The notes beneath the pieces are model-generated. The model did no database searches, was not told where the DNA came from, and saw nothing but the letters and a program-made list of their open reading frames with translations. Shown here in pieces: positions 1 through 50,921 of a DNA stretch of 50,921 nt. The DNA is from Flavobacteriales bacterium (GTDB lineage Bacteria > Bacteroidota > Bacteroidia > Flavobacteriales > Flavobacteriaceae). The translations under genes were made by a program, and so were the position numbers. The stretch spans positions 1-50,921 of the forward strand of contig JAMOVT010000029.1 of assembly GCA_027061855.1 (NCBI GenBank), in the 5' to 3' direction. The number at the start of each line of letters is the position of its first letter. The first letter of the stretch is position 1.

Positions 1-416
1 TCAATCACTTTACCGAAAACCGTATGTTTCCCGTCAAGCCAAGGGGTGGCTTCATGTGTAATAAAAAACTGACTCCCGTTAGTGCCCGGACCTGCATTTG
101 CCATAGATAAAATTCCGGCAGAATCGTGTTTTAAATCCGGGTGAAATTCATCGTCAAATTTATAACCGGGATTTCCGGCTCCCGTGCCCGTAGGATCCCC
201 TCCTTGAATCATAAAATTATCTATCACACGATGAAAGGTTAATCCGTCATAGTATTTTTTGTCTTTATATTTTTCGTCAACCTCAGGATGGTTTCCTTCG
301 GCCAATGCTACAAAATTAGCCACCGTTCCGGGTGTTTTCTCCATTTCCAATTTGGCAAGTATATCGCCTTTATTGGTTTTTATTTTGGCATATAAGCCTT
401 TATCCAATTCTTTCAT
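1..416 (-). CDS. Cyclophilin-type peptidyl-prolyl cis-trans isomerase (partial, 3' end outside window)
   Basis: Catalyses cis-trans isomerisation of peptidyl-proline bonds during protein folding. The visible 138 residues read as the cyclophilin core: [15 protein letters not shown] near residue 60 holds the catalytic Arg (FHRV) and the QGGDP signature, followed by [10 protein letters not shown] and the [10 protein letters not shown] block. No signal peptide is seen, so it is probably cytosolic. The ATG at 416-414 follows a TAAATTTG -7 box at 440-433. The gene runs off the left edge, so the C-terminus is not seen. It lies downstream of the DUF1931 gene but has its own promoter after a terminator. 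The family call is secure. Confidence 0.95.
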
Positions 417-432
417 AGTATTTTGTTTTTTT

Positions 433-460
433 CAAATTTAACAATAAAAAACCAAAGCAA
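433..460 (-). promoter_or_regulatory. Bacteroidota-type promoter of the cyclophilin gene
   Basis: Read on the minus strand, TAAATTTG at 440-433 matches the TAnnTTTG -7 element. A TTG at 460-458, 17 bases upstream, could be the -33 element. That TTG lies inside the stem of the terminator of the preceding gene. Confidence 0.55.
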
Positions 461-473
461 GGAAATGCTTTGG
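445..473 (-). terminator. Intrinsic terminator after the DUF1931 gene
   Basis: Minus-strand hairpin CCAAAGCA / TGCTTTGG (452-459 and 66-73 of the same hundred, i.e. 466-473) with a six-base loop, followed by a run of T (the A-run at 446-451 on the plus strand). It lies 28 bases after the stop codon of the DUF1931 gene. Confidence 0.75.
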
Positions 474-500
474 CTTATAATTATTTTTTTATTATAAAAA

Positions 501-950
501 TTATAATAAAGTTTCAAAAATTGCTTTTGCTCTTTCCCAATGAGAAGTTTGAGGATTTTTCAATTTAGGTTCCAAAGTTTTAAAGGTTTTGATCAATGCG
601 ACAAGAATTCCTCCTGCTATATTAGGTAATTCTTGTTCTACGTCTTCTCCTATTTCATATTTCAAAGGAGGCATATGAGTGATCGCTTCCAAAATTCCTG
701 CTAAATCCAATTCTTCATTTAACTCTCTGAATTCTTGAATTTGTTTTTCCAATCCTTCTGTGATAGGAAGATCTGTATACCATAATACATCACGTCCGTT
801 TAAAGAGGCATTCTTCATTCCAACTACTAATAAGCGATAAATCGCTTCATTTGTAAAATCATAGATTCTTTTTACATCCGATTTGTCGATATCCAAGCTT
901 CCGGCTTTTCTGAAAAACGACTCAAATTTTGATACTCCGATTACTGACAT
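501..950 (-). CDS. DUF1931 family single-chain (pseudodimeric) bacterial histone-fold protein
   Basis: The 149-residue protein matches the DUF1931 family from memory of the Aquifex and Thermus members with solved structures, which fold as two histone folds in one chain. Shared landmarks are the N-terminal KFESFFRKAGSLDIDKSDVKR, the central NGRDVLWYTDLPI strip (comparable to the loop before the last helix of a histone fold), a second helical half from about residue 80, and the C-terminal NPQTSHWERAKAIFETLL. Length equals that of the family. There is no signal peptide. The protein is not rich in lysine, and net charge looks acidic, so DNA binding cannot be assumed. It stands alone as a unit with its own promoter and terminator. 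Family assignment is strong; cellular role is unknown. Confidence 0.9.
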   Translation of the reverse strand: MSVIGVSKFESFFRKAGSLDIDKSDVKRIYDFTNEAIYRLLVVGMKNASLNGRDVLWYTDLPITEGLEKQIQEFRELNEELDLAGILEAITHMPPLKYEIGEDVEQELPNIAGGILVALIKTFKTLEPKLKNPQTSHWERAKAIFETLL

Positions 951-983
951 AATTCTTTCTTATTTTTTATTGGTTAATATTTA

Positions 984-1016
984 CAAAGATACGACAAACA
1001 ACAGGCCTTTGTCAAG
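984..1016 (-). promoter_or_regulatory. Promoter of the DUF1931 histone-fold gene
   Basis: On the minus strand TATCTTTG (991-984) is a perfect TAnnTTTG -7 box. A TTG core at 1015-1013 lies 21 bases upstream, the spacing expected for the -33 element. This is one of the best promoters in the window and suggests strong housekeeping-type transcription. Confidence 0.7.
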
Positions 1017-1019
1017 CTT

Positions 1020-2849
1020 TTACATGATTAATCTCACTCCACCCAACTCTTCCAGTCTATAAGGAAATTTCTCATCGGGAGAACCGATAAACATAAAATT
1101 GATAGGAATATTCCATTTTTTTGAAAGTTCACGAATCAATTCAGGACCGAATTCTCCTTCCACGGGAACAAATTCGATATCAATTTCGGGGTATTCTTCA
1201 TCGAGAATTTTAATATTTCTTATTAATTCCTCACTGGGTTTTTCGCCCGGTTTCAATACCTTCACGATTTTTACTTTTTTGGTATGCTCATTATCACGTA
1301 TATATAGCATGGCTTTGTTCATATTGGCAATACTCTTTCCTTTTGTAAAAAATACAAATTCCTGACTGTTTATTTCATTGATCAACCGGTCAATTCCTTT
1401 GTGTAATCGCAAGAAAAATTTACGAATCGGTTCAAAGATATATTGCACAATATTTAATAATAACTTCAATAATAAAGTCCGGTTAAGCATAATCATAATA
1501 AAAACTAATGCCGGCACAAAATAGTAGACAAAAACTTGCCAGTTTGCCGGGTCATTGGGATCTTCCGGTTCCATCACTATATTTCCTATCAATGCCACAC
1601 TCACAGCTATAAAGGCCACTATTATTCCCAACCAAGGAGCCCGTTCAGGTCTGGGCAAATGCTTTCTTTTTACTTTCAATAAAATATTCCCTATCACAAA
1701 TAACAACATCACGGACAAGAAAGAAATGGTATAAACACCTGCAAGCGTAGTTACTTCACCTCGTGTAATAATTAATACTGAAACACTTAGTAAAAAGAAG
1801 AAAAGCACAATCCGGTAGGAAGCACCTCTTTTGTTCTTTTTTAGAAAATAATTAGGCATAATACGGTCTAATGTCATACGTTCCAATAATCCGGTCACTC
1901 CGATATAACTCGTTAAAACGGCTCCTGATAATACCAAGAAAGCATCAATGGATATAAAAGCAGCTAACCATTTTCCGGCAGCTGTTTCACCGAGTTGAAT
2001 CAATAGAGTATTTTTATTGACATCATCTATCGGTAAGGTTGCCAAAGCAAGAAAAGCCATCAAAGGATTGAGAATACTTACTACAATCCACATGTTTTTA
2101 AGAGTCTTGGGGAACACTCCCGGTTTTTGTTCTTCGACAAAATTAGCGGAACTCTCAAAACCCGAAATACCAAGCATTGAGGCGGCAAAACCAAAGAATA
2201 TAGCCATCCATATACTTCCTTTTTCCAACGGACGATGCCAGTTTTCTATAAATACATCAAAACCATGTTGAGCCACATATACAATCAAAGCGATAATCAG
2301 AGCTGTCATCACAGTCAAATGGAAAATAAATATCGCAATGGCAACTTTTGCAGATTCCTTAATCCCCATTATGGCTAAACCGGCAAAGACGGCTAATAGC
2401 CCAATGGTAGCCAATATTATAAGGTTGTTATCATGAATACCAAATAAATGAAAAAGATAATGAATGGCTTCATTGGCCGAAATTACAGCTGTGGCCATAT
2501 AAGATAATAAAGTAAGCGTAGCGGCAATGGAAGACATACGTTTACTGGTGGTATTCAACAGGGCATTATAAGCCCCTCCATTCAAAGGTAAAGCACCAAC
2601 CACTTCCCCGTAAATTTTTCTGAAAAGATATAAAACAAAAGCAACAATCAAAAGAGTAATCCAAGCATATTGTCCTGCCCAAACAATCGCCAATGCAGAT
2701 ACATATAATACCGATGAACTGATATCGTTTCCACTAATGGCTGTGGCAGCCAGTTCTCCTAATTTTTCATGTTTTTTTAATTCGGAAGGATTAAAATGAA
2801 CGACTTCATTTTTGGATCCGGAAGCTTTTTCATTATGCTCTGTACTCAT
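1020..2849 (-). CDS. APC superfamily amino acid permease with C-terminal cytosolic domain
   Basis: Predicted inner-membrane transporter for amino acids or related amines. Of 609 residues, roughly 60-480 are hydrophobic segments typical of the APC fold, starting with the conserved region ISGNDISSSVLYVSA (first helix) and including GISGFESSANFVEEQKPGVFPKTLKNM near residue 225-250, a hallmark of the family. The last 110 residues are hydrophilic with alternating strands and helices (KVKIVKVLKPGEKP ... EIDIEFVPVEGEFG ... INFMFIGSPDEKFPYRLEELGG), resembling a universal-stress-like sensory domain. Substrate cannot be told from sequence. It ends 69 bases before the DUF1931 start, on the same strand, but that gene has its own promoter. 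Confidence 0.85.
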   Translation of the reverse strand: MSTEHNEKASGSKNEVVHFNPSELKKHEKLGELAATAISGNDISSSVLYVSALAIVWAGQYAWITLLIVAFVLYLFRKIYGEVVGALPLNGGAYNALLNTTSKRMSSIAATLTLLSYMATAVISANEAIHYLFHLFGIHDNNLIILATIGLLAVFAGLAIMGIKESAKVAIAIFIFHLTVMTALIIALIVYVAQHGFDVFIENWHRPLEKGSIWMAIFFGFAASMLGISGFESSANFVEEQKPGVFPKTLKNMWIVVSILNPLMAFLALATLPIDDVNKNTLLIQLGETAAGKWLAAFISIDAFLVLSGAVLTSYIGVTGLLERMTLDRIMPNYFLKKNKRGASYRIVLFFFLLSVSVLIITRGEVTTLAGVYTISFLSVMLLFVIGNILLKVKRKHLPRPERAPWLGIIVAFIAVSVALIGNIVMEPEDPNDPANWQVFVYYFVPALVFIMIMLNRTLLLKLLLNIVQYIFEPIRKFFLRLHKGIDRLINEINSQEFVFFTKGKSIANMNKAMLYIRDNEHTKKVKIVKVLKPGEKPSEELIRNIKILDEEYPEIDIEFVPVEGEFGPELIRELSKKWNIPINFMFIGSPDEKFPYRLEELGGVRLIM

Positions 2850-2914
2850 AGTAAATGTAAAGATTTAATTCATGCGAAATTAACAATTTTCTAGCAATTA
2901 TCAGTATACATATA

Positions 2915-2950
2915 TAAAAAAGCATCAAAGTCGGACTTTGATGCTTTTTT
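2915..2950 (-). terminator. Intrinsic terminator after rpmE2
   Basis: Inverted repeat AGCATCAAAGTC / GACTTTGATGCT (2921-2932, 2934-2945) flanked by A-run and T-run, so it could work in both directions. It lies 23 bases after the rpmE2 stop codon on the minus strand. Confidence 0.85.
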
Positions 2951-2972
2951 ATAAAGTGTTATTATAAAAATA

Positions 2973-3224
2973 TTATTTGCTGAATTTTCCGTATTTCTTC
3001 TTGAATTTATCAATACGTCCTGCCGTATCAACCAATTTTACTTTTCCGGTATAAAATGGATGTGAAGTTCTTGAAATTTCCACTTTTACCAAAGGGTATT
3101 CAACACCGTCAACTTCAATAGTTTCTTTTGCTTCTGCAGTAGAACGTGTAATAAAGATGTCTCCGTTTGACATATCTTTAAACGCTACCAGTCTATAATT
3201 TTCGGGGTGGATTCCTTGTTTCAT
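2973..3224 (-). CDS. rpmE2: 50S ribosomal protein L31 type B
   Basis: Small protein of the large ribosomal subunit. The sequence [22 protein letters not shown] and the later [29 protein letters not shown] are diagnostic of L31. The CxxC zinc ligands of the zinc-containing form are absent, which makes it the zinc-independent type B paralogue. I chose the ATG at 3224 because family members start M-K-x-G-I-H-P; an ATG two codons upstream (3230) is also in frame. Single-gene unit with its own promoter and terminator. Confidence 0.96.
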
Positions 3225-3262
3225 TATCATGTATTTTTTAATCGTTCCTAATATTGAGTTTG

Positions 3263-3293
3263 CAAATTTATAAACTTTTTTTGAAAAAGCAAT
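3263..3293 (-). promoter_or_regulatory. Promoter of rpmE2
   Basis: Minus strand TAAATTTG (3270-3263) fits TAnnTTTG, with ATTG at 3293-3290 after a 19-base spacer as a -33 element. Confidence 0.6.
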
Positions 3294-3404
3294 ACATATA
3301 AAGCTTTTTTTTATTTATTTTTTAAGTCTATATCCACAGGAAAGAAGCTTAAAGGTTTTTAATTCTCATTGAGTTAAGCCTTTTAAGAAAAATTAAAGGG
3401 ACAA

Positions 3405-3965
3405 TTAAAAAGCTCCGTTATTTCTTCCTCTTCCATGATTACCTCCCATACCTCTATGACTTCCCTGACGCCCTTGTCTATTAAAAGAATTGTTTTGGGT
3501 ATTTTTTGTTTTATTTTTCTGTTTTATATATTTATGCCATCTCTTCAATTGCTTTATGGATAATAATGAAGAAATATTTTCATGAAGCTCCTTTTGTATT
3601 TGGCTGCTTTCCTTACGCACAGGCGATAATTTTTCCCTTGCTTCCATTCGTGTTTGACGCATAAGTTCAAAATCTTTTTGAAGCATGGCTTCCTTTCTTT
3701 TTTGCTGAATATAACGATCCGTATCTGTAAGGTCTTTATAGTATTTTAATTTTAAATCCAGAACTTGCCGGTTGTAATTTCTAACAAAATTTTTGATTTT
3801 ATTTTGTGTGTTTTTATCTTTAACCTTCACTTTTTTAATAATTTCATCTTCATCATATTCAATTAAGCCGGCGATTTTTTCTGCAGAAAATTTACCAAAA
3901 GAAGCTTGTCTTTGCTGTTGCATATTTTCACGGTTACCCATTCCGCGACCCATTCCTCCACCCAT
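3405..3965 (-). CDS. Gly/Arg-rich coiled-coil protein, mature part of an interrupted secreted protein
   Basis: The open frame of 186 residues has a Gly/Met/Arg-rich start (MGGGMGRGMG), a charged helical centre (about residues 25-150, with repeated KK/E-rich stretches such as KVKVKDKNTQNKIKNF) and a Gly/Arg/Asn-rich end. Overall it resembles small periplasmic Spy/CpxP-like helical proteins, but I cannot name the family. The in-frame DNA upstream (3966-4025) encodes a classic signal peptide start, MRTKILLLLGLLIG, then TAA at 3983-3981, then TGIAQ, directly before this ATG. Without that stop the product would be a 206-residue secreted protein. Either the gene is a recent pseudogene, the stop is a sequencing error, or translation restarts at 3965 and makes a non-exported form. 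Confidence 0.6.
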   Translation of the reverse strand: MGGGMGRGMGNRENMQQQRQASFGKFSAEKIAGLIEYDEDEIIKKVKVKDKNTQNKIKNFVRNYNRQVLDLKLKYYKDLTDTDRYIQQKRKEAMLQKDFELMRQTRMEAREKLSPVRKESSQIQKELHENISSLLSIKQLKRWHKYIKQKNKTKNTQNNSFNRQGRQGSHRGMGGNHGRGRNNGAF

Positions 3966-4025
3966 CTGGGCAATACCGGTTTAACCAATCAATAGTCCCA
4001 ATAAAAGTAAAATTTTTGTTCTCAT
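3966..4025 (-). pseudogene. Signal-peptide segment cut off by an in-frame TAA
   Basis: ATG at 4025-4023 opens a frame of 14 codons (M-R-T-K-I followed by a Leu/Gly/Ile core) ended by TAA at 3983-3981. The frame continues with codons for T-G-I-A-Q into the ATG at 3965, exactly 20 codons from the first ATG. A leucine TTA at the stop position would restore a standard signal peptide with cleavage after Ala-Gln or Gly-Ile-Ala. The sequence AAAGAA lies 8-14 bases upstream of the ATG. Confidence 0.7.
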
Positions 4026-4094
4026 ATTATAATTTCTTTATTACAAACTTAATAAAAATAAAAAACCTTCGTCTTAAAATAAAGCTAATTAATA

Positions 4095-5462
4095 TTAGGT
4101 TAACATATCTGTATCTAAGCTTTTATACTTTTTTTTCAATGAATATTTTCTCAAGTTTTTACTAAACTCCACCCAGAGAGCACCTGCACGACTGATCATC
4201 CATATATTATAAGTAACCCAGATTCCCCATAATTTCAAACCCAAATAATCCATTAATAATAAACTGGGAATAAACACAAACAAAGTAGTAACCAGTTGCA
4301 TATTCCTAAGAAATTTCACCCAGCCTAAACCTTTAAAAATACCGTCAAAAATAAAAGCTATACTCTCTGAATACAATATCAATATCAACAACCAGTAAAT
4401 TTCATAAAAACGTTGCAATACAATTGGGTCAGAGGTAAACATTTTTCCTAAATAAGGCTTGAAAACAAGAAAAACCAAGGTCAAACCGGAAGCCACCCAA
4501 AATCCATAACGAATCAATTTATGAGCTAATTTTTTCAGATTGGCAAAATCTTTTGCTCCGGATAATTTTCCTGCCAACGAATTTCCGGCATCGGCATAAC
4601 CATCTATAAAAAAAGCGGTAAATAACCAAATATTTGTAGCAATTACATGTGCAGCAATATATTCCTTCCCATAAGAAGTGGCAAACCGGTTAGAGAGATA
4701 AATAGCAAAATTCAGCGCGATGGTACGGATAATCAGATTATAAGTCAGAAGAAAAAACCGGGGTATCTCCGGATGAAAATCGAAATAAATACGAAAACCA
4801 AAAGGCGTTTTTTTTGCATAAAATGAAATCGCAAGCAACATCATTGTGAATTGAGCTATCAAACTGGCCCATGCAGCTCCCTTTATGCCCATTGGAGAAA
4901 CAAAACCATCGATACCATAAACTAATACAAAATCCAATACTATATTTATCAAACCGCCGGTCAGACTAATCATCATGGCCCAAAAAGTATTTTGCAAGCC
5001 GCGAAAAATTCCAAAAAGAGTAAAAGTGATAAGAGTAAAAATCAGGCCGAAAGCCCTGATTTTATAGTATTCTATACTTAGCTCCAAAATTTTATCCTTC
5101 GCACTGTATAGCCGGAAAATATCTTCAGCCAAAAAATAAGTCACAAAAACCAAAAATAAACCGAATATCACATTTAAACCCAATATCTGTGGAACTAAAG
5201 TATAGATTTTTTGAAGTTTACTTGCTCCCACTTTTTGAGAAATAATAGTGGAAACAGCATTTTTTGTTTGCCCTAATATCCAAAATAAAGCCGACATAAA
5301 TGATCCTACAATTCCTACAGCTGCCAAACTCTCCGTGGGAAATTCCTTTATATGTCCAATGATAGCCGTGTCGGTAATTGAAATTACCGGCTCTATAATA
5401 CCTGCCAAAATGGAAGGGATGGCTAGACGGTTTATGACTTTGAAGGAAACGGAATTTGACAT
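4095..5462 (-). CDS. MATE family efflux transporter (DinF-like)
   Basis: Inner-membrane cation-coupled multidrug or metabolite exporter of 455 residues, the normal length, with about twelve hydrophobic segments. Features of the family are the N-terminal IPSILAGIIEPVISITDTAIIGH, the repeat of this layout in the second half near residue 235 (RTIALNFAIYLSNRFATSYG), and AGNSLAGKLSGAKDF near residue 290. The shortness of loops and the overall pattern fit the DinF branch. A -7 box (TATATTTG, 5474-5467) sits only four bases before the ATG, so the transcript may be nearly leaderless. Substrate unknown. Confidence 0.88.
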   Translation of the reverse strand: MSNSVSFKVINRLAIPSILAGIIEPVISITDTAIIGHIKEFPTESLAAVGIVGSFMSALFWILGQTKNAVSTIISQKVGASKLQKIYTLVPQILGLNVIFGLFLVFVTYFLAEDIFRLYSAKDKILELSIEYYKIRAFGLIFTLITFTLFGIFRGLQNTFWAMMISLTGGLINIVLDFVLVYGIDGFVSPMGIKGAAWASLIAQFTMMLLAISFYAKKTPFGFRIYFDFHPEIPRFFLLTYNLIIRTIALNFAIYLSNRFATSYGKEYIAAHVIATNIWLFTAFFIDGYADAGNSLAGKLSGAKDFANLKKLAHKLIRYGFWVASGLTLVFLVFKPYLGKMFTSDPIVLQRFYEIYWLLILILYSESIAFIFDGIFKGLGWVKFLRNMQLVTTLFVFIPSLLLMDYLGLKLWGIWVTYNIWMISRAGALWVEFSKNLRKYSLKKKYKSLDTDMLT

Positions 5463-5466
5463 TATG

Positions 5467-5474
5467 CAAATATA
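5467..5474 (-). promoter_or_regulatory. -7 promoter box of the MATE gene
   Basis: TATATTTG on the minus strand, four bases before the start codon and directly after the terminator of the preceding gene. I see no clear -33 element. Confidence 0.45.
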
Positions 5475-5501
5475 AAAAAAGACAGCCTATCGCTGTCTTT
5501 T
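5475..5501 (-). terminator. Intrinsic terminator after the 183-aa outer-membrane-like gene
   Basis: AAAAGACAGC (5477-5486) pairs with GCTGTCTTTT (5492-5501) around a five-base loop. On the minus strand it is followed by a T-run (A-run 5474-5480 of the plus strand). It lies 27 bases after the stop codon at 5528. Confidence 0.8.
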
Positions 5502-5527
5502 CACACACACAAAATTAATTGACTAAG

Positions 5528-6079
5528 TTAAAACCGCCAACCAAGTTTTATTCCGGATAACAAGAAGTTCTCGGGTGAGTTATCACTTTTAAAAAAACCT
5601 CTCGAAATTCCCAAATCCACTTGTATAAGAAAACCTATTCGGTTCACCCATTTATAACCTAATTTAAAACCTACTTCCAATCCATTATATGTTATGGGAT
5701 CATCAGGGTAATTTTCAGGAGCAATATCGTAATAATATATTTCTTCATTCCCCAGATAGTAACCGCTCATTAATTCACCATAAAAACCCTTTGTTCCATA
5801 TTCCTGGCTCTGTGTGAAATACCCGCGATAAAAACCTCCCAATCTGAATTTACGGGAAAAATCATCTGCTCCTCCTCCCATTTTTATCAATCCACCTATG
5901 GATGACAATGACGAAATAATTCTTTCATATTCTATTTCAATTGAAGGCTCCGCCAATAGCCGGATCATATCAATTTTTAGTTCATTCTTTTTTTCGTTAA
6001 GGAATTTTCTAGCCACTTCTTGTGACGAAGAGGTCGAAATGGTAAAAAATATAACAATAATCAAAACAATCCTTTTCAT
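5528..6079 (-). CDS. Small secreted protein, probable outer-membrane beta-barrel
   Basis: 183 residues beginning with a signal peptide (MKRIVLIIVIFFTISTSSSQ). The rest alternates Gly/aromatic-rich segments such as GGFYRGYF, FYGELMSGYYLG, GLEVGFKLGYKW and IGFLIQVDLGISRGFF, and ends in W-R-F, a terminal aromatic typical of outer-membrane barrels. The residues after the signal peptide (LKIDMIRLLAEPSIEIEYER) recall small DUF3575-type outer-membrane proteins, but I do not claim the family. It follows the DUF4136 lipoprotein gene by six bases, so they are likely co-transcribed. Confidence 0.65.
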   Translation of the reverse strand: MKRIVLIIVIFFTISTSSSQEVARKFLNEKKNELKIDMIRLLAEPSIEIEYERIISSLSSIGGLIKMGGGADDFSRKFRLGGFYRGYFTQSQEYGTKGFYGELMSGYYLGNEEIYYYDIAPENYPDDPITYNGLEVGFKLGYKWVNRIGFLIQVDLGISRGFFKSDNSPENFLLSGIKLGWRF

Positions 6080-6085
6080 ATATAA

Positions 6086-6553
6086 TTATTTTTGTGGAGG
6101 AAATTTGCTTAATAATTTTTCTATGGCTTTTCTTATTTTTTTATAATCATTTCCCTGCAAATTGAGATAAGTTTCGCCTTCCCATATTACCTTCTTGGTT
6201 TTTACATCAACTATATCAATATATAATTTCCCTTCGACCGATTTATATACTCTTCTATGATAAGGATAATAACCGGGGTACACATCAATCCTTTTATATA
6301 AATCGGTAAAAATATTGACAATAAATTCGGGGTGAGTGGATTTTTCAAAACCCTTGTTTTCCAAAACTTCGGAGACACTTTTCACTACCCATCTTTTTTT
6401 TGAAGCGGGTAAATTCAAATGGTCAAGACCTTTTTTGAAAAACGCAAAAGTATGATAGCGATTAAAATCAATAGATTTATCATACGTAATTTTGGTAGAA
6501 GAACAGGAAGAAAAAAGCAAAACTCCGACTAAAACAAGCAGTATTTTTTTCAT
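6086..6553 (-). CDS. DUF4136 domain-containing lipoprotein
   Basis: 155 residues with a lipoprotein signal (MKKILLVLVGVLLFSSC, lipid-modified Cys17). The mature part starts STKITYDKSIDFNRYHTFAFFK, the typical DUF4136 opening of Bacteroidota, and ends with LYIDIVDVKTKKVIWEGETYLNL, the conserved second half of the domain. The residues after Cys are S-S-T-K without an acidic cluster, so it probably stays on the periplasmic face. Function of the family is unknown. Co-oriented and six bases from the next gene. Confidence 0.85.
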   Translation of the reverse strand: MKKILLVLVGVLLFSSCSSTKITYDKSIDFNRYHTFAFFKKGLDHLNLPASKKRWVVKSVSEVLENKGFEKSTHPEFIVNIFTDLYKRIDVYPGYYPYHRRVYKSVEGKLYIDIVDVKTKKVIWEGETYLNLQGNDYKKIRKAIEKLLSKFPPQK

Positions 6554-6610
6554 AGTAATATAATTACAATTATTTTTATATTAAATACAATAATTATACC
6601 GTTTATTATA

Positions 6611-8260
6611 TTATTCTTCTTTTTCCGTTCGGAATCCCTTTTTGATATGCCTCTCACGCAAATGCAATTGATATTTATTTTTATTACCCATTTTGAATAT
6701 CCATTTCAACATAACAGGCTGGGCTGCCGGCAAAAAAGCATCCCCTGTTTCCCAGAAAAACTCTTCTCCCTCCGGGTAATTAATTATGAAATTATTTTTT
6801 AGTGAAGTATTATAATTATCAATTTTTGTATGATGCATGGGATTATAAATATAATCTGAATTCAAGCCGCTTTTATAAAGTAGAAATAATATAATCAAAG
6901 CTGAAATCGAAAAATTCCAGAATAATAATTTATTGAATTTTATAGGAACAAAACCATAAGACAATAAAACAAATAATAAAAATAGGGCTAATGAAAAATA
7001 AAAATTTACTCCTTTAAATTGAAAAAGAAACATGCTGATTATGTGCAAAATAAAAATCACATACAATATTTTTAAGGCGTGAGTATGAGAATGTTTTTTT
7101 AAAAAAAATGGGAAAAGAATAAGAATGGAAAGGGTAACAAAGTTAATGAAATAGCATAAGGGAGAATTTTGAGAAAGGAATGCAAGAATATCCTTCACAA
7201 TGGAACCGGAATGAAAAATTTGAGTAGTGGGTGAATTGATATACATACCAATTTTATCCAGTAATTCTTTGGGATATTGCCAATCGGGTTTTACTATATC
7301 TTCCCCTATGGAAAGGGGGTAAAAAAGATAACCCGTGAGAATATAATTTTTAAGCCAAAGAAAAAACAACAAGGGTAAAATGGATAAACTATAAATTAGA
7401 AATGTCGATTTATAGACAATTTTTCTATGTTTAATAAAAAGTATATATGGTAAAAATAATAATAGGAAAGCCGATGGAGCGATTGAGGTGGTAAATATAG
7501 CCAATAATGAAAGCTGCTTCATTTCCTCCTCATGGAATACAAAATAATTTTTAATAAAAAATAAAAAAGATAATTGCGAAAAAATAACGACAGGTAAAAT
7601 AATGGTAGGAGTACTTACAAAAAACAAAAGAAAAGGATAAAATAGAAAATAAATAATATGTATTTTATCTTCAAATTTATAGACACCTGCCTGAATAATT
7701 TCTTTTATTTTTATTAAAAGATAAATCCCAAAAATAACCAGTAACATTCCGTTGATATCATTAAAAATAACTAGTCCCGGATTCATTCCGGCTTGAACAA
7801 TATGCCAAGGAGAAAAATAGGCCAATAGAGGATGTAAATTAATCAAGCCCGGCACTATTCCATACTCTCCGGCCCATTTTATAGTTTGTATATCATATAA
7901 ATCATTTTCTTGTAATAAAGGATAAAAAGAAGAGGCTAGCAATACAAAAAATATTATGAGAGCTAAGTACTTAAAATCCGGAAGTTTTATTTTTATAAAA
8001 ACTTTCATTTTTGAAGTAAATTCCTTAATATTTCTCCATACCACAAATAATAAAAAAAGTGATAAGACAACATGAGAAGCAAAATTATAGGCTCCGACAA
8101 AAAGAGAAAAAAAACTCGTAAAAGTCATCAAGGCAAATAAGCCGTTTATAAAACTAAAAAAAAAAGAATTGTTGTGGATACCTATTTTCTTTTCTAGAAA
8201 AAGCCCCAGATTCAAAAGAAAAAAAATATTTATCAGCCAATATGGGAGAATCGTAATCAT
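6611..8260 (-). CDS. Polytopic membrane protein, LIC_10190-like / GT-C-like
   Basis: 549 residues with about a dozen hydrophobic segments and a short hydrophilic tail (TKIDNYNTSLKNNFIINYPEGEEFFWETGDAFLPAAQP). The stretch TIKWAGEYGIVPGLINLHPLLAYFSPW (near residues 127-153) recalls the EYGxVPGLxNLH block of a family of membrane proteins found in Leptospira and Bacteroidota (LIC_10190 type), whose layout resembles lipid-linked-sugar glycosyltransferases. Activity is unproven. Its ATG overlaps the lysA stop codon by four bases (ATGA), so translation is coupled to lysA. Very AT-rich. Confidence 0.6.
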   Translation of the reverse strand: MITILPYWLINIFFLLNLGLFLEKKIGIHNNSFFFSFINGLFALMTFTSFFSLFVGAYNFASHVVLSLFLLFVVWRNIKEFTSKMKVFIKIKLPDFKYLALIIFFVLLASSFYPLLQENDLYDIQTIKWAGEYGIVPGLINLHPLLAYFSPWHIVQAGMNPGLVIFNDINGMLLVIFGIYLLIKIKEIIQAGVYKFEDKIHIIYFLFYPFLLFFVSTPTIILPVVIFSQLSFLFFIKNYFVFHEEEMKQLSLLAIFTTSIAPSAFLLLFLPYILFIKHRKIVYKSTFLIYSLSILPLLFFLWLKNYILTGYLFYPLSIGEDIVKPDWQYPKELLDKIGMYINSPTTQIFHSGSIVKDILAFLSQNSPLCYFINFVTLSILILFPFFLKKHSHTHALKILYVIFILHIISMFLFQFKGVNFYFSLALFLLFVLLSYGFVPIKFNKLLFWNFSISALIILFLLYKSGLNSDYIYNPMHHTKIDNYNTSLKNNFIINYPEGEEFFWETGDAFLPAAQPVMLKWIFKMGNKNKYQLHLRERHIKKGFRTEKEE

Positions 8261-9396
8261 ATTGTTATCACACTGATTTTACCGTTTTTCCAAAGTAATT
8301 CTCCGGGCTTATCTCTTAAATTGTATAATGATGCCATAGAAAAAGCATAGGCTCCTGCATTTTTTATTGCCAAAATATCCCCTTTTCTTATCTCGGGCAT
8401 TTCACGACCATAAGCAAATGTATCTTCTTCACATAATTGGCCCACAATATCATAAATTTTGATTTTTCCTTCCGGATTACTGAGGTTTATAATCTCATGC
8501 AAAGCATCATAATACATCGGACGGATAAAATGGTGAAATCCTGAATTAACACCTGCAAAGCATTTCTGATAGCCTTGTTTAACACCGTTCACTTTCATCA
8601 AGAAATAACCTGCTTCACTTAGCAAGTATTTTCCCGGTTCAAAAATAAGAGTGAGTTTTCTATGCGTTTCTTTTATTTTCTTTTTTAAAAATGAGGCATA
8701 AGCCTTCATATTGATTTGCGGACTCAATTCATTGTATTTTACTTTAAATCCACTTCCTAAATCCAGTTTCTTAACCTGTGGAAAATCTGGCAAAAGTGAA
8801 AATAGAACTTCTGCCGAACGGGCCAAATCTTCCCATTTCTTTACATCCGAACCGGTATGTATATGCAAAGTATCGATTTTCAAACCTTTTTTGATCAAAC
8901 TTCTTATATAATTGAGTTCCGTAAGCGGAATCCCGAATTTAGAACCACTATGAGCCGTAGCGATTTTTTGATTTCCATCGATTTCTGTTTCCGGATTTAA
9001 ACGCAAACCGATGGAATAATCCGGGTGTCTTTCTAAAATATATTTCAATAGATAAGTATCACCGATATGAACCTGCACGCCTTTTTTTATAGCAAAATCG
9101 ATTTCTGTTTCATCCGGAAAACTCGGAGTAAAAACTATATCTGACGGGCGAAATCCAACTTTCAAAGCTCTTTTGATCTCATTGGGGGAAACGGCATCGA
9201 CCCCTCCTCCCAAATTTAAAATTTCCTTTAATATGGCCGGATTTTCATTGGCTTTCATCGCATAATGCAACTCAAAATCGAGCCCTGAAAAGATGTCTTC
9301 CAGTTCTTGATATTTCTCTTGGATTTTTTCTGCATCATACACATACACAGGTGTGCCAAATTCATTGGCAATCTTCAATAAATCATTTCGTTCCAT
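8257..9396 (-). CDS. lysA: Diaminopimelate decarboxylase
   Basis: PLP-dependent enzyme that decarboxylates meso-diaminopimelate to lysine, the last step of lysine synthesis. The PLP lysine is Lys48 in HYAMKANENP; LNLGGGVDAVSPNEI follows. HIHTGSDV holds the His before the phosphate site, LDLGSGF the glycine loop, EPGKYLLSEAG the substrate-binding Glu-Pro-Gly, and GQLCEEDTF the active-site Cys that completes the dimer partner's site. The C-terminal GAYAFSMASLYN is typical. 379 residues, slightly shorter than many. A -7 box lies 20 bases upstream, so it may be transcribed separately from thiI. Confidence 0.93.
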   Translation of the reverse strand: MERNDLLKIANEFGTPVYVYDAEKIQEKYQELEDIFSGLDFELHYAMKANENPAILKEILNLGGGVDAVSPNEIKRALKVGFRPSDIVFTPSFPDETEIDFAIKKGVQVHIGDTYLLKYILERHPDYSIGLRLNPETEIDGNQKIATAHSGSKFGIPLTELNYIRSLIKKGLKIDTLHIHTGSDVKKWEDLARSAEVLFSLLPDFPQVKKLDLGSGFKVKYNELSPQINMKAYASFLKKKIKETHRKLTLIFEPGKYLLSEAGYFLMKVNGVKQGYQKCFAGVNSGFHHFIRPMYYDALHEIINLSNPEGKIKIYDIVGQLCEEDTFAYGREMPEIRKGDILAIKNAGAYAFSMASLYNLRDKPGELLWKNGKISVITI

Positions 9397-9415
9397 CAGA
9401 ATTTATTCTAACCAA

Positions 9416-9423
9416 CAAATATA
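9416..9423 (-). promoter_or_regulatory. -7 promoter box before lysA
   Basis: TATATTTG on the minus strand fits TAnnTTTG and lies in the 51-base gap between thiI and lysA, 19 bases before the start codon. Confidence 0.45.
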
Positions 9424-9447
9424 GAAGAAAAAATTATTTTTTCAGAA

Positions 9448-10629
9448 TTACGAGATGATTTGTGTATCAGCCTGTTCCAAAGCTTTTTTAACGAGTTCCT
9501 CAACATTTATTTTTGCGCAATTTTCCTCTACATAATGCAATTGTGCTTTTGTCTCGGGAGATTTAGGCGTAAACATACTGCAAGCATCATCATGAGGAAG
9601 AATGGAAATATCAAATGTCCCTATTTCACGGGCTTTTTCGATAATGTATTTTTTGTCGAGGGCTACCAGCGGACGCAAAACAAGCATATTTGTTGCCTCT
9701 TCGGTCGCTTTCATATTTTCTAAGGTTTGTGAAGCTACTTGGCCCAGCGAATCTCCGGTTACCAAAGCTTTGGCCCTTTCTTGCTTGGCAAGCTCTTCTC
9801 CTATTTTCAACATTATACGTCGTAACAATATCAATCGTAAGCGCGAATCGGTGTTTTTTGCAATGGCTTCTTGAATTTCCAAAACGGAAATTAAAATCAG
9901 TTTTATCTCTCCTTGATAATCAGTCAATTTTTTTACCAATTGTTTCACTTTCTCTATGGACTGAGGGGAAGTCTTGGGAACCGAATGGAAATGAGCTGCC
10001 GTAATATGTAACCCACGATTCATCGCCATAAAAGTGGAAACAGGTGAGTCGATTCCTCCGGATAACATAGCTATGGCCTTTCCGGAAGTTCCTACCGGCA
10101 ATCCGCCGATGCCTTTTATGATTTTACTGTAAATAATGGTATATTTACCTCTTACTTTGATGTATAACTTAAAATCGGGGGAAGATAAATCCACTTTTTT
10201 TCCGTAAGTTTCATTAATTATGCTTCCTACTTGCCGTCCTATATCCATAGAAGAAAAATTCACCCCTTTATTGATTCGCTTGGAAACTACTGCAAAACTT
10301 TCAAATTCTTCTATATGTCTGCCTACATGTTCCACTGCTTTCTCTTGAATCTCTTGCATGGTAATCCCGGCAGTATCGGCTACATAAAAACCTGTTATTC
10401 CGGGTGTTTTTCTAACTTTATCAATAATTTCGTCAAGAATTTCTTCGGGAATTTCTTTAATGATTTCAATAAAATAAGAGCCTCCGTGCGCTTTGTCAAA
10501 AGAAAGGAAATCTCTATATGGTTTCAACTTCCTTTTCAGATTACGAATCAATTGTTTAATAAAAATCTTTTGATTTTTACCCTTTAAATAAATTTCCTCA
10601 AAATTAATAATCAATACTTTGCTAGTCAT
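9448..10629 (-). CDS. thiI: tRNA 4-thiouridine(8) synthase ThiI
   Basis: Transfers sulfur to uridine 8 of tRNA and, in some organisms, takes part in thiazole synthesis. Residues 1-60 form the N-terminal ferredoxin-like part, about 60-170 the THUMP RNA-binding domain, and SGGIDSPVSTFMAMNRG near residue 190 is the PP-loop ATP-binding site. The end DDACSMFTPKSPETKAQ is conserved in ThiI. At 393 residues it lacks the C-terminal rhodanese domain of the E. coli protein, as is usual outside enterobacteria. Starts four bases after the stop codon of the preceding 110-aa gene. Both tRNAs in this window carry T at position 8. Confidence 0.94.
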   Translation of the reverse strand: MTSKVLIINFEEIYLKGKNQKIFIKQLIRNLKRKLKPYRDFLSFDKAHGGSYFIEIIKEIPEEILDEIIDKVRKTPGITGFYVADTAGITMQEIQEKAVEHVGRHIEEFESFAVVSKRINKGVNFSSMDIGRQVGSIINETYGKKVDLSSPDFKLYIKVRGKYTIIYSKIIKGIGGLPVGTSGKAIAMLSGGIDSPVSTFMAMNRGLHITAAHFHSVPKTSPQSIEKVKQLVKKLTDYQGEIKLILISVLEIQEAIAKNTDSRLRLILLRRIMLKIGEELAKQERAKALVTGDSLGQVASQTLENMKATEEATNMLVLRPLVALDKKYIIEKAREIGTFDISILPHDDACSMFTPKSPETKAQLHYVEENCAKINVEELVKKALEQADTQIIS

Positions 10630-10633
10630 AATT

Positions 10634-10966
10634 TTAAATATCTAAATCGTCCAACCCCAATTCCCTTTCTATTTCTTCAAAATCGATAATGTCCAAAGCT
10701 TCCTCTTCTGTGGGAGCTACCGGAATAAAATCCGGAATTTGCTCAAAATCTTTTTCCATCCATAAAACCAAGGATTTATTTTTTCTGAATTGCTCTATCA
10801 AAGCTTTGTTTTTTGATAAAAGTTCCAAAAGTTCTTCTGTTGGGAAATATTCCTCAAAAATTCTTATTATATAATGCTTCACCGGATTTTCACGGGAGAT
10901 TTTTCTTAAAAAGCCTTCCAATTGTTCAGGCATTTTCGGTAAATAAACTTCATATTTTACGGCCAT
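10634..10966 (-). CDS. Conserved-looking hypothetical protein in the holA-thiI operon
   Basis: 110 residues, no signal peptide and no membrane segment. The first half is basic and helical (QLEGFLRKISRENPVKHYIIRIFEEYF), the second half acidic, ending EEALDIIDFEEIERELGLDDLDI. I do not recognise a family. It sits 11 bases after holA and four bases before thiI on the same strand, so it is part of that transcription unit and is very likely a real gene. Confidence 0.65.
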   Translation of the reverse strand: MAVKYEVYLPKMPEQLEGFLRKISRENPVKHYIIRIFEEYFPTEELLELLSKNKALIEQFRKNKSLVLWMEKDFEQIPDFIPVAPTEEEALDIIDFEEIERELGLDDLDI

Positions 10967-10977
10967 ATCTTTGTAGT

Positions 10978-11991
10978 TTAATGCATGATTTTAAAAACCA
11001 ATTCGTTCATAATATCTTTATGTCCCATACTTCCTGACTCTACTCCTTTACTTTTTAAATCGGCTTCTTCAAGATAAGCCATAATACGGGTAATCTTCTT
11101 CATCGGGTAACGGGTAGCAGCGCCTTCATATTCACTGACAAAAAACGGATTGATATGCAAAGCTTTGGCTACCGAGTGTTTTGATTTGTCTACCAAACTG
11201 TGATAGAGAAACAAATCTCTGAAAAAATTATATAAAACAGCCAAACTCACCGGTAAAGGATGTTCTTTGGGATTGGCGTTAAAATAATTGATAATCTGTT
11301 GTGCTTTGGGGTAATTTCCCTTGGCAATAGCCGATTTTAATTCAAATGTGTTATAGTCTTTACTGATACCGATATTTTCCTCGATTATCTCGGGAGTTAT
11401 GGAAGTTCCTTCCGGCAACAGGATTTGCAATTTTTGCAATTCGTTATAAATTTTTGACAAATCGGTGCCGAGAAAATCCATTAACATCTGTGTGGACTTT
11501 GCATCGATGCTGTATTTCATTTCGCGAACCGTTTCGGCAATCCACTTCATTACTTCCCGCTCATACATCCGTTTGGTTTCAAAATATACTCCTTCTTTTT
11601 TTACCAATTTTATCGCCTTTTTGCGCGCATCGGGTTTTTTGTGTTTATAATTAAAAACCATGAGTGTTTGAGGAGACGGATTTTCCATATATTCTTCCAG
11701 CAATTGATAATCGGAAGCCTTTTTGAACAAATGCTGTGCTTCTTTTATGATAATGACCAGTTTCTCTCCAATCATCGGAAAACGGCGCGCTTGAAAAAAT
11801 AAATCCTGTAAATCGACATCCCGACCGTAAACAACCATTTGATCAAAACCTTTGGCTTCTTCGGACAAAACATTATTTTCAATGGCATCACTGATTAAGT
11901 CAATAAAAAAAACTTCCTCACCGGTTAAAAAATAAACCGGTTTCAGCTCTCCGTTTTTAATTTCTTTTATGATTTGGTAGGCTTCTTTCAT
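10978..11991 (-). CDS. holA: DNA polymerase III subunit delta
   Basis: Clamp-loader subunit that opens the beta sliding clamp. 337 residues, the usual length. The N-terminal KPVYFLTGEEVFFIDLISDAI is the typical delta opening, and TLMVFNYKHKKPDARKKAIKLVKKEG near residue 115 corresponds to the conserved Lys/Asp-rich block of domain II. The C-terminal part (YNFFRDLFLYHSL ... KITRIMAYLEEADLKSKGVE) matches the collar domain. First gene of the minus-strand run that includes thiI and lysA; diverges from the HsdR-N-like gene, a pairing I know from other flavobacteria. Confidence 0.92.
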   Translation of the reverse strand: MKEAYQIIKEIKNGELKPVYFLTGEEVFFIDLISDAIENNVLSEEAKGFDQMVVYGRDVDLQDLFFQARRFPMIGEKLVIIIKEAQHLFKKASDYQLLEEYMENPSPQTLMVFNYKHKKPDARKKAIKLVKKEGVYFETKRMYEREVMKWIAETVREMKYSIDAKSTQMLMDFLGTDLSKIYNELQKLQILLPEGTSITPEIIEENIGISKDYNTFELKSAIAKGNYPKAQQIINYFNANPKEHPLPVSLAVLYNFFRDLFLYHSLVDKSKHSVAKALHINPFFVSEYEGAATRYPMKKITRIMAYLEEADLKSKGVESGSMGHKDIMNELVFKIMH

Positions 11992-12017
11992 AATCGGAAT
12001 AAAACAGCAAAAAAGCT

Positions 12018-12025
12018 TAACTTTG
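12018..12025 (+). promoter_or_regulatory. -7 promoter box of the HsdR-N-like gene
   Basis: TAACTTTG fits TAnnTTTG and ends four bases before the ATG at 12030, so the transcript would begin at or next to the start codon. Confidence 0.5.
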
Positions 12026-12029
12026 CTTT

Positions 12030-12473
12030 ATGCAAAAATTAAATTTTCCGGCTTATCAATTTCGATACAAAAATAGGGAAAATAAGCCATATATTTTTGA
12101 TATAATCAGAAAAGGCTATTATTTGCTCACCCCCGAAGAATGGGTAAGACAACATATTATTCACTATTTAATCGAAGAAAAAAATTATTCGCCGCAATTA
12201 ATTTCGGTTGAAAAACAACTCAATATCAACGGATTAAAAAGAAGATTTGATGTTGTGGTTTTCAACAAAAAAATGCAGCCTTTCATCCTAATCGAATGCA
12301 AAGCTCCACACATTCCTATCAATCAAAATACATTTGACCAGGCAAACCGCTATAATTGGCTGTTGAAAGCTCCTTTTTTAATTCTTACAAACGGTTTAAA
12401 ACACTATATTTGTCAAATTGATTTCGAACAAAACAATTACCGGTTTCTTAAAGAAATACCCGAAAACAGATGA
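12030..12473 (+). CDS. HsdR N-terminal domain protein (stand-alone restriction-endonuclease fold)
   Basis: 147 residues matching the HSDR_N_2 type domain that begins MQKLNFP in flavobacteria. TPEEWVRQHIIHYLIEE is its helical opening; the nuclease-like core is RRFDVVVFNKKMQPFILIECKAP, with the D...E-C-K arrangement (Asp, Glu, Lys of a PD-(D/E)xK site) near residues 73-91. No helicase, specificity or methylase gene is nearby, so this is not a restriction system. In related genomes it is a neighbour of holA, which hints at a DNA-repair or replication role; this is inference. Overlaps the next gene by four bases (ATGA). Confidence 0.85.
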   Translation: MQKLNFPAYQFRYKNRENKPYIFDIIRKGYYLLTPEEWVRQHIIHYLIEEKNYSPQLISVEKQLNINGLKRRFDVVVFNKKMQPFILIECKAPHIPINQNTFDQANRYNWLLKAPFLILTNGLKHYICQIDFEQNNYRFLKEIPENR

Positions 12474-13423
12474 GTAAAAATGCAGTAGCCATATTAAATT
12501 GGAATGGTGCGGAATTATTAAAAAAATTCCTTCCTTCTGTTTTAAAGCACACTCCGCAAGCTGATATTTATGTCATTGATAACAGCTCTACCGATGAAAG
12601 CTTATCCCTTCTAAAAAAAGAATTTCCCGATGTGAAAATAATTCGGTTAGAAAAAAACCATGGCTTTGCAGAAGGTTACAATTTAGGGATTAAAAAAATT
12701 AAGGCAGATAATATTGTTTTACTCAACTCTGATGTGGAAGTTACCGAAAATTGGCTTAGCCCGTTGATTAGCCACTTGAATAAACATCCGGAAACAGTGG
12801 CTCTGCAACCTAAGATCAAAGATTATAAGGATAAAAAAATGTTTGAATATGCCGGAGCAGCCGGAGGTTATTTGGATTTTTTCGGTTATCCTTATTGTGA
12901 CGGCAGAAAACTCTTTAAAATTGAAGAGGACAAAGGGCAATACGATATAGAAAAGGAAATCTTTTGGGCTTCGGGTGCTTGTTTAATGATAAGAAAAAAA
13001 GCTTTTGAAAAGGCAGGAGGTTTTGATTCCGATTATTTTGCTCATCAGGAAGAAATCGATCTTTGTTGGCGCATTCATCATCAAGGAGGAAAGATAAAAT
13101 ATATTCCTATCTCTACGGTATATCATTTGGGAGGCGCGAGTCTTAACGAGCAAAATCCGTTTAAAACCTATCTTAATTTCAGAAATAATTTATTGACATT
13201 GCTCAAAAACTTACCTGCTTCCCATCTTTTTCCGGTTATATTCAGCCGGCTTATTTTGGACGGTATAGCAGGAATCCGGTATTTTCTAAGGGGGAAACCT
13301 TCACATACCTGGGCGATTATAAAAGCACATTTCGGTTTTTACAAACGCATTCCGCAAGCTTGGAAAAAAAGGCCGCAACAGCCTATTAAAAAATATTATA
13401 ACAAATTTTCTATTTTTTATTAA
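12470..13423 (+). CDS. Glycosyltransferase family 2 (rhamnosyltransferase-like)
   Basis: Transfers sugar from a nucleotide donor to a surface polysaccharide or lipid acceptor. 317 residues. The GT-A fold shows in VAILNWNGAELLKKFLPSV at the N-terminus, VIDNSSTDESLSLL near residue 37, and LLNSDVEVTENWLSPL near residue 85, where N-S-D-V stands for the metal-binding DxD-like motif. WASGACLMIRKKAFEKAGGFDSDYFAHQEEIDLCWR (about 165-200) includes the ED-like catalytic region. A C-terminal hydrophobic stretch suggests membrane association. Translationally coupled to the preceding gene. Acceptor unknown. Confidence 0.9.
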   Translation: MSKNAVAILNWNGAELLKKFLPSVLKHTPQADIYVIDNSSTDESLSLLKKEFPDVKIIRLEKNHGFAEGYNLGIKKIKADNIVLLNSDVEVTENWLSPLISHLNKHPETVALQPKIKDYKDKKMFEYAGAAGGYLDFFGYPYCDGRKLFKIEEDKGQYDIEKEIFWASGACLMIRKKAFEKAGGFDSDYFAHQEEIDLCWRIHHQGGKIKYIPISTVYHLGGASLNEQNPFKTYLNFRNNLLTLLKNLPASHLFPVIFSRLILDGIAGIRYFLRGKPSHTWAIIKAHFGFYKRIPQAWKKRPQQPIKKYYNKFSIFY

Positions 13424-13461
13424 AGAAAACTTAAAAAAACAGTTCAAAAAAGAGAAATTAT

Positions 13462-13469
13462 TACCTTTG
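13462..13469 (+). promoter_or_regulatory. -7 promoter box of the lipoprotein M3 peptidase
   Basis: TACCTTTG fits TAnnTTTG, 26 bases before the ATG at 13496. No good -33 match is seen. Confidence 0.45.
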
Positions 13470-13495
13470 ATATTCAACACCTTAAATTTAAATAA

Positions 13496-15622
13496 ATGAA
13501 AAAACATATATGGATTTTGGCTGCCGTTTTATTTGTGGGAGCCTGCAATCAAAAACAAGATGAGAGTATGAAAAAAACATCTATTGCTGATACCAATCCG
13601 TTGCTACAAGAATGGAATACGCCTTATGGCACCCCGCCTTTCGATCAAATCAAAAGCGAAGATTATTTACCCGCCCTGGAATATGCTTTGCAAGAACACC
13701 GGGAGGAAATAAATGCCATTGCAAATAATAAAGAAAAACCTACTTTCCAAAACACACTGGAAGCAATGGAAAAAAGCGGCAAACAGCTTAACAAAGTAAC
13801 AGGAGTGTTTTTTGCTGTAAAAGCAGCAAATACAGACAGTATTTTGGATGAAACCTCAAAAAAGTTTATGCCGCAATTAGCTGCCCATCAAGATGCTATT
13901 AATATGAACAAAGCACTGTTTGACAGAATTAATGCCATTTATAAGCAAAAAGATGAATTAAATCTTACTCCCGAACAACAAAAACTTTTGGAAAATAAAT
14001 ATAAAAATTTTGTGCGTTCCGGTATCAATTTATCGCCGGATAAACAAGATAGATTAAAAGAGATCAATCAAAGATTAGCTACTTTGCAAGAGAAATTCAA
14101 TAATAATCTTTTGGCTGAAACCAATAATTTTGAATTGTATATAACCGATGAAAAAGATTTGGGAGATATGCCCGAAAATGTCAAACAAGCGGCACGGGAA
14201 GAAGCTGAAAAGAGAGGACATAAAACCGGATGGTCTTTCACTTTACAACGCCCCAGCATTTATCCTTTTCTCGATTATTCGCCTAATAGAGAACTAAGAG
14301 AAAAAATATATCAAGGCTATATAAATCGCGGCAATAATAATAATGAATATGACAACAAAAAAGTATTAGAGGAAATGGTAAGCCTTAGAGCCGAAAAAGC
14401 GCATCTGTTGGGGTATAATAATTTCTCTGAATATGTATTGGAAGAAAATATGGCCAAAAAACCTGAGAATGTATATGATTTTATGAATAAAATCTGGCCG
14501 AAAACTCTCGACAAAGCCAAAGAAGACAGAAATATGTTTGCCCAGATGATGAAAAAAGAAGGAATAAAAGGCGATTTCAGAGGAAGTGATTGGAGATATT
14601 ATGTCAGAAAAGTCCGCGAACAAAAATATAATTTTGACGAAAATGCCACTAAACCCTATTTTGAAGTAAATGCCGTAAGAGACGGTGCCTTTTCTTTGGC
14701 ACATAAACTTTTCGGATTAAACTTTAAGGAACTCAAAAACATTCCTACATGGCATGAAGACCAGCAAGTATTTGAAGTAACCGATGACACCGGAAAACAT
14801 GTCGGGATAATATATATGGACTTTTTTGCTCGTCCCAGTAAAAAAGGAGGAGCTTGGATGAATGAAATCCGCATGCAATCCAATATAGATGGAAATTACG
14901 TAACTCCTATTGTGACCAACAATTTTAATTTTCCCGCTCCTACCAAAGACAGCCCTTCTCTTTTAAGTTTCTCGCAAGCGCAAACTGTTTTTCATGAATT
15001 CGGTCATGGATTACACGGCCTTTTATCTAATGTCACTTATCCCTCTCTTTCTGGAACAAATGTACCACGAGATTTTGTAGAATTTCCTTCACAAGTAATG
15101 GAAAACTGGATGAGTGAACCGGAAATGCTTAAAGAATATGCCAAACATTATCAAACGGGAGAAGTAATTCCTGCCGAAATGATCGATAAGATGAACAAAG
15201 CAAATGCTTTTAATGAAGGATTCAGAGGGGGAGAATATACGGCTGCCGCTTATCTTGATATGGATTGGCATACGGTAAATGATACATTGCCAAAAAATAC
15301 TTTGGAATTTGAAAAACAATCGATGAACAAAATCGGTTTAATCAAAGAAATCGCTCCCCGGTACAGAAGTACATATTTTGCTCATATTTTCGGTGGAGGT
15401 TATGCATCCGGCTATTATAGTTATTTATGGTCTGAAGTACTTGATGCCGACGCCTTCCAAGCCTTTAAGGAAACCGGAGATATATTTAATCCGGAATTGG
15501 CCAAACGCTATAAAAAAATGTTGAGCATGGGAGGATCCAAAGACGGAATGGAATTATACAAAGAATTCAGAGGAAAAGAGCCCTCTATTGATGCTCTTTT
15601 AGAAAGAAAAGGATTGAAATAA
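13496..15622 (+). CDS. dcp: M3 family metallopeptidase, peptidyl-dipeptidase Dcp-like, lipoprotein
   Basis: Zinc peptidase that trims oligopeptides. 708 residues. A lipoprotein signal (IWILAAVLFVGAC, Cys17) places it at the cell envelope. The long helical N-terminal part (about 40-400) is followed by the catalytic site VFHEFGHGLHGLLS near residue 500, where HEFGH supplies two zinc His and the catalytic Glu; the third zinc ligand is the Glu of DFVEFPSQVMENW about 28 residues later. ILGGGYASGYYSYLWSEVLDADAF-like C-terminal text (HIFGGGYASGYYSYLWS) is the family substrate loop. A second M3 gene without signal lies at 25213-27252. Own promoter and terminator. Confidence 0.92.
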   Translation: MKKHIWILAAVLFVGACNQKQDESMKKTSIADTNPLLQEWNTPYGTPPFDQIKSEDYLPALEYALQEHREEINAIANNKEKPTFQNTLEAMEKSGKQLNKVTGVFFAVKAANTDSILDETSKKFMPQLAAHQDAINMNKALFDRINAIYKQKDELNLTPEQQKLLENKYKNFVRSGINLSPDKQDRLKEINQRLATLQEKFNNNLLAETNNFELYITDEKDLGDMPENVKQAAREEAEKRGHKTGWSFTLQRPSIYPFLDYSPNRELREKIYQGYINRGNNNNEYDNKKVLEEMVSLRAEKAHLLGYNNFSEYVLEENMAKKPENVYDFMNKIWPKTLDKAKEDRNMFAQMMKKEGIKGDFRGSDWRYYVRKVREQKYNFDENATKPYFEVNAVRDGAFSLAHKLFGLNFKELKNIPTWHEDQQVFEVTDDTGKHVGIIYMDFFARPSKKGGAWMNEIRMQSNIDGNYVTPIVTNNFNFPAPTKDSPSLLSFSQAQTVFHEFGHGLHGLLSNVTYPSLSGTNVPRDFVEFPSQVMENWMSEPEMLKEYAKHYQTGEVIPAEMIDKMNKANAFNEGFRGGEYTAAAYLDMDWHTVNDTLPKNTLEFEKQSMNKIGLIKEIAPRYRSTYFAHIFGGGYASGYYSYLWSEVLDADAFQAFKETGDIFNPELAKRYKKMLSMGGSKDGMELYKEFRGKEPSIDALLERKGLK

Positions 15623-15645
15623 ATCCTCATTCAAAATAAAGTTTT

Positions 15646-15675
15646 AATAGCCCTGTATATCACGGGGCTATTTTA
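15646..15675 (+). terminator. Terminator after the lipoprotein M3 peptidase
   Basis: AATAGCCC (15646-15653) pairs with GGGCTATT (15665-15672) around an 11-base loop, followed by T-rich sequence. It begins 24 bases after the stop codon. Confidence 0.7.
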
Positions 15676-15685
15676 TTTGGGGAAA

Positions 15686-15735
15686 TATGATAAAACTCAT
15701 ATATCGATAAAAATATTTATATTTAATTTATCATA
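15686..15735. repeat. Inverted repeat upstream of the lipoprotein array
   Basis: TATGATAAA (15686-15694) is repeated inverted as TTTATCATA (15727-15735). Inside are two shorter near-palindromes (around ATATCGATA and AAATATTTATATTT). It lies in a 386-base stretch (15623-16008) without an intact gene. Confidence 0.5.
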
Positions 15736-15751
15736 CTAAAACCTAAAACCT

Positions 15752-15835
15752 ATGAAAACCAATTACTTTTTATCAATCCTGGATGAATCTTTCTCTACAA
15801 TTTCCTACCCTATAAATACAAAATTGTACTTATAA
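15752..15835 (+). pseudogene. Decayed start of a lipoprotein-array paralogue
   Basis: The leader TAAAACCTAAAACCTATG plus ATGAAAACC is nearly the same as the leader and first codons of the intact genes that follow (compare 15991-16012). The frame reads MKTNYFLSILDESF and stops after 27 codons without a lipobox Cys. I read it as the remnant of a fifth family member whose body was deleted or replaced by the structured DNA that follows. It could instead be a short leader peptide. Confidence 0.45.
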
Positions 15836-15843
15836 AAATTTAC

Positions 15844-15931
15844 ATTTTTATTTAAGAAAATTATATGATGTTTGCTCATATAATCTTATTGTATATATAT
15901 AAATTTATATATGCAGTTCTTAAATAAAAAT
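15844..15931. repeat. Cloverleaf-like nest of three inverted repeats
   Basis: An outer 15-base perfect stem (15844-15858 with 15917-15931, core TTTTTATTTAAGAA / TTCTTAAATAAAAA) encloses two further hairpins: ATTATATGA / TCATATAAT (15860-15868, 15876-15884, seven-base loop) and the 18-base palindrome at 15895-15912 centred on AAATTT. As RNA or single-stranded DNA this would form a three-way junction. The rest of the gap (15932-16008) is AT-rich with no further signal except the leader of the first lipoprotein gene. Confidence 0.6.
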
Positions 15932-16008
15932 AAGTAGAAGAATAAAAGTGAAAAAATAAAAAAAAATAAATCTATTAATTTTATAAAATAAACCTAAAAC
16001 CTATAAAT

Positions 16009-16461
16009 ATGAAAACAAAAAACCTTCTAATTATTCTATTGTCTTTATTGACAATAAGCCTCTCTTCTTGTAAAAAAGAAGATGATGAGCCCCTATCCAA
16101 GTCTGAATTACTAACCAAAGAAATATGGAATTGGGATAAAATGGAAAGCTATGAGAACAACATTCTGGTAGATAGTGAAGACAAAACCGGCTATAAGATG
16201 GAGTTTAATGATGACCATAGTCTTATAATTTACAATCCTGACGGCAGTATTGACGAGAATCTCATCTGGGAAATTAATATGGATGAAACAAATTTATTTA
16301 TTTCAACAAGGATCACCGAAGAAGCTATGGTTTTCGATATTGACAAATTGACTGAAAATATATTTATTTTCTCTGCCACTTGGCAAGACGGAGGCGGAAA
16401 GATAAAAGCCTTTGAAGATGTAGTCAATTCCGAAAAAATCGTATTTTATTTAAGTAGATAA
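16009..16461 (+). CDS. Lipocalin-like surface lipoprotein, array member A1
   Basis: 150 residues with a lipoprotein signal (LLSLLTISLSSC, Cys20) followed by K-K-E-D-D-E, which fits the Lys/acidic export signal that sends lipoproteins to the cell surface in Bacteroidota. The mature part (KSELLTKEIWNWDKMESY ... KTGYKMEFNDDHSLIIYNPDGS ... LIWEINMDETNLFIS) has the strand pattern and W-x-W-x-K start of lipocalin-like domains, ending in a basic aromatic tail (FYLSR). It resembles member A2 (16949-17398) more than its direct neighbour. Function unknown. Starts after a leader shared by the array. Confidence 0.75.
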   Translation: MKTKNLLIILLSLLTISLSSCKKEDDEPLSKSELLTKEIWNWDKMESYENNILVDSEDKTGYKMEFNDDHSLIIYNPDGSIDENLIWEINMDETNLFISTRITEEAMVFDIDKLTENIFIFSATWQDGGGKIKAFEDVVNSEKIVFYLSR

Positions 16462-16483
16462 TCTAAACCAAAAATCTAAAATT

Positions 16484-16915
16484 ATGAAAACCAAATTAAT
16501 AAGTTTAATCATCTTAGGCTTTTTAACTATAAGCCTGACATCTTGTAAGAAAGAAGATAATCTGGAAACTAAAAAAGAATTACTCTCCAAAAAAAAATGG
16601 GAACTCTATAAATGGGAAGAGTATAATATCAATGATGAATTTATAGAATCTGAACCAGTTGAAGATGTTTATTTTTGGTTCAAAACCGATTATACGCTAG
16701 TTATAATGGATGGTGATGATCAAATATATATTGAAGGAAAATGGGATATAAACAAAGAAGAAAACATGCTTTATTTTATAGATTCACAAGATAATGAAGC
16801 TGAAGTATATATAATAATTAAATTAAATAAAAATGAATTGGTCATTAAAGAAAATATTTCATATCCGTCAAAAAATAAAATTTCTACCTATGAAATTCTT
16901 TATTTCAAAAGATAA
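16484..16915 (+). CDS. Lipocalin-like surface lipoprotein, array member B1
   Basis: 143 residues, lipobox LTISLTSC with Cys20, then K-K-E-D-N. The mature protein reads KKELLSKKKWELYKWEEYNINDEF, FWFKTDYTLVIMDGDD, GKWDINKEENMLYFI, and ends STYEILYFKR. These blocks match B2 (17423-17857) closely in order and spacing, including the late ISYPSKNKISTYE / IYYPVKRKAPTYD segment that A-type members lack. 22 bases from A1, so probably one transcript. Confidence 0.75.
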   Translation: MKTKLISLIILGFLTISLTSCKKEDNLETKKELLSKKKWELYKWEEYNINDEFIESEPVEDVYFWFKTDYTLVIMDGDDQIYIEGKWDINKEENMLYFIDSQDNEAEVYIIIKLNKNELVIKENISYPSKNKISTYEILYFKR

Positions 16916-16948
16916 TTAATGTAAAACAATCTAAAACCTATAATAATT

Positions 16949-17398
16949 ATGAAAACAAAAACCCTATTAAGTCTTTTGTTATTGTCATTATTTACAGTCA
17001 CTTTTACTTCCTGTGATAAAGACGATGATGAAGTTACTAAAACAGAATTACTGACCAAATCCATATGGAATTGGGAAAAAGTGGAAGTATATTCCGGTGA
17101 TGTATTATTGGATACTGAATATAAAACCGGCTATACCATGAAATTCGATATAGATCATACTGCCGTTTTATATGAACCCGATGGAAATATTGAAGAGAAA
17201 TTTCAATGGGATTTAAACTCGGATGAAACCAAACTCTCATTAACGATAAAAAGTAATAGAGTAATATTTTTTGATTTAATTCTCCTCACGAACAAAGAAT
17301 TAGTGTTTTCGTTTAGTTTAACAGAGCCTCCCGGAATTAGCAAATTTCAAAAAATGAGACCTGATATTGACAAAAAAGTATTTTATTTTAAAAGATAG
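16949..17398 (+). CDS. Lipocalin-like surface lipoprotein, array member A2
   Basis: 149 residues, lipobox FTVTFTSC with Cys20, then D-K-D-D-D-E. The mature part follows A1: TKSIWNWEKVEVYSGDVLLD, KTGYTMKFDIDHTAVLYEPDGN, QWDLNSDETKLSL, and a C-terminal KKVFYFKR. Preceded by CTAAAACCTATAATAATT, a leader like that of A1. 33 bases after B1. Confidence 0.75.
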   Translation: MKTKTLLSLLLLSLFTVTFTSCDKDDDEVTKTELLTKSIWNWEKVEVYSGDVLLDTEYKTGYTMKFDIDHTAVLYEPDGNIEEKFQWDLNSDETKLSLTIKSNRVIFFDLILLTNKELVFSFSLTEPPGISKFQKMRPDIDKKVFYFKR

Positions 17399-17422
17399 AT
17401 CCCTTATTAAAAACCAAGCATT

Positions 17423-17857
17423 ATGAAAACAAAAATATTAGTATTCTTTACAATAACTTTTCTTGTCTTTAATTTTTCTTCTTGCAAAAAAGAAGATAAA
17501 GAACCCACAAAAACAGACTTATTAACAAAAAAAGAATGGCAATTCTATAAAAGTGAAACCTATGATTTAGACAATCAATTTTTGGGCAACGAATTGGTAG
17601 ATCCCCTCTATTTTGATTTTAAAACAGATCACCAACTCATTATTACTGACCCCCAAGATCCGGAAGATGCTGAAATAATGGAATGGGATTTTAATAATGA
17701 TAAAACAAAAATTTATTTTATTTATCCTGATAATAATATTGGAGAATCCTATATCATTGAAAAATTGGAAGATCAAGAAATGATTTTAAAAGAGGATATC
17801 TATTACCCGGTAAAAAGAAAAGCCCCTACGTATGACAAGCTATATTTCAAACGCTAA
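17423..17857 (+). CDS. Lipocalin-like surface lipoprotein, array member B2
   Basis: 144 residues, lipobox LVFNFSSC with Cys20, then K-K-E-D-K-E. The mature part follows B1: TKKEWQFYKSETYDLDNQFLG, YFDFKTDHQLIITDPQD, MEWDFNNDKTKIYFIY, IYYPVKRKAPTYDKLYFKR. Last gene of the array, followed by a strong terminator. The body is somewhat longer and more acidic in the middle (DPQDPEDAEIME) than B1. Confidence 0.75.
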   Translation: MKTKILVFFTITFLVFNFSSCKKEDKEPTKTDLLTKKEWQFYKSETYDLDNQFLGNELVDPLYFDFKTDHQLIITDPQDPEDAEIMEWDFNNDKTKIYFIYPDNNIGESYIIEKLEDQEMILKEDIYYPVKRKAPTYDKLYFKR

Positions 17858-17874
17858 TGAAATTTTTGAAATAT

Positions 17875-17908
17875 AAAAAAACAGGCGGAACTTCCGCCTG
17901 TTTTTTTA
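17875..17908. terminator. Bidirectional terminator between the lipoprotein array and ctaA
   Basis: ACAGGCGGAA (17881-17890) pairs perfectly with TTCCGCCTGT (17892-17901), with A-run before and T-run after. It serves the array on the plus strand and the convergent ctaA on the minus strand. Confidence 0.9.
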
Positions 17909-18937
17909 TATGCGTTTTTTGGATAAATACAAAACGAGTAAAAGAGAGATAAAGAGCAAAAAAGCTGTAACTTGATGTAAAACAGCTATATTTATAGGAA
18001 CTTTATAAATTATCACCGATATTCCCAACAAATATTGTATTATTATTAAAAAAACTGAAAGAGCGATAGCTTTATTAAGTAATGAAAATTTTTGCTTTTT
18101 AAGTCGAAATGCTACACAAAGAAAAACAATAAATAACAAAAAGCCTAACCATCTATGGATAAATTGAACACTTGGAGCAAAATCAATTAAGCTAAGCCAT
18201 GATTCTTCTTTAAATACTGTTTTTGAAATATCAGGGATCCAATTCTCACCCATTTTCGGATAAGTTGGGAAAATGTGGCCAGCTTTTAAACCGGCTGTCA
18301 ATCCTCCGTATATAATTTGAACGATAATTAAAAATATAAAGACTTTTAAAAAATTATGAGTAAACCGGGAATTTGTTGTTTTATTGCCCGGAATCAAAAG
18401 TGTAAAAACAGTCCAAAGAATCGTAGTCAAAATGACCAGGGCTAAACTCATATGTAAAGCCAAGCGGATATGATCTACACTTGTATTTTCCACTAATCCG
18501 CTTTTTACCATATACCACCCGGCAAAGCCTTGAATACCTCCAAGCAAAAAAATCAGGAAAAGTCTTTTTAATAATTTCTTATTCTGTATGCGTCCTTTAA
18601 AATAAAAAAATAAAAAAGGAATGAGAAAAATCAGGCCCAAAGAACGTCCCAACATTCTGTGAAGATACTCCCAAAAGAAAATCTGTTTATACTCATTCAA
18701 AGTAAAATAATGGTGAACTTTTTTATACTCCGGAATTTTCTTATATGCTTCAAAAGCTTGTTGCCATTCTACTTCATTCATCGGAGGCAAAACTCCTTTT
18801 ATAGGCTGCCATGTAACGATAGACAAACCCGAATGTGTTAAACGGGTAATTCCGCCAATCACCACCATTGTTAAAACCATAAAAGCACCAAACAATAACC
18901 AATAGGCTATTGGCTTATTATATTTTTCGTTCTGCAT
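17906..18937 (-). CDS. ctaA: Heme A synthase (CtaA/Cox15)
   Basis: Oxidises the C8 methyl group of heme O to a formyl group, making heme A for the oxidase encoded upstream. 343 residues, eight predicted membrane segments. Conserved histidines appear in FWEYLHRMLGRSLGL (about residue 85), DHIRLALHMSLAL, FIHRWLGFLLF and VLHQVTAFLLF. The N-terminus GGITRLTHSGLSIVTWQPIKGVLPP is typical. Last gene of the oxidase run, two bases after sco. Confidence 0.95.
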   Translation of the reverse strand: MQNEKYNKPIAYWLLFGAFMVLTMVVIGGITRLTHSGLSIVTWQPIKGVLPPMNEVEWQQAFEAYKKIPEYKKVHHYFTLNEYKQIFFWEYLHRMLGRSLGLIFLIPFLFFYFKGRIQNKKLLKRLFLIFLLGGIQGFAGWYMVKSGLVENTSVDHIRLALHMSLALVILTTILWTVFTLLIPGNKTTNSRFTHNFLKVFIFLIIVQIIYGGLTAGLKAGHIFPTYPKMGENWIPDISKTVFKEESWLSLIDFAPSVQFIHRWLGFLLFIVFLCVAFRLKKQKFSLLNKAIALSVFLIIIQYLLGISVIIYKVPINIAVLHQVTAFLLFISLLLVLYLSKKRI

Positions 18938-18939
18938 TT

Positions 18940-19551
18940 TTATTCTTGTAAAAGTACTTTAAGATCATTGGCCAATCTGTTTACATCATTGGCATTGGTT
19001 CCATCATAATATCCACGAATGAGTCCTTCTTTATCTATCAATACAAATCGTCCGGAATGCAAATAACCGCCGGGCTCGGTTGAATCTTTTTGCATACCCA
19101 GATAATATCCTTCTATTCCCACTTTATAAATGGAATCCATAGGGGCAGTAAGAAAAACCCAACGGGATAAATCCGCCCTGTGGCTCAATGCATATTTTTT
19201 TAATTTAAAAGGGGTATCACGATCAGGATCCACGGTAAATGAGACGATTTGAAAAGAAGGATATTCTTTTGTCATTTCTTGCAAACGTTGCATTTGCGAA
19301 GTCATAACAGGACATATTCCTGGACAAGAGGTGAAAATAAAATCTGCAACATGTACCTTGTTTTTCAACTGTTCGCTTCCATAAAGCAAACTATCCTGAG
19401 TGGTGAATTGAAAAGAAGGAATCTTCTGATAAATCGTATCTCCATTCTCTACTTTATATTTGGAAAGCACGGGAAGTTTTCTTTCATTATTTTGTTGACA
19501 AGAAAAAAGAAGAATGACACTCACATAAATTAAAAGGACACTAAATTTCAT
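18940..19551 (-). CDS. SCO family copper chaperone, lipoprotein
   Basis: Thioredoxin-fold protein that delivers copper to the CuA site of oxidase subunit II. 203 residues from the ATG at 19551, which gives a lipoprotein signal (MKFSVLLIYVSVILLFSC, Cys18); an earlier in-frame ATG would destroy this signal. The copper site is Cys76 and Cys80 in FTSCPGICPVM with the distal His in GGYLHSGRFVLID. DPDRDTP is also conserved. Its start overlaps the preceding 64-aa gene by 11 bases. No acidic cluster after Cys, so it should face the periplasm. Confidence 0.93.
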   Translation of the reverse strand: MKFSVLLIYVSVILLFSCQQNNERKLPVLSKYKVENGDTIYQKIPSFQFTTQDSLLYGSEQLKNKVHVADFIFTSCPGICPVMTSQMQRLQEMTKEYPSFQIVSFTVDPDRDTPFKLKKYALSHRADLSRWVFLTAPMDSIYKVGIEGYYLGMQKDSTEPGGYLHSGRFVLIDKEGLIRGYYDGTNANDVNRLANDLKVLLQE

Positions 19552-19735
19552 TTTGGTAATTTTTTTTGACATATTTAAAAATAACAAAGCCCAAAGCAAA
19601 AGGAACAAAAATCAGTAAAAGAGTTGCAATAATAAAACCCCTTTTCTCTTCGTCGCTATATTCAACATTGCATGTACTGCATGCCCATATAAATTTTGGA
19701 GAAAAAAGGAGAAAGAAAAGAAATATTTTTTTCAT
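19541..19735 (-). CDS. 64-aa CxxC membrane protein of the oxidase operon
   Basis: From the ATG at 19735 the product is MKKIFLFFLLFSPKFIWACSTCNVEYSDEEKRG, one hydrophobic segment, then a basic tail (FKYVKKNYQNEI). The first hydrophobic stretch looks like a signal peptide or a first membrane helix ending in A-C-S-T-C. The CxxC faces the periplasm and could bind copper or heme, or form a disulfide. The start overlaps the subunit III-like stop codon by four bases and the stop overlaps the sco start, so it is translated as part of the operon. Function unknown; an assembly role is inferred from position only. Confidence 0.7.
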   Translation of the reverse strand: MKKIFLFFLLFSPKFIWACSTCNVEYSDEEKRGFIIATLLLIFVPFALGFVIFKYVKKNYQNEI

Positions 19736-20319
19736 CTTACCCAATAAATTAAATAATATAATACCGGCCATAAAGCCACAACAAAAAACCAAAAAATTCC
19801 TACTGTAAGTATATAATTTGAAATGTTATCCTTTTCTTTCAGTTGTTTGATTTTATAAAAAACATACCCCAAAAGCATCAGGCCTATAAAAACATGAAAG
19901 CCGTGAAGACCGATAATAGTATAGAAAAAAGAAGTGAATAAACTATGGCTGGTTTCCATTCCAAACAGTAAAATTCTCATCCACTCATACCCTTGTATTA
20001 AAAAAAACAAGATTCCTAAAAACAGGGTTATGAATAGAGCATAAGATTTTCTTCCTTCTTTGGCGTTTTTTATAGCCATCCACATAAAATAAGCAGATAC
20101 AAGAAGTATAAGCATATTCCCGAAAGTAAACCAAAAAGGCAAGCGTGGTTGATCGGATGGAGGCCATTCCACTTGGCCGGCTTGTGCCAAAACAAAAGCA
20201 CTTATCAAGCCTCCAAAAAACATAAGCTCAACCACAATGGCCATTATCACACCTAATACGCTACTACTTACCGGTGGTTTTTGTTTAGTATGTATCATAC
20301 TGTATTCCATATTTTTCAA
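19732..20319 (-). CDS. Cytochrome c oxidase subunit III, second paralogue
   Basis: 195 residues with five hydrophobic segments. VVELMFFGGLISAFVLA near residue 30 contains the conserved membrane Glu of subunit III, and TIIGLHGFHVFIGLMLLGYV near 145 the G-L-H-G-x-H-V motif. It begins one base after subunit IV. A different subunit III gene lies at 20682-21278. The short W-P-P-S-D-Q-P-R-L-P loop is also family-like. The product probably joins the same complex. Confidence 0.9.
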   Translation of the reverse strand: MKNMEYSMIHTKQKPPVSSSVLGVIMAIVVELMFFGGLISAFVLAQAGQVEWPPSDQPRLPFWFTFGNMLILLVSAYFMWMAIKNAKEGRKSYALFITLFLGILFFLIQGYEWMRILLFGMETSHSLFTSFFYTIIGLHGFHVFIGLMLLGYVFYKIKQLKEKDNISNYILTVGIFWFFVVALWPVLYYLIYWVR

Positions 20320-20320
20320 A

Positions 20321-20674
20321 TTAAGGTTTAGTGACCAAATAAGGCTTCACCGAAACAATATCCGGATATAAGCCTAAGGTTAAAAATAAAAGTGTCATCA
20401 ATGCCAATCCCAGTAAAATCCAAATTAACACCGGTTCCCATTTAAGATGCATAAAATATAATAACACCATACTTCCTTTTACAATGGAAATGACAAAAAC
20501 AATGATAAAAACAACTAACGGATTTGGAATCAGCGATGCAAAAACGGTAATCGCAAAAAGAATGAGAAGACTTATATAAATTATCAAATAATTGGGATGT
20601 CCGTGATAATCTTCTTTTTTTGGAACAGCTATTTCATGAGCTAATCCTTCGGGTTGATTCGTATTCATAATCAA
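20321..20674 (-). CDS. ctaF: Cytochrome c oxidase subunit IV (caa3 type)
   Basis: 117 residues with three hydrophobic segments, fitting the prokaryotic subunit IV family: HGHPNYLIIYISLLILFAITVFAS then FVISIVKGSMVLLYFMHLKWEP, where V-K-x-x-x-V-x-x-Y-F-M-H-L is the family core. An in-frame ATG two codons downstream is an equally possible start. Lies between the two subunit III genes with gaps of one and seven bases. Confidence 0.88.
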   Translation of the reverse strand: MIMNTNQPEGLAHEIAVPKKEDYHGHPNYLIIYISLLILFAITVFASLIPNPLVVFIIVFVISIVKGSMVLLYFMHLKWEPVLIWILLGLALMTLLFLTLGLYPDIVSVKPYLVTKP

Positions 20675-20681
20675 ATAATTT

Positions 20682-21278
20682 TTAATGAATTAAATAAATT
20701 AGAGGAAAAAGGAATATCCAAACAATATCCACCATATGCCAATATAAACCGGCCACTTCGATTCTGTGATAATCTTTTTCCGTTTTTGTTGCATGTCGCA
20801 TAACAAAAAACAAAGCAAGTGCTCCTCCTATAACATGAAGACCATGCAAGCCTGTCATGGTATAATAAAATGACCAATACATGGTTTCTACATGTTTTCC
20901 TTCTGCCAAAAGCTGTGTTCCCGGCAAAGTGAAACCATGCAAAATCTCGTGGTAATATTCATAACTTTTAATTCCGAGAAACAGGAGAGCACAGATGAGT
21001 GTCAACCATATCCACATTTTTACTTTTTCTTTGTTTTTATGCAATGCCGCTTCATGAGCTTTAACAACAAAGAAACTACTTGTCAATAATACCAATGTAT
21101 TTATGGTGCCGGCAATAACATTGGTATGTTGGGCCATTTCTCCCCAGGATTCATATTTTAAACGGTTAAGAGTATACATAACTATCAAGCCACCGAAAAT
21201 AGCAAACTCTCCGGCTATTAATGCCCACATCGCCAAACGGGCTTGTGGAATTTCTCTCCATGTTATTTTAGTATTCAT
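20682..21278 (-). CDS. ctaE: Cytochrome c oxidase subunit III
   Basis: 198 residues with five hydrophobic segments. LIAGEFAIFGGLIVMYTLNR holds the conserved Glu in the third helix equivalent, and SFYYTMTGLHGLHVIGGALALF the H-G-x-H-V signature. The C-terminal AGLYWHMVDIVWIFLFPLIYL is diagnostic (Y-W-H-x-V-D). It starts six bases after ctaD. Confidence 0.94.
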   Translation of the reverse strand: MNTKITWREIPQARLAMWALIAGEFAIFGGLIVMYTLNRLKYESWGEMAQHTNVIAGTINTLVLLTSSFFVVKAHEAALHKNKEKVKMWIWLTLICALLFLGIKSYEYYHEILHGFTLPGTQLLAEGKHVETMYWSFYYTMTGLHGLHVIGGALALFFVMRHATKTEKDYHRIEVAGLYWHMVDIVWIFLFPLIYLIH

Positions 21279-21284
21279 AATTTA

Positions 21285-22982
21285 TTATTTTTTATTTTGG
21301 GGTAGAAAATCATCTTCTCTGTCCGGATGGTTATATTCATAAGGCCCATGATGTACTTCGGGATAAACGGCAAAATTTCCATGAGGAGGTGGTGAGGCGG
21401 TTTGCCATTCAAGAGTATTTGATTCCCACGGATTATCACTGGTTACTTTCTTTCCCCGTTTAAGTGACCAAAAGAAATTGAAAATAAATATAAACTGACT
21501 TAAAATGAGAATAACTGCACTGATGGTAGCAATTTGTCGATACAAAGGCAAAGGATCTTGCATTAGAAATTCAAATTGACGGTAATCGGCAATTCGTCTG
21601 TGTTGACCTGCTAATCCCAATAAAAATAGAGGAAAAGCAAAGCCGTTAAAAAAGATAAAGGTCAACCAAAAATGCACATTTCCCCAAAATTTATTGAGCT
21701 CTCTTCCCGAAAATTTGCCGAACCAATAATAAAAAGCGGCAAAACTACCGAAAATCACCGTAGGAAATAAGGTATAATGAAAATGGGCTACTACAAAAGA
21801 GGTATCATGTGCATAAATATCAAATACGGAAGCGCCCAAATATAAACCTGTGAATCCTCCTATAAGTGTAAATAAAGTAATGGCTCCTATGGCCCATTTC
21901 ATCGGCAAATTGATTTTTAAATCTCCATTCCAAAGAGTAGCAATATAGGCAAGTATAATTCCCGCAAACGGTAAAGAAATGATAATGGTAAAAATACTGA
22001 AAATGGTAGCGGCCCTAGGATCAATTCCGGAAACAAATTGATGATGTGCCCATACCATCATAGACAATATGGCAGCAATCAAAGTCAAATTTAAAATAAA
22101 TTTATATCCATATAATGGTTTTCTACTGTTTGTACTTATAATTTCGGCAATTATTCCCAATGGAGGCAATAAAATCACATAAACTTCCGGATGGCCGAAA
22201 AACCAAAAAAGATGTTCCCATAACAAAGGATCTCCGCCTCGATAAACATCATAAAAACCTGTCCCGGCATTGATATCCAATAAAAGCATAAAAGCTCCTG
22301 CGATTAACGGCCCAACAGAAAACATAAACAATACACTGGCTATATTAATCATCCAGACAATCATCGGCATTTTTGTCAAAGTCATGCCTTTGGCTCTTTT
22401 ATTGAGAGTGGTAACAAAGAAATTGATTCCTCCCATAAGGAGAGCGATAAATTCAAAGGTAATAGCCAATAATACAAAGGTATTTGCCGTAAAAAAACGA
22501 TCTTTGAAAGAAGTATAAGCCGTATTATAACCGAAATCCCCTACTGAAAGAGGCGGATACATGGTCCAGCCACCACCAAATCCTCCCCTTTTCATAAAAA
22601 AAGAAGAAATCATCAAAATCACACTAATCAGAAAAAACCAATAAGATAGTTTATTTAGCTTGGGAAAAGCCATGTCATCTGTTCCGATCATAATGGGAAT
22701 TAAATAATTTCCTGCTACGGCCAGCAACATTCCCAGTGCCAGCCACATCATCATAATCAATCCGTGATTTGTAATGAGCATATTATAATCTTTATTGGTA
22801 ACCAAACCAAAAAGAGGCACCTCCATTTCAGGATAAGCCAAATGCATCCTGAAAACATAAGCAAAAAAACCTCCGATTGAAACCATTACAAAAATGGTTA
22901 ACATATATTGAAACCCAATGTCTTTATGGTCTAATGAAAAGAAATAACGGTGCCAAAAACCATGTTTTTTATGTGTATTCAT
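21285..22982 (-). CDS. ctaD: Cytochrome c oxidase subunit I
   Basis: Catalytic heme-copper subunit that reduces oxygen and pumps protons. 565 residues from the ATG at 22982, which lies seven bases after the ctaC stop; a longer frame would overlap ctaC. TNHGLIMMMW holds a heme a ligand, WFFGHPEVYVILLPP the CuB His, the cross-linked Tyr and the proton-channel Glu (A1 type), WAHHQFVSG two further CuB His, and VVAHFHYTLF the heme a3 and heme a His. The N-terminal GTDDMAFPKLN block is standard. No fused cytochrome c domain. Order ctaB-ctaC-ctaD-ctaE-ctaF fits one transcript. Confidence 0.97.
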   Translation of the reverse strand: MNTHKKHGFWHRYFFSLDHKDIGFQYMLTIFVMVSIGGFFAYVFRMHLAYPEMEVPLFGLVTNKDYNMLITNHGLIMMMWLALGMLLAVAGNYLIPIMIGTDDMAFPKLNKLSYWFFLISVILMISSFFMKRGGFGGGWTMYPPLSVGDFGYNTAYTSFKDRFFTANTFVLLAITFEFIALLMGGINFFVTTLNKRAKGMTLTKMPMIVWMINIASVLFMFSVGPLIAGAFMLLLDINAGTGFYDVYRGGDPLLWEHLFWFFGHPEVYVILLPPLGIIAEIISTNSRKPLYGYKFILNLTLIAAILSMMVWAHHQFVSGIDPRAATIFSIFTIIISLPFAGIILAYIATLWNGDLKINLPMKWAIGAITLFTLIGGFTGLYLGASVFDIYAHDTSFVVAHFHYTLFPTVIFGSFAAFYYWFGKFSGRELNKFWGNVHFWLTFIFFNGFAFPLFLLGLAGQHRRIADYRQFEFLMQDPLPLYRQIATISAVILILSQFIFIFNFFWSLKRGKKVTSDNPWESNTLEWQTASPPPHGNFAVYPEVHHGPYEYNHPDREDDFLPQNKK

Positions 22983-22989
22983 AGTCAAA

Positions 22990-23655
22990 TTATTTTTTAT
23001 AAAGTTTTGCCATTTGTTTCTTGTAATCTTCATTTAAAAGCACAACAATTTCCGCTTTCATATTAGCATGTCCTATTCCGCATATTTCCGCACAGGTCAA
23101 AGGGTAAGTACCCGTTTTAGTCATTTTTACCCATTTGGTAATATTTCTACCGGGTAAAACATCTTGCTTGAAGCGTGCATGAGGAATAAATACACTGTGG
23201 ATGACATCATATGCTTGCAAATCCATATGGATATTTTTATTTACAGGTAAATAGAGCTTATTGATGGTTTTTACATCATCTGCCGTATAGAGTTTTCCAT
23301 CCGGACCGGGATAAGTAAATTCCCATAGCCATTGGCGGCCCATTACTATCACATGAACTTCTTTTTCGGGCAAAGTTTCCTCAATATTTCGCCAAATGGG
23401 GCCTTCTTCAAATAAAAAATAGAAATCGGCAATTGCCAAGATGGCAATCCCGAGATAAATCAATTTCAATTTTTGAAAGCCTTTTCCCTGTTGATATCTC
23501 TGTTCTTTTGTCCGGCTTTTATTTTTTGTTAAGATGGGATATAAAATCAAAAAAATGACTATAATACTGGCAACCGTAATCACTCCGGTAATCAGCCAGA
23601 AAATAAAATCCACATCTGCCCCGTAACTACTAGCGTTTTCAGGAAATATTCTCAT
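22990..23655 (-). CDS. ctaC: Cytochrome c oxidase subunit II
   Basis: CuA-carrying electron-entry subunit. 221 residues: two membrane helices (about 17-40 and 64-82), then the periplasmic cupredoxin domain. The CuA ligands are all visible: His153 in YDVIHSVFIP and Cys188, Glu190, Cys192, His196, Met199 in CAEICGIGHANM. GRQWLWEFTYPG is the aromatic electron-entry region. It has no lipobox and no fused cytochrome c domain, unlike many caa3 subunits II, so the electron donor must be a separate protein not found here. Confidence 0.97.
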   Translation of the reverse strand: MRIFPENASSYGADVDFIFWLITGVITVASIIVIFLILYPILTKNKSRTKEQRYQQGKGFQKLKLIYLGIAILAIADFYFLFEEGPIWRNIEETLPEKEVHVIVMGRQWLWEFTYPGPDGKLYTADDVKTINKLYLPVNKNIHMDLQAYDVIHSVFIPHARFKQDVLPGRNITKWVKMTKTGTYPLTCAEICGIGHANMKAEIVVLLNEDYKKQMAKLYKK

Positions 23656-23664
23656 AATTTATAT

Positions 23665-24552
23665 TTATTGGTTAATTTGGTTTATAATTAAAATGAATTG
23701 TATAACAGGCAAATAGATAACCGATACTAACATCAGCTTCTTGGCACTTTTTATTTCGGGTTTTTTATAAAACACATATGCGATAAAACTAAAAAGGAAT
23801 GTCAATAAAAGAAGAATAAAGAATATTTCTATATGCAAAAAATGGATATGATGTAAAAAATAAATAACCGGAAAAAGTAAAAAAGTAGACAAGAAAGTAT
23901 AGAGGGCATTTTGTGTACTTCTTCCGCCTTTTACAGGCATCAGATCATATCCAGCACCTTGGTATTCGTCATTCCAAATCCATGCAATAGACCAGAAATG
24001 AGGCAACTGCCATAAAACTTGTAATAAAAATAAAGCAATGGCCGGTGCATCTATTCTTCCGGTAGCCGTAACATATCCAATGAGAATAGGTAAAGCTCCG
24101 GGAATAGCACCAATATAGATGCTTAACCGTGACACCTGTTTCATAGGAGTATATAAAAATGCATACATCACTAACGAAACAAAAGAAATATAGGCGGCAA
24201 TAGGAGATGCTTTAAATAGGAAAAACAAGCCGGTTGAACTAAAAACAAATAATGCAATTACGGCTTCCTTCTTTTTAATGGCCCCGGTAACCAAAGGACG
24301 ATCCTTGGTGCGTAGCATTTTCTCGTCCAGATTCTTTTCAATTAGCTGATTTATGATATGAGCCGTAGCCGTAACCAAAAAACCACCGGCAAATATTAAA
24401 AAAACCGTATCGAAATGTGCTATCTCTTTTCGCCCCAGAAAAAAACCAAAAACGGAAGTGAGTGCGACAATTATATCCACACGGAATTTTATCAACTTTT
24501 TATACTCTCTAAATCTATGTAGTATGGTTCTAAATTGGTAATCTTTCAACAA
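23665..24552 (-). CDS. ctaB: Heme O synthase (protoheme IX farnesyltransferase)
   Basis: Adds a farnesyl group to heme B, giving heme O. 295 residues with about eight hydrophobic segments of the UbiA fold. The prenyl-diphosphate site is INQLIEKNLDEKMLRTKDRPLVTG near residue 85; most homologues have N-D-x-x-D-x-x-x-D here, so this is a variant with E and N at some positions. Y-T-P-M-K-Q near 150 and the DxxD-like WNDEYQGAGYDLMP near 205 also fit. First gene of the oxidase run, nine bases before ctaC. Confidence 0.93.
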   Translation of the reverse strand: MLKDYQFRTILHRFREYKKLIKFRVDIIVALTSVFGFFLGRKEIAHFDTVFLIFAGGFLVTATAHIINQLIEKNLDEKMLRTKDRPLVTGAIKKKEAVIALFVFSSTGLFFLFKASPIAAYISFVSLVMYAFLYTPMKQVSRLSIYIGAIPGALPILIGYVTATGRIDAPAIALFLLQVLWQLPHFWSIAWIWNDEYQGAGYDLMPVKGGRSTQNALYTFLSTFLLFPVIYFLHHIHFLHIEIFFILLLLTFLFSFIAYVFYKKPEIKSAKKLMLVSVIYLPVIQFILIINQINQ

Positions 24553-24561
24553 TTGTGTAAT

Positions 24562-24588
24562 TTTTGATACAAACTTAACGTATCAAAA
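24562..24588. promoter_or_regulatory. Inverted-repeat operator over the promoter of the oxidase operon
   Basis: TTTTGATAC (24562-24570), nine bases, then GTATCAAAA (24580-24588): a perfect 9-9-9 palindrome. On the minus strand TAAGTTTG (24577-24570) fits the TAnnTTTG -7 box, so the repeat sits squarely on the ctaB promoter, 17 bases before the start codon. A repressor bound here would block RNA polymerase. The regulator is unknown. Confidence 0.6.
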
Positions 24589-24677
24589 GTTACTTTCCTT
24601 CCTGGTTTTATAGATATTTTTTATAACGACTATCAATTCAAATGATACTTAAATAAAAAAACTTTATACGGCCTCTT

Positions 24678-24685
24678 TATCTTTG
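24678..24685 (+). promoter_or_regulatory. -7 promoter box of the DUF420 gene
   Basis: TATCTTTG, perfect TAnnTTTG, 12 bases before the ATG at 24698. It gives the DUF420 gene a promoter divergent from the oxidase operon. Confidence 0.55.
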
Positions 24686-24697
24686 CCATAAAAAATA

Positions 24698-25216
24698 ATG
24701 AAAACAAAAAGTAGTTTTTTGGTATTTCTTATTTCCGGATTAATCATCGGAGTAATTTTATTAACGATTTTCCTTCCTCCGTTTCAAATAGATAATACAC
24801 AAACATTTGCAAAACTACCTTTTTATAATGCACTCTTAAACGGATTATCTTTTCTCTCTTTGCTTTTAGCCTATTATTTCGTTAAAAAAGGAAAAATCAA
24901 AGAGCATATTTATTTTATTTTCACTGCTTTATTTTTCACCACATTATTTTTGTTCTCTTACCTCCTTTATCATTTCACCAATAAACCCACTCCATTTGGC
25001 GGAGGAGGTGCAATCAAAGTCTTCTATTTGATTCTACTCGGTACGCATATCATCCTGGCTGCCATGATGCTTCCTCTTATATTATTTACTTTAAAAGAAG
25101 CATTTGAAAAAAATTATACAAAACATAAAAAAATAGCCAGATGGACCTTGCCCATCTGGCTATACGTAAGTTTAACCGGTGTGCTTGTTTACTTATTGAA
25201 CCGCCCTTATTATTAA
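24698..25216 (+). CDS. DUF420 protein, CtaM-like oxidase maturation factor
   Basis: 172 residues with five hydrophobic segments and the DUF420 pattern: LPFYNALLNGLSFLSLLLAYYFVKKGKIKEHIYFIFTALFFTTLFLFSYLLYHF, then HIILAAMMLPLILFTLKEAF and KHKKIARWTLPIWLYVSLTGVLVYLL. Conserved polar residues Asn and His in these helices are present. In Bacillus the DUF420 protein CtaM is needed to mature cytochrome a oxidases, and the gene here diverges from the oxidase cluster, which supports the same role. Ends overlapping the convergent M3 peptidase stop by four bases. Confidence 0.88.
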   Translation: MKTKSSFLVFLISGLIIGVILLTIFLPPFQIDNTQTFAKLPFYNALLNGLSFLSLLLAYYFVKKGKIKEHIYFIFTALFFTTLFLFSYLLYHFTNKPTPFGGGGAIKVFYLILLGTHIILAAMMLPLILFTLKEAFEKNYTKHKKIARWTLPIWLYVSLTGVLVYLLNRPYY

Positions 25217-27252
25217 TCTTTCTTTTCCAAACCCGCCCGCTTTAACAAGGCTTGTAGACCGGGTTCTCTTCCTCTGAATTTTATATATAAATCCATGGGA
25301 TGCTCCGCTCCTCCTTTTTGCATTAATTCTTTAAAACCGTCTGCTGTTTCTTTATCAAATATGCCTTTTTCTTGAAATAAAGAAAAAGCATCTGCATCCA
25401 ATACTTCCGCCCATTTATAAGAATAATAACCGGCAGAATATCCCCCCGGAAAAATATGGCTGAAAGCAACACTCATATTATTTTCAGGATATACCGGAAG
25501 CAAACGTGTTTTTTCAAAAGAGGATATTTCATATTCTCCTACATTTTTCACTTTATCCGGTTCAAAATGATAATGCCAATCCATATCCAAAAAACCGAAA
25601 CTCAATTGGCGATTGGTAGCATAGCCTTCCATAAACTGCATGGATTTTTTAATTTTTTCAATCATCTCCACCGGAATAACTTCCCCGGTTTTATAATGAT
25701 GAGCAAAGAGTTCAAGCGCTTCCTTTTCATAGGCCCAATTTTCCATAATTTGAGAAGGTAATTCTACAAAATCCCAATATACATTAGTGCCTGAAAGAGA
25801 GGGGTAGTGTGTATCCGCCAATATCCCGTGAAGCGCATGACCGAATTCATGAAAAAAGGTGGTTACCTCTTGAAAATTTAATAAGGCGGGAAGAGTTTTT
25901 GACGGTTTTGAGAAATTTGTCACGATGGAAATATGAGGACGTGAATTTTCTCCGTCTTTCTTCCATTGAGATTTATAAGAAGTCATCCATGCGCCGGGTC
26001 GTTTTCCTTTTCGCGGGAAAAAGTCCAAATATAATAAAGCCAAAAACTCTCCTTTTTCATCCATCACTTTATATACTTCAACCTCAGAATGATATTTTTG
26101 TACTCCTGTTTCTTTTTCAAAAGATAATCCGTAGAGTCGATTTACTATTTCAAAAATCCCGTTTTTCACCTTTTCCAGTTCAAAATAAGGACGTAATTGC
26201 TCTTCTTCCAGATCTAATTCCTGCTGTTTTAACTTCTCCATATAATAAGATAAATCCCATTTTTCCAATGAATCGATTCCATCCTTCTTGGCCAAATTTT
26301 CCAATCGTTTAACATCTTGCTTAGCAGCCGGATAAGCAACTTTATATAAACTGTCGAGAAATTCCATTACTTTTCCGGGAGATTTAGCCATTCTTTCCTC
26401 CAATACAAAGTCGGCATGTGTATCATAACCCAATAACCGGGCTCTTTCCTTTCTTAAACGAGCAATTTGTAATACATTTTCACGATTATCAAATTTATTA
26501 TTCTTATAAGCTCTGGAACCAAATGCCAAGGCCATTTTTTTTCTCAACTCCCTGTTTTCCGCATATTTCATAAAAGGAATATAGGAAGGAGCTTGAAGAG
26601 TAAAAATCCATTTTTGTTTTCCATCGACAATTTGGGCCGCTTCCTTAATCAACGATTCGGGCAAGCCTGCCAGATCTTCTTCTTTATCGATTACCAATTG
26701 AAATGCATTGGTTTCAGCAAGAACATTTTTACTGAAATCTAATTTTAACCGTGTCAACTGTTGGTCAATCTCTCTCAATTTCTTTTTACCTTCTTCGTTT
26801 AGTAATGCTCCATTTCGGGTAAAACTTTTATAGGTTTTATCAAGCAGCCTTTTTTGTTCTTCCGTTAATTGATCTTTATCTGTATGTTCATATACATATT
26901 TAATTTTTTCAAACAAGGCTTTATTGAGTTTGATATCATTCCCCAATTCGGTAAGCATCGGCATAACTTCTTCTGCCACTTTTTGAAGTTCATCATTTGT
27001 TTCAGCCGAATTCAAATTGGAAAGCAAGCCCGACAAACGCCCCAATTCCATACCCGAAAATTCCAATGCTTCAATTGTATTGGTAAAATCCGGCATAGAG
27101 GGATTGACTATTATTTCATCGATTTCCCGCTTGGTTTTTGCTATATATTTTTCTATGGCCGGTTTAAAATGAGCGGGCTTGATTTCTTCAAAAGGAATAC
27201 TTTCAAAAGGAGTTGTAAAAAGATCGTTTAATAAAGGATTTTCATATTTCAT
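25213..27252 (-). CDS. M3 family metallopeptidase (oligopeptidase), cytosolic
   Basis: 679 residues without a signal peptide, so probably a cytosolic oligopeptidase that degrades short peptides. TFFHEFGHALHGILAD near residue 470 has the zinc-binding HEFGH, and DFVELPSQIMENW supplies the third zinc ligand. IFPGGYSAGYYSYKWAEVLDADAF is the C-terminal substrate loop. Sequence order is the same as in the lipoprotein M3 at 13496-15622, so the two are paralogues with different location. Three bases after the NifX-like gene, hence one operon. Confidence 0.93.
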   Translation of the reverse strand: MKYENPLLNDLFTTPFESIPFEEIKPAHFKPAIEKYIAKTKREIDEIIVNPSMPDFTNTIEALEFSGMELGRLSGLLSNLNSAETNDELQKVAEEVMPMLTELGNDIKLNKALFEKIKYVYEHTDKDQLTEEQKRLLDKTYKSFTRNGALLNEEGKKKLREIDQQLTRLKLDFSKNVLAETNAFQLVIDKEEDLAGLPESLIKEAAQIVDGKQKWIFTLQAPSYIPFMKYAENRELRKKMALAFGSRAYKNNKFDNRENVLQIARLRKERARLLGYDTHADFVLEERMAKSPGKVMEFLDSLYKVAYPAAKQDVKRLENLAKKDGIDSLEKWDLSYYMEKLKQQELDLEEEQLRPYFELEKVKNGIFEIVNRLYGLSFEKETGVQKYHSEVEVYKVMDEKGEFLALLYLDFFPRKGKRPGAWMTSYKSQWKKDGENSRPHISIVTNFSKPSKTLPALLNFQEVTTFFHEFGHALHGILADTHYPSLSGTNVYWDFVELPSQIMENWAYEKEALELFAHHYKTGEVIPVEMIEKIKKSMQFMEGYATNRQLSFGFLDMDWHYHFEPDKVKNVGEYEISSFEKTRLLPVYPENNMSVAFSHIFPGGYSAGYYSYKWAEVLDADAFSLFQEKGIFDKETADGFKELMQKGGAEHPMDLYIKFRGREPGLQALLKRAGLEKKD

Positions 27253-27255
27253 GGA

Positions 27256-27648
27256 TTAATTTTTTAAATAATTTATAATAATTTCTTTTAAATCCTCTCC
27301 GTGGGCACGTGCAATGGGAATTTCGGCCTCTTCCATATCCTTACGCATATATTTACCTAAGGCTTTATATAATAAAACATCCACATCTTTCAAAAGTTCC
27401 ACGACTTCATCATGACGATGTTCTCCGTGATGATGCCCGTGTCCGTGACCATGTCCATGTCCATGCCTTCTATGTTCTCCGGTTTTATGCGATTCATCCT
27501 CATGATGATGTTTGGCATGTTCATTTATTCTGTATTCTTCTTTGGTAATATTTCCTTGCGAATCGAGATAAAAAACAGCAAATTCTTTGGCTCGTCCGGT
27601 TCGTTGAGCAATGTTTTTTCTATCGTTTGTGGCAATGGCTATTTTCAT
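27256..27648 (-). CDS. NifX/NifB-C-like protein with a His-rich insertion
   Basis: 130 residues. The ends match the dinitrogenase iron-molybdenum cofactor-binding fold: MKIAIATNDRKNIAQRTGRAKEFAVFYLD at the start, and VVELLKDVDVLLYKALGKYMRKDMEEAEIPI near the end. Between them (about residues 44-80) lies a metal-binding-like run of HG repeats and H/D/E clusters. No nitrogenase genes are in the window, so a role in nitrogen fixation is not implied; a metal or Fe-S chaperone or sensor is possible. In DNA the HG run is a hexamer-like repeat (27431-27472) that may vary by slippage. Forms an operon with the cytosolic M3 peptidase. Confidence 0.75.
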   Translation of the reverse strand: MKIAIATNDRKNIAQRTGRAKEFAVFYLDSQGNITKEEYRINEHAKHHHEDESHKTGEHRRHGHGHGHGHGHHHGEHRHDEVVELLKDVDVLLYKALGKYMRKDMEEAEIPIARAHGEDLKEIIINYLKN

Positions 27649-27664
27649 GACAAATATTTTTAAA

Positions 27665-27672
27665 CAAATTTA
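27665..27672 (-). promoter_or_regulatory. -7 promoter box of the NifX-like / M3 operon
   Basis: TAAATTTG on the minus strand, 16 bases before the start codon at 27648. Confidence 0.45.
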
Positions 27673-27698
27673 ATTAGAATAATTCTAAATAATAACTT

Positions 27699-28322
27699 TT
27701 AAAACAGAAAAATACTCAAACCGAGAAGAATCAAAATCAAACCGAATAATTTGGATATATATTTTTCGTATTTGTTATAATATCGAATGATCACCGGACG
27801 AGTAAAAAGGCTGGCGACCAAATAAAACCAAAAAAAATTAGTCAATAACATCATCAAAATAATGATTCCAATCATATAGTTAGGCAAATCCGGTGGAATT
27901 ACCACGGAAAAAATACTTAAAAAAAAGAGAGATGCTTTGGGGTTTAGGATATTAGTCAAAAAACCCATTTTTATAAATTTACGCGGTTCTATTCTTTGGT
28001 TTCTCGTCTGATTTTTATCTATTTCAACGGGAATATACTTTTGTTTCAACGATTTAATCCCTAAATAGATTATATAAAGAGCTCCCAAACTTTTTATAAA
28101 CTGAAAAAGGGCAGGATATTTTTTCAGCAAAAGAGCTACCCCGGTCAATGAATAGATAATATGGATACTTACTCCCAAAGCAATTCCTAAACTGAGATAA
28201 ATTCCGGCTTTTTTTCCATATTGCATACTATTCTTTAAAACCAATAAAAAATCAGGACCGGGACTGGAAACAGCCATAATATGCAACATAAAAATCAAAC
28301 CGAGTAATGAAAGATATTCCAT
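27699..28322 (-). CDS. LysE family translocator
   Basis: Inner-membrane exporter of amino acids or related small molecules. 207 residues from the ATG at 28322, with six hydrophobic segments. SSPGPDFLLVLKNSMQYGKKAGIYLSLGIALG near residues 17-50 is the LysE/RhtB signature (P-G-P followed by the G-x-x-x-G helix), and NPKASLFFLSIFS near 125 the second one. The longer upstream frame is rejected because it would start before the promoter. Substrate not predictable. Confidence 0.9.
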   Translation of the reverse strand: MEYLSLLGLIFMLHIMAVSSPGPDFLLVLKNSMQYGKKAGIYLSLGIALGVSIHIIYSLTGVALLLKKYPALFQFIKSLGALYIIYLGIKSLKQKYIPVEIDKNQTRNQRIEPRKFIKMGFLTNILNPKASLFFLSIFSVVIPPDLPNYMIGIIILMMLLTNFFWFYLVASLFTRPVIIRYYNKYEKYISKLFGLILILLGLSIFLF

Positions 28323-28338
28323 ATTGAAATAGTTTGGA

Positions 28339-28354
28339 TATATTTGCAAATATA
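28339..28354. promoter_or_regulatory. Back-to-back -7 boxes of the lysE/ybbR divergent promoters
   Basis: TATATTTGCAAATATA is a perfect 16-base palindrome made of two abutting TAnnTTTG boxes, one for each strand. Each lies in place to serve LysE (start 28322, minus) and the YbbR protein (start 28367, plus). The two polymerases cannot bind at once. Confidence 0.55.
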
Positions 28355-28366
28355 AACCATTCTTAT

Positions 28367-29320
28367 ATGGCAAGCGGACTTAAAAATTATCTGTCTTTTT
28401 TTATAAAGAACAATACTTTCAGAAATTTTTTTTACTTTCTTCTGATTTCCGCCTCTTTATGGTTTCTATCGAGATTATCTGATACTTATTCCTACAAAAT
28501 AAACCTTCCTGTCCGCTATATGGATACACAAGGAACTCCTCTTCCCTCCTCCTTTAATCGCGATACTCTATATGTAGAAATAGAAGCTTCCGGATTTCGA
28601 ATACTAGGAATTAAATTACAAAAACCTATATTTTATTATCATATAAACCCCAAAAAATCTCCTGTTTGGTATCCTCCGAAAAAGTTTTCATCCATAAGAA
28701 AACTTCTCGGCAAGGAAGTAAAAATAATCCAGATAAAACCGGATAAAATCAGTATAAATCATAAAGAAATCACTCAAAAAAGCCTGCCGGTTATTCCTGT
28801 GATTGACATAGAATTCCGGGAAGGTTATAAAAATACTTCTCCTCCTGTTTTATTCCCTCCAAAAATAACCGTTTACGGAAAAAAGGAGGTTTTGGATAGT
28901 ATGAAAAAAATCAATACGCTGCCGGTTCATCTCACTGATGTTCATTCAGATATAGAAAAAAATATCAAATTGGAATTACCGAATGGCATTAAAGCCGGCC
29001 AATCTTCCGTTAGCCTTAAAATTCCCGTTGATCAAATTGTAGAAGATGAAAAAATCCTTCCCGTTTCGCTTCCCAAAAATTTCACAAACAATGACTACCT
29101 GATTCTACCTAAAACAGCTCGTTTGATTTTCTCATTTTTCAAAAAAGATTTTACTTCCTTACAAAACAAAGAATTAAAACTTACAGTAAATCCGGAAGAT
29201 TTAAAAAAAGGAAAAAGAAAGGCTAAAATATATTTGGCCCGAAAACCCAAAGAAATCCTCAATTATAAAATTATCCCGCAAGAAGCAACAATTTTAATGA
29301 AAAATGAAAAAAATAATTAA
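28367..29320 (+). CDS. YbbR-like domain protein
   Basis: 317 residues: one N-terminal membrane helix (FRNFFYFLLISASLWFLS), then an extracytoplasmic region rich in beta strands with at least one repeat of the YbbR pattern (LPVIPVIDIEFREGYKNTSPPVLFPPKITVYGKKEVLDSMKKINTLPVHLTDV, about residues 145-200). YbbR domains occur in CdaR, which regulates c-di-AMP cyclases; no cyclase gene is nearby. Start chosen at the ATG 28367; a TTG 33 bases upstream lies before the -7 box. Overlaps coaE by 17 bases, a pairing I know from other Bacteroidota. Confidence 0.8.
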   Translation: MASGLKNYLSFFIKNNTFRNFFYFLLISASLWFLSRLSDTYSYKINLPVRYMDTQGTPLPSSFNRDTLYVEIEASGFRILGIKLQKPIFYYHINPKKSPVWYPPKKFSSIRKLLGKEVKIIQIKPDKISINHKEITQKSLPVIPVIDIEFREGYKNTSPPVLFPPKITVYGKKEVLDSMKKINTLPVHLTDVHSDIEKNIKLELPNGIKAGQSSVSLKIPVDQIVEDEKILPVSLPKNFTNNDYLILPKTARLIFSFFKKDFTSLQNKELKLTVNPEDLKKGKRKAKIYLARKPKEILNYKIIPQEATILMKNEKNN

Positions 29321-29909
29321 AGTAGGTTTAACAGGTGGTATCGGAAGTGGAAAAACCACTGTCGCCGGTTTTTTCGAAAAATTGGGAATTCCCGTCTATT
29401 ATGCCGATATGCATGCCAAAATTTTGATGCAGGAGAATCCCGATATAAAAAAAGAATTAATTAAGGTTTTTGGAAATAAGGTTTATCAAAACAATCACTT
29501 AAACCGCTCCTATCTCGCCTCCATTGTTTTTTCTGATAAGGACAAACTTTACAAATTGGAACAAATTGTACATCCTTCGGTACGAAAAGATTTTATCAAA
29601 TGGACTGAAAAACAAAAAGCACCTTATGTAATTGTAGAAAATGCAATACTGCATAAAAGCGGCATGGATAAACTGGTGGATTATGTCATCGTAGTAACAT
29701 CAGATACACAAAAACGGATCGAAAGGCTAAAAAAAAGAGATAAAGTTGACAATGAACAAATACAGAAAAGAATAAATAATCAAGAAAGTAACGAGGAACT
29801 GTTAAAAAAAGCAGATTTTATCATAAAAAACAATAAAAACCTTGATTCTCTAGGAGAAAAGGTTAAATTAATAGATCTAAAACTTAAAAATTCGTTAAAT
29901 AAAAGTTAA
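29304..29909 (+). CDS. coaE: Dephospho-CoA kinase
   Basis: Last step of coenzyme A synthesis: phosphorylates the 3'-OH of dephospho-CoA. 201 residues, the usual length. GLTGGIGSGKTTVAGFF (residues 8-24) is the P-loop, PVYYADMHAKIL the Asp-containing CoA site, and IVHPSVRKDF the conserved H-P-x-V-R. The lid region KRIERLKKRDKVDNEQIQKRI near 150 is also typical. Overlaps the YbbR gene. Confidence 0.95.
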   Translation: MKKIIKVGLTGGIGSGKTTVAGFFEKLGIPVYYADMHAKILMQENPDIKKELIKVFGNKVYQNNHLNRSYLASIVFSDKDKLYKLEQIVHPSVRKDFIKWTEKQKAPYVIVENAILHKSGMDKLVDYVIVVTSDTQKRIERLKKRDKVDNEQIQKRINNQESNEELLKKADFIIKNNKNLDSLGEKVKLIDLKLKNSLNKS

Positions 29910-29948
29910 TTTTTAGACTTATTTTATTATTAATCAAATGGTTTAACA

Positions 29949-29956
29949 TATCTTTG
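29949..29956 (+). promoter_or_regulatory. -7 promoter box of the two-component operon
   Basis: TATCTTTG fits TAnnTTTG and ends three bases before the ATG at 29960, which predicts a leaderless or near-leaderless message. Confidence 0.5.
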
Positions 29957-29959
29957 CAT

Positions 29960-31525
29960 ATGAAAAGAAGGAGTATTGTTGTACTGGTTATATTTATGAC
30001 GATTTCCGTTTTGGGGATTCGGATGATGCAGGTAAAATTGCGGGATAATGATATCAAATTACGTGATCAACAATTTTATTATACGATCAATCAGATTTTA
30101 TATGATATCACTAACAAAGCACAAGACCAAGAAATCGCTCGCTATCAAAAACAGATAAGCCAATCTGCTGACTCGCTCACAACCGGTAACGCTTATGAAT
30201 TTGTTTATAAAAAACAAAATAAGCATACCAATGAGATTTTTGCTTACAAGCATTTGGTCCTTGAAAAAGGTTTGAATCTCAAATTTCCAATCACCGAAGA
30301 ACAATTCGACTCGGTTTTTGGAAAGTTAAGTATTTCTAAAACCAGTTCAAATTTCTTTAAAAAAGGAAAAAGAATTGTAAACAGGGGATTGGAACGAAGC
30401 GGGCTGGACTTAAACAATACGTATTTCACCCGCGTCATCAAAGATATTTCCGTAATAGAACCTATATATAAAAGGGTCTCTACGGATAGCTTGAAAAGTT
30501 GGATTGATAAGGAACTCTTTAAAAGAGGGATTGATTATAAATATGAATTTGGGATTACCAATGACGGCATTTTGACAAAAGTGCACTCAAAAGGTTTTTC
30601 CTTGGACAATAAAGCTTTTAAATTCTATCGTTTTAGAATTTTTCCGGATGACTCGGAACAAACAAAATATGAATTAGTTCTTGCATTTAATAAAAACGAA
30701 TTATTTAAGCATGAAAGCTTGAGAATTCAATTTCTGTCCGATTTATTGATGGCTATCATTTTGATTATCTATATTCTGACTATCTATTTTATCATTCGTC
30801 AGAAGAAAATATCACAAATGAAAACCGATTTTATCAATAATATGACGCATGAATTCAAAACACCGATTGCCACCATCAATTTGATTACAGATGCAATGAA
30901 GACGCCGATGGTAATGAAAAATGAAAAGATGATCACGCATTACATCTCCATGCTGAAAGAGGAAAACAAAAGAATGTTGAATCAAGTGGAAAATGTACTG
31001 AATATGTCGGTGCTTGATAAGGCAGAAATGATAATCAATGAAAAACCGGTAGATGTACACGAAATTTTAAATAATGCCATCAATCATGTCAATCTGATTA
31101 TTAAGAATAAAAACGGGCATCTGAAAAAGGATTATCAAGCTACAAAAACAATGGTAAACGGAGACGAGGTTTTGCTAACCAATGTATTTGTGAATATTTT
31201 GGATAATGCCATCAAATATTCAAAAGAAATTCCCGAGATTGAAGTAAAGACCTATAATGACGGAGGAAGTATAATTGTTGAAATTAAAGATCACGGAATC
31301 GGGATGGCTCGCTCGGAACAAAAGAAAATTTTTGACAGATTTTACCGGGCATCCACCGGCGATATTCACAATGTAAAAGGGCATGGGCTCGGATTGACAT
31401 ATGTTTGGAAAGTAATTCATGCTTTAAAAGGAAAAATTAAAGTAAAAAGTGCAAAAGACAAAGGAAGTACATTCATTATCAAACTTCCTTTGAAAAAAAT
31501 AAATAGTAAAACACACACAAACTAA
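29960..31525 (+). CDS. Sensor histidine kinase
   Basis: 521 residues from the ATG at 29960 (an in-frame TTG at 29954 overlaps the promoter). Two membrane helices (near 5-22 and 252-275) enclose a roughly 230-residue periplasmic sensor domain of unknown fold. The HisKA H-box is NNMTHEFKTPIATIN with the phosphorylated His297; the ATPase domain has N-box VNILDNAIKYS, G1 IKDHGIGMA, F and G2 GHGLGLTYVWKV. No HAMP domain is evident between helix 2 and the H-box. Forms an operon with the response regulator six bases downstream. The pair next to coaE resembles RprX/RprY of Bacteroides; signal unknown. Confidence 0.93.
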   Translation: MKRRSIVVLVIFMTISVLGIRMMQVKLRDNDIKLRDQQFYYTINQILYDITNKAQDQEIARYQKQISQSADSLTTGNAYEFVYKKQNKHTNEIFAYKHLVLEKGLNLKFPITEEQFDSVFGKLSISKTSSNFFKKGKRIVNRGLERSGLDLNNTYFTRVIKDISVIEPIYKRVSTDSLKSWIDKELFKRGIDYKYEFGITNDGILTKVHSKGFSLDNKAFKFYRFRIFPDDSEQTKYELVLAFNKNELFKHESLRIQFLSDLLMAIILIIYILTIYFIIRQKKISQMKTDFINNMTHEFKTPIATINLITDAMKTPMVMKNEKMITHYISMLKEENKRMLNQVENVLNMSVLDKAEMIINEKPVDVHEILNNAINHVNLIIKNKNGHLKKDYQATKTMVNGDEVLLTNVFVNILDNAIKYSKEIPEIEVKTYNDGGSIIVEIKDHGIGMARSEQKKIFDRFYRASTGDIHNVKGHGLGLTYVWKVIHALKGKIKVKSAKDKGSTFIIKLPLKKINSKTHTN

Positions 31526-31530
31526 ATATT

Positions 31531-32262
31531 ATGATGACACCAAGTAAACAAAAAATTCTACTCGTAGAAGATGATATGAATTTCGGTATCATCCTTCGTG
31601 ATTACCTGATGCTGAACGATTATGATGTTGTTTTGGCAAGAAACGGTATGGAGGGGTTTGAGAAGTTTAAAAAGGATAATTTTGACCTGATTATCCTTGA
31701 TGTAATGATGCCTTATAAAGACGGATTTACCTTAGCCAAAGAAATACGTCAAAGAGACCAAAAAGTACCTCTTATTTTCTTAACAGCTAAAAATTTAAAA
31801 GAAGATATGCTGAAAGGCTATCAAATCGGTGCTGATGATTACATCAATAAACCATTTGATTCTGAGGTTTTAATTTACAAAATCAAAGCTTTGTTAAACC
31901 GTTCTGCCAAAGAAAAAGAAAAGGAACGAAAAACCTTAAACAATTTCAAAATAGGAGATTTTACCTTTGATGCCAAATTGCGTCAACTTAAATACAAAGA
32001 TGAGGAGGCTGTTAAATTATCCCCCAAAGAAAGTAAATTGTTGCAACTATTGGCTACTTACAAAAATGACTTAATGCCAAGAGACAAAGCCTTGACTGAA
32101 ATATGGCAAGACGACAATTATTTTACTTCCAGAAGTATGGATGTGTATATCGCCAAATTAAGAAAGGTCTTGAAAAAAGATCCTTCCGTTAAAATTGTTA
32201 ATATACACGGAGCCGGATTCCGGTTGGTAGATCCCAGTGAAGTAACGGAAAACATGAAATAA
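31531..32262 (+). CDS. OmpR-family response regulator
   Basis: 243 residues. Receiver domain about 8-122 with acidic pocket LVEDD (Asp14, Asp15), phosphoacceptor Asp57 in LIILDVMMP, the Thr of FLTAKN and the Lys of YINKPFD. The C-terminal winged-helix domain (KESKLLQLLATYKNDLMPRDKALTEIWQDDNYFTSRSMDVYIAKLRK) binds DNA. A likely partner of the kinase directly upstream, and a RprY-like regulator. Followed by a strong terminator. Confidence 0.94.
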   Translation: MMTPSKQKILLVEDDMNFGIILRDYLMLNDYDVVLARNGMEGFEKFKKDNFDLIILDVMMPYKDGFTLAKEIRQRDQKVPLIFLTAKNLKEDMLKGYQIGADDYINKPFDSEVLIYKIKALLNRSAKEKEKERKTLNNFKIGDFTFDAKLRQLKYKDEEAVKLSPKESKLLQLLATYKNDLMPRDKALTEIWQDDNYFTSRSMDVYIAKLRKVLKKDPSVKIVNIHGAGFRLVDPSEVTENMK

Positions 32263-32292
32263 ATTTTTAAAAATATTTTCTTTATTACTATC

Positions 32293-32322
32293 CCCTGTTT
32301 ATTCCCTTAAACAGGGTTTTTT
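32293..32322 (+). terminator. Terminator after the two-component operon
   Basis: CCCTGTTTA (32293-32301) pairs with TAAACAGGG (32308-32316) around a six-base loop, followed by six T. The structure overlaps the end of the convergent FAD oxidoreductase gene, whose stop codon is within the stem. Confidence 0.88.
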
Positions 32323-33359
32323 ATAGGGAAACGTTCAATTGAAATTTCCGGACTGAGAGGTATGCTCAATTCCAGATGTTCAAAAAGTTCTTTGGCTACC
32401 GAAGGCGCCAAAATTACTCCGCGAGTACCCATTCCGTTTAATACGGCGAGCTGTGAATATACAGGGTGTTTTCCCGCCAAAGGACGACGGTCTTGCACCG
32501 TTGGTCGAATACCTGCTTTTTGTAAAACAACTTCATATTTTTTGTTCAAAAGTTTGCTTAAACGTTCTTCGAGTTGTTGCCGAGCTTCCCGGGTAGGTTC
32601 ATTGCTTTTATCCGTCCAATGATAAGTAGCACCTACATAATATTGTCCCGGAGTAGTTACATCGGGAGCCAGAAAAGCGGCTGATTTTACTATATAAGGG
32701 ATTTTTGCCTCGGTTCTAATCATTAACATCTCCCCTTTTGTGCCTTTTAAGGGTAAGTAGTTAAAAAACGGATTGTTTGTTAACCCGTAACCTTCTGCAA
32801 AAACAAGATATTTTGCTTTGATTCCTTTATACTCTATATGGTCTTTATGGAGAATCAATTGATCATAATCAAAAGATTCCCGGAGAAATAAGTCTTTTTT
32901 TTGAAGTTCTTTAATCGCTTCATCCAATACTTTGCCGACATTTACAATTCCCGTCCCTTTCAATACTCCAAAACCATAGGGGGCTTCCACTCCGTCAATC
33001 TTTTCATAAGTAACCGGATGCATAAAATCACGCATCACAGGTTTATCCATTGCCACTGACCAATTATTTTGTTCTTCAATTGAAGCCAGTTTTCTATAAA
33101 TATCTATTTCATGAATAAATTTTGATTTGTATTTTAATTCGGCTTTCCTGAATTGAAGCAAAGAATAAGGAAGCATCTCGGCAGCTTTCCAGGCAGGAGT
33201 AAATCGTTTGAGAATAATAGGATTATACATTCCACCGGCAATACGGGAAGATCGTTGCGAATGATTATCAAGCACTAAAAAACTGCGTTGGTTTTCTTCT
33301 AATTGCTGCATAAAAGAAAATCCCGCGACGCCAAAACCTACTATCAAATAATGATACAT
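32307..33359 (-). CDS. FAD-dependent oxidoreductase (DAO family)
   Basis: 350 residues. The N-terminal YHYLIVGFGVAGFSFMQQLEE is the GxGxxG nucleotide-binding motif, followed by VLDNHSQRSSRIAGGMYNPIILKR, typical of glycine/D-amino-acid-oxidase-type flavoproteins. GYGLTNNPFFNYLPLKGTKGEMLMI near residue 195 and GIRPTVQDRRPLAGKHP near 290 fit the substrate domain. Substrate unknown. Last gene of the ArsC-EamA-YicC run, three bases after YicC. Confidence 0.88.
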   Translation of the reverse strand: MYHYLIVGFGVAGFSFMQQLEENQRSFLVLDNHSQRSSRIAGGMYNPIILKRFTPAWKAAEMLPYSLLQFRKAELKYKSKFIHEIDIYRKLASIEEQNNWSVAMDKPVMRDFMHPVTYEKIDGVEAPYGFGVLKGTGIVNVGKVLDEAIKELQKKDLFLRESFDYDQLILHKDHIEYKGIKAKYLVFAEGYGLTNNPFFNYLPLKGTKGEMLMIRTEAKIPYIVKSAAFLAPDVTTPGQYYVGATYHWTDKSNEPTREARQQLEERLSKLLNKKYEVVLQKAGIRPTVQDRRPLAGKHPVYSQLAVLNGMGTRGVILAPSVAKELFEHLELSIPLSPEISIERFPIKNPV

Positions 33360-33362
33360 AAC

Positions 33363-34226
33363 TTAAAGAATATTAAGCAATTGTTCTTTGATTTGTTCCA
33401 ATGCATCTTTCATTTTCACTACTTTCTGTTGAATTTTACTGTCATTGGCTTTTGAACCGATGGTATTGATTTCACGTCCGATTTCTTGTGAAATAAAACC
33501 CAGTTTTTTTCCCTTGGGCTTCTGTTTGCCATCCATTTCCTTCAAAAAATAATCCAAATGGTTTTGCAAGCGGACTTTCTCTTCATTAATATCCCATTTC
33601 TCTAAATAATAAATTAATTCTTGCTCAAATCTGTTTTCATCGATTTCCGTTTTCAACTGATCCAATTCCGCACGTAATTTTTCTTTCTTCTTTGTGATCC
33701 TGTCTTTATCGAGTTCCTTTATTTCGTTTAAGTTCTTCTGAATCTCCGCAATATTACTTCTCAAATCTTTTTCCATGGCTTCCCCTTCTTCTTTTCGATA
33801 TTCCCAAAAACGAGCAATCGCTTCATCTATCACCTCATTTATTTTTTTCCATTCTTCCTCGTCTATACTTTCTTCTTCATGTTTCAATACATCCGGCAAT
33901 CTCAATACCGAAGGCAACAATTCTGCTTTTGATAGTTCGGGAGTAATCTTTTGCAATTGTTCAATATAGGTTGTAATTACCTTTTCATTCAATATATTTT
34001 TCGGCTTATCATTGACTTCTTCGGATTGTAAATTAAAATCTATTTTTCCTCTTAGGAATGCCTTTCCCAATCGAGAACGCAAAGCGGTTTCTTTTTCTTT
34101 AAATTCGGAAGCAATCCGGGTTTTTAAATCGAGATTTTTACTATTCAACGAGCGGATTTCAACTTGAATATTTTTATCATTAATTTGTTTTTCGGCTTTT
34201 CCATAGCCGGTCATAGAATATAACAT
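33363..34226 (-). CDS. YicC family protein (endoribonuclease)
   Basis: 287 residues, standard length. MLYSMTGYGKAE at the N-terminus and GREINTIGSKANDSKIQQKVVKMKDALEQIKEQLLNIL at the C-terminus are the family's two most conserved blocks; the middle is a long charged helical region. YicC of E. coli is an RNase that acts in small-RNA and mRNA decay. Starts three bases after the EamA gene. Confidence 0.94.
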   Translation of the reverse strand: MLYSMTGYGKAEKQINDKNIQVEIRSLNSKNLDLKTRIASEFKEKETALRSRLGKAFLRGKIDFNLQSEEVNDKPKNILNEKVITTYIEQLQKITPELSKAELLPSVLRLPDVLKHEEESIDEEEWKKINEVIDEAIARFWEYRKEEGEAMEKDLRSNIAEIQKNLNEIKELDKDRITKKKEKLRAELDQLKTEIDENRFEQELIYYLEKWDINEEKVRLQNHLDYFLKEMDGKQKPKGKKLGFISQEIGREINTIGSKANDSKIQQKVVKMKDALEQIKEQLLNIL

Positions 34227-34229
34227 AGG

Positions 34230-35126
34230 TTAATTGGATTTCTTTGCAGTGGACAAATTTACTAAATAAACCCCGATTAAAATCAAAGCGGCCGCAATAA
34301 TTTTGACAGGTGTTAAACGATCGGCTCCCATAATCATCGCAAAAACAGAGGCAATCAAAGGTTGCAGGTAGATAAATACACTCATGGTAGTCGGTTTGAG
34401 CTCTTTTAATGCGATCAAGTTAAACAAATAAGTAAAAACCGTAGAAAAAAGCACAACAAAAGCAATCTTAAAATGAATTTCCATAGGAATAGCCTCCCAT
34501 TTTAATTGCATAAATTCAGAAATAGAAAAGGGAAGAATCAAAATAAGACCGAACGTATAAAGCCATTTGGCAAAAGTGATGGGATTGTATTTTTGCAATA
34601 GCGGCTTGGCCAATATAAGATAAAAAGCATAGGAAATGGCATTTAAAACCACCAATAAATTTCCCAAAGCGGGATTGCTTCCGGAAAACTCTGATTTTTT
34701 TCCGTATAAAATCAGCACAGTCGCCCCTGCCATTCCAAGAAGCACACCGGCTACTTTATATTTGGTAATCGGATTTTTTAAAAACAAGAAAGAAAAAACC
34801 ATGACAAAAATAGGGGCGGTAATCATCAAAACCGAGGCAGAAATCGGACTTGTATAGGATAAACCTTTCAAAAAACTCATCATATTTATAGCAATTCCGA
34901 AAAGAGCGGCAATAAAAAATTTCCGGTAATCACCCTTTTGGATTTTTTCTTTTTTCGTGAAAAAAGAAAAAATCCAAAAGACTACGGCTGCTCCGGAAAC
35001 TCTCATCAAAGTAAGGGCAAAAGAAGGAATGTGTATAGCCATTACCTCTTTGGCCACAGTAAAAGTTACTCCATAAATCAAAGAAGCCAAAAAGGCAAAT
35101 AACAAACCTCTATTTCTCCTTTTCAT
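34230..35126 (-). CDS. EamA/DMT family transporter
   Basis: 298 residues with ten hydrophobic segments arranged as two EamA repeats (about 1-140 and 150-290). LKGLSYTSPISASVLMITAPIFVMVFSFLFLKNPITKYKVAGVLLGMAGATVLI and ALKELKPTTMSVFIYLQPLIASVFAMIMGADRLT are the typical ends of repeats one and two. Exported or imported compound unknown. Overlaps the end of the ArsC/Spx-like gene by 17 bases. Confidence 0.93.
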   Translation of the reverse strand: MKRRNRGLLFAFLASLIYGVTFTVAKEVMAIHIPSFALTLMRVSGAAVVFWIFSFFTKKEKIQKGDYRKFFIAALFGIAINMMSFLKGLSYTSPISASVLMITAPIFVMVFSFLFLKNPITKYKVAGVLLGMAGATVLILYGKKSEFSGSNPALGNLLVVLNAISYAFYLILAKPLLQKYNPITFAKWLYTFGLILILPFSISEFMQLKWEAIPMEIHFKIAFVVLFSTVFTYLFNLIALKELKPTTMSVFIYLQPLIASVFAMIMGADRLTPVKIIAAALILIGVYLVNLSTAKKSN

Positions 35127-35478
35127 CTTTCAATATTTGTCTTAATTTGTTTAAGTCTTTCTTATTGCTTCCGGCAAACAAATGGTCACCGATAATAATT
35201 ACAGGACGTTTTAAAAAAGTATAATGCTGTAATAAATAGTATGTAAAATCCTCCTCGGTCAATGACATATCTTTCAATCCCATTTCTTTGTATTTCTTGG
35301 CTCTTTTACTAAAAATCTTTTCATAAGAACCGGAACGTTCCCTCATTTCTTCCAATTGAGAAACCTCAAGAGGTTGCTCCTTAATCTCTTGAAACTCAAA
35401 ATCATTGAGTAATTCATCTAGCTCTTTGATGATTCTTCGAGAAGTATCGCAGGTTTTGAGATAATATACTTTTTTCAT
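35110..35478 (-). CDS. ArsC/Spx-like thioredoxin-fold protein
   Basis: 122 residues from the ATG at 35478. The active-site loop is YYLKTCDTSRRIIKEL: one Cys near residue 9, while homologues usually have C-x-x-C here, so the second Cys is Ser. The later KRPVIIIGDHLFAGSN contains the conserved R-P-x-I of the family. A role as arsenate reductase is doubtful with a single Cys; regulation of RNA polymerase, as by Spx, is possible. TACATTTG (35507-35500) lies upstream as a -7 box and is the likely promoter of the four-gene run. Confidence 0.8.
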   Translation of the reverse strand: MKKVYYLKTCDTSRRIIKELDELLNDFEFQEIKEQPLEVSQLEEMRERSGSYEKIFSKRAKKYKEMGLKDMSLTEEDFTYYLLQHYTFLKRPVIIIGDHLFAGSNKKDLNKLRQILKDEKEK

Positions 35479-35499
35479 TCGAAGCTGATTTACAGAAAA

Positions 35500-35507
35500 C
35501 AAATGTA
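35500..35507 (-). promoter_or_regulatory. -7 promoter box of the ArsC-EamA-YicC-DAO operon
   Basis: TACATTTG on the minus strand, 21 bases before the start codon. It supports the start at 35478, since a longer frame to 35568 would begin upstream of this box. Confidence 0.5.
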
Positions 35508-35586
35508 CATATTTAATAAAATCATAAAGCCGGACAAATGCTAAATAATTATTAAAAAAACCTGTCAAAAAGACAGTTTTTATTCC

Positions 35587-35594
35587 TATCTTTG
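35587..35594 (+). promoter_or_regulatory. -7 promoter box of the sigma-54 regulator operon
   Basis: TATCTTTG, a perfect TAnnTTTG, 26 bases before the ATG at 35621. No clear -33 element. Confidence 0.5.
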
Positions 35595-35620
35595 TACAAA
35601 CTCAACAAAAAAATCTCCGG

Positions 35621-36820
35621 ATGTACGAATATTTACAAAGCATCAAACAACGCTATGGAATCATTGGAAACAACCCGAAACTTTTACATGCCTTGGATCG
35701 TGCCGTCCGTGTTTCTCCCACGGATATCAGCGTATTGGTTACCGGAGAAAGCGGGACCGGAAAAGAAGTTATTCCTCAAATTATTCATCAGAACTCACAC
35801 AGAAAACACGGGCCTTATTTTGCAGTAAACTGTGGCGCTATTCCGGAAGGCACCATTGATAGCGAATTATTCGGACATGAAAAAGGAGCTTTTACAGGGG
35901 CTATTTCCACTCGAAAAGGGTATTTTGAGATGGCAGACAAAGGAACTCTTTTTCTTGATGAAGTGGGAGAGCTTCCACTTACTACACAGGTACGCTTATT
36001 ACGCGTACTCGAAAATGGAGAATTCATCAAAGTAGGTTCCTCAAAAGTTCAAAAAACAGATGTAAGAATTGTAGCGGCCACAAACAGAGATTTACTAAAA
36101 CTGGTCGAGCAAGGGAAATTCAGAGAAGATCTTTATTATAGATTAAATACCGTACAAATTGACCTTCCCCCTCTACGGGAACGAAAAGATGATATTTATC
36201 TTCTCTTCCGGAAATTTGTTTCGGATTTTGCTCATAAATACGGAACTCCTCCGGTAAAATTAACTCCCGAAGCCATTAATTTATTGAAATCCTATCACTG
36301 GCCCGGAAATATCCGCCAATTGAAAAATGTTGCCGAGCAAATCTCTATTTTGGAAGAAAGCAGAATGGTAGATGCCGAAACTTTGCAAAAATATTTACCC
36401 GATTATCAACCCCACTTTCCATCTTTGGTAGTCTCCGGATCAAAAGGAAGTGATTTATCAAAAGATAAAGAGATCATTTTCAAAATGATTTTTGAATTGA
36501 AAAATGAATTGGATCATGTACGGGAAGAAATAAAGAAATTACAAAATCCGCTTCTTTTAAACAATGGAGAAAAAAACCATGATCCGGTAGAAATTATATA
36601 TGACCCTCAAAATCATAATCACAATCATCATACCTCACATCCGGAAATAATCATAGAGGATCATGAGGAAGAAACCCTTTCTTTACAGGAAAAAGAAAAA
36701 GATTTGATTATTCGCGCCTTAAAAAAACATAACGGCCGCAGAAAAAAAGCAGCTGAAGAATTGGGCATATCGGAACGTACATTGTATCGAAAAATAAAAC
36801 AATACGATATCGAATCATGA
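35621..36820 (+). CDS. Sigma-54-dependent transcriptional activator (AAA+, Fis-type HTH)
   Basis: 399 residues without an N-terminal receiver or sensor domain. Walker A GESGTGKE (42-49), the sigma-54-contacting loop GAFTGA (89-94), Walker B LFLDEVGEL near 110-118 and the arginine-finger region REDLYYRL are all intact. A C-terminal Fis-like helix-turn-helix (GRRKKAAEELGISERTLYRKIKQYDI) binds DNA. Between them lies a charged linker with the His-rich tract NHNHNHHTSH near residue 330. It is the first gene of a run with lptE, a TPR-like protein and secG, and a sigma-54-like promoter lies before the nearby groL. Overlaps lptE by four bases. Confidence 0.94.
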   Translation: MYEYLQSIKQRYGIIGNNPKLLHALDRAVRVSPTDISVLVTGESGTGKEVIPQIIHQNSHRKHGPYFAVNCGAIPEGTIDSELFGHEKGAFTGAISTRKGYFEMADKGTLFLDEVGELPLTTQVRLLRVLENGEFIKVGSSKVQKTDVRIVAATNRDLLKLVEQGKFREDLYYRLNTVQIDLPPLRERKDDIYLLFRKFVSDFAHKYGTPPVKLTPEAINLLKSYHWPGNIRQLKNVAEQISILEESRMVDAETLQKYLPDYQPHFPSLVVSGSKGSDLSKDKEIIFKMIFELKNELDHVREEIKKLQNPLLLNNGEKNHDPVEIIYDPQNHNHNHHTSHPEIIIEDHEEETLSLQEKEKDLIIRALKKHNGRRKKAAEELGISERTLYRKIKQYDIES

Positions 36821-37317
36821 AAAAGTACATTTTTATACTATTCATCCTCCTTGCGGTTCTTTCTTGCCGTGTAAATTATTCTTTTTCGGGAATCAATATC
36901 GGAAAAAATATCAAGACTTTCGAGGTGCCCTATATCCCGAATAATGCCTCTATTATTGTACCCGGATTGAATGATGATTTTAAAAACCAATTGATCGATA
37001 AAATAACCCAAAATACCAATCTCGAAGAAGACAAAAACAATCCCGACTTGGTTTTTGAGGCTGAAATCACGGATTACTCCGTACAACCCGTTTCACTTAC
37101 TGCCGAACAAACAGCAGCGATGAACCGCTTAACCATCCGCATAAAATTAAACTATATTAATCATAAAAACGAAAAGGATAATTTCACGAAAACCTATTCG
37201 CATTATTATGATTACCCCGCAACTCAAAGCCGGTTGGAAATTCAAGAGGAAGCACATAAAGAAATTTTTGACCAAATACTGGAAGATATTTTTAGCGATA
37301 CACTGGCAAAATGGTAA
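36817..37317 (+). CDS. lptE: LptE-like LPS assembly lipoprotein
   Basis: 166 residues with a lipoprotein signal (FILLAVLSC). The mature part VNYSFSGINIGKNIKTFEVPYIPNNA is the Bacteroidota LptE opening, and SVQPVSLTAEQTAAMNRLTIRIKLNYIN the central strand block. LptE is the outer-membrane plug of LptD in LPS export. Its coupling to the activator upstream is by an ATGA overlap. Confidence 0.88.
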   Translation: MKKYIFILFILLAVLSCRVNYSFSGINIGKNIKTFEVPYIPNNASIIVPGLNDDFKNQLIDKITQNTNLEEDKNNPDLVFEAEITDYSVQPVSLTAEQTAAMNRLTIRIKLNYINHKNEKDNFTKTYSHYYDYPATQSRLEIQEEAHKEIFDQILEDIFSDTLAKW

Positions 37318-38036
37318 TGGATAAGAAGACATATAAACAGTTCTTAATCGATCCGGAAAAGATGAAGTATCCCGACTCGATCGAGTTGGAGAAAATTGCG
37401 GAACGCTATCCTTTTTTTCAGTCGGCATTGATTCTTTATGTAAAATTGCTCAAAGAAAATAATATTCTGCATAACAAAAAATTATATAAAGCTGCCGCTT
37501 TGACAACAGACCGCTCGGTTCTTTTTCGATTTTTGGAAAATATTGATAATTTTTCTACCTCCAACATAAAAAGAGAGGAAAAGGATGAAGCCATAACATC
37601 CGAAAAAAATCAAAATCACCCAACTGAAACAATTATACCGAAAAAAAATATACCGGAGAAACCTTCGGAAAAAAAAGATTCTCCCAAAAAAATGAGCTAT
37701 TCCGAATGGCTCAAATTTATCAATCAAAGCGGAGTTTCTCCAAAAAACAAAACAAAAAAACAAGATCCGATTTTTGAACTGATTGATCGTTTTATCAAAG
37801 AAAAACCAAAAATTGTCCCCAAAAGGAATTACTCTGCTCCTCCCCCGGAAAGCGTTATTAAAAGTGTAGAGGAAAAACAAATGCTGATGACCGAAACCTT
37901 GGCCAATTTATATATAAAACAAAAAAAATACGACAAAGCAATTCAAGCTTTTAAAATATTAAGTTTGAAATATCCAAAAAAAAGTAGTTATTTTGCAAAT
38001 CGAATTCAAGAACTAAAAAAACAATTAAAAAAATAG
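37311..38036 (+). CDS. TPR-like hypothetical protein of the lptE-secG operon
   Basis: 241 residues, no signal or membrane segment. The N-terminal part (YKQFLIDPEKMKYPDSIELEKIAERYPFFQSALILYVKLLKENN) is helical; the middle (about 85-185) is low-complexity and rich in K, E and P; the C-terminal ETLANLYIKQKKYDKAIQAFKILSLKYPKKSSYFANRIQELKK is a tetratricopeptide repeat. It starts inside lptE (7-base overlap) and ends four bases before secG. Real but of unknown function. Confidence 0.75.
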   Translation: MVMDKKTYKQFLIDPEKMKYPDSIELEKIAERYPFFQSALILYVKLLKENNILHNKKLYKAAALTTDRSVLFRFLENIDNFSTSNIKREEKDEAITSEKNQNHPTETIIPKKNIPEKPSEKKDSPKKMSYSEWLKFINQSGVSPKNKTKKQDPIFELIDRFIKEKPKIVPKRNYSAPPPESVIKSVEEKQMLMTETLANLYIKQKKYDKAIQAFKILSLKYPKKSSYFANRIQELKKQLKK

Positions 38037-38040
38037 GATT

Positions 38041-38412
38041 ATGAGTTTATATTTATTTATATTATTAATAGCAATTGTATCACTTTTATTGATACTTATG
38101 ATTATGGTACAAAACCCCAAGGGAGGCGGATTGGATTCTTCTTTTGGCGGAGGCGGAGGCCAAATGTTCGGGGGAGTACAGGAAACAACAAACTTTCTTG
38201 ATAAAGCCACATGGTATTTATTCGCACTTTTAGTGATTTTGATACTTATTTCCAATGCTGTACTTATCAAAGACAAGGAAGATGCTTCATCTGCAGCTAA
38301 ACAAGCAATGGAGCAACATGTAAAAGATCAAAAAGACATTCCCACCAAGAATCCTATTTTGAATACCAATCCTGCACAACAACAAGAAAAAGTGCCCGCA
38401 AAAGAGAATTAA
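38041..38412 (+). CDS. secG: Preprotein translocase subunit SecG
   Basis: Membrane subunit that helps the SecYEG channel. 123 residues with two hydrophobic segments. [44 protein letters not shown] between them is the diagnostic SecG loop. The C-terminal tail is hydrophilic and rich in K, Q and P. Confidence 0.95.
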
Positions 38413-38438
38413 ATTTCCATTTTACAAAATGCATATAA

Positions 38439-38471
38439 GGGTGTCAATCTGCCAGATTGACACCCTTTTTT
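38439..38471 (+). terminator. Dyad terminator between secG and groL, possibly also an operator
   Basis: GGGTGTCAATCTG (38439-38451) pairs perfectly with CAGATTGACACCC (38453-38465), followed by six T (38466-38471), a classic intrinsic terminator. Because the 13-base arms form a clean dyad 30 bases before a sigma-54-like promoter, it could also be the binding site of an activator. Both are possible at once. Confidence 0.8.
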
Positions 38472-38493
38472 GTGTGAAAAAAAAATCAACCCA

Positions 38494-38510
38494 ATGGCAC
38501 AATTTATGTA
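38494..38510 (+). promoter_or_regulatory. Sigma-54-like promoter before groL
   Basis: TGGCAC (38495-38500), then five bases, then ATGTA (38506-38510). The GG and the second G lie 12 bases apart, as in the -24/-12 consensus TGGCAC-N5-TTGCA; the C of GC is T here. The start codon of groL is 35 bases downstream. Confidence 0.45.
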
Positions 38511-38523
38511 TAAAATGGACTGA

Positions 38524-40179
<1,656 letters not shown>

Positions 40180-40199
40180 TGAAGAGATTTATGTGATAC

Positions 40200-40231
40200 A
40201 AAAAAGCCTGTGAAAAATCACAGGCTTTTTT
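40200..40231. terminator. Terminator after groL
   Basis: AAAAAAGCCTGTGA (40200-40213) pairs with TCACAGGCTTTTTT (40218-40231) around AAAA. The A-run on the left lets it also stop transcription coming from the tRNA gene on the other strand. Confidence 0.9.
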
Positions 40232-40237
40232 ATTTTG

Positions 40238-40311
40238 TGGAGCCGATGGGAGTCGAACCCACGACCTCTTGACTGCCAGTCAAGCACTCTAGCCAGCTGA
40301 GCTACGGCCCC
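40238..40311 (-). tRNA. tRNA-Ala (anticodon GGC)
   Basis: 74 nt on the minus strand. Acceptor GGGGCCG pairs with CGGCTCC, with one G-T pair; the anticodon stem CTTGA / TCAAG encloses CTGGCAG with anticodon GGC (40277-40275); the T-loop is GGTTCGACTCC-like. CCA is not encoded. A TATATTTG -7 box lies at 40330-40323. Confidence 0.97.
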
Positions 40312-40322
40312 AAAATCGATTG

Positions 40323-40330
40323 CAAATATA
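40323..40330 (-). promoter_or_regulatory. -7 promoter box of tRNA-Ala
   Basis: TATATTTG on the minus strand, 11 bases before the mature 5' end of the tRNA. Confidence 0.55.
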
Positions 40331-40356
40331 AAAATATTTTTTTGAATAAAAACCTC

Positions 40357-41562
40357 TTATTTCAAAATTATTTTTCCCTTTTGAACAGGTTTTCCTTCCA
40401 AGGTGATATTGTAAATATAAACGGAAGCCGGTAAATTAAGTTCGATTTTCAAATTTGCATTTGATGACAATTTGGTTGTTTTTAATTTCCTCCCACTAAG
40501 ATCATAAATATTCAACCTAAAATAATCATCTGAATTGGCTTTATTTTCTATATATAACCAATGCCGTTTTACATATACATGAAAATAATCTTTACTTATC
40601 GCTTCAACATCCAAAGTTTCTTGCATCCATATCATCGCATTCATAATCAATATGCGATGATTGCCGTTGGCATCTTCATACCATCCATCATATAATTTAT
40701 CTCCGGGATCACCGGTACCGTCATCTACTATCGAGCTGTCTCCTACTGCCAAAACTTTTCCGGCTCCATACTCGGCGGATGCTATCATTACCGCCCCATA
40801 ATCGTTCATTCTTCCTTCTCTAAAAACCAAAGCGGTTGCCGTTTGATTCTCCGTATAATCCACTGTAAAAGAGGTTCCTGCATAGAATTCAACACGAGTT
40901 ACACTCCCATATTCTCCATCCAAAATAGGATTCCCCGGCAAGTCAGCTATATCAGTACTGGCATCCGTAAAATTTTCATAATTTACATGAATTCCGAATG
41001 GATTATAGCCCAGCGGATTATTATCCAGAAAATCATCCCAAGCATCAACAGAATCATAGCCGTCTCCATCTCTATCCGAATGATCATGGTCACTGATGAG
41101 AAAAAGATTACCGCCATTGAATACAAAATCCAAAATAGCCGTTTTTTCATCATCTGTAAATAACCAATTAGGTTCTACTACCACATAGATATCATAGTTT
41201 GACAAATCTTGTTCATTTGTATCGTCTCCGTAGGTAATTCTTCCGTCTACCGGTAAAGTCTCCACCCATGCTCCCGCTTTCACAGCTTCAATCCCCCACG
41301 CGGAAATTCCACCGGTCCAATAATTTTCAGAGGTATTGGCTGCTACCGTAGATTGATCGGGAGTGGGAAACCGTTGTGGATTGGATTCATTTCCATTAAA
41401 ATTAATCACACCGCTACTGAAACCAATATTATGTGTATCGGCATCAATCACCCAATCGGCATTTCCTGCCATTTCGGCTTTGGTTGCATCAAAAAGAACT
41501 TTCACTTGACCGAAAATCAAATGGCCTATCAAGAAAAGTGTAATTATCAATAGTTTTTTCAT
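40357..41562 (-). CDS. Secreted protein with T9SS type A sorting domain
   Basis: 401 residues. A signal peptide (MKKLLIITLFLIGHLIFGQ) is followed by a globular part of about 300 residues: VLFDATKAEMAGNADWVIDA at the start and YDIYVVVEPNWLFTDDEKTAILDFVFNGGNLFLISDHD near 125-160, a pattern found in glutamine-amidotransferase-like or ThuA/DUF4350-like folds. The final 75 residues (YDLSGRKLKTTKL ... VYIYNITLEGKPVQKGKIILK) are a type A sorting tail for type IX secretion. No enzyme function can be claimed. Lies six bases after gpmI on the same strand. Confidence 0.8.
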   Translation of the reverse strand: MKKLLIITLFLIGHLIFGQVKVLFDATKAEMAGNADWVIDADTHNIGFSSGVINFNGNESNPQRFPTPDQSTVAANTSENYWTGGISAWGIEAVKAGAWVETLPVDGRITYGDDTNEQDLSNYDIYVVVEPNWLFTDDEKTAILDFVFNGGNLFLISDHDHSDRDGDGYDSVDAWDDFLDNNPLGYNPFGIHVNYENFTDASTDIADLPGNPILDGEYGSVTRVEFYAGTSFTVDYTENQTATALVFREGRMNDYGAVMIASAEYGAGKVLAVGDSSIVDDGTGDPGDKLYDGWYEDANGNHRILIMNAMIWMQETLDVEAISKDYFHVYVKRHWLYIENKANSDDYFRLNIYDLSGRKLKTTKLSSNANLKIELNLPASVYIYNITLEGKPVQKGKIILK

Positions 41563-41568
41563 CTTCTT

Positions 41569-43083
41569 TTAAAAAATCGGTTCAGTCATTTCTTTGGGTT
41601 TTTCTATGCCCATTAATTTCAAAATGGTGGGGGCAATATTAGCCAAAATTCCATCTTTTAATTCGGGTTTGATATCCTTATCTATTAAAATAACAGGCAC
41701 GGGGTTGGTGGTATGTGCGGTATTGGGAGATCCATCCGGATTAACCATATTCTCCGCATTCCCGTGATCCGCTAAAATAATAACGCTATAATCATGTTTT
41801 AATGCTTCATTTACTATTTTTTCCACATTTTTATCGACTGCTTCTACCGCCTTTTTTGCGGCTTCAAAATCTCCTGTATGCCCTACCATATCGCCGTTAG
41901 CAAAATTGAGCACAATTAAATCCGCCGATTCATTCTTAATTTCAGGCAATAAAGCATCCGCCACTTCATAGGCACTCATTTCGGGTTTCAAATCATAAGT
42001 AGCTACTTTTGGAGAGGGAATTAAAATACGTTTTTCTCCGGGAAATTCTTTTTCTTTACCTCCCGAAAAGAAAAAAGTGACATGAGGATATTTTTCTGTT
42101 TCTGCAATCCGGATTTGTTTTTTCCCTTTCTTGGAAACAATTTCTCCCAATGTGTCTTTCAGGTCTTCTTTGGGAAAAGCCACCTTAATACCATTGAATT
42201 TGTCATCATAAATCGTCATGGTTACATAATACAAAGGGAGTTTTTTCATTCCGTATTCGGGCATATCCTCTTGTGTCAATACTTTTGTTAACTCACGTCC
42301 TCTGTCCGTTCTGAAATTGTAAAAAATCACAACATCTCCCGGTTTAATGGTTCCAATAGGCTCTCCTTTTTCATCTACATGCACAATGGGTAAAATAAAT
42401 TCGTCAGAAACACCTTCTTTATAACTTTCTTCTACTGCTTTAATGAGATCTTGTGCTTTTTTCCCTTCTCCTTTGACTAGCAAATCATAGGCTTTTTTCA
42501 CTCTTTCCCAACGATTATCACGATCCATGGCATAATATCTCCCGATTACCGAAGCAATTTCTACCGGTTTATCTTTAATGTATTCTTGAATTTCTTTTAA
42601 GAAATTAATCCCGGAATGTGGATCTACGTCACGGCCATCCATAAAAGCATGAATATAGGCTTTTACTCCATATTTATCGGCCATATCTATTAAAGCTTTC
42701 AAATGATCGAGATGTGAATGTACTCCTCCCGTAGATAAAAGTCCCAAAAGGTGCACGGCTTTATTATTTTTTTTTGCATACTCAAAGGCATCTTTCAATA
42801 CTTGATTTTCAAAAAAACTTCCGTCTTGAATGGCCTTATTTATTTTAACTAAATCCTGATAAACAATTCTTCCCGCACCCAAATTCATATGGCCCACTTC
42901 CGAATTTCCCATTTGCCCCTCCGGTAAACCTACATTTTCACCCGAGGTATACAATTTGGCATGTGGGTATTCCTTCATTAATTTATCCATAAATGGAGTA
43001 TTTGCTTGTGCAATAGCCGAAACTTTCGGGTCTTGAGTGATTCCCCATCCGTCCAATATCATCAATATTACTTTCTTATTCAT
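41569..43083 (-). CDS. gpmI: 2,3-bisphosphoglycerate-independent phosphoglycerate mutase
   Basis: Interconverts 2- and 3-phosphoglycerate in glycolysis, using two manganese ions. 504 residues from the ATG at 43083. VILMILDGWGI holds the first metal Asp, GQMGNSEVGHMNLGAGR the catalytic Ser, and VIILADHGNAENM the C-terminal metal Asp and His. VHSHLDHLKALI and DGRDVDPHSG are the substrate motifs. A start seven codons upstream (43104) is unlikely: the -7 box at 43113-43106 would place the transcript start downstream of it. Confidence 0.97.
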   Translation of the reverse strand: MNKKVILMILDGWGITQDPKVSAIAQANTPFMDKLMKEYPHAKLYTSGENVGLPEGQMGNSEVGHMNLGAGRIVYQDLVKINKAIQDGSFFENQVLKDAFEYAKKNNKAVHLLGLLSTGGVHSHLDHLKALIDMADKYGVKAYIHAFMDGRDVDPHSGINFLKEIQEYIKDKPVEIASVIGRYYAMDRDNRWERVKKAYDLLVKGEGKKAQDLIKAVEESYKEGVSDEFILPIVHVDEKGEPIGTIKPGDVVIFYNFRTDRGRELTKVLTQEDMPEYGMKKLPLYYVTMTIYDDKFNGIKVAFPKEDLKDTLGEIVSKKGKKQIRIAETEKYPHVTFFFSGGKEKEFPGEKRILIPSPKVATYDLKPEMSAYEVADALLPEIKNESADLIVLNFANGDMVGHTGDFEAAKKAVEAVDKNVEKIVNEALKHDYSVIILADHGNAENMVNPDGSPNTAHTTNPVPVILIDKDIKPELKDGILANIAPTILKLMGIEKPKEMTEPIF

Positions 43084-43105
43084 TTTCTTTACTTTAAAAT
43101 TCATA

Positions 43106-43113
43106 CAAAGTTA
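43106..43113 (-). promoter_or_regulatory. -7 promoter box of gpmI
   Basis: TAACTTTG on the minus strand fits TAnnTTTG, 22 bases before the start at 43083. Confidence 0.5.
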
Positions 43114-43152
43114 AGAATTATTAAGTCTGATAAGCGAAGCGGAAATTAAATA

Positions 43153-43185
43153 ATTGTAAATAATTCTTTTTTTGGCTTATCTTTG
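43153..43185 (+). promoter_or_regulatory. Promoter of galE
   Basis: TATCTTTG (43178-43185) is a perfect TAnnTTTG box, with ATTG at 43153-43156 after a 21-base spacer as the -33 element. The ATG lies 20 bases downstream. Confidence 0.65.
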
Positions 43186-43205
43186 TTAGCCTAATTATTT
43201 TTCAG

Positions 43206-44228
43206 ATGAAGATACTCGTTACCGGAGGTTTAGGATTTATAGGATCACATACCGTAGTCGAATTGCAAAATAAAGGCTATGAAGTGGTGATTATTGACAA
43301 TTTATCCAATTCAAATTTAGAAGTATTAGAGGGTATTGAAAAGATTACGGGAAAGAAACCTTTCTTTGAACTCTTGGATCTTAAAGAAAAGGAAGCGGTA
43401 GAAAATTTTTTTGAAAAATATACAGATATTGACGGAATTATACATTTTGCCGCTTCAAAAGCAGTCAATGAAAGCATTGAAAGACCTTTAATGTATTACG
43501 AAAATAATATTCATTCGCTGGTGTATATTTTGCAACAGATGAAAAAAAGGGGACTGCAAAATTTTATTTTCAGTTCGTCTTGTACTGTCTATGGAGACCC
43601 GGACACCTTGCCTATTACCGAAGAAGCACCTATTAAACCCGCCCTTTCTCCTTATGGAAACACCAAGCAAATAGGAGAAGAAATCATTCGTGACACATCC
43701 AATGCACATAAAATCAAAAGCATTGCGTTGCGCTATTTTAATCCGATTGGTGCACATCCCACAGGTTATATAGGCGAATTACCCAAAGGAGTTCCACAAA
43801 ACTTGGTTCCTTTTGTCACGCAAACGGCCATTGGAAAAAGAAAAGAACTCAGTATTTTTGGGGATGATTATGACACACCGGACGGAACAGCTATCAGAGA
43901 TTATATTCATGTAGTGGATTTGGCTCAGTCACATGTTGTTGCATTGGAAAGATTATTACAAAACAAAAACAAGGAAGATTTTGAAATTTTTAATATCGGC
44001 ACCGGACGGGGAAGTTCGGTAATGGAAATTGTCAAAGCCTTTGAAAAAGTCAATGATATAAAACTCAATTATAAAATTACTCCCCGCAGAGCGGGAGATG
44101 TTCCGGCTGTTTGGGCGGATACTACAAAGGCAGAAAAAGAGCTGGGCTGGAAAGCCCGACTTACTATGGAAGATGCCTTAAAAGATGCATGGAACTGGGA
44201 AAAAAAATTAAAACAAAAAATAAAATAA
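43206..44228 (+). CDS. galE: UDP-glucose 4-epimerase
   Basis: Interconverts UDP-glucose and UDP-galactose, feeding polysaccharide synthesis. 340 residues. ILVTGGLGFIGSHTVVEL is the NAD-binding motif, NFIFSSSCTVYGDP the catalytic Ser region, and LSPYGNTKQIGEEI the YxxxK. ALRYFNPIGAHP and AIRDYIHVVDLAQSHVVAL are GalE-specific. A 340-residue length fits the family exactly. Confidence 0.96.
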   Translation: MKILVTGGLGFIGSHTVVELQNKGYEVVIIDNLSNSNLEVLEGIEKITGKKPFFELLDLKEKEAVENFFEKYTDIDGIIHFAASKAVNESIERPLMYYENNIHSLVYILQQMKKRGLQNFIFSSSCTVYGDPDTLPITEEAPIKPALSPYGNTKQIGEEIIRDTSNAHKIKSIALRYFNPIGAHPTGYIGELPKGVPQNLVPFVTQTAIGKRKELSIFGDDYDTPDGTAIRDYIHVVDLAQSHVVALERLLQNKNKEDFEIFNIGTGRGSSVMEIVKAFEKVNDIKLNYKITPRRAGDVPAVWADTTKAEKELGWKARLTMEDALKDAWNWEKKLKQKIK

Positions 44229-44231
44229 ACT

Positions 44232-44483
44232 ATGAAGAAAAAAGCGAGTAAAGAAGAATTACAGTTAATTAAAAAAACCATCTATTATTATGTTTTCTAT
44301 CTTTTTGTTTGGATAGTAATTTTTGCTTTTATAGATTGGTATTTGTTTGTTTATAGCGGTTTCGCTATCAACTCATATATTTTATTTTTTCTAAGTGTGC
44401 TATTGGGAGGTATTTCTACCTACCAACATTTAAAACTCAATGCATACAACATCATCGACCGGATGATTGAAAAATTTTTATAA
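44232..44483 (+). CDS. Small two-helix membrane protein
   Basis: 83 residues. A basic start (MKKKASKEELQLIKKT), two hydrophobic segments (YYYVFYLFVWIVIFAFIDWYLFVY and SYILFFLSVLLGGISTY), and a helical end. Family not recognised. Starts three bases after galE; its stop is one base before the next start, so the three genes form an operon. Confidence 0.7.
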   Translation: MKKKASKEELQLIKKTIYYYVFYLFVWIVIFAFIDWYLFVYSGFAINSYILFFLSVLLGGISTYQHLKLNAYNIIDRMIEKFL

Positions 44484-44484
44484 A

Positions 44485-45240
44485 ATGGGAGCCTATGTGC
44501 AGTTAATAAAGGAAGTAAGCGGGATAGGACGTGTTCAATTTTATCACCCTGCTTCCAATTCATTTCCTTCAAGTCAATTACAAGAGCTGGAAAAAATTCT
44601 TTATGAAGCAGGACAAGATGAAGGGATAAAAGTGATATTGCTCGAAAGTGAAGGAAGAACTTTTTGTGCGGGTGCGTCTTTTGACGAATTGCTATCCTTA
44701 AAAGACCACAAACAAGCCGTTAATTTTTTCATGGGATTTGCACATGTTATTAATGCCATGCGTAAAAACCCAAAAATTATAGTGACAAAGGTGCAAGGAA
44801 AAGCTGTCGGTGGTGGCGTAGGATTGATTGCCGCATCCGACTATGCCATTGCTCATGAATCGGCGGCGGTGAAGCTTTCCGAACTTTCTATCGGAATCGG
44901 CCCATTTGTAATTGCCCCGGCAGTGAAAAGAAAAATCGGTATCAGTGCCTTTTCTCAAATGAGTATCAACGCCACAAAATGGCATAATGCCTATTGGGCC
45001 AAAGAAAAAGGTTTGTATGCCGACGTCTGGGACACCAAAGAACAGTTTGATAAAGAAACGGAATATTTGCTCGAAAAACTTACTACTTATGATCCCATAG
45101 CGCTCCAAAAACTCAAAGAAGAAATATGGGAGGGTACTTCACATTGGGACGAATTATTGGCGAAAAAAGCAGAAATATCCGCTTCCCTCATTTTACAGGA
45201 ATTTGCACAGAACAAAATTAAATCTTTGAAAAAGAAATAA
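44485..45240 (+). CDS. Enoyl-CoA hydratase/isomerase family protein
   Basis: Crotonase-fold enzyme acting on acyl-CoA thioesters. 251 residues from the ATG at 44485, one base after the preceding stop; a start at 44467 would overlap that gene. ESEGRTFCAGASFDELL near residues 57-73 and GKAVGGGVGLIAASDYAIAHESAAVKLSELSIGIGPFV near 105-145 are the oxyanion-hole and catalytic regions, the latter with one of the two usual Glu residues. It resembles methylglutaconyl-CoA hydratase-like members of flavobacteria; substrate not proven. Confidence 0.88.
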   Translation: MGAYVQLIKEVSGIGRVQFYHPASNSFPSSQLQELEKILYEAGQDEGIKVILLESEGRTFCAGASFDELLSLKDHKQAVNFFMGFAHVINAMRKNPKIIVTKVQGKAVGGGVGLIAASDYAIAHESAAVKLSELSIGIGPFVIAPAVKRKIGISAFSQMSINATKWHNAYWAKEKGLYADVWDTKEQFDKETEYLLEKLTTYDPIALQKLKEEIWEGTSHWDELLAKKAEISASLILQEFAQNKIKSLKKK

Positions 45241-45272
45241 AAAAAGCGAGTTGAAAAACAACTCGCTTTTTT
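45239..45272. terminator. Bidirectional terminator between the crotonase gene and tRNA-Leu
   Basis: AAAAAGCGAGTTG (45241-45253) pairs with CAACTCGCTTTTT (45259-45271) around AAAAA. It directly follows the stop codon at 45240 and faces the end of the tRNA on the other strand. Confidence 0.9.
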
Positions 45273-45273
45273 G

Positions 45274-45357
45274 TACCTCGGGTGGGAATCGAACCCACAC
45301 TCCGTTGCCGGAACTGGATTTTGAATCCAGCGCGTCTACCAATTCCGCCACCGAGGC
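45274..45357 (-). tRNA. tRNA-Leu (anticodon CAA)
   Basis: 84 nt on the minus strand with a long variable arm, as in class II tRNAs. Acceptor GCCTCGG pairs with CCGAGGT (one G-T pair at the end); the anticodon stem CTGGA / TCCAG encloses TTCAAAA with anticodon CAA (45323-45321). CCA is not encoded. A TATCTTTG -7 box lies at 45385-45378. Confidence 0.97.
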
Positions 45358-45377
45358 TTGATTGGTAATTGCGAATG

Positions 45378-45385
45378 CAAAGATA
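45378..45385 (-). promoter_or_regulatory. -7 promoter box of tRNA-Leu
   Basis: TATCTTTG on the minus strand, 20 bases before the tRNA 5' end. Confidence 0.6.
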
Positions 45386-45423
45386 AGGAATTTTTAATGT
45401 ATCAAACAAATATTTTTCAAAAA

Positions 45424-47046
45424 TTATTTATTTAAAATCCGATTATATTCCTTTTCGTTTCGCAAGATTTCTTTTGCTTTTTGTATCAGCTTGTCTTGCT
45501 GCATTTTATAATTTATCTTACCCGGTGTATAAAAATAGCGTTGTACCAAATCCATACCTATCAAATAGGTTAAATAATCACTGTTTTTCTTTATAATTTC
45601 GATATCGGTTGCATGATAATCCTCCAACATATTTTTATAACGGTTCAGGATTTTTTGCGGTTGATTTTCCTTTTTAGCCCGTTCATATGCTTTTTTCAAC
45701 AATTTCTCGGCAGCAGATTCCGGACTTTTTCCTGATTTTTCTAGATAATTAATCAATTGGTCTATGATATCCTCCGGTAAAGAAAAGTTGTCATAATCCT
45801 TTGGAATAGGATTCTTATAATAATAATCGGTAACAAAATCAAAAAGATAGTTATTTGTCACCAAATCTTTAATCAATGAATCATCAACTCCTTCTTCCAT
45901 TACTATATCAGGAATAACGCCGCCCAAATTATATACTTTTCGTCCGTTTGTGGTTAAATATTCCTTTCCTTTCTCATGATCTTTAAGCAAAGTAGGCTTA
46001 CCGTTTTTGTCTCTATGCCAATAATCTATTTTCTGAATCAATCTCCCCGACGGTATAAAATATTTTGAAATGGTTTGTTTCATATAAGTTCCGTATTTTA
46101 ATTTATAAGTACGCTGAACAAGCCCCTTTCCATAGGTCGTATCACCCAAAATAACCGCACGGTCGTAATCTTGCAAAGCTCCCGATAAGATTTCCGAAGC
46201 GGAAGCGGAGCGATTATTGACCAATATTACCAGTGGTATTTCCTCGTCCAAAGATTCGTTTTTGGTTGCATAAGTTTTGTTGTATTTTTCAAAACGACCT
46301 TTTGTTGTTACTACGGTTTTTCCTTTGGGAATAAAAAAATTGACAATCTTCACCACTTCATTGAGTAAACCTCCCGGATTTCCTCTTACATCAATAATTA
46401 TTTTTTTAGCTCCTTTTTCTTTCAAATCAAGAATAGCTTTTTTTACCTGTGAAGAAGCTTTTTGGTTAAATTTCACAAAACGTATATAACCGATATCTCG
46501 ATCCAAGCTTGTTCCCGTGACCGCATCCAAAGCAATATCATCCCGGTGAATTTCTTTTTTCAGCATTTTTCCATTCCGTTTAATGGTCAATTTCACCGTT
46601 GATCCTTTGGGTCCTCGCAATAATCCGGAAGCCACTTTTCGTTCCATTGAGGCTACTTTCTCCCCATTGATAGCGATAATTTTATCTCCTGTAACCAAAC
46701 CTTCTTTTTGTGCCGGCGTATCTTTAAATACATTCATAATAATCAACGCGGAATCAGTAGCTTTTATAGAAATACCCAGGCCGCCGAAATGTCCTTGTTG
46801 ACGCATACGTTGATCCAAAATACCTTGCTCATCATAAAATGTGGTAAACCTGTCTAACGAGTTGAGTGTCCGCTTGGTGTTTTTCTGCATCAGGTCACCA
46901 AAATTAATTTCATCTATATAATTAGTCGAAAGAGTTTTGAGGACTTCATTATAGATTTCCATTTGCTTGGCTATCTCAAAATAAGGATTCTGGGATAAAG
47001 CTGTAAAAAAATTAAAAAACAGGATAATTATTAATACTCGTTTCAT
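45424..47046 (-). CDS. S41 family C-terminal processing peptidase with PDZ domain
   Basis: 540 residues. Signal peptide (MKRVLIIILFFNFFTALSQ), a helical N-terminal region, a PDZ domain at about 85-165 (GGLGISIKATDSALIIMNVFKDTPAQKEGLVTGDKIIAINGEKV), then the protease core: IIIDVRGNPGGLLNEVV, the catalytic Ser in NNRSASASEILSGALQD and the Lys in GDTTYGKGLVQ. A further helical C-terminal part of about 170 residues is normal in Bacteroidota. Acts in the periplasm on C-termini of envelope proteins. Own promoter. Confidence 0.95.
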   Translation of the reverse strand: MKRVLIIILFFNFFTALSQNPYFEIAKQMEIYNEVLKTLSTNYIDEINFGDLMQKNTKRTLNSLDRFTTFYDEQGILDQRMRQQGHFGGLGISIKATDSALIIMNVFKDTPAQKEGLVTGDKIIAINGEKVASMERKVASGLLRGPKGSTVKLTIKRNGKMLKKEIHRDDIALDAVTGTSLDRDIGYIRFVKFNQKASSQVKKAILDLKEKGAKKIIIDVRGNPGGLLNEVVKIVNFFIPKGKTVVTTKGRFEKYNKTYATKNESLDEEIPLVILVNNRSASASEILSGALQDYDRAVILGDTTYGKGLVQRTYKLKYGTYMKQTISKYFIPSGRLIQKIDYWHRDKNGKPTLLKDHEKGKEYLTTNGRKVYNLGGVIPDIVMEEGVDDSLIKDLVTNNYLFDFVTDYYYKNPIPKDYDNFSLPEDIIDQLINYLEKSGKSPESAAEKLLKKAYERAKKENQPQKILNRYKNMLEDYHATDIEIIKKNSDYLTYLIGMDLVQRYFYTPGKINYKMQQDKLIQKAKEILRNEKEYNRILNK

Positions 47047-47068
47047 ATAAATATAGTAAATGATATTA

Positions 47069-47076
47069 CAAATGTA
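47069..47076 (-). promoter_or_regulatory. -7 promoter box of the S41 peptidase gene
   Basis: TACATTTG on the minus strand, 22 bases before the start codon at 47046. Confidence 0.5.
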
Positions 47077-47234
47077 AAATTAAAGTTTATCTGTAAATGT
47101 ATAAATATTTTTTTCTTAAAAACAAACGTACGGGAATATCTGCAAAGAGAAAGTTATTTATTGATTTTCTTTATAATATAGAAATAAAAATCACATAGTG
47201 TTAATTATGTTACTTTTATTCAATAATATTTTCC

Positions 47235-47242
47235 TATTTTTG
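47235..47242 (+). promoter_or_regulatory. -7 promoter box of the PAS protein
   Basis: TATTTTTG fits TAnnTTTG, 21 bases before the ATG at 47264. It rules out the longer in-frame start at 47198. Confidence 0.5.
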
Positions 47243-47263
47243 CTAATTCAAAACAAATGCATC

Positions 47264-47875
47264 ATGGACAATGAAATTTTTTTAGACATCAAAAAAACGG
47301 CTACTGTAAAAATAAATCTGGGTAATCATATTGAATATGCCAATGAATATTTATTAAATCTTTTAGGATATAAAGTTACCGATTTTGTTTCCCAACCACC
47401 CAAGACCATCTGCCATCAGGACATGCCTGATCTAATTCATGAAACCATTGGAGAATTCATTATGGATTATAAAGAAGGTATTGCCGTACTTAAACATAAA
47501 ACAAAAGACAATGATTTTTTCTGGGCATTCACCCATTATAAGCCTTCCTATAAACCGGATGGAAGTTTTGAAGCTTTTATAACTCGTAGAAAACCTCTTC
47601 CTACAAAAAAATTAAATGGGACTTTGGAAGATATGAAATACCAAATAAGCAAACTTTATAAAATTTTAAAGGAAATCGAAATTCATACCGGAATGGATCA
47701 AGCTAAAAAATATTTAGAAGGATTTCTGGAATACAAAAATTACGATACACTGGAAGACTATTATATGAGTTTTTTTGATTTCAGCAAAAATGAATTGGAA
47801 GAATATTTCTCAATCAATGAAAAAACACCGGACAAAAAAATTAAAAGATATACCAATTTAATTGAACTGTTTTGA
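47264..47875 (+). CDS. Stand-alone PAS-domain protein (Aer-like PAS)
   Basis: 203 residues. The PAS domain (about 10-110) shows VKINLGNHIEYANEYLLNLLGYKVTDFVSQPPKTICHQDMPDLIHETI, where I-C-H-Q-D-M-P is the signature seen in Aer-type redox-sensing PAS domains, and FFWAFTHYKPSYKPDGSFEAFITRRKPLP at the end. The C-terminal 90 residues are helical and acidic, with no kinase, methyl-acceptor or DNA-binding domain. A sensor whose output partner must be a separate protein. No membrane segment. Ends before a terminator. Confidence 0.75.
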   Translation: MDNEIFLDIKKTATVKINLGNHIEYANEYLLNLLGYKVTDFVSQPPKTICHQDMPDLIHETIGEFIMDYKEGIAVLKHKTKDNDFFWAFTHYKPSYKPDGSFEAFITRRKPLPTKKLNGTLEDMKYQISKLYKILKEIEIHTGMDQAKKYLEGFLEYKNYDTLEDYYMSFFDFSKNELEEYFSINEKTPDKKIKRYTNLIELF

Positions 47876-47937
47876 GCTTTTAAAGTTTGCTATATTGAAA
47901 AGTTAGCTATAAAAATTACACAGAGAATAATAAACTT

Positions 47938-47968
47938 AGCCGGATAAATATCTAATTCCGGCTTTTTT
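47938..47968 (+). terminator. Terminator after the PAS gene
   Basis: AGCCGGA (47938-47944) pairs with TCCGGCT (47957-47963) around a 12-base AT-rich loop, followed by T-run (47963-47968). It lies 63 bases after the stop codon. Confidence 0.75.
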
Positions 47969-48017
47969 GTTGAAAAACATTTATATTTATACTTTTATAA
48001 ATTTATTTGTTCTTTTT

Positions 48018-49118
48018 ATGCAAGAAGATTTATTTTATTTATTAGCCCTGCAAAAGGTAAAAGGCGTGGGAGATATCACCGCCAAAAAACTACTTAAACA
48101 TTTCGGATCGGCCCAAAAAATTTTTGAAGCGGCACAAGAAAATGCCATTTCCATCCCCGATATAGGAACTTATATCATTAATCAATTAAAAAATTTTTCC
48201 GCCTTTGATTTGGCAGAAAAAGAACTGAAATATATAGAAAAAGAACACATACATCCGGTAAGCATATTTGACGATGAATATCCCCGCCAACTCTTTCATG
48301 CTCCTGACGGTCCCATTCTGTATTTTACAAAAGGAAAAGTCAATTTAAACAATAAGAAAACCCTCAGTATTGTCGGAACCCGTAATATTACTCCTTATGG
48401 GAAACGAATGATTGAAGAGATTATGGAAGATTTAGCGCCCTATCAGCCGGTAATTATTAGCGGACTGGCTTACGGAGTAGATATTACGGCTCACACCGAG
48501 GCTTTAAAAAAGGGATTGGATACCATTGGGGTTTTAGGACATGGGTTTCAGCGGATTTATCCTTCTTTACATAAAAAGATTGCAGATAAAATGCTGTCAC
48601 AAGGGGGATTAATAACAGAGTTTTGGCATTCGGACCCGGTGGATAGAAATAATTTTTTACAACGCAACCGGATTATAGCCGGAATTTCCCAAGCCACTTT
48701 GATTATTGAATCGGGCGAAAAAGGCGGCTCATTGGTTACGGCTGATATCGCTAATTCCTATAATCGTGATGTATTTGCTGTTCCCGGAAGAGCCTCGGAT
48801 GTTTTCAGTAAAGGTTGTAATAACCTGATTAAAAATAATCAAGCACAGTTAATCACCTCCGGAAAAGAAATCATTGAATATTTACAATGGGAAACACAAA
48901 AAAACACAAAAGAAAATAAACAGCTCAATTTGTTTGTCGATCTTAGTTCAGAAGAACAAAAAATATTTGATTTTCTTCAAGAAAAAGGGAAAACGGGCTT
49001 GGACGAAATAGCATTTTCCACCGGCTTTCCGGTTTCGAAAACCGCTCAACTTCTGCTACAAATGGAATTAAATAATGTAATCCAAAGTTTAGCAGGGAAA
49101 CAATTTGAAATCATCTGA
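48018..49118 (+). CDS. dprA: DNA-processing protein DprA
   Basis: Loads RecA on incoming single-stranded DNA in natural transformation. 366 residues from the ATG at 48018; a TTG at 47967 lies within the T-run of a terminator and is rejected. The first 80 residues are a helix-hairpin-helix-like part (LALQKVKGVGDITAKKLLKHFGS). The Rossmann-type core has LSIVGTRNITPYGKRMIEEI, VIISGLAYGVDITAHTEALKKG and FLQRNRIIAGISQATLIIESGEKGGSLVTADIA. A winged-helix-like C-terminal end (SSEEQKIFDFLQEKGKTGLDEIAFSTGF) is present. Confidence 0.94.
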   Translation: MQEDLFYLLALQKVKGVGDITAKKLLKHFGSAQKIFEAAQENAISIPDIGTYIINQLKNFSAFDLAEKELKYIEKEHIHPVSIFDDEYPRQLFHAPDGPILYFTKGKVNLNNKKTLSIVGTRNITPYGKRMIEEIMEDLAPYQPVIISGLAYGVDITAHTEALKKGLDTIGVLGHGFQRIYPSLHKKIADKMLSQGGLITEFWHSDPVDRNNFLQRNRIIAGISQATLIIESGEKGGSLVTADIANSYNRDVFAVPGRASDVFSKGCNNLIKNNQAQLITSGKEIIEYLQWETQKNTKENKQLNLFVDLSSEEQKIFDFLQEKGKTGLDEIAFSTGFPVSKTAQLLLQMELNNVIQSLAGKQFEII

Positions 49119-49220
49119 TTTTTTTAACAATATTTTATCTTTAATAATGTCAATGCACAGTTTCTGCTTCCCAAAATAATAGTAAATTTATATTTTAAAA
49201 AACCATTAAAAATAATTACC

Positions 49221-50516
49221 ATGAGATATTCACCCCTACCCGCCGATTTATATAAAAGAAACCGGCAAAAATTTATGGCGCAAATGAAGCCTAAATCCAT
49301 TGCGATTTTCAATTCCAACGATATTTATCCCATTAGTGCCGATAGCACTTTGCCTTTTGCCCAACACCGGGATATTTTTTATTTGACCGGTGTGGATCAA
49401 GAAGAAAGTATTTTGCTGCTCGCCCCAGATGCTGTGGATCCCAAAAACCGTGAAATACTGTTTTTAAAAGAAACCAATGATCACATCAAGGTTTGGGAAG
49501 GAGAAAAACTTACCAAAGAGAAAGCACGTGAATTAACGGGCATCGAAAATGTGCAATGGCTGCAAAATTTTGACAGTGTGCTTAAAGAATTGGCTTTTCA
49601 AAATGAGAACATTTATATCAACACAAATGAACACTATCGCGCCTCTACCGAAGTAGAAACCCGCGAAGACCGCTTTATCAAAAAAGCCAAAGCAATGTTT
49701 CCCGGGCATCATTTCGAGCGTAGCAATCCCATTTTACAACGGCTTCGTTCGGTAAAAGAACCCGAAGAAATTGCCCAAATTCAAAAAGCTTGTGATATTA
49801 CGGAAAAAGGTTTCAGACGCATTTTAAACAAAGTAAAACCCGGAATGAAAGAATACGAACTGGAAGCCGAATTTGCCCATGAATTTTTGAGAAACGGTTC
49901 ACGCGGATTTGCATATACTCCCATTATCGCTTCCGGTCCCAATGCAAATGTGCTCCATTACATTCAAAATGATGCCGAAATCAAAGACGGCGATTTGATA
50001 TTAATCGATGTAGGAGCCGAATACGGCAATTGGGCTTCCGACATGACGCGTTGTGTGCCGGCAAACGGAAAATTCACTCCCCGTCAAAAGGAAGTTTACA
50101 ATGCGGTTTTACGCGTTAAAGATGCCGCAGCAAAAATGCTGAAACCGGGCGTTTTATGGAAAGACTACCAGGAAAAAGTCGGTCAAATTATGGAGAAAGA
50201 ATTGATAGGCTTGGGCTTGCTCACAGAAGAAGACATCAAAAATGAAAATCCCGAATGGCCCGCTTATAAAAAATATTTTATGCACGGAACTTCCCATCAT
50301 ATGGGGTTGGATACACACGATTACGGATTGCTCTATGAGCCGATGAAAGCGGGAATGGTCTTTACGGTGGAACCGGGGATTTATATTCCCGAAGAAGGAA
50401 TAGGCGTTCGTATTGAAGATGATTATGTAATTCAAGAAGAAGGAGAACCTATCAACCTGATGAAAAACATTCCCATTACCGTGGAGGAAATTGAAGAATT
50501 AATGGCAAAAAAATAA
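49221..50516 (+). CDS. pepP: Xaa-Pro aminopeptidase (M24, aminopeptidase P)
   Basis: Removes N-terminal residues from peptides with proline in second position. 431 residues: AMP_N domain (about 1-150, starting MRYSPLPADLYKRNRQKF), then the pita-bread catalytic domain. Metal ligands are Asp in LILIDVGAEYGNWASDMTRCVP (two), His in HGTSHHMGLDTHDYG, Glu in TVEPGIYIPEEG and Glu in VRIEDDYVI. No signal peptide, so cytosolic. Faces the convergent pckA across a shared terminator. Confidence 0.94.
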   Translation: MRYSPLPADLYKRNRQKFMAQMKPKSIAIFNSNDIYPISADSTLPFAQHRDIFYLTGVDQEESILLLAPDAVDPKNREILFLKETNDHIKVWEGEKLTKEKARELTGIENVQWLQNFDSVLKELAFQNENIYINTNEHYRASTEVETREDRFIKKAKAMFPGHHFERSNPILQRLRSVKEPEEIAQIQKACDITEKGFRRILNKVKPGMKEYELEAEFAHEFLRNGSRGFAYTPIIASGPNANVLHYIQNDAEIKDGDLILIDVGAEYGNWASDMTRCVPANGKFTPRQKEVYNAVLRVKDAAAKMLKPGVLWKDYQEKVGQIMEKELIGLGLLTEEDIKNENPEWPAYKKYFMHGTSHHMGLDTHDYGLLYEPMKAGMVFTVEPGIYIPEEGIGVRIEDDYVIQEEGEPINLMKNIPITVEEIEELMAKK

Positions 50517-50534
50517 TTGATTATTTATCCAATT

Positions 50535-50569
50535 AAAAAGCGGCGAATTTTTAAAATTCGCCGCTTTTT
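50535..50569. terminator. Bidirectional terminator between pepP and pckA
   Basis: AAAAAGCGGCGAATTTT (50535-50551) pairs perfectly with AAAATTCGCCGCTTTTT (50553-50569). It has A-run and T-run flanks and serves both convergent genes. Confidence 0.92.
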
Positions 50570-50585
50570 AATGCCAAAAAAATTA

Positions 50586-50921
50586 TTAACATCCCGGACA
50601 TTGATTCCGGACACTTTCCTTAATTTCTTTTCCTTTATAATTTTTGATAAAGGCTTTTTTAAATTCGTTGGCCAATTTTCTGGCGGTTTCATCGTATTTT
50701 TCTTTATCCTCCCAGGTGTTTTTAGGAAATAACACCGAAGAAGGTACGCCCGGAACTGCGGTGGGAATGCTCAGATGAAATAAGGGCTCTTCTATAAAAG
50801 TAGCGTCTTTTAACTTTCCGTCTATTGCCGCCTCGACCATTTTACGGGTATAATCGAGCTTGATTCTCTCTCCCACTCCATAAGGGCCTCCGGTCCAACC
50901 GGTATTGATTAAATATACATC
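50586..50921 (-). CDS. pckA: Phosphoenolpyruvate carboxykinase (ATP), C-terminal part (5' end outside window)
   Basis: Converts oxaloacetate and ATP to phosphoenolpyruvate in gluconeogenesis. Reading in from the right edge the frame starts DVYLINTGWTGGPYGVGERIKLDYTRKMVEAAI, the block right after the ATP-binding site in all ATP-type enzymes, and continues ATFIEEPLFHLSIPTAVPGVPSSVLFPKNTW and KYDETARKLANEFKKAF. It ends ESVRNQCPGC; a C-terminal Cys-x-x-Cys is unusual for this enzyme. Only about 111 codons are visible. Confidence 0.95.
   Translation of the reverse strand, partial: DVYLINTGWTGGPYGVGERIKLDYTRKMVEAAIDGKLKDATFIEEPLFHLSIPTAVPGVPSSVLFPKNTWEDKEKYDETARKLANEFKKAFIKNYKGKEIKESVRNQCPGC

Follow-up and report, generated by a model that had tools for sequence, protein, structure and literature searches.

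The accessible part of PMC12701072 names DUF1931 (PF09123) as one of two principal families of bacterial histone-fold proteins. The closest described relatives of the protein reported here, TTHA1479 of Thermus thermophilus (PDB 1WWI) and AQ328 of Aquifex aeolicus (1R4V), share its family, its length and its predicted architecture, a pseudodimer of two histone folds in one chain, but differ from it in host lineage. The histone fold is also common to DUF1931 and the alpha3 histones of archaea and bacteria (HMfB, HBb, HLp); the latter form dimers or tetramers and have DNA-binding residues (PMC12701072, accessible part), whereas DUF1931 proteins are a fused pair and acidic. The accessible parts of three papers describe the family as having no conserved DNA-binding residues (PMC11390915, PMC12701072, PMC13140390), and others contrast a high-pI doublet with the DUF1931 doublets (PMC10919886, in part) or use the DUF1931 Pfam model for searching (PMC10627809 and PMC8775648, both in part). 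The Tn-seq study PMC13140390 takes the DUF1931 gene of Thermus thermophilus HB27, TTC1115, as an example when it describes its less-permissive proteins of unknown function. In the accessible text of a review of double-histone-fold proteins their role is called unclear (PMC13088155). Gene clusters of other histone families have been examined, the neighbours of DUF1931 not being described in the part of that paper available (PMC11390915), and our search of the accessible main texts of papers found none linking DUF1931 with chaperone genes.

Two further systems are relevant to gene neighbourhood. The tLST, as far as the accessible part of PMC8290217 describes it, has gene kinds in common with islands around several DUF1931 relatives, namely Hsp20, Clp ATPase, YfdX, HdeD, thioredoxin and the KefB type; the window's own locus differs in having no such island. 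The main text of PMC8290217 contains 0 occurrences of both 'DUF' and 'histone'. Dual-family prolyl isomerases are cyclophilin–FKBP fusions, and both domains are present in the gene downstream of DUF1931 in a close relative (L001), where the fusion is a neighbour of DUF1931 and not part of it.

Here we describe a DUF1931 gene in a flavobacterial window, by which we mean the whole 50.9-kb stretch of DNA that was analysed, together with the genomic company kept by its relatives. The features of the locus are:

3–416, minus strand: cyclophilin part (N-terminal) of a fused cyclophilin–FKBP dual prolyl isomerase, truncated where the contig stops
446–473, minus strand: intrinsic terminator, CCAAAGCA-TTTCCT-TGCTTTGG plus a T run, separating DUF1931 from the isomerase gene
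501–950, minus strand: DUF1931 (PF09123) protein, predicted double histone fold, 149 aa, stop codon included in the coordinates
984–1015, minus strand: Bacteroidota-type promoter, TTGAC-N19-TATCTTTG, a pattern present in 7/7 flavobacterial loci

The DUF1931 gene and its predicted fold

The ORF at 501–950 encodes a complete DUF1931 protein, containing both the central NGRDVLWYTDLPI strip and the NPQTSHWERAK end from which a sequence-only reading had recognised the family. A profile HMM search bears the assignment out: PF09123 is matched at 169.7 bits (E 5.1e-50) against a cut-off of 21.8, over positions 1–137 of the 138 in the profile and thus at full length, and as the sole Pfam match in the 149-aa protein, which is therefore stand-alone, with no other domain. 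The window gene is another member of an already known family.

At E ≤ 0.001, the only PDB sequence matches were 1WWI (E 4.2e-42) and 1R4V (E 2.2e-15). An AlphaFold2 model, based on an alignment (A1) of 23 sequences with the window included (23 of 25 rows aligned; L024 and L029, the latter with two stop codons, were left out), has a pLDDT of 90.6 and a pTM of 0.86. It places helices at residues 6–17, 23–50, 65–76, 83–91, 102–126 and 135–148, a predicted pattern of two helix triplets in succession that we read as two histone folds. Foldseek at E ≤ 0.001 returned 1WWI (TM 0.95, 46% identity) and 1R4V (TM 0.83) alone, followed by weaker matches to viral, eukaryotic and Methanopyrus histone pairs (Methanopyrus 1F1E: TM 0.61, E 0.002). 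The two fused histone folds expected from the sequence are thus upheld by the predicted structure, as is the expectation that charge would be unlike that of DNA-wrapping histones: the protein is acidic, with a pI of 5.0 and 18 K+R against 24 D+E, and pI ranges from 4.7 to 5.4 across nine members of the family.

Residues N51, R53, D54, P62, G66, P94, P109, G113, P128, K131, N132 and P133 are identical in 40/40 counted rows (40 of 42, the partial 1R4V row and the RHA1 row being omitted and many of the rows being near-duplicates). The invariant N51-x-R53-D54 sets an acidic residue directly beside a conserved arginine, where archaeal histones have lysine–threonine.

Distribution and descent

The gene had been suspected to be untypical of flavobacteria, and its rarity is confirmed: PF09123 was found in one of 296 sampled genomes of the order, namely the window's own, in two of three genomes of the genus and in seven of 395 genomes of the phylum (own genome included throughout). 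Elsewhere, with the seed genome counted, it was found in 5/80 genomes of the class of G300, 3/80 of the order of G616, 6/296 of the phylum of a Streptomyces genome and 2/198 of the phylum of a Desulfobulbaceae genome. A scan of a separate genome collection yielded 32 DUF1931 loci, seven of them in Bacteroidota MAGs at 77–95% identity; these seven may come from hydrothermal-vent studies, in which accession series of this kind occur, although their titles give no such origin. Among the loci, L018 and L030 belong to one genome, while L001, L034 and L104 are apparently one gene.

In a tree from which AQ328, RHA1 and one duplicate row were omitted, the window groups with six flavobacterial rows and L007 at a support of 100/100; the same group was supported at 88/92 in a first tree that included the two long rows (AQ328 and RHA1) and in which 10 of 34 inner branches are open. 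One clade of all Bacteroidota DUF1931 rows was rejected (p-AU 0.0055), so the gene probably entered the phylum more than once. When possible donors were considered, a clade with the f69 lineage was not rejected (p-AU 0.397), and one with rows presumed, as a guess, to be Rhodothermia was marginally rejected (p-AU 0.043). Judging from these sequence comparisons, the patchy distribution and the rejected Bacteroidota clade make lateral entry of DUF1931 likely.

Inside the flavobacterial group the picture differs. There DUF1931 identity is 87–95% (six loci) against 88–91% for GroEL (four of their genomes), and between L007 and the window the values are 77% and 72%, respectively; the match between the two proteins argues for ordinary vertical descent within the group since entry. 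The lateral transfer thought possible from the sequence is therefore supported by the patchiness and the rejected clade, but within the window's own group the gene behaves as one inherited vertically. Base composition gives no signal of recent transfer (GC 0.333 in DUF1931, 0.345 in the window). A viral origin is unsupported, as the phage and viral collections contained no DUF1931 relative.

Transcription signals and neighbours in the flavobacterial group

Upstream of DUF1931, the pattern TTGAC-N18/19-TAnnTTTG is present in all seven flavobacterial loci (the window and L001–L006), where it starts 56–65 bases 5' of the start codon, and a hairpin with a T run lies 22–40 bases 3' of the gene in the same seven; neither was found at L007. 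On both strands of the 50.9-kb window the promoter pattern has a single occurrence, the DUF1931 promoter itself. The promoter and the terminator noticed in the window at the outset have thus both been kept throughout the seven loci, and DUF1931 is probably its own transcription unit. Five different kinds of gene lie immediately upstream across the seven loci, so the conserved promoter can be assigned to DUF1931. Heat-shock operators of the HAIR and CIRCE types were found in none of 22 DUF1931 loci at up to two mismatches, in a search that had no positive control.

The cyclophilin–FKBP gene directly downstream of DUF1931 is the only neighbour found in 7/7 flavobacterial loci, and the terminator separates the two. 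In L001 the full-length relative has its cyclophilin domain at residues 10–154 and FKBP_C at 223–312; the window fragment is 88% identical to it over residues 2–138, from which we infer that the window's copy, too, would have an FKBP part. The isomerase is a general gene, common without DUF1931: it is present in 38 of 40 genomes of the order that were searched and in 14 of 16 DUF1931-less genomes scanned for both, and among 30 loci fetched around it, DUF1931 lay within about 1.5 kb in L104 only, which appears to be L001's genome. Beyond the isomerase, the six loci that show the next position have three kinds of gene there. Since the isomerase is general and its neighbours have been reshuffled, DUF1931 seems to have arrived in front of a folding enzyme that was already resident, and to have kept this position as the genes around it changed. 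The genus genome without DUF1931 (G296) has one isomerase match, apparently the other copy, which may reflect an assembly gap or joint loss.

The fetched flanks of L001–L007 contain no match to a chaperone seed family (no YfdX seed was used), and the window's only such match is GroEL, about 37 kb from DUF1931; tLST-like stress islands were found beside relatives elsewhere only. The chaperonin gene directly follows a SecG gene (38041–40179), and a single cyanobacterial seed detected no GroES relative in the window. Four tandem genes of 143–150 aa at 16009–17857 on the plus strand possibly form a small duplicated family; an Hsp20 identity considered for these roughly 145-aa genes was rejected, one having a weak Lipocalin_4 match and three no Pfam match. 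Two M3 family peptidases (13496–15622 and 25213–27252) lie about 10 kb apart.

DUF1931 on plasmids

In tblastn searches the window protein identified DUF1931 on 21 plasmid records; the Desulfobulbaceae protein gave 22, the added record being from Azospirillum. All matches were counted, including incomplete or split ones (Aquicella, Azospirillum) and those of two Rhodococcus records covering residues 1–133 only. In 20 of the 22 records a dnaK gene lies within 10 kb of DUF1931, at 4.6–8.2 kb (in CP118330 the distance runs across the record start, and in CP118319 that start truncates the DnaK match). DnaK at E ≤ 1e-60 occurs on 182 of 72,556 plasmid records but anywhere on the record in 21 of these 22 (Fisher p about 1e-54, uncorrected for relatedness); most of the records are from Nocardiaceae and they are therefore far from independent. 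The Rhodococcus jostii RHA1 plasmid is an exception, with DnaK 27.6 kb from DUF1931 and no core chaperone near. On the Aquicella plasmid, for which no DnaK was found among the best 60 of the 182 rows, two hsp20 genes stand immediately before an annotated DUF1931 fragment, and a second DUF1931 match lies beyond a Tn3-family transposase gene.

Neighbourhoods were inspected in 13 of the 22 records, two of them (RHA1 and Azospirillum) without annotation. The Nocardiaceae order is general stress – dnaK – grpE – J domain – cbpM – clpB – trxA – UBP zinc finger – FAD oxidoreductase – DUF1931, all on one strand with DUF1931 last; it is complete in two records, runs from dnaK on in one and is present in parts in four, where some genes are unannotated or lie outside the inspected stretch. 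On a Trichormus plasmid groES, groEL, hsp20, thioredoxin and dnaK are beside DUF1931, and on a Nostoc plasmid groEL, hsp20 and thioredoxin are near it, with dnaK 8.2 kb away. The Azospirillum plasmid has HdeD, GrpE, GroES, GroEL, DnaK and ClpB near its weak DUF1931 match; in this Azospirillum argentinense island (L134:319–8319) the six frames follow one another in that order, and the DUF1931-like match, also split, comes after them.

Chromosomal loci and controls

Using the chaperone sequences annotated on DUF1931 plasmids as seeds, we searched six-frame translations of 20 chromosomal loci (L059–L078) and of 20 control regions (L084–L103) from 12 of the same genomes. A relative of DnaK, GrpE, DnaJ, Clp ATPase or Hsp20 was found nearby in 12/20 DUF1931 loci versus 1/20 controls, an Hsp20 at L085 (Fisher p 0.0002); the test loci include four of genus g128 (family f28), three of f69 and four of the Streptomyces group, and some test regions, at 12–20 kb, are shorter than the controls (19.9 kb). 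In the remaining eight loci (L061, L063, L064, L070–L072, L077 and L078) the fetched region contained no core chaperone; two of them, L063 and L071, have DUF1931 matches that are split between frames. When loci were grouped by lineage (our own grouping, plasmids included), a core chaperone was present in 9/17 lineages against 1/20 controls (p 0.0015), or in 8/16 with G704 merged with Nocardiaceae (p 0.003). The lineages with a core chaperone are Streptomycetaceae, Nocardiaceae plasmids, G704, Nostocaceae, G665/G695, f28, f40, Aquicella and Azospirillum; those without are G843, G711, Desulfobulbaceae, G1132, f69, Tectomicrobia, the flavobacterial group and L007. Within the Streptomyces group, 17 of 23 loci have a core chaperone in the fetched flank (at most 5 kb) and six have none there.

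A Pfam scan made without preselection covered 138 proteins predicted within 5 kb of DUF1931 in 16 lineages, with gene calls that are rough (the J-domain gene of L062, for example, was missed). The best 25 of the 132 families found include Clp ATPase domains, HSP20 and Na/H exchanger (4 each), SDH (ClpP-like) protease (3), and HSP70, DUF308/HdeD, DUF5335 and DUF2267 (2 each), along with families not related to stress: sigma-54 activator domain (3), aldehyde dehydrogenase, AMP-binding enzyme and luciferase-like monooxygenase (2 each). Among the best 25 of 179 families in 132 control proteins there is no chaperone family, nor any of the Clp ATPase, HSP20, Na/H exchanger, SDH, HSP70 and HdeD families; universal stress protein leads with 3, and the Hsp20 of L085 ranks below the 25.

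Several arrangements stand out. Two genomes from the phylum of Streptomyces have the order Hsp20 – Clp ATPase – DUF1931 – SDH protease; in L059 the Clp ATPase and protease genes immediately flank DUF1931 on the same strand, and L060 has the same order. Five Bacteroidota genomes, from families f28 and f40, combine Hsp20, DUF1931 and SDH protease, and the f40 genome additionally has GrpE, ClpB, DnaJ and HdeD. YfdX – HdeD – DUF1931 lie on one strand in a Desulfobulbaceae genome (L072), and an exchanger that we label KefB-type (Na/H exchanger plus TrkA domains) is directly upstream in three f69 genomes. DUF1931 and the SDH-type ClpP-like serine protease form a second conserved pair, the protease lying directly 3' of DUF1931 in two phyla (L059:9992–10831 and L066:10251–11084); the L059 protease is PF01972 by Pfam, and the L066 protein is the search seed of the same group.

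Possible roles of DUF1931

DUF1931 is thus associated with chaperone genes in several phyla, and the presence of heat-shock and folding genes beside its relatives suggests that it aids stress survival rather than DNA packaging. We propose, with a probability of roughly 0.55, that DUF1931 uses its histone folds to act in stress tolerance or protein quality control, as an accessory protein; its molecular action, as adaptor or holdase, is the least certain part of this proposal. The protein itself would bind unfolded clients or the chaperone machinery (Hsp20, Hsp70/Hsp40, Hsp100 or a ClpP-like protease) and contribute to the tolerance of heat or oxidative damage to proteins. TAF-type histone folds in eukaryotes are protein–protein interaction scaffolds, and the DUF1931 pseudodimer may be one as well, with the invariant C-terminal KNP motif (K131-N132-P133) as a candidate contact for clients or partners. 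In the window's lineage DUF1931 stands, probably as its own transcription unit, directly before the fused prolyl isomerase. A nucleic-acid partner is not supported as the leading guess; the genomic context points to protein folding and stress tolerance. A broader version of the proposal, to which we give slightly less than even odds, is that DUF1931 pseudodimers constitute a proteostasis class in which the histone fold has been redirected from DNA to the binding of chaperones or clients. Plasmids and islands with chaperone genes would have carried this class from phylum to phylum, and it would have been kept beside the dual prolyl isomerase in a flavobacterial lineage.

Several observations weigh against a proteostasis role. 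In the window's clade the link is the prolyl isomerase alone, a gene that is common without DUF1931 and lies behind a terminator. There are loci without chaperones (8/20 chromosomal), no HAIR or CIRCE operator in the 22 loci, and several split or incomplete copies (L063, L071, Aquicella and Azospirillum); moreover, mobile islands gather unrelated passengers.

It is unlikely, in our estimation, that DUF1931 is instead a stress-induced protector of the nucleoid or of RNA, which would bind nucleic acid through a non-canonical face and shield it during heat or oxidative stress. Such a protein would explain DUF1931 on stress islands, the chaperone context fits it too, and the histone fold is predicted to be intact; against it are the acidity of all nine members for which pI was calculated, the absence of DNA-binding residues from the family in the accessible parts of PMC11390915 and PMC12701072, and the acidic residue that N51-x-R53-D54 sets beside its conserved arginine. 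We consider it just as improbable that DUF1931 rides on mobile stress islands as a passenger with another job, in redox or ion homeostasis or in ribosome hibernation. Neighbours that include KefB-type exchangers, thioredoxin, FAD-dependent oxidoreductases and an HPF/RaiA gene are in keeping with such a job, as are the copies with no chaperone neighbour, but Hsp20, Clp ATPase and the ClpP-like protease are seen repeatedly across separate lineages, and the Clp ATPase – DUF1931 – SDH protease order of L059 and L060 is more than loose island membership. That DUF1931 is simply an architectural histone, wrapping or bending DNA across the genome of this flavobacterium, agrees with the predicted fold but is very improbable given the low pI, the DNA-binding residues missing in published analyses (PMC11390915 and PMC12701072, in their accessible parts) and the rarity of the gene among relatives (1/296 of the order).

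Implications

What is new here is the genomic company of DUF1931, a recurrent chaperone neighbourhood. To our knowledge this neighbourhood provides the first concrete, testable hypothesis for a role of DUF1931. If the proteostasis role is true, part of the 'bacterial histones' would serve protein quality control and not chromatin, and transmissible stress islands would have one more component. Context in this way gives an orphan family of histone-fold proteins a role that can be tested.
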